Source: Lysobacteraceae bacterium PS02340 | GTDB lineage: Bacteria > Pseudomonadota > Gammaproteobacteria > Xanthomonadales > Xanthomonadaceae | Length of the DNA: 64,000 nt | NCBI GenBank assembly: GCA_029959605.1 | Contig: JASCOC010000014.1 | Coordinates: 1-64,000, forward strand | Direction of reading: 5' to 3' | In this document: piece after piece, positions 1 to 64,000 of the stretch | How positions within the stretch are numbered: the stretch's first letter is position 1 | How the letters are laid out: each line of letters starts with the position of its first letter | Made by a program: the position numbers and the translations under genes | Notes under the pieces: model-generated | Seen by the model: only the letters and a program-made list of their open reading frames with translations | What the model was told of the DNA's origin: nothing | Database searches by the model: none

Positions 1-174
1 ACCCCCCGCCGGCGCGCCGCGCGGGGGGCGGGCCCCCGCGCCCCCCCCTGACCTGCCGGCACGGGATGTGCCGGACACCCGCGGCCTTGTGTGCCGCGTC
101 CGCGTTTCACAGATCCACTTTCCAACTCCAAGCGGCACGAGCCGTACATCCTTCTACCAATACAGGCAATCCAG
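1..174. other. rpsE leader with GC-only hairpin; no rplR visible
   Basis: The first 48 bases are almost purely G and C and contain a perfect 9-bp hairpin (19-27 paired with 33-41, loop 28-32). Two shorter stems follow: CCGGCAC at 56-62 with GTGCCGG at 68-74, and CGCGGC at 80-85 with GCCGCG at 93-98. No coding frame resembling ribosomal protein L18 (rplR), the usual neighbour directly upstream of rpsE, can be read here. It may be a true structured leader or low-quality sequence at a contig edge. Confidence 0.5.
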
Positions 175-714
175 ATGGCAAACGAAAGGGAAAACCGCGG
201 CCGCGATCGCAATCGCGACCGTGAGGAACTCGACGACGGCATGATCGAGAAGCTGATCACGGTCAACCGTGTCAGCAAGACCGTCAAGGGCGGTCGCCAG
301 TTCACGTTCACCGCGCTGACGGTCGTCGGCGACGGCAACGGCAAGGTCGGTTTCGGTTACGGCAAGGCGCGCGAAGTGCCGGTCGCGATCCAGAAGTCGA
401 TGGAGCAGGCCCGCAAGAACCAGAAGACCGTCGATCTCAACGGCAGCACCCTGTGGCACACGGTCAAGTCGCGCCACGGTGCGGCGAACGTGTTCATGCA
501 GCCCGCGTCGGAAGGTACCGGCGTGATCGCCGGTGGCGCGATGCGCGCCGTGCTCGAAGCCGTCGGTGTCAAGGACGTGCTGGCCAAGGCCGTGGGTTCG
601 CGCAATCCGATCAACCTCGTGCGCGCCACGATCCGCGGCCTCGACGAGATGCACTCGCCGGCGCAGATCGCTGCAAAGCGCGGCAAGAAGGTGGAGGATC
701 TGATCAATGGCTAA
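175..714 (+). CDS. rpsE: 30S ribosomal protein S5
   Basis: Small-subunit protein S5, needed for translational accuracy and located at the mRNA entry side of the 30S body. The 179-residue product has a basic, Arg/Asp-rich N-terminus (about 1-20), the double-stranded RNA-binding S5 N-domain (about 22-88, with the [14 protein letters not shown] loop) and the C-terminal domain to about 170. The ATG at 175 is chosen because the typical MANERE start of this family begins there; the frame stays open upstream to 91 but that part has no family similarity. No clear Shine-Dalgarno sequence precedes it. The last codons overlap the rpmD start, as expected in the spc operon. Confidence 0.96.
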
Positions 715-904
715 GAAGGAATCCACCGGCGGCACCGTCAAGGTGCGCTTGGTCAAGGGTCTGCGCGGTTCGCAGGCCAAGCACCGCCTCTCGGTGAAGG
801 CACTCGGTCTGGGCAAGCTCAACGACGTGCGTGAACTGAAGGACAGCCCGCAGGTCCGTGGCCTGATCAACAAGGTCCATTACCTGGTCCAGGTCGAGGA
901 ATAA
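707..904 (+). CDS. rpmD: 50S ribosomal protein L30
   Basis: L30 is a small large-subunit protein. The 65-residue product has the family pattern [17 protein letters not shown] followed by LGLGKLN and a C-terminal [12 protein letters not shown]. The ATG overlaps the last codons of rpsE by 8 nt, indicating translational coupling, and rplO begins 5 nt after the stop. Order rpsE-rpmD-rplO-secY is the canonical spc operon. Confidence 0.96.
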
Positions 905-909
905 TCGAA

Positions 910-1344
910 ATGAAGCTCAATTCTCTCAAGCCCGCACAGGGCGCCCGCACCGAGCGCACGCGCGTCGGTCGCGGTATCGGTTCGGGCCTGGGCAAGACTG
1001 CCGGCCGCGGCCACAAGGGTTCGTTCGCGCGTTCGGGCAAGGGCAAGATCAAGGCCGGCTTCGAAGGCGGCCAGATGCCGCTGCGCAAGCGTCTGCCGAA
1101 GGTCGGTTTCCGCTCCAAGCTGAAGCTCGACGTGGCCGAAGTGATGCTCTACCAGCTCGACAAGCTCGACGGTGACGTCGACTTCGCCGCGCTGCGTGCC
1201 GCCAAGCTGGTGCCCAGCACCGCCAAGCGCGCGAAGATCGTCCTCAAGGGCGAGATCAGCAAGAAGCTCGTGCTCAAGGGCGTGCTCGCCACGGCCGGTG
1301 CCCGCGCGGCGATCGAAGCCGCTGGCGGCAAGGTCGAGGAGTAA
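910..1344 (+). CDS. rplO: 50S ribosomal protein L15
   Basis: L15 is an early-assembly large-subunit protein. The 144-residue product shows the basic Gly/Arg-rich N-terminal extension ([20 protein letters not shown], about 20-39) and a compact C-terminal domain. It lies between rpmD and secY with spacers of 5 nt on each side, so the four genes are almost certainly one transcript. Confidence 0.96.
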
Positions 1345-1349
1345 GCCGG

Positions 1350-2726
1350 ATGTCGCGTAGCGGCAGCGCAATGGGTGGGGTCGGCGCCGGGCTCGGTAAA
1401 TTCACCGAGCTCCGCCAGCGCCTGCTGTTCGTGCTCGGTGCTCTCGTCGTCTATCGCATCGGGTGTTTCATCCCGGTGCCGGGCGTCAATCCCGAGGCCA
1501 TGCTGCAGCTGATGGAACAGCAGCAGGGCACCATCGTGGACATGTTCAACATGTTCTCCGGCGGTGCGCTGTCGCGTTTCAGCCTGTTCGCACTGAACGT
1601 GATTCCGTACATCTCGGCGTCCATCGTGATGCAGCTGCTGGTGCAGGTCGTGCCCAGCCTGAAGGCCATCCAGAAGGAAGGCGAGTCGGGCCGGCGCAGG
1701 ATCACCCAGTGGTCGCGCATCGGTGCGATTCCGCTGGCGATCTTCCAGTCGGCGGGTATCGCGGTCGCGCTGCAGAGTTCGGGTGCCAACAACGGCATTC
1801 CGGTCGTCTATTCGCCGGGCATGGGCTTCGTGGTCACCGCGATCATCGCGCTCACCGCCGGCACCATGTTCCTGGTGTGGCTGGGCGAGCAGGTGACCGA
1901 GCGCGGCATCGGCAACGGTGTGTCGCTGATCATCTTCGCCGGCATCGTGGCGGGTCTTCCGGGCGCCGTGCTGGGCACGTTCGATTCGCTGCGCAGCGGT
2001 GACATGAGCCCGATCGCGGCGATCCTGCTGGTGATCGTGGTGCTGGCGGCGGTGTTCTTCGTGGTGTTCGTCGAGCGTGGCCAGCGTCGGATCACGGTCA
2101 ACTACGCACGTCGCCAGGGCGGTCGCAACGCGTACATGAACCAGAGCTCGTTCCTGCCGCTCAAGCTCAACATGGCAGGCGTGATTCCGGCGATCTTCGC
2201 GTCCTCGATCATCATGTTCCCGGCAACGGTGACCACGTGGTTCGGTGAAGCGACCTCGTCGAGCGGCTGGCAGCAGACGCTGCAGCGCGTCGCGCAGGCG
2301 ATCTCGCCGGGCGAGCCGCTGTATGTGCTCCTGTTCGGTGCGCTGATCGCGGGCTTTGCGTTCTTCTACACCGCGCTGGTGTTCAACAGCCAGGAAACGG
2401 CCGACAACCTGAAGAAGTCGGGCGCGCTGATCCCGGGCATCCGTCCGGGCAAGGCGACCGCCGACTACATCGACGGTGTGCTGACCCGCCTCACGGCAGT
2501 CGGCGCGGCGTATCTGGTGCTGGTCTGTCTGTTGCCGGAGTTCATGCGTGCCGAGTTCGGCAGCTCCTTCCACTTCGGCGGCACGTCGCTGCTGATCGTG
2601 GTGGTGGTGATCATGGACTTCATCGCGCAGGTCCAGTCGCACCTGATGTCGCACCAGTACGAAAGCCTGCTGAAGAAGGCGAACCTCAAGGGTTCGCGCA
2701 GCGGCGGCGGCCTCACCGGTCGTTGA
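1350..2726 (+). CDS. secY: Preprotein translocase subunit SecY
   Basis: SecY forms the inner-membrane protein-conducting channel with SecE and SecG. The 458-residue product has about ten hydrophobic segments. The motifs [14 protein letters not shown] (N-terminus), [31 protein letters not shown] and the cytoplasmic [21 protein letters not shown] loop are family hallmarks, as is the [12 protein letters not shown] segment. It is the last gene of the spc operon here; an 8-bp hairpin follows the stop. Confidence 0.97.
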
Positions 2727-2732
2727 TGTTCC

Positions 2733-2758
2733 GCCGGACGGCCCTCGGGTCGTCCGGC
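2733..2758. terminator. Hairpin after secY
   Basis: GCCGGACG at 2733-2740 pairs perfectly with CGTCCGGC at 2751-2758 around a 10-nt loop, 6 nt after the secY stop. No U-tract follows, so it may be an attenuator or RNA-stability element rather than an intrinsic terminator. Confidence 0.45.
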
Positions 2759-3020
2759 ACGGTTCTCGCGGCATGGGCACTCCCCATGTCGCATCGCACC
2801 GCCCCGACGGGCGGCGCACGAAGTCCGGACCTACGCGCCGGACTTCAGATGGGCGACTCGCACGGCGGTCTCGTGTGCGGGTGGTCCAGGAAGATCCGCA
2901 CGCCAGAGTAGCGCGCGGGGCAGGCGAGGGGAGTTCCCCGAAAGCTGCCGGTCCTGGACTGTCGCCGGAGCATGGGCACGCTCCCCATGCCGGGTTCACC
3001 GGCGCCTTGGCGCCGTGGGC

Positions 3021-3049
3021 TTCCTGAAACCACGAGGCCCTGCTATCAT
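3021..3049 (+). promoter_or_regulatory. Promoter of the alpha (rpsM) operon
   Basis: A sigma-70-like pair TTCCTG (3021-3026), 17-nt spacer, TATCAT (3044-3049) lies 60 nt before the rpsM ATG in a locally AT-richer stretch. It separates the alpha operon transcriptionally from the spc operon. Confidence 0.6.
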
Positions 3050-3108
3050 TTCTTGTTCCCTTTTGCCGGGATTGAACCCCTGGCAGCAAACCAGTTGGAG
3101 ATCCGCGC

Positions 3109-3465
3109 ATGGCGCGTATTGCAGGTGTGAACCTGCCTGCCCAGAAGCATGTCTGGGTTGGGCTTCAAAGCATTTTCGGCATTGGCCGTACCCGTTCGAA
3201 GAAGGTCTGCGAGGCAGCAGGCGTGACCTCGACCACCAAGATCCGCGATCTGTCCGAACCGGAAGTCGAGCGTCTGCGCTCGGAAGTCGGCAAGTATGTG
3301 GTCGAGGGCGACCTGCGTCGCGAAGTCGGCATGGCCATCAAGCGTCTGATGGACCTGTCGTGCTACCGCGGCCTGCGTCACCGTCGTGGTCTCCCGCTGC
3401 GTGGTCAGCGCACCCGGACCAATGCACGCACCCGCAAGGGTCCGCGCAAGGCCATCAGGAAGTAA
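3109..3465 (+). CDS. rpsM: 30S ribosomal protein S13
   Basis: S13 sits in the 30S head and contacts the 50S subunit and tRNA. The 118-residue product begins [16 protein letters not shown], carries the helix-two-turns-helix region (about 14-60) and ends with the basic [16 protein letters not shown] tail that reaches the decoding region. First gene of the alpha operon (rpsM-rpsK-rpsD-rpoA-rplQ), 11 nt before rpsK. Confidence 0.97.
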
Positions 3466-3476
3466 GGAGTTAAGCC

Positions 3477-3869
3477 ATGGCCAAGCCCGCAGCTACCAAG
3501 ACCAAGAAGAAGATCAAGCGCGTCGTCACCGACGGCATCGCGCATGTCCACGCTTCGTTCAACAACACGATCATCACGATCACCGACCGCCAGGGCAACG
3601 CGCTCTCGTGGGCGACCTCGGGCGGTGCCGGTTTCCGCGGCTCGCGCAAGTCGACCCCGTTCGCAGCCCAGGTCGCCGCAGAGAAGGCCGGCAAGGTCGC
3701 GCTCGATTACGGCGTCAAGTCGCTTGAAGTCCGCATCAAGGGCCCGGGTCCGGGTCGTGAGTCGGCCGTGCGCTCGCTGAACAACGTGGGCTACAAGATC
3801 ATCAACATCATCGACGTGACGCCCATCCCGCACAACGGATGCCGCCCGCCGAAGAAGCGTCGCGTCTAA
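3477..3869 (+). CDS. rpsK: 30S ribosomal protein S11
   Basis: S11 lines the 30S platform near the E site and the mRNA exit. The 130-residue product has the conserved [19 protein letters not shown]-terminal stretch, the [15 protein letters not shown] loop and the classical [14 protein letters not shown]-terminus. It has a good AAGGAG ribosome-binding site and lies between rpsM and rpsD. Confidence 0.97.
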
Positions 3870-3883
3870 AGGAGCGATAAGAA

Positions 3884-4519
3884 ATGGCTCGTTACATCGG
3901 TCCTACCTGTAAGCTCGCGCGCCGTGAAGGCGCCGACCTGTCCCTCAAGAGCCCGACCCGCGCGCTCGACTCGAAGTGCAAGCTGGAGCAGAAGCCCGGC
4001 CAGCACGGTGCCGGCACCGGCGCGCGTCGCAGCAAGCTCTCGGATTACGCCACCCAGCTTCGCGAGAAGCAGAAGGTCAAGCGTATCTACGGTCTGCTCG
4101 AGCGTCAGTTCCGCAACTACTACAAGAAGGCGTCGAACAAGAAGGGCAACACGGGTGAAAACCTGCTGCAGCTCCTCGAGACCCGCCTCGACAACGTCAT
4201 CTACCGCATGGGCTTCGCGGTGACCCGTCCGGCCGCGCGCCAGCTGGTGTCGCACCGTGGTGTCACGGTCAATGGTCAGTCGGTGAATCTGCCGTCGTAC
4301 CAGGTCAAGGCAGGCGACGCGATCGCACTGTCGGAGAAGGCACAGAAGCAGCTTCGTGTGCAGGAAGCGCTCACCGTGTGGTCGACGATGGATCTGTCCC
4401 CGTCGTGGGTCGAAGTCGACTCCAAGGCGTTCAGTGGTGTGTTCAAGTCCGTCCCGGATCGTGCAGATCTGCCGGCAGACATCAACGAAGCGCTGATCGT
4501 CGAGCTGTACTCGAAGTAA
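3884..4519 (+). CDS. rpsD: 30S ribosomal protein S4
   Basis: S4 nucleates 16S rRNA assembly and in E. coli also represses the alpha operon by binding its leader. The 211-residue product has the N-terminal S4 domain ([16 protein letters not shown]), the [19 protein letters not shown] segment and the S4 RNA-binding motif around residues 97-160 ([19 protein letters not shown]). The N-terminal part lacks a full four-Cys zinc cluster, so it is a zinc-independent (C-minus) type. Followed by a perfect hairpin in the short spacer before rpoA. Confidence 0.97.
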
Positions 4520-4530
4520 TTCAACCAGGT

Positions 4531-4555
4531 ACCGCCGCGTCGTAAGCGCGGCGGT
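4531..4555 (+). promoter_or_regulatory. Hairpin in the rpsD-rpoA spacer
   Basis: ACCGCCGCG (4531-4539) pairs perfectly with CGCGGCGGT (4547-4555) around a 7-nt loop. It ends just before the AGGAGA ribosome-binding site of rpoA. No U-run follows, so it more likely affects translation or mRNA decay between rpsD and rpoA than ends transcription. Confidence 0.45.
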
Positions 4556-4574
4556 CCTCAGGAGACACACACAC

Positions 4575-5573
4575 ATGACGGCTACCGCCAACCAGGTCCT
4601 GCGTCCCCGCGGCCCTCAGATCGAACGTCTCGCCGGCAACCGCGCGAAGGTCGTGATCGAGCCGCTGGAGCGTGGGTATGGGCACACGCTGGGCAATGCC
4701 CTGCGTCGCGTGCTCCTGTCGTCGATTCCGGGCTTCGCGATCACCGAAGTCGAGATCGACGGCGTGCTGCACGAGTACAGCACCATCGAGGGCCTGCAGG
4801 AAGACGTGCTGGAAGTCCTGCTGAACCTCAAGGACGTCGCCATCCGCATGGGCACCGGCGAAAGCTCGACGCTGTCGCTGTCGAAGACGGGTGCGGGCGT
4901 CGTGACGGCCGCCGATATCAAGACCGACCACAACGTCGAGATCCTTAATGGCGAGCACATCATCTGCCACCTGACCAAGGACGCGTCGATCAACATGCGT
5001 CTGAAGATCGAGCGCGGCTTCGGCTACCAGCCGGCCTCCGCACGTCGTCGTCCGGACGAGGAGACCCGCGCCATCGGTCGCCTGATGCTGGACGCGTCGT
5101 TCTCGCCGGTCCGTCGCGTGGCCTATGAAGTCGAAGCGGCGCGCGTCGAACAGCGCACCGACCTCGACAAGCTGGTGCTGGACATCGAAACCAACGGCAC
5201 GATCGATGCCGAGGAAGCCGTGCGCACCGCCGCCGACATCCTCACCGATCAGCTGTCGGTGTTCGGCGACTTCACGCACCGCGATCGCGGCGCGGCGAAG
5301 CCGCAGGCACCGGGCGTCGACCCGATCCTGCTGCGTCCGATCGACGATCTGGAGCTGACGGTGCGTTCGGCCAACTGCCTCAAGGCCGAGAGCATCTACT
5401 ACATCGGCGACCTGATCCAGAAGACCGAAGTCGAACTGCTCAAGACCCCGAACCTCGGCAAGAAGTCGCTGACCGAGATCAAGGAAGTCCTGGCGCAGCG
5501 CGGCCTGGCACTGGGCATGAAGCTCGAGAACTGGCCGCCGACCGGCGTGTCCGCTCACGGCATGCTTGGGTAA
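4575..5573 (+). CDS. rpoA: DNA-directed RNA polymerase alpha subunit
   Basis: Alpha dimer scaffold of RNA polymerase. The 332-residue product has the N-terminal assembly domain (about 1-230, with [22 protein letters not shown]), a flexible linker and the C-terminal domain (about 250-320, [20 protein letters not shown], then [12 protein letters not shown]) that binds UP elements and activators. Preceded by AGGAGA. The next gene, rplQ, is unusually far away (269 bp) for this operon. Confidence 0.98.
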
Positions 5574-5619
5574 GCATCCCGTGTGCAGCCGATGCCGTCA
5601 GGCATCGGTTGCGGGATGC
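5574..5619. repeat. Two-tier hairpin after rpoA
   Basis: Starting right after the rpoA stop, GCATCCCG (5574-5581) pairs with CGGGATGC (5612-5619). Nested inside, CCGATGCC (5589-5596) pairs with GGCATCGG (5601-5608) around a GTCA loop. All 16 pairs are perfect. There is no U-tract. Confidence 0.6.
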
Positions 5620-5623
5620 GAAC

Positions 5624-5644
5624 GCCCGGCGTGCTTCGCCGGGC
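5624..5644. repeat. Second hairpin in the rpoA-rplQ spacer
   Basis: GCCCGGCG (5624-5631) pairs with CGCCGGGC (5637-5644) around a 5-nt loop, 4 nt after the preceding two-tier hairpin. Together they form a structured block at the start of the spacer; nothing else recognisable lies between 5645 and the rplQ ribosome-binding site. Confidence 0.55.
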
Positions 5645-5842
5645 TGGGAGTGCAAACGCGGCGCGAGCCGCGGCTCCCGATCTGTACTGACGCTGTATGC
5701 AAGACCGCGCCGACGGGCAGAAGCCCGCGGCGTTGCCGGTGAAGGACGACCGGTTCCGGACCATCCGCAGTCCAAGTTCCAACGCCAGGACGGCGCCAAA
5801 GCCTCACACAGACCCACCATTCCCATCTGAAGGATCCATCCC

Positions 5843-6223
5843 ATGCGCCACCAGAAAGCCGGTCGCAAGTTCAACCGCACCAGCGCCCATCGTGAAGCGA
5901 TGTTCCGCAACATGGCCGCTTCGCTGATCAAGAGCGAACTCATCAAGACGACCCTGCCGAAGGCCAAGGAACTGCGCCGCGTCGCAGAGCCGCTGATCAC
6001 CCTCGGCAAGATCGACAGCGTCGCCAACCGTCGTCTCGCGTTCGCGCGTCTGCGCGACAAGGAAGCCGTCGGTACGCTGTTCACCACCGTCGGCCCGCGC
6101 TACAGCGCGCGTCCGGGTGGCTACCTGCGCATCCTCAAGTGCGGCTTCCGCGCCGGCGACAACGCGCCGATGGCGTACGTCGAGCTGGTCGATCGCCCGC
6201 AGGCGTCGGTCGAAGCCGAGTAA
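5843..6223 (+). CDS. rplQ: 50S ribosomal protein L17
   Basis: L17 lies near the polypeptide exit tunnel. The 126-residue product begins [20 protein letters not shown], continues with [19 protein letters not shown] and ends with the [12 protein letters not shown] strand. The GAAGGA ribosome-binding site precedes the ATG. Last gene of the alpha operon, followed by a strong intrinsic terminator. Confidence 0.97.
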
Positions 6224-6280
6224 TCCCGATCGTGACGACCTGCGCGACGTGCGCAGGTTCCCGTCATCGATGGAACGAAG

Positions 6281-6307
6281 CCCCGGCATCTGCCGGGGTT
6301 TTTGTTT
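6281..6307 (+). terminator. Intrinsic terminator of the alpha operon
   Basis: CCCCGGC (6281-6287), loop ATCT, GCCGGGG (6292-6298), followed by TTTTTGTTT (6299-6307). A textbook rho-independent terminator between rplQ and dsbB. Confidence 0.9.
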
Positions 6308-6353
6308 GCGCGGTGCGGGACGATAATCGCGACACCCTATCGACGGTCTGCCC

Positions 6354-6854
6354 ATGAATCCTGTCCGCTGGTCGTTCCGCACGCTGATGTTCGTCGGCGC
6401 CGTCGCCTGTTTCGCCCTGATCGGTTTCGCGATCTATTCGCAGCTGCAGTGGGGGCTCGAGCCGTGCCCGCTGTGCATCTTCCAGCGACTGGCCTTCGCG
6501 GCGCTCGGTGTGGTGCTCCTGATCGCCGGCATCCACGCGCCGCGCGGACGCGGTGGCCGTACGGCCTACGGTCTGCTGGGCTTCGCAGCGGCCGCGGTCG
6601 GCATCGGCATTGCCGCACGTCATGTGTGGCTGCAGATGCATCCGCCGGGCTTCGCGACCTGCGGCGCACCGTTCGCCTTCATGCGCGAAACCATGGACAC
6701 GCCCACGCTGATCCAGAAGGTGCTGACCGGCTCCGGCGACTGCGGCACCGTCGACTGGACCTTCCTCGGCCTGTCGATGCCGGCCTGGAGCCTGGTGTGG
6801 TTCCTGCTGCTGGCCGCGGTCGCGCTCTTCGCCGGGCTGCGCACACGCCGCTGA
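6354..6854 (+). CDS. dsbB: Disulfide bond formation protein DsbB
   Basis: Inner-membrane enzyme that reoxidises the periplasmic oxidase DsbA and passes electrons to ubiquinone. The 166-residue product has four hydrophobic segments. The first periplasmic cysteine pair is the CPLC motif (Cys38, Cys41) and the second is Cys103 and Cys130, all four redox cysteines being present. Length is normal for the family (about 165-175). A GATAAT at 6322-6327 could be its -10 element. Confidence 0.93.
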   Translation: MNPVRWSFRTLMFVGAVACFALIGFAIYSQLQWGLEPCPLCIFQRLAFAALGVVLLIAGIHAPRGRGGRTAYGLLGFAAAAVGIGIAARHVWLQMHPPGFATCGAPFAFMRETMDTPTLIQKVLTGSGDCGTVDWTFLGLSMPAWSLVWFLLLAAVALFAGLRTRR

Positions 6855-6869
6855 GCGGTTGCCTGCGTT

Positions 6870-6897
6870 TTGACGCAGGGCAGCAAACTGCGATGAT
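6870..6897 (+). promoter_or_regulatory. Putative promoter of DAHP synthase
   Basis: TTGACG (6870-6875), 16-nt spacer, GATGAT (6892-6897), 24 nt before the ATG at 6922. The predicted leader would be very short, leaving no room for a trp-type attenuator. Confidence 0.45.
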
Positions 6898-6921
6898 GGC
6901 CGCCCGCGAGAGGAACACCCC

Positions 6922-8319
6922 ATGTCGTCGTCCAACGAGCGCAGTCTGCATCCCGTGAACCTGCCCGAAGACTGGCAGCCGGAGAGCTGGCGCACGCGCC
7001 CGGCCAAACAGCTGCCGACCTATCCCGATCAGGCCGCCCTGGCGGCCGTGCAGGAAGAGTTGCGTGCGCTGCCGCCGCTGGTGACGTCGTGGGAAATTCT
7101 GAGCCTCAAGCAGCAGCTGGCCGAAGCCCAGGAAGGCCGCCGGTTCCTGCTGCAGGGCGGCGACTGCGCCGAGAACTTCGGCGACTGCACGTCCGACGTC
7201 ATCTCCAACCGGCTCAAGGTGCTGCTGCAGATGAGCCTGGTGCTCGTGCATGGCATGCGCCTGCCTGTCGTGCGCGTCGGCCGTTTTGCTGGCCAGTACG
7301 CGAAGCCGCGTTCGGCCGACACCGAGACGCGCGATGGCGTGACCCTGCCGTGCTACCGCGGCGACGTGGTCAACGCGCCGGCGTTCACGCCCGAGGCACG
7401 CATTCCGGATCCGCGTCGCATGGTGCGCGCGCATGCGCGTTCGGCGATGACGATGAATTTCGTGCGTTCGCTGATTGACGGTGGTTTTGCCGATCTGCAC
7501 CACCCCGAGTACTGGGGCCTGGAGTGGGTGGGCGAATCGCCGCTGGCCGAGGAGTACCAGCGCATGGTCTCGGGCCTCGGCGACGCCGTGCGTTTCATGG
7601 AGACGTTGGCCGGCACGCAGGTGCACAACCTCAACCGCGTCGATTTCTACACCTCGCACGAAGCGCTGCTGCTGCCTTACGAAGAAGCGAACACACGTCA
7701 GGTGCCGCGCCAGTGGGGCTGGTTCAACCTCAGTACGCACTTCCCGTGGATCGGTGTGCGCACGGCGGCGCTCGAAGGCGCGCACGTGGAGTACTTCCGA
7801 GGTCTGCGCAATCCGATCGGCGTCAAGGTCGGTCCGACATCGACGCCTGGCGAACTGCTGCGTCTGATCGACGTGCTCAATCCCGACGACGAACCGGGCC
7901 GCCTGAGCCTGATCCACCGCATGGGCGCGACGCAGATCGCCGAACGCCTGCCGGCCCTGCTCGAGGCGGTACGTCGCTCCGGCCGTCGCGTGCTGTGGAT
8001 CTGCGATCCGATGCACGGCAATACCGAGTCGACCAGCAACGGCTACAAGACGCGCCGTTTCGACAACATCCGCAGCGAGATCGAGCAGGCGTTCGACCTG
8101 CACGCCGCGGCGGGCACGCGCCTGGGCGGTGTGCACCTGGAACTGACCGGCGAAGACGTCACCGAGTGCATGGGCGGCGCGCGGGCGCTGACCGAGACCG
8201 ATCTCGAGCGCGCTTACAAGAGCCAGGTCGATCCGCGTCTGAATTACGAGCAGGCGCTGGAGACGGCGATGCTGATCGTGCGCAAGCAGGTGCAGGTCAG
8301 CGGGCTGTCGCGCCAGTAA
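6922..8319 (+). CDS. Class II 3-deoxy-D-arabino-heptulosonate 7-phosphate synthase
   Basis: First step of the shikimate pathway: phosphoenolpyruvate plus erythrose 4-phosphate gives DAHP. The 465-residue product belongs to the plant/mycobacterial class II family, not the AroF/G/H class I enzymes. Visible family motifs are LLQGGDCAENF (metal-binding Cys), the VRVGRFAGQYAKPRS segment, DPMHGNT (metal His), the GVHLELTGEDVTEC strand (metal Glu) and DPRLNYEQAL (metal Asp). It starts 67 nt after dsbB and seems to be transcribed alone, from a TTGACG/GATGAT promoter. Confidence 0.94.
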   Translation: MSSSNERSLHPVNLPEDWQPESWRTRPAKQLPTYPDQAALAAVQEELRALPPLVTSWEILSLKQQLAEAQEGRRFLLQGGDCAENFGDCTSDVISNRLKVLLQMSLVLVHGMRLPVVRVGRFAGQYAKPRSADTETRDGVTLPCYRGDVVNAPAFTPEARIPDPRRMVRAHARSAMTMNFVRSLIDGGFADLHHPEYWGLEWVGESPLAEEYQRMVSGLGDAVRFMETLAGTQVHNLNRVDFYTSHEALLLPYEEANTRQVPRQWGWFNLSTHFPWIGVRTAALEGAHVEYFRGLRNPIGVKVGPTSTPGELLRLIDVLNPDDEPGRLSLIHRMGATQIAERLPALLEAVRRSGRRVLWICDPMHGNTESTSNGYKTRRFDNIRSEIEQAFDLHAAAGTRLGGVHLELTGEDVTECMGGARALTETDLERAYKSQVDPRLNYEQALETAMLIVRKQVQVSGLSRQ

Positions 8320-8354
8320 CGCTGCAGGCCGGCTGTAGCGGCAGTGCGTGCAGT

Positions 8355-8900
8355 TCAGTCGTCGAGCACTTCCGCCGCCGCGGCTGCGGGCATTGCAGCG
8401 GCCACGGCCGCCTCATGCGACGTCAGGACACGTCCGGATTCGGTGCGCGCGTCGAGATCCAGAGCGCGCGCGTCGATGCGGGCCGCCGCCGCGGTGCACG
8501 TTGCGACATCGGCAATGCCGTCGGGGACGTACCGGTCGCGGAACGCGTGTGCTTCGTCGATGAGCATGGCGTTCCGGCCCTCGACGAATTCGCGTCGGCT
8601 TCCTGCGATGCCGTGCGCGTCCAGCAGGTCTTTCAAGCGGGTCATCCAGCGCAGCGCGAGCTGGATCACGCCGTCCCAGGCGGCGTAAGCGCGCTGCGCG
8701 TCCGTGCCACAAGGTGCAGGAAGCGCGCCGCAGGCATCGACGCGTGCGGATCGGGCAAAGGAGGCCGCGGCCAGCGTCTGGACGGCGGCGAACGTGGGTT
8801 GGATCAGGCGATCGTCCGCGCGCGCGTCCGGCGCGTTCGTGAGCGGTACAAAGCCGAGCGCCAATGCCGGGCGGCGCGTCTTCAGGCCGGAAAGCACCAT
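8355..8900 (-). CDS. Hypothetical protein, 181 aa
   Basis: Not recognised. The product starts MVLSGLKTRRPALALGF, is Ala-rich and predicted soluble, with a Trp-containing stretch AYAAWDGVIQLALRWMTRL (about 71-89) and FVEGRNAMLIDEAHAFRDR (about 103-121) that look like two amphipathic helices. Three cysteines occur in the first two thirds. Third codon positions are strongly GC-biased, supporting real coding. It is the last of a minus-strand run after typA, thpR and the DUF2127 gene, 73 nt downstream of the latter. No signal peptide or membrane segment is evident. The start codon is uncertain. Confidence 0.55.
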   Translation of the reverse strand: MVLSGLKTRRPALALGFVPLTNAPDARADDRLIQPTFAAVQTLAAASFARSARVDACGALPAPCGTDAQRAYAAWDGVIQLALRWMTRLKDLLDAHGIAGSRREFVEGRNAMLIDEAHAFRDRYVPDGIADVATCTAAAARIDARALDLDARTESGRVLTSHEAAVAAAMPAAAAAEVLDD

Positions 8901-8973
8901 GGGCAGGACACGCCACGTGCGACGGATGTCGTACGACGAGCTTTGGCGGTGACGCGCGCCTGCAACCCTCGGC

Positions 8974-9432
8974 TCAGACCGCGCCGCGCCGTCGGCGCAA
9001 GTCGCGCGCGAGCACCAGCACGATCATCAGGTTGAGCAGGAAGACACCCCAGGTCATCCAGTCCGGGTGCTGCCACAGCGCGTAGATCTCGAACGGCAGG
9101 TACGCGGCCGCGCCGATCACGCCCAGCCATGAGGCCCACGCGCGATGACCCCAGAGACCCCAGCCTTCGAACAGGCGCATCACGGCATAGATCACCGCGA
9201 CGCCGATGGCGATGTGCAGCCGTTCCGGGGTGATCGCATCGAGCATCGCGGTGCCGCTGCGTTCGGCGTCGACACCGAAGCGTGCGAGTACGTGTTCGAG
9301 CTCGTGCTGCAGCGCGTCCGGGCCGATCGCCGCGAGGGCGCCGGCGACGAGCAGGGCGAAGACGCCCTTGGCGGCCTCGAACAGCGCGATCGCGCGCAGG
9401 CCTTTGTGGGTGTCGGTGCGATCATCGGTCAT
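8974..9432 (-). CDS. DUF2127 family membrane protein
   Basis: A 152-residue inner-membrane protein of unknown function. It has the DUF2127 layout: an N-terminal GLRAIALFEAAKGVFALLVA helix, a loop containing ELEHVLARFGVD, then three hydrophobic segments with the characteristic LFEGWGLWGHRAWASWLG and AAYLPFEIYAL stretches, ending in a basic RRRR tail. The ATG at 9432 is chosen because it shares bases with the thpR stop (TGATG), a translational-coupling arrangement; the frame extends further but that part overlaps thpR. Confidence 0.8.
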   Translation of the reverse strand: MTDDRTDTHKGLRAIALFEAAKGVFALLVAGALAAIGPDALQHELEHVLARFGVDAERSGTAMLDAITPERLHIAIGVAVIYAVMRLFEGWGLWGHRAWASWLGVIGAAAYLPFEIYALWQHPDWMTWGVFLLNLMIVLVLARDLRRRRGAV

Positions 9433-10016
9433 CAGAACAGGGCGTCCTGTCGGGGTGGCGCGGGCAATGCGGCGCCGGTCAATGGCCACGCGCCGAGCGC
9501 GTCGTAGCGGCCACTGGGATTGAACAGCAATTCAAAGTTATCGACGTCTAGGCTATCGGCGCCGCAGTCCACCGCGTCGAGCCACGTCTGCGGCGGCAGT
9601 CCCCGTTCGAGGAACGCAAGCGTGACATGCGGCCGCGTGGTCCGCTCCATCGGCGCGATACCCGCGCGGCGGACCGCGTCATGGCTCGCATCGCACAGGG
9701 CCTGCAGTGCGGGGCAGGGCGCCGGCAACGCGACGACTGCGCCGGAGTGGCGCCAGTAGGCGAGGCGTTCGAGGGTGAAGCGGTGTGGCGGAATCCGGGT
9801 CGCCGCGTCTGCGAATGCATCCAGAAGCGCCGGTGCGACCACGGGGCCTGCGGTCGCACCTACGAAACAGAGCGTGACGTGCCACTGGTCGGCGCGTCGC
9901 AGTTGCAAAGAAGGCGCGTCCGATGGACGCGCCTCCTGCAAACGGTGCAACACCGTTGCGAGCACCACCCGGCCGTCGGCACTGGGCCGCCACGCCGGGA
10001 ACAGCGCCTGGCTCAC
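9432..10016 (-). CDS. thpR: RNA 2',3'-cyclic phosphodiesterase (2H family, LigT/ThpR)
   Basis: A 2H phosphoesterase that opens 2',3'-cyclic phosphates in RNA; the family was first described as 2'-5' RNA ligase. The 194-residue product has both HxTx motifs: HVTLCFVG (about residue 46) and HVTLAFLE (about residue 129). The start is GTG at 10016, overlapping the typA stop by 4 nt (GTGA), and its own stop overlaps the next start (TGATG), so typA-thpR-DUF2127 reads as a coupled operon. A more divergent relative lies at 24021-24560; both end in a WPL-x(n)-ALF tail. Confidence 0.88.
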   Translation of the reverse strand: MSQALFPAWRPSADGRVVLATVLHRLQEARPSDAPSLQLRRADQWHVTLCFVGATAGPVVAPALLDAFADAATRIPPHRFTLERLAYWRHSGAVVALPAPCPALQALCDASHDAVRRAGIAPMERTTRPHVTLAFLERGLPPQTWLDAVDCGADSLDVDNFELLFNPSGRYDALGAWPLTGAALPAPPRQDALF

Positions 10017-11842
10017 GCTGCGCGGGACGCGCGCTTGCGATCGCTCTCGGTCAGGAACTTCTTGCGCAGGCGGATTTCCTTCGGCGTGACTTCGACCAGT
10101 TCGTCGTCATCGATGAAGTCCAGCGCCTGTTCCAGCGAGAACTTGATCGCCGGCGTCAGCGCGATGGCGTCGTCCTTGCCCGAAGCACGCATGTTGGTCA
10201 GCGGCTTGGTCTTGATCGCGTTGACGGTCAGATCGTTGTCCTTGGAGTGGATACCGACCAGCTGACCCTCGTACACATTGTCGCCTTCGGCGGCGAACAG
10301 CTTGCCGCGCTCCTGCAACGGGCCGAGCGAGTAGGCCGGCGTGGCGCCCGGCGCATTGGCGATCATCACGCCGTTGAGGCGCTTGGCGATCGCACCGGTT
10401 TCCTTCGGGCCGTAACGGTCGAACACGTGGAACAGCAGACCGCCGCCCTGGGTCAGGGTCTTGAACTCGTTCTGGAAGCCGATCAGGCCACGGGCCGGGA
10501 TCTCATAGTCCAGACGCACGCGTCCCTTGCCGTCCGACTCCATGTTCTTCAGCTGGCCCTTGCGGATGCCGAGCTTCTCCATCACGCCGCCCTGGTGCTG
10601 CTCTTCGACGTCGACCACCAGCTGCTCGATCGGCTCCATCTGCTGGCCGTCGATCTCCTTGATGATGACCTCGGGGCGCGACACGGCCAGCTCGAAGCCT
10701 TCGCGGCGCATGTTCTCGATCAGCACCGACAGGTGCAGTTCGCCGCGGCCGGAGACCAGGAACTTGTCCGCGTCTTCCAGCTGCTCGACCTTCAGCGCCA
10801 CGTTGTGCACGGTCTCGCGCTCGAGGCGATCCTTCAGCTGGCGGCTAGTCAGGAACTTGCCGCCGGACAGATCCTTGTTGCCTGCGAACGGCGAGTTGTT
10901 GACCTGGAAGGTCATCGAGATCGTGGGCTCGTCGACGGTCAGTGCCGGCAGCGCTTCCGGGGTATCCAGCGCGCAGACGGTGTCGGAAATGGTCAGGTCC
11001 TGGATGCCGGAGATGGCGACGATGTCACCGGCCTCGGCGGTGTCCTGCTCGATGCGCTCCAGGCCCAGGAAGCCGAGCACCTGCATCACCTTGCCCTGGC
11101 GCTTCTTGCCTTCACGGCTGATGACCGAGACCGGCATGTTCTTCTTCAGGGTGCCGCGCTGGATGCGGCCGATGCCGATCACGCCGACGAAGTTGTTGTA
11201 GTCCAGCTGGCTGATGCGCATCTGGAAGGCGCCGTCCGGGTCGACTTCCGGCATCGGTGCGTGCTGCATGATCGCTTCGTACAGCGGGGTCATGTCGCCC
11301 GAACGCGCGGCGTCGTCGAGGCTCGCGTAGCCGTGCAGCGCCGAGGCGTAGACGATCGGGAAGTCGAGCTGCTCGTTGGTCGCGCCGAGCTTGTCGAACA
11401 GGTCGAACACCTGGTCGATCACCCAGTCCGGACGCGCGCCCGGGCGGTCGATCTTGTTGACGACGACGATCGGCTTGAAGCCCATCGCGAACGCCTTCTG
11501 GGTCACGAAGCGCGTCTGCGGCATCGGGCCGTCCATCGCGTCGACCAGGATCAGCACGGTGTCCACCATCGACAGCACGCGCTCCACCTCGCCGCCGAAG
11601 TCGGCGTGGCCCGGGGTGTCGACGATGTTGATGCGGTTGCCGTTCCAGGTGATCGCCGTGTTCTTGGCGAGGATCGTGATGCCACGTTCCTTTTCCTGGT
11701 CGTTGCTGTCCATCACGCGCTCGGCGAGCACGGTGCGCTCGGAGAGGGTGCCCGACTGCTTCAGCAGACAGTCGACGAGGGTGGTCTTGCCGTGGTCGAC
11801 GTGGGCGACGATGGCGATATTGCGCAGGCGTTCGATGGACAT
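10013..11842 (-). CDS. typA: Translational GTPase TypA/BipA
   Basis: Ribosome-associated GTPase important for 50S assembly at low temperature and for stress and virulence responses. The 609-residue product has the G1 loop [10 protein letters not shown], switch regions with [13 protein letters not shown]3 [11 protein letters not shown] and G4 NKIDRPGA, followed by EF-G-like domains and the TypA-specific C-terminal domain. The ATG at 11842 ([17 protein letters not shown]) fits the family; 13 extra codons upstream are open but not conserved. Downstream thpR is translationally coupled through a GTGA overlap. Confidence 0.97.
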
Positions 11843-11902
11843 GGGCAAGGCTGCGCCAGAGTCGAAGACCGGGGCGCACAAGAGTCAGTGAAAGAGCCCA
11901 GC

Positions 11903-11908
11903 ATTATA
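11903..11908 (-). promoter_or_regulatory. Likely -10 element of typA
   Basis: On the minus strand the hexamer is a perfect TATAAT, about 60 nt upstream of the typA ATG, in the divergent typA/ppiB intergenic region. I see no good -35 match at the right distance. Confidence 0.4.
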
Positions 11909-12027
11909 CGGTGTTGCGCTGCCGCATGGAGGGCCGGTTGGAGCCGGGTATTGAAACCGCCTCCCGGGAGCCACATGTCGCGGGTTCGTCGGCCTGCCGA
12001 TGATTTTCCCTTCAACCAGGATTCCTC

Positions 12028-12522
12028 ATGTCCCTGAACGCCGTATTCGACACCGACCGTGGCCAGATCACCGTCGAGCTGTATGCCGACAAGGCACCGC
12101 TGACCGTCGCCAATTTCGTCAACCTGGCCCAGCGCGGCTTCTACGACGGTCTGAGCTTCCACCGCGTCATCGCCGACTTCATGGTCCAGGGCGGCTGTCC
12201 CGAGGGCTCCGGCCGTGGCGGTCCGGGCTACCGGTTCGAGGACGAGACCAACAACGGCGTCAAGCACGAGCGTGGCGTGCTGTCGATGGCGAACGCGGGC
12301 CCGAATACCAACGGCAGCCAGTTCTTCATCACCCACATCAAGACCGACTGGCTGGACGGCAAGCACACCGTGTTCGGCAAGGTCACCGAAGGTCTGGACG
12401 TGGTCGACGCGGTGAAGCAGGGCGATGCGATCAAGTCGATCAAGATCGTCGGCGACACCGAAGCGGTGCTGGCGGCCAAGGCCGACCGCGTCGCCGAGTG
12501 GAACAAGACGCTTGCTGCCTAA
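12028..12522 (+). CDS. ppiB: Peptidyl-prolyl cis-trans isomerase B (cyclophilin type)
   Basis: Cytoplasmic prolyl isomerase that speeds protein folding. The 164-residue product lacks a signal peptide and shows cyclophilin motifs in order: ADKAPLTVANFVNLA, FYDGLSFHRVIADFMVQGGCP (catalytic Arg in FHR), MANAGPNTNGSQFFIT and WLDGKHTVFGKV. It is divergent from typA and ends in a clear terminator. In E. coli ppiB lies beside lpxH; here lpxH is about 40 kb away. Confidence 0.94.
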   Translation: MSLNAVFDTDRGQITVELYADKAPLTVANFVNLAQRGFYDGLSFHRVIADFMVQGGCPEGSGRGGPGYRFEDETNNGVKHERGVLSMANAGPNTNGSQFFITHIKTDWLDGKHTVFGKVTEGLDVVDAVKQGDAIKSIKIVGDTEAVLAAKADRVAEWNKTLAA

Positions 12523-12532
12523 GCGACACCGA

Positions 12533-12564
12533 CAGGCCGGCCATTCGCCGGCCTGTTTTCTTCT
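12533..12564 (+). terminator. Intrinsic terminator of ppiB
   Basis: CAGGCCGGC (12533-12541), loop CATTC, GCCGGCCTG (12547-12555), then TTTTCTTCT. The next gene starts at 12575, only just downstream, so it needs its own promoter or read-through. Confidence 0.85.
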
Positions 12565-12574
12565 GGGGAATGGA

Positions 12575-13357
12575 ATGGCCTCGAGCAGCAGGTGGTGGTG
12601 CGGTCTGGTGTTGGCGCTGGGCGTCGGCGCGCTGTCCGCTTGCGGGCCGTCTTCGCCCGATCCCGACGTCGACAGCGTGGGTCCCGATGTCGCGGAGACG
12701 CCGCAGGCGCAGGATCTCGAACGCAGCCTCGAAGGCATCTGGAGCACCGGCGTCTCCACCGGCGACGATGCCGAAACGATCTACGCCATCGAGTGGCAGA
12801 GCAGCGGCGGTCTACGCATCCTGCGCGACGGCAGCTGGCTCGCGGGCTCGGTGGAGGACGTCGACGTCGACAACCAGACGCTGGCGTTCCACATCACCCG
12901 AGAGAACGGGCCCGACGAGACGGTGACCCTGCGCAAGGTGCAGGACACGGCTTCGGGCGAGGGCTTCCACCTGCGCGTGACCTGGGCGCAGGGACAGACC
13001 GAGACGCTGGGCTTCGTGCGCCGGCTGACCGATCGCGACCGGCAGGCGATCGTGCTGGAAGTCCGACAGGCGGAAGTGTTGCCGCAGGCCGTCGCGTGTG
13101 GCGGCGATGCACCGGCCGGCAGCCTGCGCGCGACGCTGGCCTGCAGCGAGAGCGAATTCGCCGAACTCGATCGCGGCCTGCGCGCGCAGCTGGTCGAACT
13201 GTCGGCGCGGTATCCGGACGGCGATCGCACGGCGGCCGCGGTCGTCCAGCAGCTCGATGCCTGCAGAACGCCCGAGTGCCTGCGCGATGCCTATGCGCAA
13301 TGGCAGACCTATTTCGACGAGAACTACGACCTCGGCGACGTGCTCGATTACCTCTGA
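12575..13357 (+). CDS. Lipoprotein with LprI-like C-terminal region
   Basis: A 260-residue predicted lipoprotein: the signal peptide ends in a lipobox LSAC (Cys near residue 23), followed by an Asp/Pro-rich spacer. Residues about 45-160 form a Trp-containing domain (GIWSTGVSTGDD, IEWQSSGG) that I do not recognise. The C-terminal third has the pattern LACSESEFAELDRGL ... CRTPECLRDAYAQW, which resembles the LprI/DUF1311 lysozyme-inhibitor domain with paired cysteines. It starts right after the ppiB terminator and is followed by an aminotransferase gene. Function is inferred only weakly. Confidence 0.75.
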   Translation: MASSSRWWCGLVLALGVGALSACGPSSPDPDVDSVGPDVAETPQAQDLERSLEGIWSTGVSTGDDAETIYAIEWQSSGGLRILRDGSWLAGSVEDVDVDNQTLAFHITRENGPDETVTLRKVQDTASGEGFHLRVTWAQGQTETLGFVRRLTDRDRQAIVLEVRQAEVLPQAVACGGDAPAGSLRATLACSESEFAELDRGLRAQLVELSARYPDGDRTAAAVVQQLDACRTPECLRDAYAQWQTYFDENYDLGDVLDYL

Positions 13358-13464
13358 AATCGCGCCTCGCCGTACGCCGCGCCGGCAGTCGCCACAGGGC
13401 TGCGTGGTACCATCTGCCGCCGAAAATCAGCGCTTCCGCCGCATTCCCGACGCTCCACGAAGAG

Positions 13465-14673
13465 ATGCCCCCGATGCCCCAGCTCGCCGCGCGGACCGCT
13501 CGCGCCAAGCCCAGCGCCATCATGCAGGTCGCCGAGAAGGCCAAGCGCCTGAAGGCCGAAGGCCGGGACATCATCAGCTTCTCGATCGGCGTGCCGAACT
13601 TCCTGCCCGGCCCGCACGTGTATGCGGCCGCGCGCGAAGCGCTCGACCACGACAGCGGCCAGTACGGCAGCAATCGCGGCAGTGACGCGCTGCTCGATGC
13701 GTTCATCGGTCATCTCGATCGCATCGGCCTGCCGGGCTACACCCGCGCGCACTGCGCCAGCGGCATCGGCGCCAAGCACATCCTCTACACGCTGGCGGAA
13801 GTGCTGCTCGACGAAGGCGACGGCTTCGCGTTCGCCACGCCGTACTGGACGACGTATCTGGACATCGCCGAGATCGTCGGCGCCGACATCCAGCTGCTGC
13901 CGTGCCCGCCCGAACAGGACTACAAGCTGACCCCGGCGCAGCTCGATGCCGCGCTGGCGCGCAAGCCAAAGGTCTTCCTGTTCAACAATCCGTCGAACCC
14001 GACCGGCATGGTCTACACGCGCGACGAGATTGCCGCGCTGGCCGACGTGCTGGTGCGCCATCCGGATACGTGGATCGTCACCGACGACATCTACAACCGC
14101 ATGGTCTTCGACGGCATCGGCTACCACAACGTCGTGCAGGCGCGCCCGGAACTGCGCGAGCGCACGATCTTCGTCGACTCGCTGTCCAAGACCTACGGCA
14201 TGCCGGGCTGGCGCGTCGGCCTGCTGGCCGGGCCGGAGAACGTCGCGAAAGCCTTCGCGACGATGAACTCCAACCACATCACCAACGTGCCGGAAGTCGT
14301 GACCGCGGCCGCGGTCGCCGCGCTGTCCGGCCCGCAGGACGTGCCGACGGCGAAGTGCGCCGAGTTCCAGGCGCGACGCGACGTGGTGATGACGGCGCTG
14401 GCGGAGATTCCGGGCGTGGTCTGCCCCAAGCCCGCCGGTGCGTTCTACGTGTTTCCCGACATCAGCGTCGCGTTCGGCAAGTCGCATGGCGACCTGCGCA
14501 TCGAAAACGACGTCGACCTGTGCAATGCGCTGCTCGAAACCAAGGGCGTTGCCTGTGTGCCGGGCTCGGCGTTCGGCGAGCCGCGCGCGTTGCGCATCAG
14601 CTACACCTGTCCCGAAGCGCAGCTCGCGCCGGGACTCGCCCGGATCCGCGAATTCTTCGCGGAGCTGACCTGA
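13465..14673 (+). CDS. Pyridoxal-phosphate-dependent aminotransferase (class I, aspartate aminotransferase-like)
   Basis: A 402-residue fold-type I aminotransferase. Visible features are NNPSNPTG at 174-181, the PLP-ring Asp in VTDDIYNRM (about 206-213), the Schiff-base lysine Lys242 in DSLSKTYGMPGWRVG, and a C-terminal RISYTC with the carboxylate-binding Arg. The family contains aspartate and other amino-acid aminotransferases, so the substrate cannot be assigned from sequence alone. The ATG at 13465 follows a GAAGAG site; a second ATG lies 9 nt downstream. mdh follows, which fits an oxaloacetate/aspartate link. Confidence 0.92.
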   Translation: MPPMPQLAARTARAKPSAIMQVAEKAKRLKAEGRDIISFSIGVPNFLPGPHVYAAAREALDHDSGQYGSNRGSDALLDAFIGHLDRIGLPGYTRAHCASGIGAKHILYTLAEVLLDEGDGFAFATPYWTTYLDIAEIVGADIQLLPCPPEQDYKLTPAQLDAALARKPKVFLFNNPSNPTGMVYTRDEIAALADVLVRHPDTWIVTDDIYNRMVFDGIGYHNVVQARPELRERTIFVDSLSKTYGMPGWRVGLLAGPENVAKAFATMNSNHITNVPEVVTAAAVAALSGPQDVPTAKCAEFQARRDVVMTALAEIPGVVCPKPAGAFYVFPDISVAFGKSHGDLRIENDVDLCNALLETKGVACVPGSAFGEPRALRISYTCPEAQLAPGLARIREFFAELT

Positions 14674-14741
14674 CCGGCCGGCCCCCGCCGACCGGATGCT
14701 TCCCACCCACGTGACCGTTTGAACGAACGAGAGGAATGACG

Positions 14742-15728
14742 ATGAAGAAGCCCGTCCGTGTTGCCGTGACCGGCGCTGCCGGCCAGATCGGCTATGCGCT
14801 GCTGTTCCGAATCGCCTCCGGCGAAATGCTGGGCAAGGACCAGCCGGTGATCCTGCAGCTGCTCGAACTGCCGATCGACAAGGCACAGGCCGCGCTGAAG
14901 GGCGTGATCATGGAGCTCGAGGATTGCGCGTTCCCGCTGCTGGCCGATGTCGTCGGCACCGACGATCCGGAAGTCGCGTTCAAGGACGCCGACATCGCCC
15001 TGCTGGTCGGCGCGCGTCCGCGCGGCCCCGGCATGGAGCGCAAGGACCTGCTGCTGGAGAACGCCAAGATCTTCACCGCGCAGGGCGCGGCGTTGAACAG
15101 GGTCGCCTCGCGCGACGTCAAGGTGCTGGTGGTCGGCAACCCGGCCAACACCAATGCCTACATCGCCATGAAGTCGGCGCCGGATCTCAACCCGCGCAAC
15201 TTCACCGCGATGCTGCGCCTCGACCACAACCGCGCGCTGAGCCAGCTGGCGACCAAGGCCGACGTGGCCGTGGGCGACATCGAAGGCCTGATCGTGTGGG
15301 GCAACCACAGCCCGACCATGTACCCGGACTACCGCTTCGCGACCGCGAACGGCCAGAACCTGAAGGACAAGATCAACGACGCCGACTGGAACGCCAACAC
15401 CTTCATCCCGCAGGTCGGCAAGCGCGGCGCGGCGATCATCGAAGCCCGCGGCCTGTCCTCGGCCGCCTCGGCCGCAAACGCCGCCATCGACCACATCCAC
15501 GACTGGGTGCTGGGCAGCAACGGCAAGTGGGTGACGATGGGCGTGCCGTCCGACGGCAGCTACGGCATTCCCGAAGGCGTGATCTTCGGCTTCGCGGTGA
15601 CCACCGAGAACGGCGAGTACACGCTGGTCAAGGACATCGAAGTCGACGACTTCAGCCAGAAGGCCATCGACAAGACGCTGGCCGAGCTCGAAGAAGAGCG
15701 CAGCGGCGTGGCGCATCTGCTGGCCTGA
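14742..15728 (+). CDS. mdh: Malate dehydrogenase
   Basis: NAD-dependent interconversion of malate and oxaloacetate in the TCA cycle. The 328-residue product is of the cytosolic-type group typical of Xanthomonas, with the nucleotide loop [19 protein letters not shown], the substrate loop [18 protein letters not shown], catalytic LRLDHNRAL and the His in [13 protein letters not shown] chose ATG 14742 because the GAGAGGA ribosome-binding site is well spaced for it; an ATG two codons earlier is too close. Followed by a bidirectional terminator. Confidence 0.96.
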
Positions 15729-15746
15729 GCCCTGCAGCGCGTCGAG

Positions 15747-15775
15747 AAAAAGCCGGGCCTCGCGCCCGGCTTTTT
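15747..15775. terminator. Bidirectional terminator after mdh
   Basis: AAAAA, GCCGGGC (15752-15758), 5-nt loop, GCCCGGC (15764-15770), TTTTT. Symmetric A- and T-runs allow function on both strands. Confidence 0.9.
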
Positions 15776-15876
15776 CGTGGGCGCGCGCCGGCTGCAGCCG
15801 CGGTGTAGACCATTGTCGTAACGCATCCTGGCCGCTTGCGGAATAGCCTGCCGGATTCGCAACCGGGAGGGTCGAC

Positions 15877-17778
15877 ATGGGCTATGAGGAATTCCACCGC
15901 CGCTCCATCGAAGACCCCGAAGGGTTCTGGGGCGAGCAGGCGCAGGCGATCCACTGGCACAAGGCCCCGGACCGGATCCTCGACTATTCGAATCCGCCGT
16001 TCCGCAAGTGGTTCGTCGGCGGCGAGACCAACCTCTGCTTCAATGCCGTCGACCGGCATCTCGACGCGCGTGGCGACCAGCTCGCGCTCGTCGCGATCTC
16101 GACCGAAACGAACGAGACGCGCGAGATCACCTACGCGCAGCTGTACCGCGAGGTCAACGATTTCGCGGCCGTGCTGAAAGCGCTCGGCGTCGGGCGTGGC
16201 GACCGCGTCGTCATCTACATGCCGAACATGGCCGAGGCCGCGTTCGCGATGCTGGCCTGCGCGCGCATCGGCGCGGTCCACTCGGTGGTGTTCGGCGGTT
16301 TCGCCGCGCACAACCTCGCGCTGCGCATCGACGATGCGAAGCCTGCGCTGCTGATCGCCGCCGATGCGGGCAGCCGCGGCGGCAAGGTGATTCCGTACAA
16401 ACCGCTGGTCGATGCAGCCTGCGCGGAAGCGCAGTCCCCGCCGCCGCACGTGCTGATCGTCGATCGCGGCCTCGATCCCGGCTACGCGCGCGTCGAAGGG
16501 CGCGACGTCGATTACGCGACGATCCGCGCGCAGCACGCCGGCACCGATGTGCCGGTGGAGTGGCTGGAGTCCAACGAGCCCAGCTATCTGCTCTACACCT
16601 CCGGTACCACCGGCAAGCCTAAGGGCGTGCAGCGCGACGTCGGCGGTTATGCGGTCGCGATGGCACTGTCGATGTGGTCGATCTACGACATCCGCCCGGG
16701 GCAGGTGATGTTCACCACGTCCGACGTGGGCTGGGCGGTCGGCCACTCGTACAACGTCTACGGCCCGCTGATCGCAGGCGCGACGGTGATCCTTTACGAG
16801 GGTCTGCCCTTCAGTCCGGATGGCGGCATCTGGTGGAAGATCTGCGCCGACTACGGCGTGCGCACGATGTTCTCCTCGCCGACCGCGATCCGCGTGCTGA
16901 AGAAACAGGATGCGAAGTTCCTGACCCGGTACGACCTGTCGAAACTCGAATACCTGTTTCTCGCCGGCGAACCGCTCGACGAACCCACTGCGAGCTGGAT
17001 CAGCACCGGCCTCGGCGGCACCACGATCATCGACAACTACTGGCAGACCGAAACCGGCTGGCCGGTGCTGGCACTGATGCCCGGCGTCGAACTGAAGCCG
17101 GTGAAGTTCGGCTCGCCGGGCCTGCCGACGCCGGGCTACGACCTGCGCGTGATCGATGAAGCCACCGGCGAACGCGTGCCGCCCGGCACCAAGGGTGTGC
17201 TGGTGATCCAGCCGCCGCTGCCGCCGGGCTGCATGACCACGGTGTGGAACGACGACGCGCGTTTCCTGTCGAGCTATTTCTCGCATTTCAAGGAGCTGCT
17301 CTACAGCTCGCTGGACTGGGCGATCCAGGACGAAGACGGCTACACCTTCATCCTCGGCCGCACCGACGACGTCATCAACGTCGCCGGCCATCGACTCGGC
17401 ACGCGCGAGATCGAGGAATCGGTGTCGAGCCATCCGGCCGTCGCCGAGGCCGCGGTGATCGGCGTCGCCGACGAACTGAAAGGCCAGGTGCCGATCGTGT
17501 TCGTGACGCTCAAGCAGGCATCGGCGGACGCGGACGCGCAGCACGCTACCGCGGGCGAGATGATGCGCACCGTCGCCGACCAGCTCGGCGCCGTCGCGCG
17601 GCCGGCGCGGGTGTACGTCGTCAATGCGCTGCCGAAGACGCGCTCGGGGAAATTGCTGCGGCGGTCCCTGCAGGCGCTGGCGGAGTCGCGCGACCCCGGC
17701 GATCTGTCGACGCTCGACGATCCCAACGCGCTGGAGGAAGTGCGCCGCGTGCTGGCGCGCGGCGCCGACGCGGGCTGA
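15877..17778 (+). CDS. prpE: Propionyl-CoA synthetase
   Basis: Activates propionate with ATP and CoA to propionyl-CoA, the entry step of the methylcitrate pathway encoded just downstream on the other side of the divergent regulator. The 633-residue product is an AMP-forming acyl-CoA synthetase: YTSGTTGKPKGVQRDVGG (P-loop), DNYWQTETGWP (adenylate binding), a TDDVINVAGHRLGTREIEE hinge and the conserved C-terminal lysine Lys592 in PKTRSGKLLRR, the residue reversibly acylated in this family. It resembles PrpE rather than Acs, for example by YDIRPGQVMFTTSDVGWAVGHSY. It ends 4 nt from the convergent next gene. Confidence 0.93.
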   Translation: MGYEEFHRRSIEDPEGFWGEQAQAIHWHKAPDRILDYSNPPFRKWFVGGETNLCFNAVDRHLDARGDQLALVAISTETNETREITYAQLYREVNDFAAVLKALGVGRGDRVVIYMPNMAEAAFAMLACARIGAVHSVVFGGFAAHNLALRIDDAKPALLIAADAGSRGGKVIPYKPLVDAACAEAQSPPPHVLIVDRGLDPGYARVEGRDVDYATIRAQHAGTDVPVEWLESNEPSYLLYTSGTTGKPKGVQRDVGGYAVAMALSMWSIYDIRPGQVMFTTSDVGWAVGHSYNVYGPLIAGATVILYEGLPFSPDGGIWWKICADYGVRTMFSSPTAIRVLKKQDAKFLTRYDLSKLEYLFLAGEPLDEPTASWISTGLGGTTIIDNYWQTETGWPVLALMPGVELKPVKFGSPGLPTPGYDLRVIDEATGERVPPGTKGVLVIQPPLPPGCMTTVWNDDARFLSSYFSHFKELLYSSLDWAIQDEDGYTFILGRTDDVINVAGHRLGTREIEESVSSHPAVAEAAVIGVADELKGQVPIVFVTLKQASADADAQHATAGEMMRTVADQLGAVARPARVYVVNALPKTRSGKLLRRSLQALAESRDPGDLSTLDDPNALEEVRRVLARGADAG

Positions 17779-17782
17779 GCCT

Positions 17783-19000
17783 TCAGTCCGCCGGCGCGAC
17801 GCCGGTGTAGTGCGCGCGCGGGCGGATCAGCATGCCGAGCTCCTGCTGCTCCAGCGCGTGCGCCAGCCAGCCGGCGAGGCGGCCGGCCGCGAACATGCAC
17901 AGCGCAGGCGTGGCGGGCAGGCCGTGCACGAAACAGATCGCCGCCAGCATGCCGTCGATGTTGGGAAGGCGTCCGCTGGTCTCGGCCGCGGAGGTGAGCA
18001 CCGCTTCGACCTGCTGCATGCGGGCATCGTCCGCATGACGCGCGCGCAGCATCGCCAGCACTTCGGCGGCGCGCGGATCGCCTTCGGGATACAGCACGTG
18101 ATGGAAGCCGGGCAGGTCGTCGCCGCGTTGCCAGCGCTCGGCGACGAAGGCGGCAGGCGAGGGTGCATCGCAGGCCTCGCGGATCAACGCATGCGCGCGC
18201 GCGGTCGCGCCGCCATGGCGCGGACCCGACAGCGCGGCGAGTCCCGCGCAGACGGTTGCATGCAGATGCGCGCCGGTGGACGCGACCACACGCGCGGCGA
18301 AGGCCGAGACGTTGAGTTCGTGGTCCGCACACAGCACCAGCGCTGCGCGCACGAGATCGGCGAAGGCCGCGTCGCCGGGACGCCATGCATCAGCGAGCAG
18401 TACGTGGACGGGGCGCGCATCCGGCGTGCCGGCGACCAGCAACGCCGCGTTCTGGCGCAGCAATGTGGCCGCGACGCCGCGCTTGGCCGCCGGCGCGGCG
18501 CTCAACGAATGTCGAAGATCCGGAGCGAGCAGCGGGATCGCGGCCATCGCACGTTCGATCGGCGGCAGGGTGGCATCGCCGGCGATCGCGGCGACGCGCG
18601 CGGGCCAGTCGCCGGTCGCGGCGTCGAAGGGATCGGCATCGCCGCAATCCCACAACAGCCGCGCGGTGTCTTCGAGCGTGGCGCCGCTGCGGACCATCGC
18701 GACTGCGGAACGTCCGCGGTAATACGGACTGTCGGGTCGGATCAGCGAGATCCGCGTTTCCATGACCGGCAGGCCGCGGTCGAGGCTCTGCGCCGCCCCG
18801 CGCGCCGCGCCACGGCCTGCGCGCTTGCGCTGGGTCAGGCGCTCGACGTCCTGGCGCAGGTACACGCGGCTGCGATGGTCGGCGCCGGGGCGCGATTCCA
18901 ATAGGCCGCGGCTGACGTAGGCGTAGAGCGTCGCGGTACTGATGCCGAGCGCCGCGCAGGCTTCGGCGGCGGACATCAGGTCGCCATCGTTCGCATTCAC
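17783..19000 (-). CDS. Helix-turn-helix/citrate synthase fusion, candidate regulator of the prp cluster
   Basis: A 405-residue two-domain protein. Residues about 10-55 form a MerR/excisionase-type helix-turn-helix (SAAEACAALGISTATLYAYV, ending in YLRQDVERL). Residues about 80-405 are a citrate synthase fold aligning with PrpC of this window: YYRGRSAVAMV against [26 protein letters not shown] against [15 protein letters not shown], and an IRPRAHYTG C-terminus. The catalytic triad equivalents are present: His262 (GPRHGG), His301 (GFHHVLY) and Asp349 (PNIDG). It is divergent from prpB and convergent with prpE, with palindromes in the shared promoter. Start uncertain: GTG 19000 chosen; TTG 19033 and ATG 18976 are alternatives. 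That it regulates prp genes is inference. Confidence 0.88.
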   Translation of the reverse strand: MNANDGDLMSAAEACAALGISTATLYAYVSRGLLESRPGADHRSRVYLRQDVERLTQRKRAGRGAARGAAQSLDRGLPVMETRISLIRPDSPYYRGRSAVAMVRSGATLEDTARLLWDCGDADPFDAATGDWPARVAAIAGDATLPPIERAMAAIPLLAPDLRHSLSAAPAAKRGVAATLLRQNAALLVAGTPDARPVHVLLADAWRPGDAAFADLVRAALVLCADHELNVSAFAARVVASTGAHLHATVCAGLAALSGPRHGGATARAHALIREACDAPSPAAFVAERWQRGDDLPGFHHVLYPEGDPRAAEVLAMLRARHADDARMQQVEAVLTSAAETSGRLPNIDGMLAAICFVHGLPATPALCMFAAGRLAGWLAHALEQQELGMLIRPRAHYTGVAPAD

Positions 19001-19016
19001 AGTGAATCCCGATGTA

Positions 19017-19043
19017 TTGATTGATTCGATCAAGATTGATCAA
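19017..19043. promoter_or_regulatory. Tandem TTGAT/ATCAA operator between the HTH-citrate synthase gene and prpB
   Basis: The divergent promoter region contains TTGA (19017), the perfect inverted repeat TTGATTCGATCAA (19021-19033) and the perfect palindrome TTGATCAA (19036-19043), giving regularly repeated TTGA half-sites. It stands out as AT-rich against its surroundings. TTGATC (19037-19042) could also be a -35 element with CAGATT at 19059-19064. Its placement suits control of both divergent genes. Confidence 0.6.
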
Positions 19044-19104
19044 CCATTCGGATGGTGCCAGATTGCACGCCATCGCGGTACACCGCAGCTCCGGAGTCGC
19101 ACCC

Positions 19105-19989
19105 ATGACCACGCTTTCCGCAGGCGCGAAATTCCGCGCCGCGCTCGCCGCCGAATCGCCGCTGCAGGTGATCGGCGCGATCAACGCCAACCACGCACTG
19201 CTGGCCAAGCGCGCCGGCTTCCAGGCGATCTATCTGTCGGGTGGCGGCGTCGCCGCGGGCTCGCTGGGTCTGCCGGATCTGGGCATCAACACGCTCGAAG
19301 ACGTGCTGATCGACGTGCGCCGCATCACCGACGTCTGCGATCTGCCGCTGCTGGTCGACATCGACACCGGCTTCGGCGCGAGCGCGTTCAACATCGAGCG
19401 CACTGTGAAGTCATTGATCAAGGCCGGCGCGGCGGCGTGCCATATCGAAGACCAGGTCGGCGCCAAGCGCTGCGGCCATCGTCCGGGCAAGGAGATCGTG
19501 TCGCAGGGCGAGATGGTCGACCGGGTCAAGGCCGCGGCCGATGCGAAGACCGATCCCGATTTCTTCCTGATCGCGCGCACCGATGCGATCCAGGTCGACG
19601 GCGTCGACGCCGCGATCGAACGCGCCATCGCCTGCGTCGAAGCAGGCGCCGACGGCATCTTCGCCGAGGCCGCCTACGACCTCGACACCTATCGCCGCTT
19701 CGTCGATGCCGTGAAGGTGCCGGTGCTGGCCAACATCACCGAGTTCGGCGCCACGCCGCTGTTCACGCGCGACGAACTGGCGTCTGCGGGCGTCGCGATC
19801 CAGCTGTTCCCGCTGTCGGCGTTCCGCGCGGCGAACAAAGCCGCCGAAGCGGTGTACACCGCGGTGCGTCGCGACGGTTCGCAGCAGGCCGTCGTCGGCA
19901 CGATGCAGACCCGCGAGGAACTCTACGAGCGCATCGGCTATCACGCGTTCGAGCAGCGCTTGGACGCGCTGTTCGCGTCCAACAAGTAG
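19105..19989 (+). CDS. prpB: 2-Methylisocitrate lyase
   Basis: Cleaves 2-methylisocitrate to pyruvate and succinate, the last step of the methylcitrate cycle. The 294-residue product is a PEP mutase/isocitrate lyase superfamily TIM barrel with [17 protein letters not shown], the metal-binding DIDTGFG and the catalytic loop [13 protein letters not shown] containing the lyase cysteine. The start ATG 19105 follows GGAG; an open frame extends upstream into the operator but is not conserved. First gene of the prp operon. Confidence 0.95.
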
Positions 19990-20036
19990 GAAGCCGCCCA
20001 ATGTCCTGCTGCGCTTGCCGGCTGGCGCGCGTGCGG

Positions 20037-20090
20037 TGCTCGGAATGCTCACGTACCGCCCGTACGCTGCGCTTCCTGCGCTCCGCCACG
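20037..20090. repeat. REP-like palindromic element in the prpB-prpC spacer
   Basis: The 196-bp prpB-prpC spacer holds a compact motif with stem CGTAC (20052-20056) and GTACG (20062-20066), flanked by GGTGCTCGGAATGCTCA and GCTTCCTGCGCTCCG. This reminds me of dispersed intergenic repeats in related genomes. It is the only such copy I see in the window, so repeat status is unproven. Confidence 0.35.
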
Positions 20091-20185
20091 CACCACCCGG
20101 CCGCGCTCGCGACGGACCTTGAGCAGCTTCCAAGCAACTCCCGATCTTTCCATCCGTGCCCGCGGGCATCCAACGGAGATTCCAG

Positions 20186-21346
20186 ATGAGCGACACCGCC
20201 ACCACCGCCCCCGGCTTCAAGCCGAAGAAGTCCGTCGCGCTCAGCGGCACGGCAGCCGGCAACACCGCGCTGTGCACCGTCGGCCGCAGCGGCAACGATC
20301 TGCACTATCGCGGTTACGACATTCTCGATCTCGCGCGCACCAGCGAGTTCGAGGAAATCGCCTATCTGCTGGTCCACGGCAAGTTGCCGACCGAAGCGGA
20401 ACTGCGCGGCTACAAGGCCAAGCTGAAGTCGCTGCGCGGCATTCCGGCGGCGGTAAAGTCGGCGCTCGAGGAGCTGCCGCCGTCGGCGCATCCGATGGAC
20501 GTCATGCGCACCGGCGTGTCGGTGCTCGGCTGCGTGCAGCCGGAGAAGGACGACCACAACCATCCGGGTGCGCGCGACATCGCCGACAAGCTGATGGCGT
20601 CGCTCGGTTCGATGCTGCTGTACTGGTATCACTGGAGCCACAACGGTCGCGCGATCGATGTCGAGACCGACGACGATTCGATCGGCGGGCACTTCCTGCA
20701 TCTGCTGCACGGCCACGAACCGCGCGAGTCCTGGGTCAAGGCGATGCACACCTCGCTGATCCTGTACGCGGAACACGAGTTCAACGCATCGACGTTCGCC
20801 TGTCGCGTCATCGCCGGCACCGGCAGCGACATGCACAGCGCCGTCACCGGCGGCATCGGCGCGCTGCGCGGCCCGAAGCACGGCGGCGCGAACGAAGTCG
20901 CCTTCGAAGTGCAGAAGCGTTACGACACGCCCGACGAAGCGGAAGCCGACATCAAGGCGCGCGTGGAGAAGAAGGAAGTGATCATCGGCTTCGGCCACCC
21001 GGTCTACACCGTCAGCGATCCTCGCAACGAAGTGATCAAGCAGGTCGCCAAGGAGCTGTCGGACGAAGTAGGCAGCCGCAAGATGTACGACATCGCCGAG
21101 CGCCTGGAAACGGTGATGTGGGACATCAAGAAGATGTTCCCGAACCTCGACTGGTTCAGTGCGGTGAGCTACCACATGATGGGCGTGCCGACCGCGATGT
21201 TCACCCCGCTGTTCGTCATCGCACGCACCGCCGGCTGGAGCGCGCACGTCATCGAGCAGCGCATCGACGGCAAGATCATCCGTCCGAGCGCGCACTACAC
21301 CGGCCCCGAGGACCAGGCGTTCGTGCCGATCGCCGAGCGCACATAA
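20186..21346 (+). CDS. prpC: 2-Methylcitrate synthase
   Basis: Condenses propionyl-CoA with oxaloacetate to 2-methylcitrate. The 386-residue product has all citrate synthase active-site motifs: GPKHGGANE (His), GFGHPVYT (His) and PNLDWFSA (Asp), plus IRPSAHYTG at the C-terminus. The short N-terminus without the zinc-type domain of E. coli GltA, and the neighbours, favour the methylcitrate enzyme. ATG 20186 follows GGAGA. Homologous over its length to the second domain of the divergent helix-turn-helix protein. Confidence 0.94.
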
Positions 21347-21419
21347 CGCCGTCCTGCACCGGTCCCCGCATGCGCGGGGATCTCGCGTTTCCGCTCCTTC
21401 GGAATTGTTGAAGCCAGCC

Positions 21420-24017
21420 ATGAACAGCCAGCACCGCAAACCCCTTCCCGGCACGCAACTCGACTGGTTCGACGCGCGTGCGGCCGTCGAAGCCCTCGCG
21501 CCCGGCGCGTACGACAGCATGTCCTACACCGCACGCGTGCACGCCGAGAATCTGGTGCGGCGCTGCGAACCGGCGCAGCTCGACGATGCGCTGCGCCAGC
21601 TGATCGAACTGCGGCAGGACATCGACTTCCCGTGGTATCCGGCGCGCGTGGTCTGCCACGACATCCTTGGACAGACCGCGCTGGTCGATCTGGCCGGTCT
21701 GCGCGATGCGATTGCCGACCAGGGCGGTGATCCCGCGAAGGTCAATCCGGTCGTGCCGGTGCAGCTGATCGTCGACCACTCGCTGGCGGTGGAGTGCGGT
21801 GGCTACGATCCGGATGCGTTCGCGAAGAACCGCACGATCGAAGACCGTCGCAACGCCGACCGCTTCCACTTCATCGACTGGACCAAACTCGCGTTCCACA
21901 ACGTCGAGGTGATTCCGCCGGGCAACGGGATCATGCACCAGATCAATCTGGAGAAGATGTCGCCGGTGGTCTACGTCCAGGACGGCGTCGCGTTTCCCGA
22001 TACGTGCGTCGGCACCGACAGCCACACGCCGCACGTCGATGCACTGGGCGTGATCGCGATCGGCGTCGGCGGACTCGAAGCCGAGAACGTCATGCTCGGC
22101 CGCGCGTCGTGGATGCGCACGCCGGAGATCGTCGGCGTCGAACTGGCAGGCCGTCCCGGTCCCGGCATCACCGCGACAGATGTCGTGCTGGCGCTGACCG
22201 AATTCCTGCGCAAGTCGAAGGTGGTCGGCGCGTATCTGGAATTCCGTGGTCCCGGCGCGGCTGCACTGTCGGTCGGCGACCGCGCGACGATCTCCAACAT
22301 GGCGCCTGAGTACGGCGCGACCGCCGCGATGTTCTTCATCGACGACAACACCCTCGACTATCTGCGCCTGACCGGCCGCGAGGACACGCAGGTCGCGTTG
22401 GTCGAAACCTATGCCAAGGCCGCCGGCCTGTGGGCGGATTCGCTGGCCGGCGCCGAGTATGTGCGCACGCTGCACTTCGACCTGTCGAGCGTGGTCCGCA
22501 ACATGGCCGGCCCGTCGAACCCGCACAAGCGTGTGGCGACCAGCGATCTCGCCGCCAGCGGCATCGCCGGCGCATGGGAGATGCCGCTTGAGGGCACGAT
22601 GCCCGACGGCGCGGTGATCATCGCCGCGATCACCAGCTGCACGAACACCTCGAACCCGCGCAACGTCATCGCCGCCGCGCTGCTGGCCCGCAACGCGAAC
22701 GCGCGCGGCCTCACGCGCAAGCCGTGGGTCAAGAGTTCGCTCGCGCCGGGCTCCAAGGCCGTGCAGCTGTATCTCGAAGAAAGCGGTCTGCTGCCGGATC
22801 TCGAGCAGCTCGGCTTCGGCATCGTCGCGTTCGCCTGCACCACCTGCAATGGCATGAGCGGCGCGCTGGATCCCGCGATCCAGCAGGAGATCATCGACCG
22901 CGATCTGTACGCGACCGCCGTGCTCAGCGGCAACCGCAACTTCGACGGCCGTATCCATCCCTACGCCAAGCAGGCCTTCCTCGCGTCGCCACCGCTGGTG
23001 ATCGCCTATGCAATCGCCGGCACCGTGCGCTTCGACATCGAGAAGGACGTGCTCGGCATCGACCACGACGGCAACGCGGTCACGCTCAAGGATCTCTGGC
23101 CGTCGGATGAAGAAATCGACGCCGTGGTCAAGGCCAGTGTCAAGCCGGAACAGTTCCGCGCCGTCTACGGCCCGATGTTCAAGTTGCACGTCGACACCGG
23201 CGAGCGCGTCGCGCCGCTGTACGACTGGCGCGAGATGAGCACCTACATCCGCCGTCCGCCGTACTGGGAAGGTGCGCTGGCCGGCGCGCGTACGCTCACC
23301 GGCATGCGCCCGCTCGCGGTGCTCGGCGACAACATCACCACCGATCACCTGTCGCCGTCGAACGCGATCATGGCCGACAGCGCGGCCGGCGAATACCTTG
23401 CGAAAATGGGCGTGCCGGAAGAGGACTTCAATTCCTACGCGACCCACCGCGGCGATCATCTGACCGCGCAGCGCGCCACGTTCGCCAATCCGAAGCTCGT
23501 CAACGAGATGGCGATCGTCGACGGCACCGTGCGGCAGGGCTCGCTGGCGCGCATCGAACCGGAAGGCCAGGTCGTGCGCATGTGGGAAGCGATCGAGACC
23601 TACATGGACCGCAAGCAGCCGCTGGTGATCATCGCCGGCGCCGACTACGGCCAGGGCAGCTCGCGCGACTGGGCGGCTAAGGGCGTGCGTCTGGCGGGCG
23701 TGGAGGCGATCGTTGCCGAAGGCTTCGAGCGTATCCACCGCACTAACCTGATCGGTATGGGCGTGCTGCCGCTGGAATTCCAGCCCGGCGTCACGCGTCT
23801 GACGCTCGGCATCGACGGCACCGAAACCTTCGACGTCACCGGCGACCGCACCCCGCGCGCAATGCTCACGCTGGTGATCCACCGCCATGACGGCACGCAG
23901 CTGTCGGTGCCGGTGATCTGCCGCCTCGATACCGCGGAAGAAGTCTCGATCTACGAAGCCGGTGGCGTGCTGCAGCGGTTTGCGCAGGATTTTCTGGAGT
24001 CTTCGAAGGCGGCCTGA
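21420..24017 (+). CDS. acnD: Fe/S-dependent 2-methylcitrate dehydratase AcnD
   Basis: Dehydrates 2-methylcitrate to 2-methyl-trans-aconitate; it works with the isomerase PrpF and replaces PrpD, which is absent here. The 865-residue product is an aconitase-family protein with the [4Fe-4S] ligands in ITSCTNTSNP (first Cys) and ACTTCNGMSG (two Cys), TDSHTPH near residue 195, and the swivelling C-terminal domain with YGQGSSRDWAAKG. ATG 21420 is preferred over an earlier in-frame start at 21405. Pairing with prpF downstream is the usual diagnostic of AcnD rather than AcnA. Confidence 0.92.
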   Translation: MNSQHRKPLPGTQLDWFDARAAVEALAPGAYDSMSYTARVHAENLVRRCEPAQLDDALRQLIELRQDIDFPWYPARVVCHDILGQTALVDLAGLRDAIADQGGDPAKVNPVVPVQLIVDHSLAVECGGYDPDAFAKNRTIEDRRNADRFHFIDWTKLAFHNVEVIPPGNGIMHQINLEKMSPVVYVQDGVAFPDTCVGTDSHTPHVDALGVIAIGVGGLEAENVMLGRASWMRTPEIVGVELAGRPGPGITATDVVLALTEFLRKSKVVGAYLEFRGPGAAALSVGDRATISNMAPEYGATAAMFFIDDNTLDYLRLTGREDTQVALVETYAKAAGLWADSLAGAEYVRTLHFDLSSVVRNMAGPSNPHKRVATSDLAASGIAGAWEMPLEGTMPDGAVIIAAITSCTNTSNPRNVIAAALLARNANARGLTRKPWVKSSLAPGSKAVQLYLEESGLLPDLEQLGFGIVAFACTTCNGMSGALDPAIQQEIIDRDLYATAVLSGNRNFDGRIHPYAKQAFLASPPLVIAYAIAGTVRFDIEKDVLGIDHDGNAVTLKDLWPSDEEIDAVVKASVKPEQFRAVYGPMFKLHVDTGERVAPLYDWREMSTYIRRPPYWEGALAGARTLTGMRPLAVLGDNITTDHLSPSNAIMADSAAGEYLAKMGVPEEDFNSYATHRGDHLTAQRATFANPKLVNEMAIVDGTVRQGSLARIEPEGQVVRMWEAIETYMDRKQPLVIIAGADYGQGSSRDWAAKGVRLAGVEAIVAEGFERIHRTNLIGMGVLPLEFQPGVTRLTLGIDGTETFDVTGDRTPRAMLTLVIHRHDGTQLSVPVICRLDTAEEVSIYEAGGVLQRFAQDFLESSKAA

Positions 24018-24020
24018 CAG

Positions 24021-24560
24021 ATGCGTGGACTGATACTGATGCTGCGTCCTCCTGTCGACGTCGGCGACGAGATCATCCTGTGCGTGCACAAGGAGGCACT
24101 TGCCGACCGGATGAGCGGAAAATTCGTGACGCGGGCGCGCCTGCACCAGTCGGTGTCACTGAAGTTCGAGGATACGGAAGCGAACCTCGCAGCGCTGCGG
24201 CGCGTGGGAAACAGGCTCAGCGCGCATGCGTTCGAGTTCGTCTACAACAGGATCAGGAATGGTGGTGACGGCGGGCATTGGGTTCTCTTGCCGCGAGGCG
24301 GGGTGCCGCAGTTCCAGGAAGTGCGCGATCTCGTCCAGGCTGAATTGCGTTGCGAAGGACTGGATGTCGTAGGTCACACCGCGCATATGACGCTTGCTTA
24401 CGGCGTCGGTGCTTCACCAACGGAAAGCTTCGAGATCGAGCCGATTGTCTGGCCGGTCACCGAGATCGAACTTGTCCGTGCTGGTGCGCAAGCGGAGTAC
24501 GGCTACGACACGTTGTACCGCTGGCCACTCAAGTCTCCGAGACAAACCGCACTCTTCTGA
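24021..24560 (+). CDS. 2H phosphoesterase (LigT-like) inserted in the prp operon
   Basis: A 179-residue 2H phosphoesterase-like protein. Two motifs are visible: HQSVSLKF (about residue 42, a HxS variant) and HMTLAYG (about residue 121, HxT). Activity on RNA or nucleotide 2',3'-cyclic or 2'-5' bonds is known for the superfamily, but the substrate here is unknown. It begins 3 nt after the acnD stop and ends 37 nt before prpF, so it is co-transcribed. Its codon use is clearly less GC-rich than its neighbours (CTT, GGA, AGG, AGA, GGT), suggesting later acquisition. It shares a WPL-x(n)-ALF tail with thpR at 9432-10016. Confidence 0.82.
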   Translation: MRGLILMLRPPVDVGDEIILCVHKEALADRMSGKFVTRARLHQSVSLKFEDTEANLAALRRVGNRLSAHAFEFVYNRIRNGGDGGHWVLLPRGGVPQFQEVRDLVQAELRCEGLDVVGHTAHMTLAYGVGASPTESFEIEPIVWPVTEIELVRAGAQAEYGYDTLYRWPLKSPRQTALF

Positions 24561-24597
24561 GTGTTCTCAATTCGCGCCAACACGTTCGACGGATCCC

Positions 24598-25794
24598 ATG
24601 GCCTACATCCCCCAACTCCGCATCCCCGCCACCTACATGCGGGGTGGCACGTCGAAAGGCGTGTTCTTCCGCCTCGAAGACCTGCCTGCGGGCGCACAAG
24701 TGCCCGGTCCTGCGCGCGATGCATTGCTGATGCGCGTCATTGGTTCGCCCGATCCCTATGCCAAGCACACCGACGGCATGGGCGGCGCGACCTCGTCGAC
24801 CAGCAAGTGCGTGATCATCGGGCCTGCGTCGGTGCCGGATCACGATGTCGACTATCTCTACGGACAGGTGTCGATCGACACCGCGTTCGTCGACTGGAGT
24901 GGCAACTGCGGCAACCTCAGCACCGCCGTCGGTCCGTTCGCGATCGCCAACGGCTTCGTCGATCCGGTGCGCATTCCGCGCGACGGCACCGTCGCGGTGC
25001 GCGTCTGGCAGGCGAACATCGGCAAGACCATCATCGTGCACGTGCCGGTGGCGGACGGGCAGGTGCAGGAGACCGGTGATTTCGAACTCGACGGCGTGAC
25101 GTTCCCGGCCGCGGAGATCGTGCTGGAGTTCGTCGATCCCGCCGACGAAGGCGAGGGCGACGGCGGCGGTGCGATGTTCCCCACCGGCCATCTCGTCGAC
25201 GATCTCGACGTGCCGGGCGTCGGCATGCTCCGCGCGACGTTTATCAATGCCGGCATTCCGACGATCTTCGTCGACGCCGCCTCGATCGGATACACCGGCA
25301 CCGAGCTGCAGGACGCGATCAACGGCGACGCGAAAGCGCTCGCGATGTTCGAGACGATCCGCGCGCACGGCGCGGTGCGCATGGGCCTGATCGGCGATGT
25401 GACCGAGGCGCCGAAGCGCCAGCACACGCCCAAGGTCGCGTTCGTCGCGCCGCCGCGCGATCACGTGGTGTCGAGCGGCAAGGCGATCGCGGCCGGCGAT
25501 ATCGATCTGCTGGTGCGCGCGCTGTCGATGGGCAAGCTGCATCACGCGATGATGGGCACGGCTGCGGTCGCGATCGGCACGGCGGCCGCGATTCCCGGCA
25601 CGCTGGTGAATCTGGCCGCGGGCGGCGGCGCGCGCACGTCGGTGCGCTTCGGGCATCCCTCGGGCACCCTGCGTGTCGGCGCGGAGGCGGTCGAGGTCGA
25701 CGGCCAGTGGACCGTCGCCAAGGCGATCATGTCGCGTTCGGCACGCGTGCTGATGGAGGGTGCGATCCGCGTGCCCGGCGACACCCTGGGCTGA
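24598..25794 (+). CDS. prpF: 2-Methylaconitate cis-trans isomerase PrpF
   Basis: Isomerises 2-methyl-trans-aconitate to the cis form so that an aconitase can hydrate it; always coupled to AcnD. The 398-residue product begins MAYIPQLRIPATYMRGGTSKG, with the family motifs MRGGTSKGVFF, GGATSSTSKCVII (containing the conserved Lys/Cys) and DWSGNCGNLS in the first half. It has the diaminopimelate-epimerase-like double fold. The ATG at 24598 matches the family start; upstream open frame is not conserved. Last gene of the prp operon. Confidence 0.93.
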   Translation: MAYIPQLRIPATYMRGGTSKGVFFRLEDLPAGAQVPGPARDALLMRVIGSPDPYAKHTDGMGGATSSTSKCVIIGPASVPDHDVDYLYGQVSIDTAFVDWSGNCGNLSTAVGPFAIANGFVDPVRIPRDGTVAVRVWQANIGKTIIVHVPVADGQVQETGDFELDGVTFPAAEIVLEFVDPADEGEGDGGGAMFPTGHLVDDLDVPGVGMLRATFINAGIPTIFVDAASIGYTGTELQDAINGDAKALAMFETIRAHGAVRMGLIGDVTEAPKRQHTPKVAFVAPPRDHVVSSGKAIAAGDIDLLVRALSMGKLHHAMMGTAAVAIGTAAAIPGTLVNLAAGGGARTSVRFGHPSGTLRVGAEAVEVDGQWTVAKAIMSRSARVLMEGAIRVPGDTLG

Positions 25795-25945
25795 TCCCTG
25801 CAGCGCCGCAGGCGCGTCGAACGCCATTCGCGGCGAACGTGTCGCGCGTCGCGGTTTCGACCTTGGTCTGACTGGCTCCGCGCCACCCCGCATGCAAGGG
25901 TCCCTGCGGGGGACGGCCACACCGTCAGTGAAAGGGGACGAAGCG

Positions 25946-26467
25946 ATGGAGATCGCGATCGCGGTACCCGCGAAGACCGACGCGGGCCGGGCGGAAATCG
26001 AGACGCGCGCGCAGCGCCTGCCGGCCGCACTGCGCTCGCTGCTATTGCTCGTCGACGGTCAACGCGGCGCGGTGGAACTCGATGCCATCGCGCGCCGGCT
26101 GCATGCGCCGGCCGATGCACTCGGACAACTGGCGGCGCTCGGGCTGGTCACTGCATCGGGCGCAGGCGTCCCGCATCCAGCCGGTGCTGCAGCGTCGATC
26201 CACGAAGCGCGCAGCGACAGCGATGCGCAACGCCATCTCATTCTCTATGCACTGATGCACGATGCGACGCGCGCGCATCTCGGGCTCGTCGGCGGATATC
26301 TCACCCAGCTCAAGCTGGAACGCGCCGACGATGCGGCCGCGCTCGAAGCCCTGTTGCCGATGCTGCAGACGGCGCTGACCAAGGCGCGCGATGCGCGCGT
26401 GGCAGCAGAAATCATTGCAGGCATACGCGCCGCGGCGGACACCGGCGCAGGCGCAGGCGCAGCGTAA
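25946..26467 (+). CDS. Hypothetical protein, 173 aa
   Basis: Not recognised as a named family. The start ATG 25946 follows an AAGGGG ribosome-binding site. Residues about 15-75 (GRAEIETRAQRLPAALRSLL, LVDGQRGAVELDAIARRL, LAALGLVTASG) look like a small winged-helix-like fold. Residues about 85-165 are helical (LILYALMHDATRAHLGLVGG, ALEALLPMLQTALTKARDAR). Soluble, without a signal peptide. It follows prpF after a 151-nt gap that shows no other feature, and is convergent with the glutathione transferase gene. Confidence 0.7.
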   Translation: MEIAIAVPAKTDAGRAEIETRAQRLPAALRSLLLLVDGQRGAVELDAIARRLHAPADALGQLAALGLVTASGAGVPHPAGAAASIHEARSDSDAQRHLILYALMHDATRAHLGLVGGYLTQLKLERADDAAALEALLPMLQTALTKARDARVAAEIIAGIRAAADTGAGAGAA

Positions 26468-26533
26468 GCAGGCCCGCCGCAGCACATCGAACCGGCGCGC
26501 CGCAGGATGCGACGCGCCAGTTCGACGGATCGA

Positions 26534-27148
26534 TCAGACCAGGCCTTCGGCCGTCATCGCCGCGCGGACGCCGTCGTCGGCGAGCATGCGCGCATCGAAC
26601 GCGTGCAGATTGTCGAGTCCGCCCAGATCGAGCTTCAGACGCTTGGCCCACTGCAGGGTCACGAACAGATACGGATCGGCAATCGAGCGCTTACCGGTGA
26701 GGTAGTCTCGGCCGGCGAGCTGTGCGTCGATGCGCTCATAGAGACCGCGGATCTTCTGCATCGCGTGCTTGCGCGTGCGATCCACGGCATCCGCGTCGTC
26801 CAGATACTTCGTGCTGCCGAACAACGGATGGAACGCGGGGTGCAGATCGGCATTGAGCAACGCCAACCAGCGGTTGACCTCGGCGCGGCCCTTGGGCGTG
26901 CCGTCGCCACCGAGCTTCGCATCGGGATGGCTGTCGGCCAGATAGTTGAGGATGGCGGCGTTCTGGGTCAGCACCCAGTCGCCTTCGACCAGCACCGGCA
27001 CCGCACCGGCGGGATTGAGCGCGAGGAACGCGGGTTCCTTCATCTGCGTCGCGTCGACGACGCGCGCTTCGAACGGCGCGCCGATCCACTGCAGCACGAT
27101 ATGGTCGGCCAGCGAGCAGGCGCCGGGCTTGGTATGGAGGATGCGCAT
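26534..27148 (-). CDS. Glutathione S-transferase, beta-class-like
   Basis: A 204-residue GST. The N-terminal thioredoxin-like domain (1-80) contains KPGACSLADHIVLQW with the cysteine (Cys10) typical of beta-class bacterial GSTs, and the GAVPVLV cis-proline and NAAILNYLAD glutathione-binding segments. The C-terminal helical domain includes the ADPYLFVTLQW segment. ATG 27148 is chosen where family similarity begins; the open frame extends upstream without similarity. The physiological substrate is unknown. Confidence 0.88.
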   Translation of the reverse strand: MRILHTKPGACSLADHIVLQWIGAPFEARVVDATQMKEPAFLALNPAGAVPVLVEGDWVLTQNAAILNYLADSHPDAKLGGDGTPKGRAEVNRWLALLNADLHPAFHPLFGSTKYLDDADAVDRTRKHAMQKIRGLYERIDAQLAGRDYLTGKRSIADPYLFVTLQWAKRLKLDLGGLDNLHAFDARMLADDGVRAAMTAEGLV

Positions 27149-27224
27149 GGCGGTCCGGTGGTTGAACGGGGCCGCCATCATGCGCCGGGCGTCGCGGGCG
27201 GGGAAGCCGGCGACGCGGCGCGGA

Positions 27225-27704
27225 TCAGCCGCGCTCGCTGTCGGCGGTCGGACGCGCCGGGCGCAGCGACTGCACGCGCAGGAAGGTGTGGTCGCCGATC
27301 GTCGCCACCTGATGCGCGCTGCGCCAGGCCGGGGCCGCGATGGCATGGGCCATGAAGTGGCTCGCGCCGGGCACCACCTGGCGGCGTTGCTCGGGCGGCA
27401 GCGCCCAGTTGCGCTCCGACTCCAGCGCCACGCTGACCGCGCGGGTCCAGGCGTTGGTATTGGCCAGACGCGTGTTCGGCGACAGGATCGTCGGCGCGAA
27501 CTGCTTGCGCGCGGTCACCACCTCGCACATGGACTCGCCCCACAGACCGCTCTCCTGGCGGCGCAGGGCCACCTCGGCAACGGCTTCCTGTCCACGGACG
27601 GACTGGTCGCGGGCTTCCAGATACACCGTCGTGCTCAGACAGAGCGAATCGGCGGCGGGGGGCGGCAGCACGGAGGCCAGCCACATCACCCATTCAAGTT
27701 TCAT
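27225..27704 (-). CDS. Cell wall hydrolase, SleB/Hydrolase_2 family
   Basis: A 159-residue protein with the SleB-like hydrolase domain: LCLSTTVYLEARDQSVRGQEAVAEV (the Glu in the YLEAR motif is the expected catalytic residue), VVTARKQFAP and GASHFMAH. Such proteins cleave peptidoglycan glycan strands; outside spore formers they serve in wall remodelling. The N-terminus MKLEWVMWLASVLPPPAADS is hydrophobic and may be a signal sequence. The start at 27704 has a perfect AAGGAG ribosome-binding site. Upstream is a long leader without genes. Confidence 0.8.
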   Translation of the reverse strand: MKLEWVMWLASVLPPPAADSLCLSTTVYLEARDQSVRGQEAVAEVALRRQESGLWGESMCEVVTARKQFAPTILSPNTRLANTNAWTRAVSVALESERNWALPPEQRRQVVPGASHFMAHAIAAPAWRSAHQVATIGDHTFLRVQSLRPARPTADSERG

Positions 27705-28076
27705 CAACGACTCCTTGCTGCGTTGCGCCGGGCCGCACGTCGTCGTCCTCCTTACGGAAGACACGCAGACGACTGCAGAAACCGGCATGGCGTATTGGGG
27801 AGGGCGGCGGACTCTGTGGTGCGCTTGATCGCCCGGGCACCGAAGTCCGCAGAAGGCGGGTCGGGCCGGTGTCCCGCCGAAGGGGGCGGAACGAAGTGAC
27901 GGCACGGTAGCCCCGGTTTTTCGAATCAAACGTGAATGCGGGGCACTGGTGCCGGGGAGATTTGTGTGGCTGGACCGCCGACTTCACGAAGCCTATTCAG
28001 GTTTATCGCGGTCGCATGGCGCTCGAGCCGACCGCCGCGTCATCAAATCCGGAACCTGAACAGGACGGCATTTTCT
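27705..28076. other. Gene-free stretch between the SleB-type hydrolase gene and fadH
   Basis: This 372-bp stretch holds no convincing coding region. It contains the AAGGAG ribosome-binding site of the hydrolase, and on the minus strand a TTGATT near 27929 that could begin a promoter for it. I see no terminator for fadH. Confidence 0.5.
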
Positions 28077-31702
<3,626 letters not shown>

Positions 31703-31706
<4 letters not shown>

Positions 31707-32425
31707 CCGACTCCACCGCTTCCCTGATCGCGCGGCTGCTCGCCGAGCGCTGGCTGCCGCGCGAAGACCGCGCCGTGCGCCAGATGCTGGTCGATGCCGA
31801 GCTGCGCGAGGACATCGACCGCCGCCTCGCGGCCGCCGGCCTGCGCCTGCTCGAACATCCGTATGCGGCGCACGTCGCGGTCGGCATCGCGCGCCAGCAC
31901 GAGGCCGACGTGTTCGGCCACGGCGACGCCTGGGCCGCGAGCAACCTGCAACTCAGCCGCGATGCGCTCGCGCTGCTGGTGGTGCTGTGGTCGCTGCTGG
32001 TGCTGCCCAAGCGTCAGCGGCAGATCGCACGCCAGCAGACCGATCTGTCGCAGGACCAGGAGCAGATGTTCGCCGAGCTCAAACCGGTGCCGGTCGGCGC
32101 AGAAGTCGTCGAGCCGGTCAACGAACGCACTTTGCTCGCAGACTTCGGCGCGCAACTCGGCGGCAAGGGTCGTATCCACATGAACCTCGGCACGCTGCAG
32201 CGGCAGGGCTTCATCGCGCGACGCAAGGAGCGGATCCACGAAGGTCCGCTGCTCGATCTCGCGTTCGATTACGAGCGCATCGCCAGTCGGGTGATGGACG
32301 GCGCACTGGCGCACGTGATCGCCGAGAGCCGCGGGGGCCAGGGACTGGACATGGACGACGCCGGCGATCCGGACGACACGATCCGCGATGCCGACATGAC
32401 CGAGGAGGCGCAGGCCGATGTTTGA
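31703..32425 (+). CDS. SMC-complex winged-helix subunit (MksE/JetB-type)
   Basis: Middle gene of the SMC operon; its ATG overlaps the previous stop by 4 nt and its end overlaps the SMC start by 8 nt, so translation is coupled throughout. The 240-residue product has a helical N-terminal half (about 1-110) and a winged-helix-like segment (about 130-190: RTLLADFGAQLGGKGRIHMN, GTLQRQGFIARRKER with the basic wing), ending in an acidic tail. Length and position match the MksE/JetB KITE-type subunit that binds the kleisin. Function inferred from operon architecture. Confidence 0.8.
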
Positions 32426-35228
32426 GTTCCGCAGCCTCGAAGTCGTGCATTGGGATTACTGGCAGCGCTATGCCCTGCCGCTCGATGCCTCGATCATCAC
32501 CGTCGTCGGCCCGAACGGTTCCGGCAAGACCACGCTGCTCGACGCGCTGCGTACGCTGCTGGCGATCGACGATCGCGACATGGCGCGCGACTACAAGACC
32601 TATCTGCGCCACAACGGCAAGCCGTTCGCGTGGCTGCGCGCAGTGGTCAGCAATCCGGTGGATCGTCGCGGCCGGCGCGCATTCTTCCCGTGCATGGACG
32701 AGCAGGTGACCATCGCCTGCCGCGTGCGCAAGCGCGGTGGCGACTGGACCCGCGATTACCAGATTGTCGCCGGCGACGTGCCGGTGGAAGCGCTCGATGC
32801 CGGCGGCGAATGGCTGGGCGTGCGCGACTATCGCGTACGTCTCGCGGGTGCCGGTCTGAGTCGCGCGATCTGTCGCGTGCTGACGCTGGAGCAAGGCGCC
32901 ACCGACAAGCTGTGCCAGCTGTCGCCGCGCGAACTGCTGCAACTGGTCTTCGACGTGTTCGAGGACAAGGCGGTGATGGACGACTACCAGCGCGCCCGCG
33001 CCGAGCAGTTCGACATCGACAAGGAAATCGCCGAACTGCAGCAGGGCCTGGCCGAACTGCACATGCGGCTGGAATCGTCGCGCGCCGATGTGCGTTCCTA
33101 CGAGGACGGCATGGCGCTGCGCAACCAGCGGCAGCTGCTGGAGGCGGAGATCGCGCCCAAGGTGGAACTGGCCGACCTGCGCGCGACCATCGACGGCGCC
33201 AAGCCGCGCCTGACCGGCTTGCGCCGTGGGCTGCGCGAACGCCATGCGGCGCACGCTGCGCTGCAGGCCGAGGACGCGGCATCGATCGACGCGCGCGCCG
33301 GCCTGCAGCAGTCGATTGCCGACGCACGCGCGGCTTTGCAATCGGCCGAGACGCGGTTCACCGGCGCACGCGATCAGGCGCGCGATGCCGAGCAACTGGT
33401 GCGTCGCCACGACGAACTCGCGCGGCTGCAGGCCGAACGCGGCGGCGCGGATGTCGATGCGCTCAGTCGCGAGGTCGAACAGGGCCGGCGTCGTCAGGCC
33501 GAGTTGCGCCTCGAGGCCGAGCGTGATCGCGCGCGCGGTGGCGAGATCGCCGCGCAGGTCGCCGCGCTGCGTGGCGGCGGGCGTGTCGTCGAGCCCTTCG
33601 AGCGCGAGTTCCGCGCCGCGCTCGATCGCGCCGACATCGGTCATGCGGTGCTCACCGAACTGGTCGAGATCGCCGATCCGCAATGGGCCGTCGCGCTCGA
33701 GGCCGTGCTCGCGCCGTACCGGCATCTGCTGGTGCTCGATTCGTCGAAGGATGCGCGTGCGGCCTGGCAGCTCGGCGAGCGCCTGCAGTACCGGCACTTC
33801 GTCGTCGCCGAACGCGCGCCGGCCGGTCCGGCGACGCGCGGCTCGCTGCTCGAAGTCGTGCGCTTCAATGCCGATCCGCCGGCGTGGCTGCCGCGTCAGC
33901 TCGATCGCGTGCAGCGCGTCGCCGATATCGAAGCCGGCCAGCGCCTGCCCAAGGGCCAGGATTGGATCACCGCACAGGGCTATCTGCGCGAGCATCGCGG
34001 CGGTCGGCACATCGGCGGCGGCCAGCATCACTTCGGCAGCGGCGCGCGCGAGGCACGGCTCGCGTCCTTGCACGCCGAAGCCGTCGCCTTGCAGGACCGG
34101 GCCCAGACGCGCGAGAACGCGCTGACCGCGCTCGGTCGCGAAGTCGATGCGGCGCAGTCGCGCCTGCTCGGTCTCGACGCCGGCCAGGAACTGGTCACGC
34201 GCGCGGCCGAATTCGCCGATGCGCAATCGCGCCTGCCGGCGCTGGCCGAGGCCGCGCAGGCGGCCGCCGAATCATTGACCGACGCGCGCGTTGCGCTGGA
34301 TGCCTGCGAGCGGCTCGACAAGGACGGCAGCATTGCCGCCGCCACGCGCGCGGGCGAACTGCGCACGCTGGCGCAGGAACTGCGCGACCGCAGCAGCCAG
34401 ATCGCGCAGGAGCGCGTGGCGCTGGTGCAGCGTCTGGTCGATTTCCGCAAGCGCCGTGCGCGCATGCCGGCTGCGTGGCGCACGCGCGACGCGCTGCGCG
34501 AGGCACGTGATGCGTACGAGAGCGCAGGCGCAGTGCGGCGAGAACTCGAACGCATCGATGAACGACTGGCACGCGGCAGCTTCGTCGAGGACGCCGCCTG
34601 CGTAACGATGCGCGACAAGTTCGCCGCCGACCACGAGGCACTGGAGGCGGCGATCGGCAAACGCGAAGCGCATCTGCACCGCGCGCGCCGGCTCACCGAG
34701 GACGCGCGCGGCGCCTACATCAACGTGCTGCGCGCGACCGTGCGCCGCTACCGCAAGAACCTGACCGCGCTCGGCGAACTTGCCGGCATCGGTGTCGACG
34801 TCGGCATGCCGGAACTGGCGAACGAGGATGTCGCGCTGGCCCAGGCCGGGCTCACCGTGCGGTTCGATTTCGACCGCAAGGGCTGGATCGGCCTCGACGA
34901 CGGCGAAGCGTCCGGCGGCCAGCAGGTGATGAAGTCGCTGCTGCTGCTGGTCGCCTTGCTGCGCGACGAAGACCAGCCAGGCGGCTTCGTCTTCATCGAC
35001 GAACCGTTCGCACATCTCGACGTCGCCAACATCGAAAAGGTCGGCCGCTTCCTGCGCAGCACGGACGCGCAGTACATCCTGACCACGCCGATCACCCACA
35101 ACCTCAACGTGTTCGAGCCATCGGATCTGGTGCTGGCCACCAGCAAGCGGCGCGCGGGCAGTGCGTGGGCGGAGCCGGTCGCGGTGCTCAAGCGCGACCG
35201 GACGGATTCCGTCGACGCCGCGGCGTGA
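32418..35228 (+). CDS. SMC-family ATPase (MksB/JetC-type)
   Basis: A 936-residue condensin-like ATPase. The Walker A motif GPNGSGKT is at residues 31-38. Long coiled coils (about 190-390 and 550-770) flank a hinge-like domain (about 395-545, with WAVALEAVLAPYRHLLVLD). The C-terminal head has the ABC signature SGGQ at 832-835 and Walker B FVFIDEP with Asp861-Glu862, followed by a HLD D-loop and ILTTPITHN. It is larger than RecF and has a hinge rather than the zinc-hook CxxC of SbcC/Rad50. Known relatives compact chromosomes or, with the JetD nuclease, destroy plasmids; no such nuclease gene follows. Confidence 0.88.
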   Translation: MFEFRSLEVVHWDYWQRYALPLDASIITVVGPNGSGKTTLLDALRTLLAIDDRDMARDYKTYLRHNGKPFAWLRAVVSNPVDRRGRRAFFPCMDEQVTIACRVRKRGGDWTRDYQIVAGDVPVEALDAGGEWLGVRDYRVRLAGAGLSRAICRVLTLEQGATDKLCQLSPRELLQLVFDVFEDKAVMDDYQRARAEQFDIDKEIAELQQGLAELHMRLESSRADVRSYEDGMALRNQRQLLEAEIAPKVELADLRATIDGAKPRLTGLRRGLRERHAAHAALQAEDAASIDARAGLQQSIADARAALQSAETRFTGARDQARDAEQLVRRHDELARLQAERGGADVDALSREVEQGRRRQAELRLEAERDRARGGEIAAQVAALRGGGRVVEPFEREFRAALDRADIGHAVLTELVEIADPQWAVALEAVLAPYRHLLVLDSSKDARAAWQLGERLQYRHFVVAERAPAGPATRGSLLEVVRFNADPPAWLPRQLDRVQRVADIEAGQRLPKGQDWITAQGYLREHRGGRHIGGGQHHFGSGAREARLASLHAEAVALQDRAQTRENALTALGREVDAAQSRLLGLDAGQELVTRAAEFADAQSRLPALAEAAQAAAESLTDARVALDACERLDKDGSIAAATRAGELRTLAQELRDRSSQIAQERVALVQRLVDFRKRRARMPAAWRTRDALREARDAYESAGAVRRELERIDERLARGSFVEDAACVTMRDKFAADHEALEAAIGKREAHLHRARRLTEDARGAYINVLRATVRRYRKNLTALGELAGIGVDVGMPELANEDVALAQAGLTVRFDFDRKGWIGLDDGEASGGQQVMKSLLLLVALLRDEDQPGGFVFIDEPFAHLDVANIEKVGRFLRSTDAQYILTTPITHNLNVFEPSDLVLATSKRRAGSAWAEPVAVLKRDRTDSVDAAA

Positions 35229-35264
35229 TCGCGCCCGGTTGAAGTGTCGCAGGCCGCGCTGGAT

Positions 35265-35885
35265 TTACAGCGGCGCGGCCGGCGGCGCGACGTCGCGCGG
35301 TGCGAACAGGGGCAGGGTGCGGCCGCATAGCGGTCCGATCAGCAACGCGAATGCCAGCGTGCCCCAGCCGACATTGCCACCCAGCCACCAGCCGGTGGTC
35401 AACACCAGCGCTTCGACGAGCGTTCTCGCGATCCAGATCGGCACGCCCGTCCGTGCGTGCATGCCGGTCATCAGGCCATCGCGTGGCCCGGCGCCGAACT
35501 GCGCACCGATATAGAGACCCGTCGCCAGCGCCAACAGCACGAGCCCCACGGCGAACACGCAGACCTGCAGCGCGAGGCCATGGATGTCGGGCAGCAGCCA
35601 CAGGCCGAGTTGCGCGCTCGGGCCGATCAGCAGGACGTTGAGCAGAGTGCCGAGGCCCGGCGTCTGCCGCAGCGGCAGCCACAGCACGAGCACGCCGATG
35701 CCGATCAGGTTCGTCACCAGTCCGAACGACAGGCCGCTCTGCAACGAGATGCCCTGGGTCAGCACGTCCCAGGGCGCGACGCCGATCCCGGCGCGGACCA
35801 TCAGGCTGATGCCGATGCCGTAGCAGAACAGGCCGGTCAGCAGACGCGCCAGGCGTTCGACGCGCGAGGGAGATGCTGTGGGCAT
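35265..35885 (-). CDS. YczE/YitT-family membrane protein
   Basis: A 206-residue inner-membrane protein with about five hydrophobic segments. The pattern LARLLTGLFCYGIGISLMV, GVAPWDVLTQGIS and GAGPRDGLMTGMHARTG is typical of YczE/YyaS/YitT-type proteins, whose transport role is not established. ATG 35885 is preferred over a TTG four codons upstream. Convergent with the SMC operon, 36 nt apart, and without a visible terminator between them. Confidence 0.85.
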   Translation of the reverse strand: MPTASPSRVERLARLLTGLFCYGIGISLMVRAGIGVAPWDVLTQGISLQSGLSFGLVTNLIGIGVLVLWLPLRQTPGLGTLLNVLLIGPSAQLGLWLLPDIHGLALQVCVFAVGLVLLALATGLYIGAQFGAGPRDGLMTGMHARTGVPIWIARTLVEALVLTTGWWLGGNVGWGTLAFALLIGPLCGRTLPLFAPRDVAPPAAPL

Positions 35886-35908
35886 CCGGAGTTCCAAAAG
35901 CGGCTATG

Positions 35909-35938
35909 AAAAAACGTCCGGCCCCAACGGGCCGGACG
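35909..35938 (-). terminator. Terminator of the zinc-type alcohol dehydrogenase-like gene
   Basis: Perfect 10-bp stem CGTCCGGCCC (35915-35924) / GGGCCGGACG (35929-35938) with a 4-nt loop; on the minus strand six T follow (A-run 35909-35914). It ends the gene at 35980-36999. Confidence 0.9.
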
Positions 35939-35979
35939 CGTGATCCCGACGACTGTGCTTGAAGGTCAGACCGTGCGGA

Positions 35980-36999
35980 TCATGCCCAGCCGGCGACGAC
36001 CAGCTTGCCGATCGTGCTGCCCGATTCGAGCCGGCGATGCGCTTCGCGCAGCGTCTCCGCATTGATCGGCGACAGCATGTCCGACAGCGTGCCGCGCAGC
36101 GAACCGGCGTCGATCAGCTCGGCGACGCGCGCGAGAATCCTGCCCTGTTCGGCCATATCCGCGGTGCGGAAGCGCGGGCGCGCGAACATCATTTCCCAGT
36201 GGATGCCGATGCTCTTGGCCTTGTAGGGATCGCCGATCTTCAGCGCGCCGGACGGCTCGACGATCAGGCCGACATGGCCCAGCGGTGCAAGCAGTTCGCC
36301 CAGCGCGGTCCAGTAGCGATCGGTATCGGCGAGATTGAGCGCAGCGTCGACGGTCTCGAAGCCGAGCGCCTGGAGCTGCGGCGCAAGATCCTCGCGGTGG
36401 TCGATGACGTGGTCGGCGCCCATGACGCGGCACCACGCGATGGTCTCCATGCGCGACGCGGTCGCGATCACGGTGAAGCCGGCCCGCTTCGCCAGCTGGA
36501 TCGCGATCGATCCGACACCACCGGCGCCGGCGATGACCAGCAGCGTCTTGCCATCGCCACCACTGTCGATGTCGAACGGCATGCGCTGGAACAGCAGCTC
36601 CCATGCGGTGATCGCGGTCAGCGGCAGGGCGGCGGCCTGGGCGAAATCGAGCGAGTCGGGCTTCTTCGCGGCGATCCGCGCGTCGACGAGCTGGTATTCG
36701 GCGTTGCTGCCGGGACGGGTGATGTCGCCCGCGTAATAGACGGCGTCGCCGACCTCGAAGCCCGTCACCTCGCCGCCGATCGCGTCGATCACGCCGGCCG
36801 CGTCGTAACCGAGCACCTTCGGTGTCGCCTCGGTCTGCGGTTTCGGTGCGCGCACCTTGGTGTCGACCGGATTCACCGAGACCGCCTCGATGCGCACGCG
36901 CAGGTCGTGCGGGCCGGGCTCGGGCAGATCGAGTTCGACATCCTGCAGCGACTGCGGATCGTCGATCGGGAGATAGCGGGTCAGGGCGACGGCTTTCAT
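35980..36999 (-). CDS. Zinc-type alcohol dehydrogenase family protein (quinone reductase-like)
   Basis: A 339-residue medium-chain dehydrogenase/reductase without the structural zinc cysteines, so closest to the quinone oxidoreductase/ZADH branch that reduces quinones or enones with NADPH. Motifs: VNPVDTKVRAPKP, VLGYDAAGVIDAIG, the AALPLTAITAWELLF helix and the nucleotide loop IAGAGGVGSIAIQLAKRAG. ATG 36999 chosen where similarity starts. Divergent from a LysR regulator, a common arrangement for regulator and target. Confidence 0.88.
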   Translation of the reverse strand: MKAVALTRYLPIDDPQSLQDVELDLPEPGPHDLRVRIEAVSVNPVDTKVRAPKPQTEATPKVLGYDAAGVIDAIGGEVTGFEVGDAVYYAGDITRPGSNAEYQLVDARIAAKKPDSLDFAQAAALPLTAITAWELLFQRMPFDIDSGGDGKTLLVIAGAGGVGSIAIQLAKRAGFTVIATASRMETIAWCRVMGADHVIDHREDLAPQLQALGFETVDAALNLADTDRYWTALGELLAPLGHVGLIVEPSGALKIGDPYKAKSIGIHWEMMFARPRFRTADMAEQGRILARVAELIDAGSLRGTLSDMLSPINAETLREAHRRLESGSTIGKLVVAGWA

Positions 37000-37088
37000 G
37001 GGAATCCTCGGGAAGTGGAGCGGCCCGCGCATTGTCGACCCCGCGTGTTCCTGTCGAACAGCGATAGGATCACCAATCACCTTCAAGG

Positions 37089-37102
37089 GATTCTTTCGAA
37101 TC
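37089..37102. promoter_or_regulatory. Inverted repeat in the ADH-LysR intergenic region
   Basis: GATTC (37089-37093) and GAATC (37098-37102) flank TTTC, ending 1 nt before the lysR-type ATG. Position and symmetry suit a LysR or autoregulatory site for the divergent pair. Confidence 0.4.
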
Positions 37103-37103
37103 A

Positions 37104-38033
37104 ATGGACCGGATCGGCGACATCGCCCTGTTCCTGCGCGTGCTCGACACCGGCTCGATCAGCGCCGCGGCGCGCAGCCTCGACCTGTCGCCGGCCTTGG
37201 CGAGCCAGCGTCTGAAGCGGCTCGAGGATGCCCTGGGCGTGCGCCTGCTGCACCGTACAACGCGGCGGCTGCATCCCACGCCCGAGGGCCTGCGGCTGGC
37301 CGGCGAGGGACGCGCGCTGGTCGAAGCACTCGACGGTCTCGCGGGCAGCCTGCGCGAAAGCGGCGGTCAGGCGGTGGGCGGCACGCTGCGGGTCACGATG
37401 TCGGCGTCGTTCGGCCGCCAGCACATCTCACCGCGCCTGCCGCGCTTTCTCGCCGCGCATCCAGGCCTGCAACTCAGCGTGCATATGAGTGACCAGCAGG
37501 TCGATCTTGTGCGTGAAGGCTTCGATCTCGCGATCCGCATCGGCGATCTCGACGACTCGCAGCTCGTCGGACGGCAGATCGCAGCCAATCCGCGCGTCCT
37601 CGTCGCCTCGCCGGAGTACCTGGCGAGGTGCGGCATGCCCGCGACACCGGCGGATCTCGCCGCGCACGCGTGTCTGGTGCTCGTCGGCAGTCGGGGTCGC
37701 CAGGATCGTTGGCAACTGCGCGACGGCGCAGGCGGCGAATCGGTCGTCACCGTCGCCGGGCCACTGGAAAGCAATCTCGGTGAAGTGCTGCGCGACGCGG
37801 CGCTGGAGGGGGCGGGTATCGCGATGCACGCGCTATGGCATGTGGTGAACGATCTGCAGTCGGGACGCCTGGTGCGCGTGCTTCCACGGCACGCGCCGCC
37901 GGAAACCGGCATCCACGCGGTGATGCCCGATCGCATCTTCGTGCCGCCGCGTACGCGCGCATTCGTCGCGTTCCTGCAGGCGGAGTTCGGATCGGCGCCG
38001 CACTGGCTCATGTCACCCGCGGACACCCGTTAA
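37104..38033 (+). CDS. LysR-family transcriptional regulator
   Basis: A 309-residue LysR-type regulator with an N-terminal winged helix-turn-helix (about 1-60: SISAAARSLDLSPALASQRL, RLEDALGVRLLHRTTRRL) and a periplasmic-binding-like effector domain (about 90-295; LDDSQLVGRQIAANPRVLVA). It belongs to the branch often linked to quinone reductase or drug-response genes, and is divergent from the quinone reductase-like gene, its most likely target. The effector is unknown. Confidence 0.9.
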   Translation: MDRIGDIALFLRVLDTGSISAAARSLDLSPALASQRLKRLEDALGVRLLHRTTRRLHPTPEGLRLAGEGRALVEALDGLAGSLRESGGQAVGGTLRVTMSASFGRQHISPRLPRFLAAHPGLQLSVHMSDQQVDLVREGFDLAIRIGDLDDSQLVGRQIAANPRVLVASPEYLARCGMPATPADLAAHACLVLVGSRGRQDRWQLRDGAGGESVVTVAGPLESNLGEVLRDAALEGAGIAMHALWHVVNDLQSGRLVRVLPRHAPPETGIHAVMPDRIFVPPRTRAFVAFLQAEFGSAPHWLMSPADTR

Positions 38034-38334
38034 GGCGGGCAGTCGTCATGAGCCGGAAAACGTCAATTCCGCATAAAGCAACGGTTAAGAGCGCGGCAAC
38101 GTTCTTGACGCCACGCGCACATCATCCTCATGACAATTCCGCCGCGTTGAGGTTCCTGACCAAACCAAAGCCAAGATGAATACCCGGCGGCCGGGGTGTA
38201 GGAAGCTCTCAACCGTTATGTTAGCGTTAACAACGTCTTCACGCTGCTGACTTTAGGCTATGTGCAAGGCGTTTGCGTTTGACGCCTCAACCGATGCCAT
38301 GACGCATTCCCCCTTTTCTAGGAGCTGAAAAAAC
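38034..38334. other. ompA upstream region
   Basis: 301 bp without a gene and distinctly AT-richer than the surroundings. It ends in an AGGAG ribosome-binding site at 38321-38325. TTGACG at 38105-38110 and AT-rich GTTAGCGTTAAC near 38220-38231 are candidate promoter parts, but I see no convincing -35/-10 pair. A long leader is typical for ompA mRNAs. Confidence 0.45.
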
Positions 38335-39408
38335 ATGAACAAGAAACTCCTCTGCGCCGCGCTGCTCGGCGGTCTTGGTCTGGCGGGTCACGCCAGCGCC
38401 CAGGAGTTCGACGACCGTTGGTACCTCACCGGTTCGACGGGCTTCAACTTCCAGGCAGAAGATCGCCGCACCGACGACACCCCGTTCGTCACGCTGGGCA
38501 TGGGTAAGTTCATCAGCCCCAACTGGTCGATCGACGGTGAGCTGAACTACCAGAACCCGGGCTTCGACAGCTCGGTCGAAGGCGCCAACAACGATCTGAA
38601 CTGGAGCCAGTACGGCATCTCGGTCGACTTCCGCTACCACTTCATCTCTGAAGGCCGTGGCTGGAATCCGTACCTGCTGGCCGGTGTCGGCTACCAGCGT
38701 TCGGAAGAAGAGTTCGACGCGTTCCCGAGCCCGAATTCCCCGGGTCAGCGCGAAGAAGGTAACTTCGCTGCCAAGGTCGGTGCCGGTCTGCAGACCACCT
38801 TCGACAAGCGCGTTGCCGTGCGTGCCGAAATCGCTTACCGCGCCGACTTCGACGACAACAGCGTCGCTGCAAACGGTGCGCGTGACTGGGCGGGCTATCC
38901 GCACAATGCGGAAGAAAGCTACTTCGGTGACGTAATGGCTTCGGTCGGCGTCGTGATCCCGCTCGGCCCGCCGCCGGCTCCCCCGGCTCCGCCGGCTCCG
39001 CCGCCGCCGCCGCCGGCTCCGCCGACCGCTCCGCCGCCGCCGGCTCCGATCACCATCGATCTGAACGGCGTCAACTTCGACTTCGACCGTGCGACGCTGC
39101 GTCCTGACGCGGTGGCAATCCTCAACGAAGCCGTCGAAATCCTGAAGCGTTACCCGGAGCTGCGCGTTGAAGTCGCCGGTCACACCGACTCGGTCGGTAC
39201 CGATGCCTACAACCAGCGTCTCTCCGAGCGTCGCGCCAAGGCGGTCTATGACCACCTTGCCAGCAACGGCATCATGGCCGACCGTCTGGTGGGTCCGACC
39301 GGTTACGGCGAAAGCCGCCCGATCGCGCCGAACACCAACGCCGATGGTTCGGACAACCCGGAAGGCCGTGCGCGCAACCGCCGCACCGAGCTGAACGTTC
39401 AGAACTAA
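38335..39408 (+). CDS. ompA: OmpA-family outer membrane protein
   Basis: Abundant porin-like protein that tethers the outer membrane to peptidoglycan. The 357-residue product has a signal peptide (cleavage after HASA, about residue 22), an eight-strand beta-barrel (about 24-205), a strongly Pro/Ala-rich linker (about 208-237) and an OmpA C-terminal domain (about 240-357) with FDFDRATLRPDA, the peptidoglycan-binding GHTDSVGTD and the RRAKAVYDHL and NRRTEL segments. Codon choice is more biased than in neighbours, as for highly expressed genes. Followed by a strong terminator. Confidence 0.94.
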   Translation: MNKKLLCAALLGGLGLAGHASAQEFDDRWYLTGSTGFNFQAEDRRTDDTPFVTLGMGKFISPNWSIDGELNYQNPGFDSSVEGANNDLNWSQYGISVDFRYHFISEGRGWNPYLLAGVGYQRSEEEFDAFPSPNSPGQREEGNFAAKVGAGLQTTFDKRVAVRAEIAYRADFDDNSVAANGARDWAGYPHNAEESYFGDVMASVGVVIPLGPPPAPPAPPAPPPPPPAPPTAPPPPAPITIDLNGVNFDFDRATLRPDAVAILNEAVEILKRYPELRVEVAGHTDSVGTDAYNQRLSERRAKAVYDHLASNGIMADRLVGPTGYGESRPIAPNTNADGSDNPEGRARNRRTELNVQN

Positions 39409-39427
39409 GAACGTCCGGTCGTGACAC

Positions 39428-39461
39428 CAGAAAGCCCGGCCTCGTGCCGGGCTTTCTGTTT
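39428..39461. terminator. Terminator after ompA
   Basis: CAGAAAGCCCGGC (39428-39440) pairs with GCCGGGCTTTCTG (39446-39458), a 13-bp stem, followed by TTT. Confidence 0.88.
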
Positions 39462-39645
39462 GTGGGGCCGAATCTTTCTCCGTTTCCGGATTGCTGTGGC
39501 GACGCGGTTGCGCGGTCCCGGCCAATCCGCAGCGCGACGCTGCACGTACGCGATATCGTGAATGCGCGAACGTCCAGTTTTCCCTTGTATGGCGTGTACT
39601 TGCCGCCTACACTTCAGGCCAATTCGACCTCGGGGATTGCCTCTC

Positions 39646-40146
39646 ATGCGTGCTTTGTTTTTGTTGCCTCTGCTGGCGCTTCCACTCGTCGGCCATGCCG
39701 CTGACTGCAGCACGCTCGACACCCGCACCGCACGCCCCGTGCAGGCCACCGTGCTCGAGCCCGTATCTCCCGAACTCGCCGCGCCGACGTATCGCCTCGG
39801 CACGAGCGCCGTGCTCGCGCGCGCCTATGACGAGGCGCAGTCCGCCGAGCAGGTCGTGCTGCGTCTCGAGATCGAGAAGTGCCAGAACGTCGCGATGGCT
39901 GCGCCGGCTGCAGGCGCCGTCAGTGCCAACGATCCGGCTGCCTACGTCAAGCAGACCGAGTTCGACAACACGCCCTACCGTTTCAACATGACCCAGGGCG
40001 GCAAGCGCATGACCGCCGACGATTTCGACGCGTGGATCAAGGCCAACGGTTACACCGTCGGCAGCCGTCGCGCGGATCCGAACGCGCCGGCTGCACCGGC
40101 CGCTGCGGAAACCGCACCGCCCGGCGAGACCCCGCCCGTCGAATGA
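39646..40146 (+). CDS. Secreted hypothetical protein, 166 aa
   Basis: Not recognised. The product has a clear signal peptide (MRALFLLPLLALPLVGHA, cleavage near residue 18), then a mature domain with two cysteines (ADCSTLD and IEKCQNV) likely forming a disulfide, the aromatic motif TPYRFNMTQGGKRMTADDFD, and an Ala/Pro-rich tail. It is probably periplasmic. ATG 39646 is chosen because the signal peptide starts there. Followed by a hairpin terminator before the pseudouridine synthase gene. Confidence 0.75.
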   Translation: MRALFLLPLLALPLVGHAADCSTLDTRTARPVQATVLEPVSPELAAPTYRLGTSAVLARAYDEAQSAEQVVLRLEIEKCQNVAMAAPAAGAVSANDPAAYVKQTEFDNTPYRFNMTQGGKRMTADDFDAWIKANGYTVGSRRADPNAPAAPAAAETAPPGETPPVE

Positions 40147-40179
40147 GTGCTGCGCGTCTCTGCATCGACGGTATGACGA

Positions 40180-40201
40180 CGGCCCGCGCAAGCGGGCCGT
40201 T
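40180..40201 (+). terminator. Hairpin terminator before the pseudouridine synthase
   Basis: CGGCCCGC (40180-40187), GCAA loop, GCGGGCCG (40192-40199), followed by only TT. Weak terminator by U-tract but a very stable stem. Confidence 0.6.
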
Positions 40202-40204
40202 CGC

Positions 40205-40975
40205 ATGTCGAGGTGCCGTGTCTTGAAGCCCGTCGTGCGTCCGCCGCGCTACGGCCTCGCGCGCGTGCTGTCGAAGCGCGGGCTGTGTTCGCGCAGCGAA
40301 GCCGAGCGGCGTGTACGCGAGGGGCGTGTGCGGGTGGCCGGCAGGATCGTGCGCGATCCGGAATTTCCGGTGGCGCTGGACGCGTCGAACATCGTGCTCG
40401 ATGGCGATACGGCGCGCGCAACCGCGCAGCAGTACCTGGTGCTCAACAAGCCACGCGGGCTGGTGACGACCGCCCGAGACGAGCACGGCCGCGACACCGT
40501 CTATCGCTGTTTCGACGGCGCGGACCTGGGCTGGATCGCGCCGGTCGGCCGGCTCGACAAGGCCAGCGAAGGCCTGCTGCTGTTCACCAGTGATCCCGCA
40601 TGGGCCGCTCGTGTCACCGATCCCGAACAGGGGCCGCAGAAGACCTATCACGTGCAGGTCGATGGCCTGCCCGACGACGCCTTGCTCGAAGCGCTGGTGC
40701 TCGGCGTTGACGACGCGGGTGAGCGACTGCAGGCCGCGTCCGTAAGCCGGCTGCGTCAGGGCGCACGCAACGCCTGGCTGGAGATCGTGCTCGACGAGGG
40801 CCGCAACCGGCAGATCCGCCGGCTGCTCGCTGCGCATGATCTGGGTGTGCTGCGACTGGTGCGCGTCGCGATCGGCGATCTCGCGCTGGGCGATCTGGCC
40901 AAGGGCGCGTGGCGTCCCTTGGCGGCCGGCGAAATCAGCGCGCTGGCGCGTCCGTCGGATCCCGCCACCGGCTGA
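40205..40975 (+). CDS. Pseudouridine synthase, RsuA/RluB/RluF family
   Basis: A 256-residue enzyme that isomerises a uridine in rRNA to pseudouridine. It has an N-terminal S4 RNA-binding domain (about 18-75, ARVLSKRGLCSRSEAERRV) and the catalytic domain with YLVLNKPRG, the catalytic Asp in PVGRLDKASEGLLLFT, TYHVQVDG and the C-terminal EGRNRQIRRLLAAHDL. Which position is modified cannot be told. Its 3' end overlaps the convergent HNH gene by 41 nt. The ATG at 40205 sits in the loop region just after the preceding hairpin; no clear ribosome-binding site is seen. Confidence 0.88.
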   Translation: MSRCRVLKPVVRPPRYGLARVLSKRGLCSRSEAERRVREGRVRVAGRIVRDPEFPVALDASNIVLDGDTARATAQQYLVLNKPRGLVTTARDEHGRDTVYRCFDGADLGWIAPVGRLDKASEGLLLFTSDPAWAARVTDPEQGPQKTYHVQVDGLPDDALLEALVLGVDDAGERLQAASVSRLRQGARNAWLEIVLDEGRNRQIRRLLAAHDLGVLRLVRVAIGDLALGDLAKGAWRPLAAGEISALARPSDPATG

Positions 40976-41330
40976 GGCGCGTCGCGAGCAGGGCTTCGAC
41001 GACTTCGCGTGCGCGCACGTCGCCTGGACCCCGCGCATCGTGACCCTTGCCCTTGTCGTGATTGCAGCGTGCGCAGGCGAGCGCGAGGTTGCGTGGATCG
41101 TCCGCATCGTCGCCGACCTGCGCAGTGAGCGCCGCCGCCGCGCGTCGGCCGAACCAGGCCTGCGGCACCACGTGTTCCAGCGTCGCGAGCCCGAGCGGCT
41201 CGCCGTCGTCGCGCACCTGCAGCGCGCTGCGGCAGTGCAGGCAGCGCGTCGACCAGATGCCGTCGTCGAGCCCGGCGAGGGCATCGGTCTGCGCCGCGAG
41301 CAGCAGGCGCCGTCGCAACGCGGCCCGCAT
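40935..41330 (-). CDS. HNH endonuclease family protein
   Basis: A 131-residue protein with an HNH nuclease fold: two Cys pairs for zinc (CLHCRS at about 30-35 and CARCNHDKG at about 85-93), the catalytic-type His in TLEHVVPQAWFG, and an NLALACARCNHDKGKG segment giving the N and the final H. Such small HNH proteins may nick or cut DNA, but many have unknown roles. It starts 3 nt after kbl ends, so it is co-transcribed with kbl, and overlaps the convergent pseudouridine synthase gene at its 3' end. Confidence 0.83.
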   Translation of the reverse strand: MRAALRRRLLLAAQTDALAGLDDGIWSTRCLHCRSALQVRDDGEPLGLATLEHVVPQAWFGRRAAAALTAQVGDDADDPRNLALACARCNHDKGKGHDARGPGDVRAREVVEALLATRLSRWRDPTDAPAR

Positions 41331-41333
41331 GGT

Positions 41334-42536
41334 TCAGGCCTTCAGCACACCCAGCTCGTGGCCGATGCGGGTGAATGCATCGATCGCGCGGTCCAGGTGT
41401 TCGCGCGTGTGCGCGGCGCTGATCTGGGTGCGGATGCGCGCCTGGTCCTTCGGCACCACGGGGAAGAAGAAGCCGATCGCGTAGATGCCTTCCTCGAGCA
41501 AGCGCTGCGCGAAGCGCTGCGCGAGCTTGGCGTCGTAGAGCATCACCGGGCTGATCGGATGCACGCCGGGGCGCACGTCGAAGCCGGCGTCGGTCATCCG
41601 CTCGCGGAAATAGCGGGTGTTATCGACCAGCTGCGTGCGCAGATCGCCGGCGGCGTCGAGCATCTCGAACGCCTTGATGCCGGCGGCAACCACGTGCGGC
41701 GGCAGCGAGTTCGAGAACAGGTACGGGCGCGAGCGCTGGCGCAGCAGTTCAATGACTTCGCGTTTGGCGGTGGTGAAACCGCCGAGCGCGCCGCCCATCG
41801 CCTTGCCGAGCGTGCCGGTCACGATGTCGATCTTTTCCAGCACGCCCTTCACTTCCGCCGAGCCACGGCCGGTGTCGCCGAGGAAACCGGTCGCATGGCA
41901 TTCGTCGATGTGCACCAGCGCGTCGTACTTCGCAGCCAGCGCGGTGATTTCGTCGAGCGGCGCGATGAAGCCGTCCATCGAGAACACGCCGTCGGTTGAA
42001 ATGAGGATCGTGCGTGCGCCATCGGCGCGTGCCTGCTGCAGCTGCTTTTCCAGATCCGCCATGTCGCAGTTGGCGTAGCGGTAGCGCTTGGCCTTGCACA
42101 GGCGGATGCCGTCGATGATCGACGCGTGGTTGAGCGCGTCGGAGATGATCGCGTCCTCCTCGCCGAGCAGCGGCTCGTACAGGCCGCCGTTCGCATCGAA
42201 GCACGCGGCGTAGAGGATGGTGTCCTCCTTGCCGAAGAAGTCCGCGATGGTCTGCTCGAGCTGCTTGTGCAGATCCTGCGTCCCGCAGATGAAGCGCACC
42301 GACGCCATGCCGAAGCCGTGCGTATCGAGCGCGTCCTTGGCCGCGGCGATGATGTCAGGATGGTCGGCCAGCCCCAGATAGTTGTTGGCGCAGAAATTCA
42401 GCACCGTACGGCCGTCTTCGAGCGTGATTTCGGCCGACTGCGGGCCGGTGATCACGCGCTCGGCCTTGAACAGCCCGGCGTCGCGGATCTCGTCGAGGGT
42501 ATCGGCGTAGCGCTGGGTATTGGAGACGGCGGCCAT
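41334..42536 (-). CDS. kbl: Glycine C-acetyltransferase (2-amino-3-ketobutyrate CoA ligase)
   Basis: PLP enzyme that splits 2-amino-3-ketobutyrate with CoA into glycine and acetyl-CoA, the second step of threonine degradation after Tdh, encoded nearby at 43752-44786. The 400-residue alpha-oxoamine synthase has [39 protein letters not shown] and the PLP lysine in [13 protein letters not shown]. Usually kbl and tdh are adjacent; here an unrelated secreted-protein gene lies between them. Confidence 0.95.
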
Positions 42537-42581
42537 CGGGCATTCCGGAAACGGGAAGGCCGCGATTCTACCAAGCGCTCG

Positions 42582-43640
42582 TCAACGGACTCGCGGCGCT
42601 CCCGTCGCCGGCGACGGAGGATGCGCAGCGCGCCACTGCGTCCAGGCCGCGTCCAGTGCAGCGATCGACGCGGGCAAGCCGTACTGCGCGCCGTGCGCGG
42701 CGAGCCAGCCGTCCATGTCGCCACCGTCTGCCAGAAATGCGGCGATGCTGCCGAACACGGCCGGGTCGTCGCCGGAAGCCAGCAGGAAATCGGCGACGCT
42801 GCGGGCCTGCGCGTAGAACCAGGCGGCATCCCCGGCCAGGCGCTGCGCCTCCGGTCCGGAAATCACGTGCGCGCCGGGGCCCATGGCAGTCAGCTCGGCC
42901 ATGCGCACGGCCATCGGATGCGGCATCGCGAAGAACGTAGCGAGCTTTTTCAGATGCGCCGAGGCTTCGGGTGCACGCAATTTTTCGCGCCGGGCGTCGG
43001 TCATCGTGTCCGATTCCATCAGCACGGCCGCAAGCTCGTCGAGCCAGTCAGGGCCCGGGCCGCCGTAGTGCGCGGATGTCGTGGGTGCCGCCGGCTCCGA
43101 CACAGGCCAGAAGCTGCGGATCAGCAGCATGTGACCGATTTCGTGACGCAGTGAACTGCGATCGACCGCATTGTCCGGCGTCGCAGCAGTTGGAGCGGGC
43201 AGTGCAGCGTCGATGCGCGCCTGGCGTTGCGCGTCATCGAGATCGGGCATGCGCGCGCGCAGCTGGCGCTCGACCGCCGATCGTTGCAATGCGCGGCGCC
43301 CGTCCGCGTCGAGCCAGGGCAGTTGCCACACGGCGCCCGCGTTCGTCAGCGCGTGCCGGTCCGCATCCGAAATGGCCTGTCCCGCACCCGCTGCAATGAG
43401 CGCGCCGCGCGGCGCGGATCGGCCGAAGTAGGTCGTGAAACTCTGCGCCGCGAGTGCGGCGTCTTCCGCCATCTGTGTGGCTGCCTCGGGTGACGCGGCG
43501 TAGAACCAGCCTTGGGCCGAGGCCACGCAGTCCAGCGTCGGCGTGTCGGCCAGGACCGGGCAGTCGGCGTCCTGCGCGAGCGATGCGGTCGCGACGCAAG
43601 TGAGCAGCAGTCCAGCGGTCAGCATGTTCCGGTGTCGCAT
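42582..43640 (-). CDS. Secreted protein with HExxH motif, putative zinc metallopeptidase
   Basis: A 352-residue exported protein with a signal peptide (MRHRNMLTAGLLLTCVATASLA, about 1-22), cysteines at 27 and 38, and a central HEIGH motif at 166-170 followed 32 residues later by Glu202 in WLDELAAVLMES. HExxH plus a downstream Glu is the gluzincin zinc-peptidase pattern. I recognise no named family. The rest is Ala-rich and helical. It sits between kbl and tdh on the same strand, with an inverted repeat in its leader. Enzyme activity is inference. Confidence 0.8.
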   Translation of the reverse strand: MRHRNMLTAGLLLTCVATASLAQDADCPVLADTPTLDCVASAQGWFYAASPEAATQMAEDAALAAQSFTTYFGRSAPRGALIAAGAGQAISDADRHALTNAGAVWQLPWLDADGRRALQRSAVERQLRARMPDLDDAQRQARIDAALPAPTAATPDNAVDRSSLRHEIGHMLLIRSFWPVSEPAAPTTSAHYGGPGPDWLDELAAVLMESDTMTDARREKLRAPEASAHLKKLATFFAMPHPMAVRMAELTAMGPGAHVISGPEAQRLAGDAAWFYAQARSVADFLLASGDDPAVFGSIAAFLADGGDMDGWLAAHGAQYGLPASIAALDAAWTQWRAAHPPSPATGAPRVR

Positions 43641-43644
43641 AGAC

Positions 43645-43671
43645 GTCCCTGTCGAATGATCGAACAGGGAC
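43645..43671. promoter_or_regulatory. Inverted repeat upstream of the HExxH protein gene
   Basis: GTCCCTGT (43645-43652) and ACAGGGAC (43664-43671) form a perfect 8-bp inverted repeat with an 11-nt spacer, 4 nt before the start codon of the minus-strand gene. It could be an operator or an mRNA hairpin. Confidence 0.35.
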
Positions 43672-43751
43672 CATAGGCGCGACGCGAGGCCGGCGGAACG
43701 TGTCGTACGTCATGGGCGACACGCGGCGCCTCGCCGCGTGTCCCGCGGCGC

Positions 43752-44786
43752 TCAACGCCAGTCGAGAACGACCTTGCCCGACTTGCCCGATTCCATCAGG
43801 TCGAAACCCTTCTGGAATTCATCCGCCGGCAGCTGGTGGCTGAGCACCTTGCCGAGCGGGAAACCCGACAGCACGAGCTGGGTCATCTTGTACCAGGTCT
43901 CGTACATCTTACGGCCGTAGATGCCCTGCACGGTGAGGCCCTTGAAGATGATGCGGTCCCAGTCGATGCCGGCGCCCTTGGGCAGGATGCCGAGCAGCGC
44001 GACCTTGCCGCCGTGGTACATGCAGTCGAGCATGTCGTTGAACGCGACCGGGTTACCGCTCATCTCCAGGCCCACGTCGAAGCCCTCCATGTGGAGGTCC
44101 TTCATGACGTCCTTGAGCGAGGTGTTCGACACGTTGACCACGCGCGTGGCGCCCATGTCGGCGGCGAGCTTGAGGCGGAAGTCGTTGACGTCGGTGACCA
44201 CCACGTTGCGCGCGCCGATGTGCTTGCAGATGCCCGCGGCCATCACGCCGATCGGGCCGGCGCCAGTGATCAGCACGTCCTCGCCGACGACATCGAACTC
44301 CAGCGCGCAGTGCGCGGCGTTGCCGTAGGGATCGAAGAACGCGGCCAGCTCGCTCGGAATCTGGTCCGGGATCGGCCACAGGTTGGTCGCCGGCATAACC
44401 ACGTATTCGGCGAACGCGCCGTTGCGGGTGACGCCGATGCCGACCGTGTTCGGACACAGGTGCGGCCTGCCGGCGCGGCAGTTGCGGCAGTGGCCGCAGA
44501 CCAGGTGGCCCTCTGCCGACACGCGCTGGCCGACTTCGTAGCCGGTGACCGCCGAGCCCAGCTCGACGATGCGGCCGACGAACTCGTGGCCGATGACCAG
44601 GCCCGGCGTGATCGTGCGCTGGCTCCACTCGTCCCACAGGTAGATGTGCAGGTCGGTGCCGCAGATCGCGGCCTTCTCGACGCGGATCAGGACATCGTTC
44701 GGGCCGGGGGCCGGCACCGGCACTTCCGCCATCCAGATGCCTTTTGTCGCTTCGCGCTTGACCAGCGCCTTCATTGTCTGGGCCAT
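43752..44786 (-). CDS. tdh: L-threonine 3-dehydrogenase
   Basis: NAD-dependent oxidation of threonine to 2-amino-3-ketobutyrate, the substrate of Kbl. The 344-residue zinc alcohol dehydrogenase-family protein has catalytic zinc ligands in ICGTDLHIY and IGHEFVGRI, the structural zinc cysteines in [15 protein letters not shown], and the nucleotide loop [13 protein letters not shown]. Start ATG 44786; ATG 44774 (MKALVKREA) is equally possible and closer to the E. coli start. Confidence 0.95.
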
Positions 44787-44942
44787 TGTGTCGTGTCTGC
44801 GGATGCCGGAAAGAGCCGGCGATTATACGGCGCGGCCCCGTCGCGGCCGTGCTGCACCCGCACGTCGGCCAGCCGGCGTTGGCCTGCGCCGGGCGGGCGG
44901 GTTGGCTAGACTTGGCCCCCCGTCACGATCCACAGGACCACC

Positions 44943-47111
<2,169 letters not shown>

Positions 47112-47248
47112 TTTTTCGTGCGCGCGCCAGGTCCGTGTGCCCGGCGCGCGCTGCATCTGCGGTCGGGATCCCGGCCGTTCCGGCAGTGCCCCTCCCGTAA
47201 ACTGTCGCGCCGGCATCGCCGGACGCCCCCCATTCGAGGAACCGCGCG

Positions 47249-47893
47249 ATGAGAATCCTGCTCGCCCGTCATGGCGAAACGCCATGGAATGCCGAAGGCC
47301 GTTACCAGGGACAGGAAGACATCCCGCTGTCGGAAGTCGGTGAACGTCAGGCGACGCTGCTGGGCGCACGTCTGGCCGATGTGCGCATCGATCGCGCGGT
47401 CGCCTCGCCGCTGTCGCGCGCCGACCGCACTGCGCGGCTCGCGCTCGGCGCGACCCGTGCGTCCATGCTGGCGACCGATCCGGGCCTCGCGGAAATCGCG
47501 CACGGCACCTGGGAAGGCCTGCTGGCCAGCGAGATCCGCGAGCGCGATCCCGAGCGCCTGACCGCCTGGCGCGACGCGCCCGATACCGTGCAGATGCCCG
47601 GTGGCGAATCGCTGCAGCAGGTGTTCGACCGCGCCTGGCCCGCGTTCGCGCGCGCCGTTGACGGCCTCGGCCCGGATGACACCGCGCTGATCGTCGCCCA
47701 CGACGCCGTCAACCGCGTGATCCTGTGCCGCGTGCTCGGCATTCCGCTCTCGCGCCTGTGGACGTTCCGCCAGGCACCGACGACCTTGAATCTGCTCGAA
47801 GGCCCCGACGTCGATCATCTCGACGTCGTGCGGCTCAACGACTGCGCGCACCACACCGCGTTCTTCGGCGAGGCGGTCCACCGCGCGCTATGA
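47249..47893 (+). CDS. Histidine phosphatase family protein
   Basis: A 214-residue phosphoglycerate mutase-like enzyme. The catalytic phospho-His is in LARHGETPWN (His8), with the partner His in IVAHDAVNRV and the Glu in HGTWEGLL. Members include cofactor-independent phosphatases such as alpha-ribazole or sugar phosphatases, so the substrate is open. Its stop overlaps the folC start by 4 nt (ATGA), suggesting co-expression with folate metabolism. Confidence 0.88.
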   Translation: MRILLARHGETPWNAEGRYQGQEDIPLSEVGERQATLLGARLADVRIDRAVASPLSRADRTARLALGATRASMLATDPGLAEIAHGTWEGLLASEIRERDPERLTAWRDAPDTVQMPGGESLQQVFDRAWPAFARAVDGLGPDDTALIVAHDAVNRVILCRVLGIPLSRLWTFRQAPTTLNLLEGPDVDHLDVVRLNDCAHHTAFFGEAVHRAL

Positions 47894-49164
47894 GTGAATC
47901 CCGTTCGCTGGCCGACTGGCTGTCGGCGATCGAAGCGCGCCACCCCACCGAAATCGAGATGGGCCTCGACCGCGTTGGCGCGGTCTACGCGCGCATGGAC
48001 TGTGGCCGTCCCGCGACGCAGGTGATCACGATCGCCGGCACCAACGGCAAGGGCTCGACGGTGGCCTTCGTCGAGTCGATCGCGCGCGCGGCGGGTTGGC
48101 GCGTCGGCGCGTACACCTCGCCGCATCTGTTGGCCTACAACGAGCGCGTGCGCATCGATGGCGTGGACGTCGACGACGCCGCGCTGGTCGAGGCGTTCGA
48201 GGCGGTCGAGGCCGCGCGCGGGGACACGCCGCTGACCTATTTCGAGACCGGCACGCTGGCGGCGCTGTGGCTGCTCGCGCGTGCGGCGCTGGATCTGGCC
48301 GTGCTCGAGGTCGGCCTCGGTGGCCGGCTCGATGCGGTCAACATCGTCGAGCCCGATGTCGCGGTGATCACCACGGTCGGCCTCGATCACCAGGACTGGC
48401 TTGGTGACGACGTCGAGACGATCGGGCTGCAAAAGGCCGGCATCGCGCGCGCATGGAAGCCACTGATCGTCGGCGATACCGATCCGCCGGCCAGCGTGTT
48501 GCGGCACGCCTACCGCATCGGCGCGGTCGCGGTCCGCGGCGGCAGCGATTTCCTGTACGCACCGACCGATGCAGGCACCTGGATCTGGCGCGAGGTCGGC
48601 TTCGAAGTCGAGCTGCCGATGCCGACGCTGGCCGCGCCGGTGCAGTTGCGCAATGCGGCAGTCGCGATCGCCGCGATCCGTGCGCTGGATCGCGATCTCG
48701 ACGATGCCGCGCTCGCGGCCGGGATCGCCGGCGCCACGGTGGCCGGCCGTCTGCAGCGCTTCGACCGGGATGGCGTGGAGATCGTCGTCGACGTCGCGCA
48801 CAACCCGCAGGCTGCGCAGGCGCTGGCCGACTGGCTGATCGCGGCGCCGGCGGCTGGGCGCACAGTCGCGGTGTACGCCGCGCTCGCGGACAAGGACGCA
48901 GCCGGCGTGGCCCGGGCGCTGGCGCCGTCGATCGCGCACTGGCATCTGGCCGGATCGACGCTCGCCGGGGCACGCGGACAGGACGCCCCCACGCTGCGCG
49001 CGCGCCTGTCCGATGTACTGGGGGACGCGGTCACCACTCACGTCGACGTCGTCGCGGCGCTGGCACCCGCGCTCGACGAGGCCGCGCCCGGCGACCGCAT
49101 ACTGGTGTTCGGCACGTTCCACGCCGCGGCGGCCGCCCTGCAGGTGTTGCAGGGCAGGCGTTAA
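47890..49164 (+). CDS. folC: Bifunctional folylpolyglutamate synthase/dihydrofolate synthase
   Basis: Adds glutamate to dihydropteroate and to folates. The 424-residue Mur-ligase-type protein has the P-loop IAGTNGKGSTVAF, the LSSPHL-like YTSPHLLAYNERVRI region, EVGLGGRLDAVN and the C-terminal domain with VDVAHNPQAA. ATG 47890 overlaps the preceding stop (ATGA). Downstream is the SPOR-domain gene, an arrangement common in this group. Confidence 0.94.
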   Translation: MSESRSLADWLSAIEARHPTEIEMGLDRVGAVYARMDCGRPATQVITIAGTNGKGSTVAFVESIARAAGWRVGAYTSPHLLAYNERVRIDGVDVDDAALVEAFEAVEAARGDTPLTYFETGTLAALWLLARAALDLAVLEVGLGGRLDAVNIVEPDVAVITTVGLDHQDWLGDDVETIGLQKAGIARAWKPLIVGDTDPPASVLRHAYRIGAVAVRGGSDFLYAPTDAGTWIWREVGFEVELPMPTLAAPVQLRNAAVAIAAIRALDRDLDDAALAAGIAGATVAGRLQRFDRDGVEIVVDVAHNPQAAQALADWLIAAPAAGRTVAVYAALADKDAAGVARALAPSIAHWHLAGSTLAGARGQDAPTLRARLSDVLGDAVTTHVDVVAALAPALDEAAPGDRILVFGTFHAAAAALQVLQGRR

Positions 49165-49185
49165 GAAGCAGGACGGGACGGCGCG

Positions 49186-49191
49186 TATAAT
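49186..49191 (+). promoter_or_regulatory. Likely -10 element of the SPOR-purF unit
   Basis: A perfect TATAAT lies between folC and the SPOR-domain gene, 28 nt before the latter's ATG. No good -35 partner is seen. Confidence 0.4.
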
Positions 49192-49219
49192 TCGCGCGGC
49201 ACCCGTGTCCGGATCCCGC

Positions 49220-50254
49220 ATGTCGCCTGCATTGAAACAACGCCTGATCGGCGCCGCCGTGCTGATCGCGCTCGCGGTCATTTTCCTGCCGATGCTGATC
49301 AAGGGCCCCGCGCCCGCGAGCGGCCTGCCGGACATGTCGCTGGATGTGCCCGACGCGCCGACCGGCGACTACAAGACCGTCGACCTGCCGCTGATCGCGC
49401 CGCCCCCGGCGCGCGAGGGCGGCGCACTCGCCGGCGCGACTCCGGTGGCGGAAACCGCGCCCGCCGCGCCAGCAGCCACGCGCCCCGACGGCAGCGCGCT
49501 GCCGACCGTCGACACCTCCGAACAGGACAATCCGCTGCCCGCGACCGTCGCCGGTGGCGGTTACGCGGTGCATTACGCCGCGTTCGCCAGCGAGGCCGAT
49601 GCCGAGGCGATCCTGCGCCAGCTCGGCGGGTCCGGCCTGCGTGGCTATCGTGAAGGCTTCACCCTCAACGGCAAGCCGGCCCAGCGCGTGCGCCTGGGGC
49701 CGTATGCCAATCGCGCCGATGCCGAGATCGTCCGCGTGCGCGCGGCGCAGGTCCGCGACGACGTGACCCCGCGCGTGGTCGCGCTCGATGCGGGCGCCCG
49801 CCCGGACGTGCCGCGCCCGGAAACGCCGGCAGCGACACCGACGCCGGCGCCCGCCGCGTCGCGCCCGACGGCTGCGCAGACGCCTGCCGCGCCGACCACC
49901 GAACAGTTGCCCGAAGACGCGCCCGCCGCGCGGGCGCCTGCACGCACGCCGCCGGCGCAGATACCGCCCGCCACGCCTGCGACGCCGCCGGCACCGCCCG
50001 CCGCGGCGCCGACGTCCGGCACCGGTTTCATCGTGCAGCTGGGCGCCTTCAGCAACGCGGCCGAAGCCAACCGTCTGCGCGATCGTCTGCGCGGCGCCGG
50101 CATCACCGCGTTCACCGATTCGGTCGACACCGACAAGGGCCGCCTGACCCGGGTCAAGGCCGGTCCGGTCGCGTCGCGCGGCGAAGCCGACCAGCTCAAG
50201 ACGCGCGTCCGCAGCGCGGTGGGCGTCGACGGTCTGGTCCGCTCGCACCCCTGA
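49220..50254 (+). CDS. Cell-division-type protein with two SPOR domains (DedD-like)
   Basis: A 344-residue single-pass inner-membrane protein: a short cytoplasmic N-terminus, a transmembrane helix (about 8-28, [18 protein letters not shown]), then periplasmic parts. Two SPOR-like peptidoglycan-binding repeats are visible, one at about 112-195 ([18 protein letters not shown], then [14 protein letters not shown]) and a C-terminal one at about 267-340 ([18 protein letters not shown], then [15 protein letters not shown]). A long Pro/Ala-rich linker separates them. SPOR domains bind denuded glycan at the division septum. Position between folC and purF matches dedD of other gammaproteobacteria. Confidence 0.88.
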
Positions 50255-50330
50255 CCGGCGCCGCAAGACACGTCGCCCCACACTTCATACCGGCGCGTTC
50301 GCGCGCCTCAAGCAGAACTGGAAATCGAAC

Positions 50331-51797
50331 ATGTGCGGGATCGTCGGGATTGTCGGAACCTCTGAAGTCGCAGCCGCGTTGTACGACGGCCTGACGGTGC
50401 TGCAGCACCGCGGGCAGGACGCGGCCGGCATCGCCGTCGCCAGCGGCACGGTGATGCGCGTGCACAAGGGCAACGGCCTGGTGCGCGACGTGTTCGACAC
50501 CAAGGCGATGGATCTGCTGCAGGGCCGCGTGGGCATCGCGCATTGCCGCTATCCCACCGCAGGCAGCGAGGGCCACGACGAAGCGCAGCCGTTCTACGTC
50601 AACTCGCCCTACGGCATCGCGCTCGCGCACAACGGCAACCTGGTCAACACCGACCAGCTGCGCCAGCAGGTGTTCGAGACCGATCGCCGCAACGTCAACA
50701 CCGAATCGGATTCGGAAGTGCTGCTCAACGTGTTCGCGCACGAGCTCGATCGCGAGAAGGCACTGACCCCCGAAGCCGCGTTCCGCGCCGTCGAAGGCGT
50801 GAACCGCCGCGCCAAGGGCGGCTACGCCGTGGTCGCGACGGTGCTGGGTCTGGGCCTGGTCGCGTTCCGCGATCCGCACGGCATCCGTCCGCTGGTGCTG
50901 GGCAAGCGCGAGACCGCCGAAGGCACCGAATACGCGGTGGCATCGGAATCGGTCGCGCTCGACATCCTCGGCTTCGAACACCTGCGCGACGTCGAGCCGG
51001 GCGAGGGCATCGTGATCACACCGCGCGGCGAATTGCACCATCGCCAGTGCGCGCCGCAGCAGCCGCACGCGCCGTGCATCTTCGAATACGTGTACTTCGC
51101 GCGCCCGGACTCGATGATCGAGAACATCTCGGTGCACAAGGCGCGCATGCGCATGGGCGTGACCCTGGGCGAGAAGATCCTGCGCCTGCGGCCCGACCAC
51201 GACATCGACACGGTGATCCCGATTCCGGACACCTCGCGCGACGCGGCGCTGGAAATCTCCAACACGCTCGGCGTGAAGTACCGCGAGGGCTTCATCAAGA
51301 ACCGTTACGTCGGCCGTACCTTCATCATGCCGGGGCAGGGCGAGCGCGCGAAGTCGGTCAAGCGCAAGCTCAATCCCATTCCGCTGGAATTCCGCAACCG
51401 CGTGGTGCTGCTGGTCGACGATTCGATCGTGCGTGGCACCACGTCCAAGCAGATCGTGCAGATGGCGCGCGACGCCGGCGCCAAGAAGGTGTATCTCGCC
51501 TCGGCCGCGCCGCCGGTGCGGCACCCGAACATCTACGGCATCGACATGCCGTCGGTCGACGAGCTGGTTGCGCACAACCGCACCGAGAAGGAGATCGAGG
51601 AGTTCCTCGGATGCGACTGGCTGATCTACCAGGATCTGGCCGATCTCGAAACCGCCGTCGCCGGCCCGAAGTTTCCCGAGCGCCGTTTCGACAGTTCTTG
51701 CTTCAGCGGTGAGTACGTCACCGGCATCGAAGCGGGCTACTTCGAGCGCCTGCAGCAGCTGCGCAGCGACGACGCGAAGAAGAAGCGCCGCGCGTGA
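50331..51797 (+). CDS. purF: Amidophosphoribosyltransferase
   Basis: First committed step of purine synthesis: PRPP plus glutamine gives 5-phosphoribosylamine. The 488-residue product has the N-terminal nucleophile Cys2 (MCGIVGIVG) with the class II glutaminase domain (about 1-235, [21 protein letters not shown]) and the phosphoribosyltransferase domain with the PRPP loop [15 protein letters not shown]. The gene cvpA, normally just upstream, is missing. Its stop overlaps the GTG start of the next gene. Confidence 0.96.
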
Positions 51798-52624
51798 ACA
51801 CGGCGGTGGTCGCAGACGCCGCGGATCTGTTCGCGGCCGCGCGCCACTGCCTCGATGCGCGCGATCCCGATAACAAGATCGCGCTGACCGCGGAATATGC
51901 GCGCCGGTTCCGCGACGGCGCGTTGCCGCTCGATGCGAACGCGCCTGCGCCCGAGCCGATCGGCATGCCGGGCCGCCCCGAGCGCCCGAAACTCGTCCAT
52001 CCGCGCGAACTGCCGCGGCGCGGTTTCGGCAGTGACGAAGGCCGTGCGGCCTTCATCCACGCGATCGCGCATATCGAACTCAACGCGATCGATCTCGGCT
52101 GGGACGCGGTCTACCGGTTTCGCGATCTGCCAGACGCGTATTACGCCGACTGGGTATCGGTCGCCGCCGACGAAGCGCGGCATTTCGTACTGCTGCGCGA
52201 TCGTTTGCGCGACCTCGGGTTCGACTACGGCGATTTCGACGCGCACAACGGTCTGTGGGAAATGTGCGAGAAGACCGCGCACGACGGCATGGCGCGCATG
52301 GCACTGGTGCCGCGCGTGCTCGAGGCGCGTGGGCTGGACGTCACGCCCGGCATGATCGTGAAGCTGCGCGCGCTCGGCGATCTCGAGACCGTCGCCGTGC
52401 TTGAAGTGATCCTGCGCGAGGAAGTGGCGCATGTCGCCGCCGGCAGCCGCTGGTTCCGCTGGTTCTGCGAACGCCGCGGCGTGCAGCCCGAATCGACGTT
52501 CCGCGATCTGCTGTCCGATTACGCGCGCGCGGTATTGCACGGCCCGTTCAACATCGACGCGCGTGCCGCTGCAGGATTCAGCGAGGAAGAACTGGCCGCG
52601 TTGCAGGCGATCGCCGAACGCTGA
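51794..52624 (+). CDS. DUF455 ferritin-like domain protein
   Basis: A 276-residue helical protein of the DUF455 family, a ferritin-like group whose function is unknown. Di-metal ligand motifs are visible: [18 protein letters not shown] (first Glu and His), [13 protein letters not shown] (ExxH) and [14 protein letters not shown] (second ExxH). This suggests a di-iron or di-manganese oxygenase or storage role, by inference. It starts with GTG overlapping the purF stop (GTGA), so translation is coupled to purF. Confidence 0.88.
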
Positions 52625-52631
52625 TCGCATC

Positions 52632-52711
52632 CGCTTTTGTGGGAGCGCGCTTGCGCGCGATAGGCCGCACTGGGGCGCCTTCGAGCAAGCGCGTGCCCGC
52701 AGTGATGGTGG
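52632..52711. repeat. REP-like element between DUF455 gene and lpxH
   Basis: The convergent spacer carries TTTTGTGGGAGCGCGC followed by TTGCGCGCGATAGGC, that is a GCGCGC/GCGCGC palindrome with the GTGGGAGCG head well known from REP elements in Pseudomonas and Xanthomonas relatives. A partial second copy (GAGCAAGCGCGTGCCCGC) follows. Confidence 0.55.
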
Positions 52712-52716
52712 AGCGA

Positions 52717-53463
52717 TCAGGTCGCGCCGGACAGCGCCGACAACTCCAAACGCCCATCGGCATAAGCACGCAGCACCGATCCCTGTTCGAACCAGTCGCC
52801 GAGCACGATGCGGCGGCAGTCGCGGCCGGCGACGTGCAGGTCGTGGATCGCGGGGCGATGCGTATGGCCGTGGATCATCGTGTCCACGCCATAGCGCGTG
52901 AACCAGTCCTCGACCGTCGCCGGTGCCACGTCGGTGACGGTTTCCATCGTACCGTCGCCGCGCAAGCTCGCCGCACGCGCCTGGCTGGCATCGCGTGCGT
53001 GCTGGGCGAACGCGAGCCGCGCCGGCAGCGGCTGCGCGAGCATGTGCGCCTGCCACGCCGGATTGCGTACCTGGTTGCGCACCGCCTGGTATTCGACATC
53101 GCCGGTGCACAGCAGATCGCCGTGGGTCAGCAGCACCGGGCGGCCGTAGAGCGTGATCACCGCGGGGTCGGGCAGCAAGGTCATGCCGGCGCGACGTGCG
53201 TATTCGTGGCCGACCAGGAAATCGCGGTTGCCGTGCATGAAGGCGACCGGCACGCCGGCGGACGACAAGGCGAACAGACGCGCCACGACCTGCGCGCCGG
53301 CCTCCGACGGATCGTCATCGCCGACCCACGACTCGAACAGATCGCCGAGCACGTACAGCGCATCGGCGCTGCGCGCCTCGCCGTCGAGAAACGCGAGGAA
53401 CAGCGCGGTGATCTCCGGACGCGCCGGATCCAGATGCAGGTCGGAGATGAAAAGCGTCGTCAT
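52717..53463 (-). CDS. lpxH: UDP-2,3-diacylglucosamine diphosphatase
   Basis: Lipid A pathway enzyme that hydrolyses UDP-2,3-diacylglucosamine to lipid X and UMP at the inner membrane. The 248-residue calcineurin-like phosphoesterase has all metal-binding motifs: [30 protein letters not shown] and [10 protein letters not shown] 53463. The gene is divergent from gltX, with 80 bp between the two starts. Confidence 0.94.
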
Positions 53464-53508
53464 GGCGCCATTGTAATCCGGCCGCCGGGGCCGGCTGGGC
53501 GCGCCGGT

Positions 53509-53514
53509 TAGAAT
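53509..53514 (+). promoter_or_regulatory. Likely -10 element of gltX
   Basis: TAGAAT, 30 nt before the gltX ATG and preceded by a GC-rich inverted repeat; no strong -35 partner is seen. Confidence 0.35.
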
Positions 53515-53543
53515 GCGCGCTGTCCCCGCACCGGATTCCGCGC

Positions 53544-54956
53544 ATGTCCTGCCGCACCCGTTTCGCCCCCAGTCCCACCGGCTACCTGCACATCGGCGGC
53601 GCGCGCACCGCGCTGTATTGCTGGCTGGAGGCGCGGCGTCGCGGCGGCGAGTTCGTGCTGCGCATCGAGGACACCGACCGCGAGCGCAGCACCCAGGCCG
53701 CGATCGACGCGATCCTCGAGGCGATGGAGTGGCTGGGCCTGGGCTACGACGAAGGCCCGATCTACCAGACCCACCGCCTGGATCGTTACGCCGAGGTCGC
53801 CGAGCAGCTGGTCGCCGACGGCAAGGCCTACTACGCCTACGAGTCGAAGGCCGAGCTCGACGCGATGCGCGAAGCGGCGATGGCCGCGGGCGACAAGCCG
53901 CGCTACAACGGCGCCTACCGCGAGCGCAACGAACCGAAGCGCGACGATCCCAACCGCGTGATCCGCCTGAAGAATCCGCTCGAAGGCACGGTCGTCTGGG
54001 ACGACAAGGTCAAGGGTCGCATCGAGATCGCCAACAGCGAACTCGACGATCTGGTGATCTTCCGCCCCGACGGCTATGCGACCTACAACTTCGCCGTCGT
54101 CGTCGACGATCTGGACATGGGCATCACCGATGTCGTGCGCGGCGACGACCACGTCAACAACACGCCGCGGCAGATCAACATCTACCGCGCGCTCGGCGCC
54201 GAGGTGCCCGCGTTCTCGCACCTGCCGATGATCCTCGACGAGCAGGGCGCCAAGTTGTCCAAGCGCACCGGTGCCGCCGATGTCATGCAGTACCGCGATG
54301 CCGGCTATCTGCCGCACGCGCTGCTGAACTATCTCGTGCGCCTGGGCTGGTCGCACGGCGACCAGGAGATCTTCTCGATTCCTGAGATGCAGCAGCTGTT
54401 CGACCTCAAGGACGTCAACGCCAAGGCCGCGCGCCTCGACATGGCCAAGCTCGGCTGGCTCAACCAGCAGTATCTGAAGTCCGACGACCCGGCTGCGGTC
54501 GCCGCGCATCTCGAATGGCATCTGCGCAATGACGGCTACGACCTGTCGGCAGGTCCGGCGCCGGCCGATGTCGTGATCGCATTGCGCGACCGCGTTCAGA
54601 CGCTCAAGGAAATGTCCGAGCGCGCGGCAGTCTGGTATCGCCCGATCGCCGCCTACGACGAGAAGGCAGTCGCCAAGCACTTGAAGGCGGAAGCGCGCGC
54701 GCCGCTGACCGATGTCCGCGCGCGTTTTGCCGCCTTGCCGGACTGGAACGTCGAGGCGATCGACGCGGCGTTCCGCGAGACGGTCGAGACGCTCGGTCTG
54801 GGCATGGGCAAGGTCGCGCAGCCGTTGCGTGTGGCGATCACCGGTACGCAGGTGAGCCCGGATATCGGGCACACGGTGTATCTGGCGGGGCGCGAGGAGG
54901 CGCTGGCGCGGATCGACGTGGCGATCGGGATGATTCCGGAGAGGGATGCGGGCTGA
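53544..54956 (+). CDS. gltX: Glutamate-tRNA ligase
   Basis: Charges tRNA-Glu. The 470-residue class I synthetase has [16 protein letters not shown] (HIGH-type motif), IEDTDRERS, the KMSKS-type motif AKLSKRTGA and the helical anticodon-binding C-terminal region ending with [14 protein letters not shown]. Full length for a bacterial GluRS, so not the truncated GluQ-RS. It is followed by a long gene-free, repeat-containing stretch. Confidence 0.96.
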
Positions 54957-55740
54957 GGCCGCGTTGCTCTGGATTCTGTTTCGCGGGTTGCTCTGCTCTT
55001 GCGATCGCGCCTAATTACCCATTGCCGCCAGTGCTCTGCGTTTCATGAGCCTTGACGTGGCAACGCTGCATAGAAACCCGTAGGGCGCCGACCATGGATG
55101 GGCGGCGTTTCCCGACCGAGGCAGGATGCCGAGTCGGAGAATCCCGGTGCGCGTGACGCCGCGGGCTGTGGACGTGTCGGGGAGGCCGTTTTCTTTGGTT
55201 CCGTTCCTTTGACTCGCGTCTTCGATGCTCGCCCCTCCGGGGCCGGCTGCGCCGTTCGCGCTGCGCGCGTGGGCGTCAACCAAAAGAAATGAACTCGGCC
55301 GCGCCAGCGGACGAAAGCGTTTGACGTCGCTATTCCGCTTCGCGCTCACGGCGAGAAGCAACATCAAACGCTTCCACTCGCCTTGCGGCGAGCGGGTTCA
55401 TTCCTTTTGCTGGCCCAAAAGAAACGGAACCAAAGAAAAGGGCCAGCCCCGACGAAGCAAATCCGGCCAGTCGTTCGTTCCGGGATTTTTCGACTCGCCA
55501 TCCTGGCTCGGTCGAAAAACAGCGGGCATCCATGCCCGCTGCCCTACGGGTCCGCAGAGATCCGCTTCGCCGTCATGAAAAACGAGATCAACAGCAGGCG
55601 GCTCAGCCACACGTTGCAACGTCGCGATCGAGATGATCTGCCGAAGCGTTCGGCGAGCTGTCGACGATGGGGCGTGAAGCCCACTCAAGAAAAACTGAAG
55701 CACGCTTGAGTCAGTGCCCCCTCGCACCCATCATGGACGG
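54957..55740. other. Gene-free stretch gltX-zur
   Basis: About 780 bp without a convincing gene. Short open frames on both strands here are products of the inverted repeat that fills 55076-55551. The outer parts (54957-55075 and 55552-55740) show no recognisable feature except the promoter region of zur near the right end. Confidence 0.6.
55076..55551. repeat. Very long imperfect inverted repeat
   Basis: Both ends are a perfect inverted pair: ACCCGTAGGGC (55076-55086) and GCCCTACGGGT (55541-55551). Moving inwards the arms keep matching with scattered mismatches: TCGGTCGAAAAAC-type against GTTTCCCGACCGA, TTTTCTTTGGTTCCGTT (55190-55206) against AACGGAACCAAAGAAAA (about 55423-55439), AAAAGAAATGAAC (55282-55294) against GTTCATTCCTTTT (55396-55408), and GCGTTTGACGT (55318-55328) against ACATCAAACGC (55361-55371) at the centre. 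The left arm has about 65 extra bases after its TTCCTTTG. Resembles palindromic intergenic elements I recall from Lysobacter and Stenotrophomonas. Confidence 0.8.
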
Positions 55741-56241
55741 ATGGCCAAGCACGACCACACCTGCACGGATCCGCACCACCACGTCGATGACGCCGCGAGC
55801 TTCATCCGTGCGGTGGAGCACGCCTCCAGCGAACGCGGCCTGCGGCTGACGCCGATCCGCGCGTACGTGCTGGGATTGATTGCCAAGGCCGGCAAGCCGC
55901 TCAAGGCCTACGACCTGCTCGACCAAGTGCGCGAGGGCGATGGCCCGGGTGCCGCGGCGCCGCCGACGGTCTACCGCGCGCTGGATTTCCTGCTGGCCAA
56001 CGGCTTCATCCACAAGCTGCAGTCGGTGAATGCCTTCGTGGCCTGCCACCACCCGAGCACCGCGCAGCACTCGGTGCCGTTCCTGATCTGCGACCGCTGC
56101 CACAGCGCCGTGGAGCTGGAAGACGAGGCGGTCGTCGCTTCGCTCGACGAGCGCGCCCGCGCGCTGGGGTTCGTGCCGCAGGCGCAGACGTTGGAAGTGC
56201 ACGGTCTCTGCGCGCAATGCGCGGACACCGCCGCAGACTGA
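55741..56241 (+). CDS. zur: Fur-family transcriptional repressor Zur
   Basis: Zinc-sensing repressor of zinc uptake genes. The 166-residue product has a His-rich N-terminus (HDHTCTDPHHHVDD), a winged helix (LRLTPIRAYVLGLI, then KAYDLLDQVREG and the recognition part PPTVYRALDFLLANG) and a dimerisation domain with structural zinc pairs CDRCHS and CAQCAD. The AYDLL motif and ACHHP-type sensor loop favour Zur over Fur. ATG 55741 chosen; an in-frame GTG at 55714 is possible. A likely target, a ZnuD-type receptor with a Zur-type box, lies 4 kb away. Confidence 0.88.
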   Translation: MAKHDHTCTDPHHHVDDAASFIRAVEHASSERGLRLTPIRAYVLGLIAKAGKPLKAYDLLDQVREGDGPGAAAPPTVYRALDFLLANGFIHKLQSVNAFVACHHPSTAQHSVPFLICDRCHSAVELEDEAVVASLDERARALGFVPQAQTLEVHGLCAQCADTAAD

Positions 56242-56265
56242 CCGCAGCGGTCGGAATCGGGTCGC

Positions 56266-57501
56266 TCACGCCGCGACAGGCGCGCGGGCAGGCAGACGGG
56301 CCTCGCGGATCGGCAGATTGGATGCGGCCGCCAGCAGGGCCAGCGCCATGTCGGCGTACCAGACCCACAGATAGGAGCCAGTCTTCGCGACCGCGACACC
56401 GCCCAGCCACGCGCCGAAGAACGCGCCGGTCTGGTGCGAAAGAAGGGTCAGGCCGAACAGCGTTGCCAGGTAGCGCGGGCCGAACAGCTTGCCGACGAGT
56501 CCTGCGGTCGGTGGCACGGTCGCCAGCCAACTCATGCCCAAGCCGATCGCAAAGAGGATGAACGTGGTCGGAGTCGGCGGCGACAGCACGTAGACGAGGA
56601 TCATCACCGCGCGACTGGCGTAGATCGCGGTCAGCAGCCACTTCATGCGGTAGCGCTGGCCCAGCCAGCCGGCGCCGATGCTGCCGACGATGTTGAACAG
56701 GCCGATCAGCGACAGTGCCATCGCCGACACGCCGGCCGACAGGCCGCACATGGCGATCTCGGTCGGCAGGTGCGTGACCAGGAACGCGATGTGGAAGCCG
56801 CAGGTGAAGAAGCCGAGGTGCAGCAGCCAGTAGCTGCGGTCGCGCAGGGCGATGCGCAGTTGCGCGCGCAGGCCGATGTCGTCGTCGACGATTGGCAGAA
56901 CGGCTGCCCCTGGTGCTGCGGGCGGCAGTTTGCGCCGACGCAAAGGCCAGGCCAGCGGCAGCGTCGCCAGCGCGGTGGCCGCCATCGCCCATGCGGCGGC
57001 AGCCCAGCCGAACGCGCCGATCACCGTGGTCGCAAACGGCGCATAGAGGAACTGCCCGAACGAGCCGCCGGCATTGACCACGCCCGAGGCCATCGAGCGC
57101 TTTTCCGCGGGAATCACCCGCGCGGTGCTGCCGATCAGGATCGAGAAACTGCCTGCGCCCGCGCCGGCGGCGCTGATCAGGCCGAGCGTCAGCAGCAGAC
57201 CCCATTCGGAGGCGAAGAACGGCGCGGCGGCCATGCCGGTGAACAGCAGCACGCCGCCGAAGACCAGCACGCGGCCACTGCCGCGCTGGTCGGCGATCGC
57301 GCCGAACACCGGCTGCACCGCGCCCCAGACGAACTGGCCGACCGCCAGCGCGAAACTGATCGCGGCGATGCCGAGCCCCGTATCCGCGGCGATCGGCTGC
57401 ACGAACAGGCCCAGCGACTGCCGGATGCCCATCGTGATCATCATCATCGCGGTGGCGGCCAGCACCAGCGGCCACCAGCGCGAGGCGACGGGCGCGCTCA
57501 T
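56266..57501 (-). CDS. Major facilitator superfamily transporter
   Basis: A 411-residue inner-membrane transporter with about twelve hydrophobic segments and a central cytoplasmic loop (about 195-215, RRRKLPPAAPG). The loop RQSLGLFVQPIAADTGLG between the first two helices and RGSGRVLVFGG suggest the group that contains oxalate/formate-type and monocarboxylate carriers, but the substrate cannot be named. It is the second gene of a MarR-regulated operon; its ATG overlaps the marR-type stop by 4 nt, so it is probably controlled by that regulator. Confidence 0.9.
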   Translation of the reverse strand: MSAPVASRWWPLVLAATAMMMITMGIRQSLGLFVQPIAADTGLGIAAISFALAVGQFVWGAVQPVFGAIADQRGSGRVLVFGGVLLFTGMAAAPFFASEWGLLLTLGLISAAGAGAGSFSILIGSTARVIPAEKRSMASGVVNAGGSFGQFLYAPFATTVIGAFGWAAAAWAMAATALATLPLAWPLRRRKLPPAAPGAAVLPIVDDDIGLRAQLRIALRDRSYWLLHLGFFTCGFHIAFLVTHLPTEIAMCGLSAGVSAMALSLIGLFNIVGSIGAGWLGQRYRMKWLLTAIYASRAVMILVYVLSPPTPTTFILFAIGLGMSWLATVPPTAGLVGKLFGPRYLATLFGLTLLSHQTGAFFGAWLGGVAVAKTGSYLWVWYADMALALLAAASNLPIREARLPARAPVAA

Positions 57502-57959
57502 GCCGCGAGCTTCCGGGTGACGCGGTCGAGCACCGCGTGCAGGCGGCCGACCTCGTCGACGCCCATCAGCGCTTCCACCTGCACCTGCGCTGCGCGCCAC
57601 AGCGGCTCGGCATGTGCGAGCACTGCGGCACCGGCGGGCAGCACGTCGATCCGCCGCTGGCGCGCGTCATCCGGATCGCGCAACAGGCGTACCCAACCGG
57701 CAGCGACCAGATGCTTGAGGTCGCGGCTGAGCGTGCTGCGCTCCATACCGAGCGTCGTGGCGAGCTCACCGACGGTGCGCGGCTGGATCTGCGCGCGCCG
57801 CAGGATCGCGTACTGGTTGACGTTGAGCCCGGCCGGCGCGAGCGCCTGGTCGTAGCGCTGGGTCATCATCCGGCTCAGCTTGCGTAGCCGATGGCAGCTG
57901 CAGCCGAAGGCGGGGGCGTCGAGCGGGTCGGGTGCGGCGGCCATTGCGTGTATCTGCAT
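57498..57959 (-). CDS. MarR-family transcriptional regulator
   Basis: A 153-residue winged-helix repressor: CSCHRLRKLSRMMTQRYDQAL (N-terminal dimer helix with two cysteines), LNVNQYAILRRAQ, recognition helix LGMERSTLSRDLKHL and the wing LRDPDDARQRRIDVL. The pair of nearby cysteines (CSC) could give thiol or metal sensing, by inference. A near-perfect 20-bp palindrome lies just before the start, suiting autoregulation. The ATG at 57959 is preferred; ATG 57944 is an alternative. Overlaps the MFS gene, forming a regulator-exporter operon. Confidence 0.88.
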   Translation of the reverse strand: MQIHAMAAAPDPLDAPAFGCSCHRLRKLSRMMTQRYDQALAPAGLNVNQYAILRRAQIQPRTVGELATTLGMERSTLSRDLKHLVAAGWVRLLRDPDDARQRRIDVLPAGAAVLAHAEPLWRAAQVQVEALMGVDEVGRLHAVLDRVTRKLAA

Positions 57960-57965
57960 AGGATT

Positions 57966-57985
57966 TTGGATGTATATACACCCAA
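57966..57985. promoter_or_regulatory. MarR-type operator palindrome
   Basis: TTGGATGTATATACACCCAA is symmetric at 18 of 20 positions and is centred 16 nt before the marR-type ATG. On the minus strand it contains TATACAT, a plausible -10 element, so a bound dimer would block the promoter. Confidence 0.7.
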
Positions 57986-58023
57986 TTTGGACCGCGGGTG
58001 GGATCGAGTGCGGCGTGCCGATG

Positions 58024-58058
58024 AAAAAAAAGCCCCGCACCGGAGACCGGGGCGGGGC
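58024..58058 (-). terminator. Terminator of the ZnuD-like gene
   Basis: GCCCCGC (58032-58038) and CCGG (58040-58043) pair with CCGG (58047-58050) and GCGGGGC (58052-58058); on the minus strand eight T follow (A-run 58024-58031). Confidence 0.88.
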
Positions 58059-58108
58059 GGTGACGCACGCGTCACTGGAGAGAACGGAAACCGGTCAGCG
58101 CACGCCGA

Positions 58109-60310
58109 TCAGAAGTAGACGCGGATGCCGCCGGCGATGGTGCGACCCGGCAGCGGCGCGAAGTCGCGCAGCAGCGAGGTGTGCGGGCGGGCTTCTTCGT
58201 CGGTCAGGTTGCGACCGTCGAGGAACAGTTCCCACTGGGTGCCGTCCGCTTCGCCGACGCGCCAGGCCACGCCCGCGTTGACCAGCGTGTAGCCGGGGCT
58301 CGGATCCTCCAGCGCGGCGACGCGGTCCTGCTTCTGGTAGCGCACCGCGCCGACATTCGCGCGCCAGCCGCCAAGCGTCCAGTTGATGTCGGCGCCGATA
58401 CGCGACGGTGCGATGCGCGGCAGGTCGCCGCCCAGCGCGATGTCGGTCTCGTAGTTGTGTGCGTGGTCGCCATGCGGCACCGCGAACTGCACGGTGCGCG
58501 TGCCGCTGCCGTCGAGCTCGGCGCGTACCACATCGCCGAACACACGCAGATCGACATCACCGGCGTCGGATTCCAGCAGGTGGAACTTCGCTTCGGCCTC
58601 GGCGCCGCGGAAGGTCGCATCGCCCTGCGTCCACAGCCGCACCGGGAAGCCCTGTTCGGCGATGCCGGTATCGGTGAGGTAGGTGAAGCGCTTGAACTGC
58701 GTCTGGTAGACGGCGGCCTTGAACTCCACGCGATCGGTGTGTGCGTGCAGGCCGATTTCGAGGCGCTGGCCGCGCTCGGTGTCGAGATCCGCATCGCCGA
58801 TTTCGATCGAGCGCGTGGCGATGTGCGGGCCGGCGGCGAACAGTTCCTCGTTGGTCGGCGCGCGCTCGGACACGTCGGCGCCGAGGCGCAGATCGAATAC
58901 GTCCGACAGATGCCAGATCGCCGCGCCCGACAGGCTGCTGGCGCTGAACTTGCGGGATTCGTTCGCGACCGGATCGATCTCGACGCGTTCGTGGCGGCCG
59001 CCGAACTCGAGCTTCACCGGGCCGAATTCCTTCTCCTGCACGACGAACAGACCGAGGGTGTCGGTCACGCTCGGCGGCACGAAGGCTTCCTCGCCGACCG
59101 CGCCGAAATCGACGTGGCCGATCTGCAGGCCGAACGCGCCGTCCCAACCGTTGAAGGTCTTCTGCACCGCTTCGATGCGCGCCTCGGTGCCCTTGTTGGT
59201 GAAGCGGGTCGCCGGCGTGTCGCCTTCGAGTTCGACGTGCTCGTAATCGTTGTAGGCCGCGCGCACGTTCAAGGCGCTGAGGAACGGCAGCGGGTCGTAG
59301 AGGCCGCCCTTCAGGTCGACGCGGTTCTGCACCATGTCGATGCGCACCGAGCCGTGCTCGTCGTGACCCTCTTCTTCATGGTCATGGTCATGGTCGTGAT
59401 CGTGGTCGTGCCCGCCTTCTTCGGCATGCACGTGTGCGCCGTCCGGCAGACCGTAGTTGGTGCGGTAGGTGCTGACCGCGACGCCGAGGTGACCGCGCTC
59501 GCCGAAGTATGTGGCGCCGACGGCGCCGGCGCGCGTGCGGATCGAACTGTTGGGCAGGGTGCCGAACGCGTTCTCTTCGTCCGCGTGTTCGTGGTCGTGA
59601 TCATGGTCGTGATCGTGGTCTTCGGGCACCTGGGCGAAGCCGGGGATGTCGAAGTCGCCGGTGTTGCGGATCAGGCCGTCGACATGCAGCACCAGATTGT
59701 CGCCACTCACGCCGTCGAGGCGGAACATGCCGCTGCGCTCGTCATTGCCGGTGGCGGCGCGCAGCTCGGCGCGGCCGCTGATCGGACGGTCCGGCACTTC
59801 GCGCGCGATGCGACCGTCGACCACGTTGACCGCGCCGCCGATCGCGCCGCTGCCGTAGAGCAGGTTGGCCGGGCCCTTGAGCACTTCGATCTGGTCGGCG
59901 AGGAAGGGCTCGATGCTGACCGCGTGGTCGGCGCTGACCGTGGAGGCGTCCATGCTGCCGATGCCGCCCGAGAGCACCTGCACGCGCGGACCTTCCTGTC
60001 CGCGGATGATCGGCCGGCCGACGCCGGTGCCGAACGAGCCGCTCTGCACGCCGGGCAGCGAGGACACGGTGTCGCCGAGGTTGCCGGACTTGCGATCCTC
60101 CAGCGCGTCGCCATACAGCACCTCCACCGGATGCGCGAGATCCTCGGCATCGCCGCCGAGCGGCGTTGCGGTGACCTGCACGCGATCGAGCGTGGTGGGA
60201 TGCGCATGGGTCTGGCTGGTGGACTGGGCGAACACGGCGGCCGGCAGCAGCAGGGCGACGGCGATGGCGAGGCGGGTCGGGACGGGGGCGGAACGGCGGC
60301 TTGTGGTCAT
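58109..60310 (-). CDS. znuD: TonB-dependent receptor, ZnuD-type zinc uptake
   Basis: A 733-residue outer-membrane receptor. Signal peptide about 1-28, TonB box region RVQVTATPLGG near 45, plug domain with RPIIRGQEGPRVQVLSGGIG and PANLLYGSGAIGG, then the 22-strand barrel ending in a terminal Phe (RVYF). Two loops are packed with His and Asp: about 228-246 (EDHDHDHDHDHEHADE) and about 294-318 (GHDHDHDHDHDHEEEGHDEH), typical of zinc-binding ZnuD receptors. The promoter region carries a Zur-type box and zur is in the same window. Metal specificity (zinc rather than nickel or copper) is inferred from this. Confidence 0.9.
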   Translation of the reverse strand: MTTSRRSAPVPTRLAIAVALLLPAAVFAQSTSQTHAHPTTLDRVQVTATPLGGDAEDLAHPVEVLYGDALEDRKSGNLGDTVSSLPGVQSGSFGTGVGRPIIRGQEGPRVQVLSGGIGSMDASTVSADHAVSIEPFLADQIEVLKGPANLLYGSGAIGGAVNVVDGRIAREVPDRPISGRAELRAATGNDERSGMFRLDGVSGDNLVLHVDGLIRNTGDFDIPGFAQVPEDHDHDHDHDHEHADEENAFGTLPNSSIRTRAGAVGATYFGERGHLGVAVSTYRTNYGLPDGAHVHAEEGGHDHDHDHDHDHEEEGHDEHGSVRIDMVQNRVDLKGGLYDPLPFLSALNVRAAYNDYEHVELEGDTPATRFTNKGTEARIEAVQKTFNGWDGAFGLQIGHVDFGAVGEEAFVPPSVTDTLGLFVVQEKEFGPVKLEFGGRHERVEIDPVANESRKFSASSLSGAAIWHLSDVFDLRLGADVSERAPTNEELFAAGPHIATRSIEIGDADLDTERGQRLEIGLHAHTDRVEFKAAVYQTQFKRFTYLTDTGIAEQGFPVRLWTQGDATFRGAEAEAKFHLLESDAGDVDLRVFGDVVRAELDGSGTRTVQFAVPHGDHAHNYETDIALGGDLPRIAPSRIGADINWTLGGWRANVGAVRYQKQDRVAALEDPSPGYTLVNAGVAWRVGEADGTQWELFLDGRNLTDEEARPHTSLLRDFAPLPGRTIAGGIRVYF

Positions 60311-60342
60311 TGCGGATGCAGTACACTGGTGGGCGAAGAGGG

Positions 60343-60359
60343 AATGTTATAATGTTACG
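60343..60359. promoter_or_regulatory. Zur-type box in the znuD-merC intergenic region
   Basis: AATGTTATAATGTTACG contains a full match to the AATGTTATAAT half of the enterobacterial Zur consensus, the second half being degenerate. It lies 33 nt upstream of the znuD start and 25 nt upstream of the MerC-like start, so one site could control both. Confidence 0.6.
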
Positions 60360-60384
60360 CAAATCCCCGCACCCCCCAAAAGAC

Positions 60385-60780
60385 ATGCCTGCACACAATT
60401 CCACCCTGCAACGCGCAGACCGCGTCGGCTTCGCCGCGTCGTTCCTGTGCGCCGTGCATTGCGCGCTGCTGCCGGTCGCGCTGGCGCTGCTGCCGGCGTT
60501 CGGTCTCAACGTAGGCGGCTGGGTCGACATCGACCAGGCTTTCGTCGTGTTCGCCACGCTGCTGGGCGCGACCACGCTGACCCTGGGCTGGCGCCGCCAT
60601 CGCGCGTTCCACGCCTGGATGCTGCTGATTCCGGGTCTGGCGCTGGTCTGGGCGGGCTCGTTCACGCACCTGCACGACCACACGATCACCCATGCCGTGG
60701 TGATGACCATCGGCGGCCTGCTGCTGGCCGGCGCGCATCTGCTGAACCTGCGTCTGACGCACGCCCGCGCGGGGCGCTGA
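60385..60780 (+). CDS. MerC-domain membrane protein
   Basis: A 131-residue inner-membrane protein of the MerC family. Four hydrophobic helices are visible, the first with the metal-binding motif FLCAVHCALLPV (CxxHC) and a His-rich stretch FTHLHDHTITH between the third and fourth helices. MerC proteins transport mercury in resistance operons, but chromosomal relatives beside znuD-like genes are more likely to handle zinc; here it is divergent from the receptor over a shared Zur-type box. ATG 60385 is chosen because earlier in-frame ATGs fall in or before the box. Confidence 0.82.
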   Translation: MPAHNSTLQRADRVGFAASFLCAVHCALLPVALALLPAFGLNVGGWVDIDQAFVVFATLLGATTLTLGWRRHRAFHAWMLLIPGLALVWAGSFTHLHDHTITHAVVMTIGGLLLAGAHLLNLRLTHARAGR

Positions 60781-60803
60781 GCGGCTTCACGGGCCGGGCC
60801 GCG

Positions 60804-60812
60804 TGCTAGAAT
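60804..60812 (+). promoter_or_regulatory. Extended -10 promoter of the THX gene
   Basis: TGCTAGAAT is an extended -10 element (TG, one base, TAGAAT) 76 nt upstream of the THX ATG. No clear -35, as often with extended -10 promoters. Confidence 0.5.
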
Positions 60813-60887
60813 CCGCGGTCCTGTGCGCCCTGGCGGCGCACATACGCGTCAAACGCATTCAACACGCAGCACTCCAGGAGCACAGTA

Positions 60888-61070
60888 ATGGGCAAGGGCG
60901 ACCGCAAGACCCTCAAGGGCAAGCGCTACAACTCGAGCTATGGCAACAGCCGCTCGAAGGGCCTGATCAAGGCCACCGGCACCGCGACCGCACCGGTCGT
61001 GAAGAAGGCCGCCGGCAGCAAGACCGTCGCCAAGGCACCGGCGAAGAAGGCCGTCGCGAAGAAGGCTTGA
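60888..61070 (+). CDS. 30S ribosomal protein THX (bTHX)
   Basis: A 60-residue, highly basic protein starting MGKGDRKTLKGKRYNSSYGN, which matches the small-subunit protein THX first seen in Thermus 30S structures. The conserved core is the first 25 residues; the C-terminal half is a low-complexity Lys/Ala/Pro tail (VKKAAGSK, APAKKAVAKKA). The AGGAG site precedes the ATG by 7 nt. Single-gene transcript with an extended -10 promoter and a strong bidirectional hairpin downstream. Confidence 0.9.
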   Translation: MGKGDRKTLKGKRYNSSYGNSRSKGLIKATGTATAPVVKKAAGSKTVAKAPAKKAVAKKA

Positions 61071-61091
61071 GTTTCAGGCCCCGCCGCGCGT

Positions 61092-61119
61092 CGAAAGCCC
61101 CGCATCCGCGGGGCTTTCG
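61092..61119. terminator. Bidirectional hairpin between THX and hutI
   Basis: CGAAAGCCCCGC (61092-61103), loop ATCC, GCGGGGCTTTCG (61108-61119): a perfect 12-bp stem between two convergent genes, with GAAAG/CTTTC at the base providing short U-rich ends. Confidence 0.75.
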
Positions 61120-61141
61120 CGTTTCAGGGTGGCGATCGGCC

Positions 61142-62374
61142 TCAGGCCAGGCGCTTGCCACCGGCGAACGACATCGCCAAGAGCGGACCCCCGAGCCAGT
61201 AGACCAGCTCGGCCGGCTGCGTGACCTGCCAGCAGGCGAAATCCGCGCGCTGACCGACGGCCAGCGTGCCGCGATCGGACAGGCCGAGCGCGCGCGCTGC
61301 ATGCACGGTCGCGCCGCGCAGGGCTTCTTCGGGCGTCAGCCGGAAATGCGTGCATGCCAGTTGGATCGCCTGGCGCAGGGACAGCAGCGGCGACGTGCCC
61401 GGATTGCAGTCGGTCGCCACCGCCATCGGCACGCCGGCTGCGCGGAACGCATCGAGCGGCGGCAGTGTCGTTTCGCGGAGCACGTGGAACGCGCCCGGCA
61501 GCAACACCGCGACGGTGCCGGCCGTCGCCATCGCGGCAACACCGGCAGGCGAGGTGTGTTCGACATGGTCGGCCGACAGCCCACCGAACTCGGCCACCAG
61601 CGCGGCACCTGCGCCGTCGCTGAGCTGGTCGGCATGCAGCTTCACCGGCAGGCCGAGCGTGCGCGCGATGTCGAACACGCGGCGCGTCTGATCGACGCTG
61701 AAGGCGATACGTTCGGCGAATGCGTCGACGGCATCGACCAGACCTTCTTCGTGCAGGCGCGGCAGCCACTCGCAGACCGCATCGATGTAGGCATCGCCGC
61801 GGCCGGCGAACTCCGGCGGCAGGGCATGCGCGCCGAGAAACGTGGTGCGTATCGTAATGCCGAGCAACTCGCCGATCCGGCGGGCGACGCGCAGCATCTT
61901 GCGTTCGTTGTCGAAGTCGAGGCCGTAGCCGGACTTGATCTCCAGCGTCGTCGCGCCGTCGGCGACCAGCGCACGCGCGCGCGGCAACGACTGCGCGAGC
62001 AACGCGTCCTCGTCGGCCTCGCGTACTGCGCGCACCGTCGAGACGATACCGCCTCCTGCGCGCGCGATCTCCTCATAGCTCGCGCCCTGCAGTCGCTGTT
62101 CGAACTCGGCCGCGCGGTTGCCCGCGAACACCGCATGCGTGTGACAGTCGATGAGCCCGGGCGTGACCAGGCCATCGGTTTCGACGACGAGATCGGCGTT
62201 GGTTTCCGCGTCGGCTGGCAGTCCGCTGCGCGGACCGGCGTACACGATCACGCCATCGTGCCAGCCGAGCGCACCGTCTTCGATCAGCCCGTAGCCGCTG
62301 TCGTCCGCCAGCGTGGCAAGCGTCGCGCCCAGCAGCAGTCCGTCCCAGGATTCAGTCGCCACCGCCGCCTCCAT
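61142..62374 (-). CDS. hutI: Imidazolonepropionase
   Basis: Third step of histidine degradation: hydrolyses imidazolone-5-propanoate to N-formimino-L-glutamate. The 410-residue amidohydrolase has the metal motif [28 protein letters not shown], the metal His in KLHADQLSD and HVEHTS, and the metal Asp in [15 protein letters not shown] 62374 ([16 protein letters not shown]) is used; it overlaps the upstream small membrane protein gene by 23 nt. Divergent from hutF, whose product acts next. Confidence 0.93.
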
Positions 62375-62570
62375 CGCCGCCGCCGTCCGAGCCGAAATCA
62401 CCGCCGTCCTGGCGTCCGTGGTTCGACCCGCCCTCGACCAAGGCGCCATCGCCGCCGGAGGGTGTGTCGGACTGCTGTTTCCGGCTCGAGGACACGCCGG
62501 CGAACACCGCCACCAGACCGCCGGCGACGGCGACCAGTGCGCACAGCAGCGCTATCGAAGTTGGACTCAT
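62352..62570 (-). CDS. Small membrane protein with Gly/Asp-rich tail
   Basis: A 72-residue candidate upstream of and overlapping hutI. Residues 5-25 ([21 protein letters not shown]) form one transmembrane helix, followed by a short basic SSRKQQ and a tail of Gly, Asp and Ser ([17 protein letters not shown]). Such proteins with a GGD tail are often annotated as hypothetical in Xanthomonadaceae. No function known. It starts 62 nt from the divergent hutF start. Confidence 0.5.
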
Positions 62571-62631
62571 CGGATGTTCCCGGACGGAAGACCGGCTAGC
62601 CTACCGCACACGTTTTCGAGGAGCCGGCCCG

Positions 62632-63879
62632 ATGCACGATGTTCCCGCGATCCACGCCGAACGCACGTCCGCAGGCTGGCGTCTGCCCGGTATCGCGAAC
62701 CTGCATTCGCATGCGTTCCAGCGGGCGATGGCCGGCCTCGCCGAAGTGCAGACCGATCCTGCGGACTCGTTCTGGACCTGGCGCGAGACCATGTACCGCA
62801 TGGCGGGGCGCTTCGATCCCGACACCCTGCGTGCGGTCGCCACGCAGCTCTATGTCGAAATGCTGGAAGCCGGCTATACGACGGTGTGCGAGTTCCATTA
62901 CGTCCATCACGCACCCGACGGCGCGTCCTACGCGCCTGCGAGCGCAATGGCCGATGCGCTGATCGACGCCGCGCGCGCGACTGGCATCCGGCTGACGCTG
63001 CTGCCGGTTCTGTACATGACCAGCGGGTTCGACGGGCGGCCACTCGGCGAACGCCAGCGACGCTTCGGCCATGACGTCGACGGCTATCTGCGGCTGTTCG
63101 CCAATCTGCACGCGCGCCAGGACGACACGTTGCGCGTCGGCTGCGCGCTGCACAGCCTGCGCGCCGTGCCGGCCGATGCGATGCACGCGGTGCTGACCGC
63201 ACTGCCGGCAGATGCGCGCATGCACATCCATATCGCCGAACAGGTGCCCGAGGTCGACGAATGCATCGCGCTGCGCGGTGCGCGCCCGGTCGCCTGGCTG
63301 CTCGACAACGCGCCGGTCGATACCCGCTGGACGCTGGTGCATGCGACGCATCTCGATGACGCGGAAGTCACCGGCATCGCCCGCAGCGGCGCGACCGTCG
63401 CGCTGTGTCCGACGACCGAAGCCAATCTCGGCGACGGTCTGTTTCCGCTGCGCGATTACCTCGACGCCGGCGGCGCCTGGGGCATTGGCTCCGATTCGCA
63501 CATCTCCGTGTCGCCGGTCGAGGAATTGCGCTGGCTCGAATACGGACAGCGCCTGGTGACGCAGCGCCGCAACATCGCGGTCGCAGCCGCCACGCCCAGC
63601 GTCGGCGCAACGCTGTTCGCAGGCGTGCAGGCGAGCGCCGCAGCATCGACCGGTTTCGACGCGCTCGACGACGCGATCGTGCTGGACGCGGATGCGCCGC
63701 TGCTGGCCGGCGCGACGGAACATGACGTGCTCGACCGCTGGCTGTTCGCCGGGAACCGCCCGCTGGTGCGCGAGGTGCACGTGGCCGGTCGGCAGGTTGT
63801 TGCGGATGGGCGTCATGCATTGCACGCAGACGCCGCGCGCGGTTATGCGGATGCCATGCAGATGCTGCTGGCCGACTGA
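62632..63879 (+). CDS. hutF: Formimidoylglutamate deiminase
   Basis: Converts N-formimino-L-glutamate to N-formyl-L-glutamate in the five-step Hut pathway. The 415-residue amidohydrolase has the HutF signature NLHSHAFQRAMAGLAEV, SFWTWRETMYRMAGR, VCEFHYVHH, HIHIAEQVPEVDEC, the metal His in LVHATHLDD and Asp in IGSDSHISVSPVEELRW. It is about 35 residues shorter at the N-terminus than the roughly 450-residue Pseudomonas enzyme. ATG 62632 follows GAGGAG; the open frame upstream has no similarity. Confidence 0.92.
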   Translation: MHDVPAIHAERTSAGWRLPGIANLHSHAFQRAMAGLAEVQTDPADSFWTWRETMYRMAGRFDPDTLRAVATQLYVEMLEAGYTTVCEFHYVHHAPDGASYAPASAMADALIDAARATGIRLTLLPVLYMTSGFDGRPLGERQRRFGHDVDGYLRLFANLHARQDDTLRVGCALHSLRAVPADAMHAVLTALPADARMHIHIAEQVPEVDECIALRGARPVAWLLDNAPVDTRWTLVHATHLDDAEVTGIARSGATVALCPTTEANLGDGLFPLRDYLDAGGAWGIGSDSHISVSPVEELRWLEYGQRLVTQRRNIAVAAATPSVGATLFAGVQASAAASTGFDALDDAIVLDADAPLLAGATEHDVLDRWLFAGNRPLVREVHVAGRQVVADGRHALHADAARGYADAMQMLLAD

Positions 63880-64000
63880 GCCGCTGGCGCGCGATCTTAC
63901 CGCCTCACCGGTCCGGCGCGCCTGCAGACCGGTCCATCCGCCAGATCGGGCGTTTCATCGCATACCCGTGCACAGGCCGCGTCGCCGCCGCAGCATGGCG

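Follow-up and report, generated by a model that had tools for sequence, protein, structure and literature searches.

The window, i.e. the whole stretch of 64,000 nucleotides that was analysed, encodes a protein in which an N-terminal helix-turn-helix (HTH) domain is joined to a citrate synthase (CS) domain. This protein, here called HTH-CS, is likely a one-component regulator that binds a site at 19016-19043, controls its own gene as well as prpBC-acnD-prpF, and replaces PrpR. The part of this reading that makes HTH-CS a regulator is, taken by itself, very likely correct. Sequence comparison established the architecture, the single clade formed by these proteins, an operator, a genomic slot common with PrpR, and the loss of catalytic residues in some members.

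The HTH-CS gene and its product

The reading frame of the HTH-CS gene is real and complete. GTG at 19000 appears a more likely start than TTG at 19033, because a stop codon separates the TTG from the later start in two close relatives (G023 and G034) and because the conserved DNA site described below includes the TTG. The initial annotation had given a span of 17783 to 19043; the gene itself stands, but that end does not, since the coding sequence covers 17783-19000 and an end at 19043 takes in the operator. The gene and its domains are as follows.

17783-19000, minus strand: HTH-CS gene, 405 amino acids, GTG start at 19000 (open reading frame, Pfam and alignment; start from relatives)
18824-18979, minus strand: HTH_17/MerR-type DNA-binding domain, residues 8-59 in GTG numbering (Pfam; AlphaFold helices and strands)
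17816-18778, minus strand: citrate synthase domain, Citrate_synt, model positions 3-357 of 357 (Pfam; Foldseek best matches)
18215-18217, minus strand: His262, catalytic-type histidine (alignment)
18098-18100, minus strand: His301, catalytic-type histidine (alignment)
17954-17956, minus strand: Asp349, catalytic-type aspartate (alignment)

Pfam assigned the N-terminus to HTH_17 (31.7 bits, cut-off 27) and to MerR_1 (23.1 bits, cut-off 21.6), while the narrower MerR model PF00376 gave 20.8 bits, under its cut-off of 28.2. Citrate_synt (PF00285) matched residues 75-395 over positions 3-357 of 357 with 191.9 bits (cut-off 27). With three models above cut-off in one protein, the proposed joining of a MerR/excisionase-type HTH to a complete citrate synthase fold is confirmed. 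The reported conservation of His262, His301 and Asp349 (the triad) agrees with our alignment, in which they match the catalytic residues of E. coli GltA and PrpC. Scores with the NCBIfam synthase families were far under all cut-offs, the best being 142 bits against 332 (NF009005). The window genome has two further Citrate_synt matches, namely prpC and a gene on another contig which is taken for gltA. The nearest named relatives of HTH-CS, among the best 80 of 582, are from Luteimonas and show 97-98% protein identity.

The AlphaFold model (mean pLDDT 85.7, with a poor stretch at 62-79) is a winged HTH plus a citrate synthase fold. Helices are predicted at 11-18, 22-30 and 49-62, and strands at 36-38 and 45-48. 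The model has no MerR-type coiled-coil dimer helix behind the HTH; helix 49-62 is followed by the low-confidence stretch 62-79 and then by the citrate synthase fold. The best Foldseek matches were methylcitrate and citrate synthases (3hwk, 1a59, 8giw and 6s87), with TM scores by query of 0.63-0.68 and an rmsd of 8.5-9.4, a deviation which indicates that the domain positions in the model differ from those in the matched synthases.

The prp locus

HTH-CS sits between prpE, with which it is convergent, and prpB-prpC-acnD-prpF, from which it is divergent. All five prp locus genes scored above the NCBIfam cut-offs.

15877-17778, plus strand: prpE, propionate-CoA ligase, convergent with HTH-CS (NCBIfam TIGR02316)
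19105-19989, plus strand: prpB, methylisocitrate lyase, divergent from HTH-CS, presumed target (NCBIfam NF008455, TIGR02317)
20183-21346, plus strand: prpC, 2-methylcitrate synthase, presumed target (NCBIfam NF009006)
21426-24017, plus strand: acnD, 2-methylisocitrate dehydratase (NCBIfam TIGR02333)
24601-25794, plus strand: prpF, 2-methylaconitate isomerase (NCBIfam TIGR02334)

The match of prpB to TIGR02317 bears out the earlier statement that HTH-CS is divergent from prpB, the place where PrpR sits in enteric bacteria. A small gene between acnD and prpF (24021-24560, plus strand) has a sub-threshold match to the 2'-5' RNA ligase superfamily (PF13563; 20.6 bits against a cut-off of 27) and is an odd passenger in a propionate operon.

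A candidate operator that accompanies the HTH-CS gene

The region between HTH-CS and prpB contains TTGAT/ATCAA repeats (19017-19043), which the initial annotation regarded as the regulator's site. When upstream regions were aligned by the HTH-CS gene, a strongly kept TTGATCAATCTTGATC, then ATCAA, was found just before the start. This defines the following feature.

19016-19043, minus strand: conserved candidate operator TTGATCAATCTTGATCGAATCAATCAAT, with the core TCAATCTTGAT-N7-ATCAAT at 19016-19039, between HTH-CS and prpB (sequence comparison)

The core, with 17 fixed bases, served as the search pattern, and a site counted as lying at the HTH-CS start when it fell between 150 bp upstream and 30 bp downstream of the start of the match. 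The named loci are the best 80 of 582 relatives, partly from the same assemblies as the 61-genome set introduced below, and 79 of them have upstream sequence. The operator was found at the HTH-CS start in 79 of these 79 loci from the best 80 of 582, without mismatch in 49, with one mismatch in 29 and with two in one. No second place at up to 3 mismatches occurs in the 1,014,791 bases of the same loci, both strands included, and the reversed pattern gave no match in them. Comparison thus lends strong support to the view that the palindromes are the regulator's site. In the window genome, the left 16 bases of the operator have a single exact occurrence; 12 other places lie within 3 mismatches, all of them with 3, and one overlaps the operator itself. 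Consensus promoters were sought across 17700-19200, and none of the sigma-70 type was seen at the operator.

The operator is retained where the neighbour of HTH-CS is acnD (L061, L162 and L165), where it is a second citrate synthase (12 of 12 named loci, L185-L196, among the best 80 of 582, and 19 of 19 loci of a phylum sample), and where it is a CoA-transferase (4 of 4; L201, L202, L206 and L211). It thus follows HTH-CS through changes of the target, as expected of HTH-CS's own binding site. In 11 examined genomes without HTH-CS there was no operator within 3 mismatches, though prpB and prpC are present in all 11; at 4 mismatches, a single place turned up in each of four of these genomes, and it is not near prpB. 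We rejected the possibility that the operator is a feature of prpB, since it is retained at HTH-CS genes that have other neighbours, and since the search of these 11 prpB-containing genomes did not reveal it.

In the phylum sample, 30 of 40 loci have the operator at the HTH-CS start with up to 3 mismatches. L200 carries it with a 6-base spacer and no mismatch, and L203 lacks it at its own HTH-CS start and carries two sites, with 2 mismatches each, at 2.7-2.9 kb upstream. Counting these two, an operator lies near HTH-CS or at the operon head in 32 of 40 loci; it was not found there in the other eight (L204 and L224-L230). Elsewhere in the 495,539 bases of these loci three weak places with 3 mismatches were seen, two overlapping the L199 and L219 sites on the other strand and one, in L211, 5.6 kb away.

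Two individual loci deserve a description. In L203 the two operator copies (2996-3190) are about 170 bases apart and precede the first of what are likely three genes of one operon, HTH-CS being the last, so control would cover the whole operon. In L062 (genome G053, 8744-11130) the same operator precedes an HTH-CS gene divergent from a different citrate synthase. Here HTH-CS is split over two frames and the divergent citrate synthase was found as a C-terminal part in one open frame, with an intact operator between them; the pair is maybe decaying, or the assembly is in error.

Distribution and gene neighbourhoods

The relatives set consists of 61 genomes, the window's own and 60 relatives. HTH-CS is whole in 29 of them and in two pieces in one (G053), and 31 match only over ordinary citrate synthases. 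Wider regions were compared around the split locus, around all intact loci but the window's own (28), and in 11 of the 31 genomes without HTH-CS (10 of the same genus and 1 of the same order). HTH-CS is divergent from prpB in 27 of the 28 intact loci and from acnD-prpF in one (L061). The named loci (best 80 of 582) comprise 68 outside the Alphaproteobacteria and 12 that are alphaproteobacterial by name. Among the former, 67 have upstream sequence, and the divergent gene is prpB in 65, with a gap of ca. 1.2 kb in L174 and L176, and acnD in 2; in the 12 alphaproteobacterial loci (L185-L196) it is another citrate synthase, called CS2.

With a model of the N-terminal 120 residues, matches were obtained in 5 of 369 genomes sampled from the class and in 53 of 398 sampled from the phylum; both figures include the window's own genome. 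From the phylum sample, 40 loci were taken of the 54 places listed. The neighbour is CS2 in 19 of these 40 and prpB in 4. A divergent family-III CoA-transferase is found in the four loci mentioned above, and in L226 and L227 HTH-CS is divergent from a MipA gene, behind which lies a CitMHS citrate:proton symporter gene. Single cases are a methyltransferase (L210), a 2-hydroxyacid dehydrogenase (L215) and a cation efflux gene (L225). In L203 HTH-CS lies behind a D-galactonate-type transporter, and in L200 the nearest sizeable divergent open reading frame encodes a thiamine-pyrophosphate enzyme; the neighbour assignment leaves out L204, L219, L224 and L228-L230. Homologues also occur on plasmids, with a CoA-transferase neighbour in Azospirillum sp. 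B510 and with a citrate synthase neighbour on pAtC58 and a Chelatococcus plasmid. Among the plasmid matches listed, 19 of 25 are annotated as 'citrate synthase family protein'.

Consistent divergence from prp genes, put forward as a check in the initial annotation, therefore holds for the near relatives and fails outside the Lysobacterales, where the neighbours are mostly not prp genes and the divergent gene is usually another citrate synthase. The initial annotation had considered contexts unrelated to prp as evidence against its proposal. Since the operator travels with the gene in most of these contexts, though not beside the citrate symporter, they widen the HTH-CS family rather than refute the regulatory role. 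The triad-less HTH-CS genes of L226 and L227 have a common upstream sequence unlike the canonical operator, perhaps representing a second DNA specificity within the family. On a contig labelled Candidatus Eremiobacteraeota (L170), an HTH-CS gene (59% identity) is accompanied by prpB, prpC and the operator, which points to either transfer between phyla or a binning error.

HTH-CS and PrpR occupy the same slot in different genomes

PrpR had been reported absent from the window. This extends to the whole genome, as PrpR_N (PF06506) was found in none of the 61 genomes of the relatives set, the window's own included, with a positive E. coli control. Among 198 genomes of the family, 44 have HTH-CS, 22 have PrpR_N, none has both and 132 have neither. 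Such a lack of overlap would have a chance probability of 0.003 if the genomes were independent, which they are not, and it is partly due to shared descent. One genus (g22) holds both regulators, with HTH-CS in one genome and PrpR in seven. In 8 of 8 PrpR loci checked (of 22), PrpR is divergent from prpB, which is the slot of HTH-CS in the window. The HTH-CS operator is absent from these eight loci (best place, 6 mismatches), and the palindrome described for X. citri PrpR was matched in them only with 3-5 mismatches of 14. Judged by sequence, the relation of HTH-CS to PrpR looks like a non-orthologous replacement of the regulator at one site.

According to the excerpt of PMC12153269 considered here, X. 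citri PrpR represses prpB through the site GTTGCAA-N2-TTGCAAC and enteric PrpR is an activator that works with 2-methylcitrate. All analysed Xanthomonadales are said to use a Fis-family PrpR for propionate, as stated in an excerpt of PMC9765439. At least in the form found in that excerpt, this statement would need to be qualified, given HTH-CS in 44 of 198 family genomes and PrpR_N in none of those 44. In the 11 relatives without HTH-CS (L063-L073), no regulator was recognised among the ten open reading frames scanned. Pfam identified an mdh-like gene upstream of prp in L065 and L068 and an aminotransferase gene in L066, and tblastn found prpE in L063, L064, L069, L070 and L072, and a piece of it in L071.

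Active site residues and phylogeny

For analysis of the active site, 120 HTH-CS proteins were aligned, of which 80 are named (best of 582; one partial) and 40 are from the phylum sample, with some repeats. In this alignment, which is less sure for the most divergent rows, the triad is complete in 110 of 120 proteins, including that of the window, and at least one triad residue is lost in 10 (L200, L204, L205 and L224-L230), while R310, R393 and R395 are kept in all 120 and R374 in 119. The window protein has R310, R374 and R393, which we take to be equivalent, by alignment to E. coli GltA and PrpC, to the oxaloacetate-binding arginines R314, R387 and R407 of GltA. Triad-less members keep the HTH.

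The proteins of L226 and L227, with the citrate symporter as neighbour, are among the triad-losers, as are all eight phylum-sample loci without the canonical operator. The triad is kept in 30 of the 32 operator-bearing loci of that sample, the exceptions being L200 and L205. Because operator and triad tend to go together, loss of catalysis is seen mainly in branches with another DNA specificity, and a complete triad may be important in the main group, either to bind the ligand or for activity. Our reading is that the pocket has probably been maintained because it binds a tricarboxylate, and that some members can do without catalysis; the HTH-CS of the window, with its intact triad, may still be an active enzyme.

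A tree of 33 HTH-CS, 11 CS2 and 7 GltA/PrpC domains placed HTH-CS on one side of a branch (support 100/99) against the 18 enzymes; as the root is a midpoint root, the direction of this split is unproven. The triad-losers appear at about three places inside HTH-CS, where some forks are weakly supported and L200 is on a long branch. Position 305 is Pro in 96% of triad-intact HTH-CS proteins and Arg, Lys or Thr in the 34 enzymes aligned (31 of them CS2), and positions 199, 206, 218, 307 and 352 differ as well. PrpC-type enzymes have Thr at 305, so this position alone does not rule out the use of an acyl-CoA. All 31 CS2 sequences aligned have Glu at the catalytic Asp of GltA and PrpC, and M. tuberculosis CitA has the same Glu in the alignment.

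Proposed mechanism and alternatives

The mechanism that we infer, with respect to operator binding, ligand, oligomer and sign of regulation, is the following. HTH-CS would have arisen, most likely once, from a citrate-synthase-type enzyme that gained an N-terminal MerR-like HTH. As a citrate-synthase-type dimer or higher oligomer, it would bind the TTGAT/ATCAA operator at 19016-19043 and control its own gene and prpBC-acnD-prpF, taking the place of the sigma54-type PrpR in this lineage. The signal would occupy the former catalytic pocket, DNA binding would change as the citrate synthase fold closes or opens, and the ligand would relieve repression. That a metabolite is sensed is suggested by the conserved arginines and by the nature of the target genes. 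Among the candidate signals we rank 2-methylcitrate, the first committed product, highest, with oxaloacetate, or both with propionyl-CoA, as further candidates; we give this choice about an even chance and base it on the presumed targets, namely prp genes in the window and citrate synthases or a citrate symporter at other loci. Repression lifted by the ligand is moderately favoured over activation because the operator abuts HTH-CS's own start.

Activation would mean that liganded HTH-CS recruits RNA polymerase to prpB from the operator, as enteric PrpR does by another route. MerR-type HTHs often activate. The operator, however, lies directly beside the HTH-CS start, which we regard as a usual place for self-repression, and of the two PrpR precedents in the excerpt of PMC12153269 the enteric one, activating with 2-methylcitrate, speaks for activation, whereas that of X. 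citri, a different protein in the same role, represses prpB. We therefore consider activation possible but unlikely. Somewhat more doubtful is a bifunctional trigger enzyme, i.e. an active 2-methylcitrate or citrate synthase that is also a DNA-binding regulator and is released from DNA by turnover or substrate binding. The intact triad and arginines of the window protein, the complete triad of most homologues and of most operator-bearing phylum-sample loci, and the likeness of the predicted fold to methylcitrate synthases are consistent with it; the differences from the aligned enzymes at Pro305 and the five other positions and the existence of triad-less members argue against it, as does prpC, whose presence in the same operon makes a second synthase unnecessary at this locus.

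A plain second synthase, whose HTH-like extension has another role such as oligomer formation and next to which the DNA site belongs to another regulator, was kept as an alternative in the initial annotation and would fit the annotation of homologues as enzymes, for example on the plasmids. It has become highly improbable and was set aside: in many families and beside a variety of targets the operator accompanies HTH-CS, and the search of 11 genomes lacking HTH-CS did not find it; the gene is in PrpR's slot but was never seen together with PrpR_N in the family genomes compared; and the HTH is retained in members that have lost catalytic residues. The same evidence, namely operator, slot and the absence of overlap with PrpR_N in 198 genomes, gives strong comparative support to the original proposal that HTH-CS is a regulator at prp.

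Relation to known systems and implications

HTH-CS has the slot of PrpR from E. coli, Salmonella and X. citri, divergent from prpB, and presumably the same targets, but PrpR is an unrelated sigma54/Fis-type protein, and its PrpR_N domain was not found in the window genome. The site of X. citri PrpR given in the excerpt of PMC12153269 is also unlike the TCAATCTTGAT-N7-ATCAAT core. With GltA, PrpC and M. tuberculosis CitA, HTH-CS has in common the fold, the catalytic triad and the presumed carboxylate-binding arginines; it differs in the extra N-terminal HTH, the separate clade, the NCBIfam scores under cut-off and Pro305. The winged HTH is like that of MerR/excisionase-type regulators (above two Pfam cut-offs), whereas the coiled-coil dimer helix is missing from the predicted structure and a citrate synthase domain is present instead. 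Enzyme-derived one-component regulators are exemplified by BzdR/BoxR (shikimate-kinase-like, responding to benzoyl-CoA) and MocR/PdxR (aminotransferase-like). In these proteins, as proposed for HTH-CS, an HTH on an enzyme fold reads a pathway metabolite, but the enzyme fold, the HTH and the pathway are different ones.

In Caulobacter, CitB and CitC (CCNA_03757/03758) are two citrate synthase paralogues with successive locus tags, and an E. coli gltA deletion was rescued by CitB and not by CitC, according to an excerpt of PMC7083601. CitC may be the HTH-CS member of a CS2/HTH-CS pair, and its failure to rescue, as reported in that excerpt, would be expected in that case. No description of an HTH-citrate synthase regulator was found among the literature matches listed. 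In our best reading, HTH-CS would represent an undescribed transcription factor family which reads a tricarboxylate through its old active site.

If this is correct, many genes annotated as 'citrate synthase family protein' would turn out to encode transcription factors that read metabolites and for which an operator and targets are predicted, on a scale indicated by the N-terminal matches in 53 of 398 sampled phylum genomes. An enzyme fold of central metabolism would have been recruited for gene control, and some branches have lost catalytic residues. A wider proposal, which is speculative and rather improbable, is that HTH-CS proteins are tricarboxylate sensors throughout the proteobacteria and that those with an intact triad are still enzymes whose catalytic cycle switches DNA binding. 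If it holds, a general sensor would respond to 2-methylcitrate at prp and to citrate-like ligands beside citrate synthases and the citrate symporter, and through a sensor that is still an enzyme the cell would read the flux of a reaction, not the level of one metabolite.
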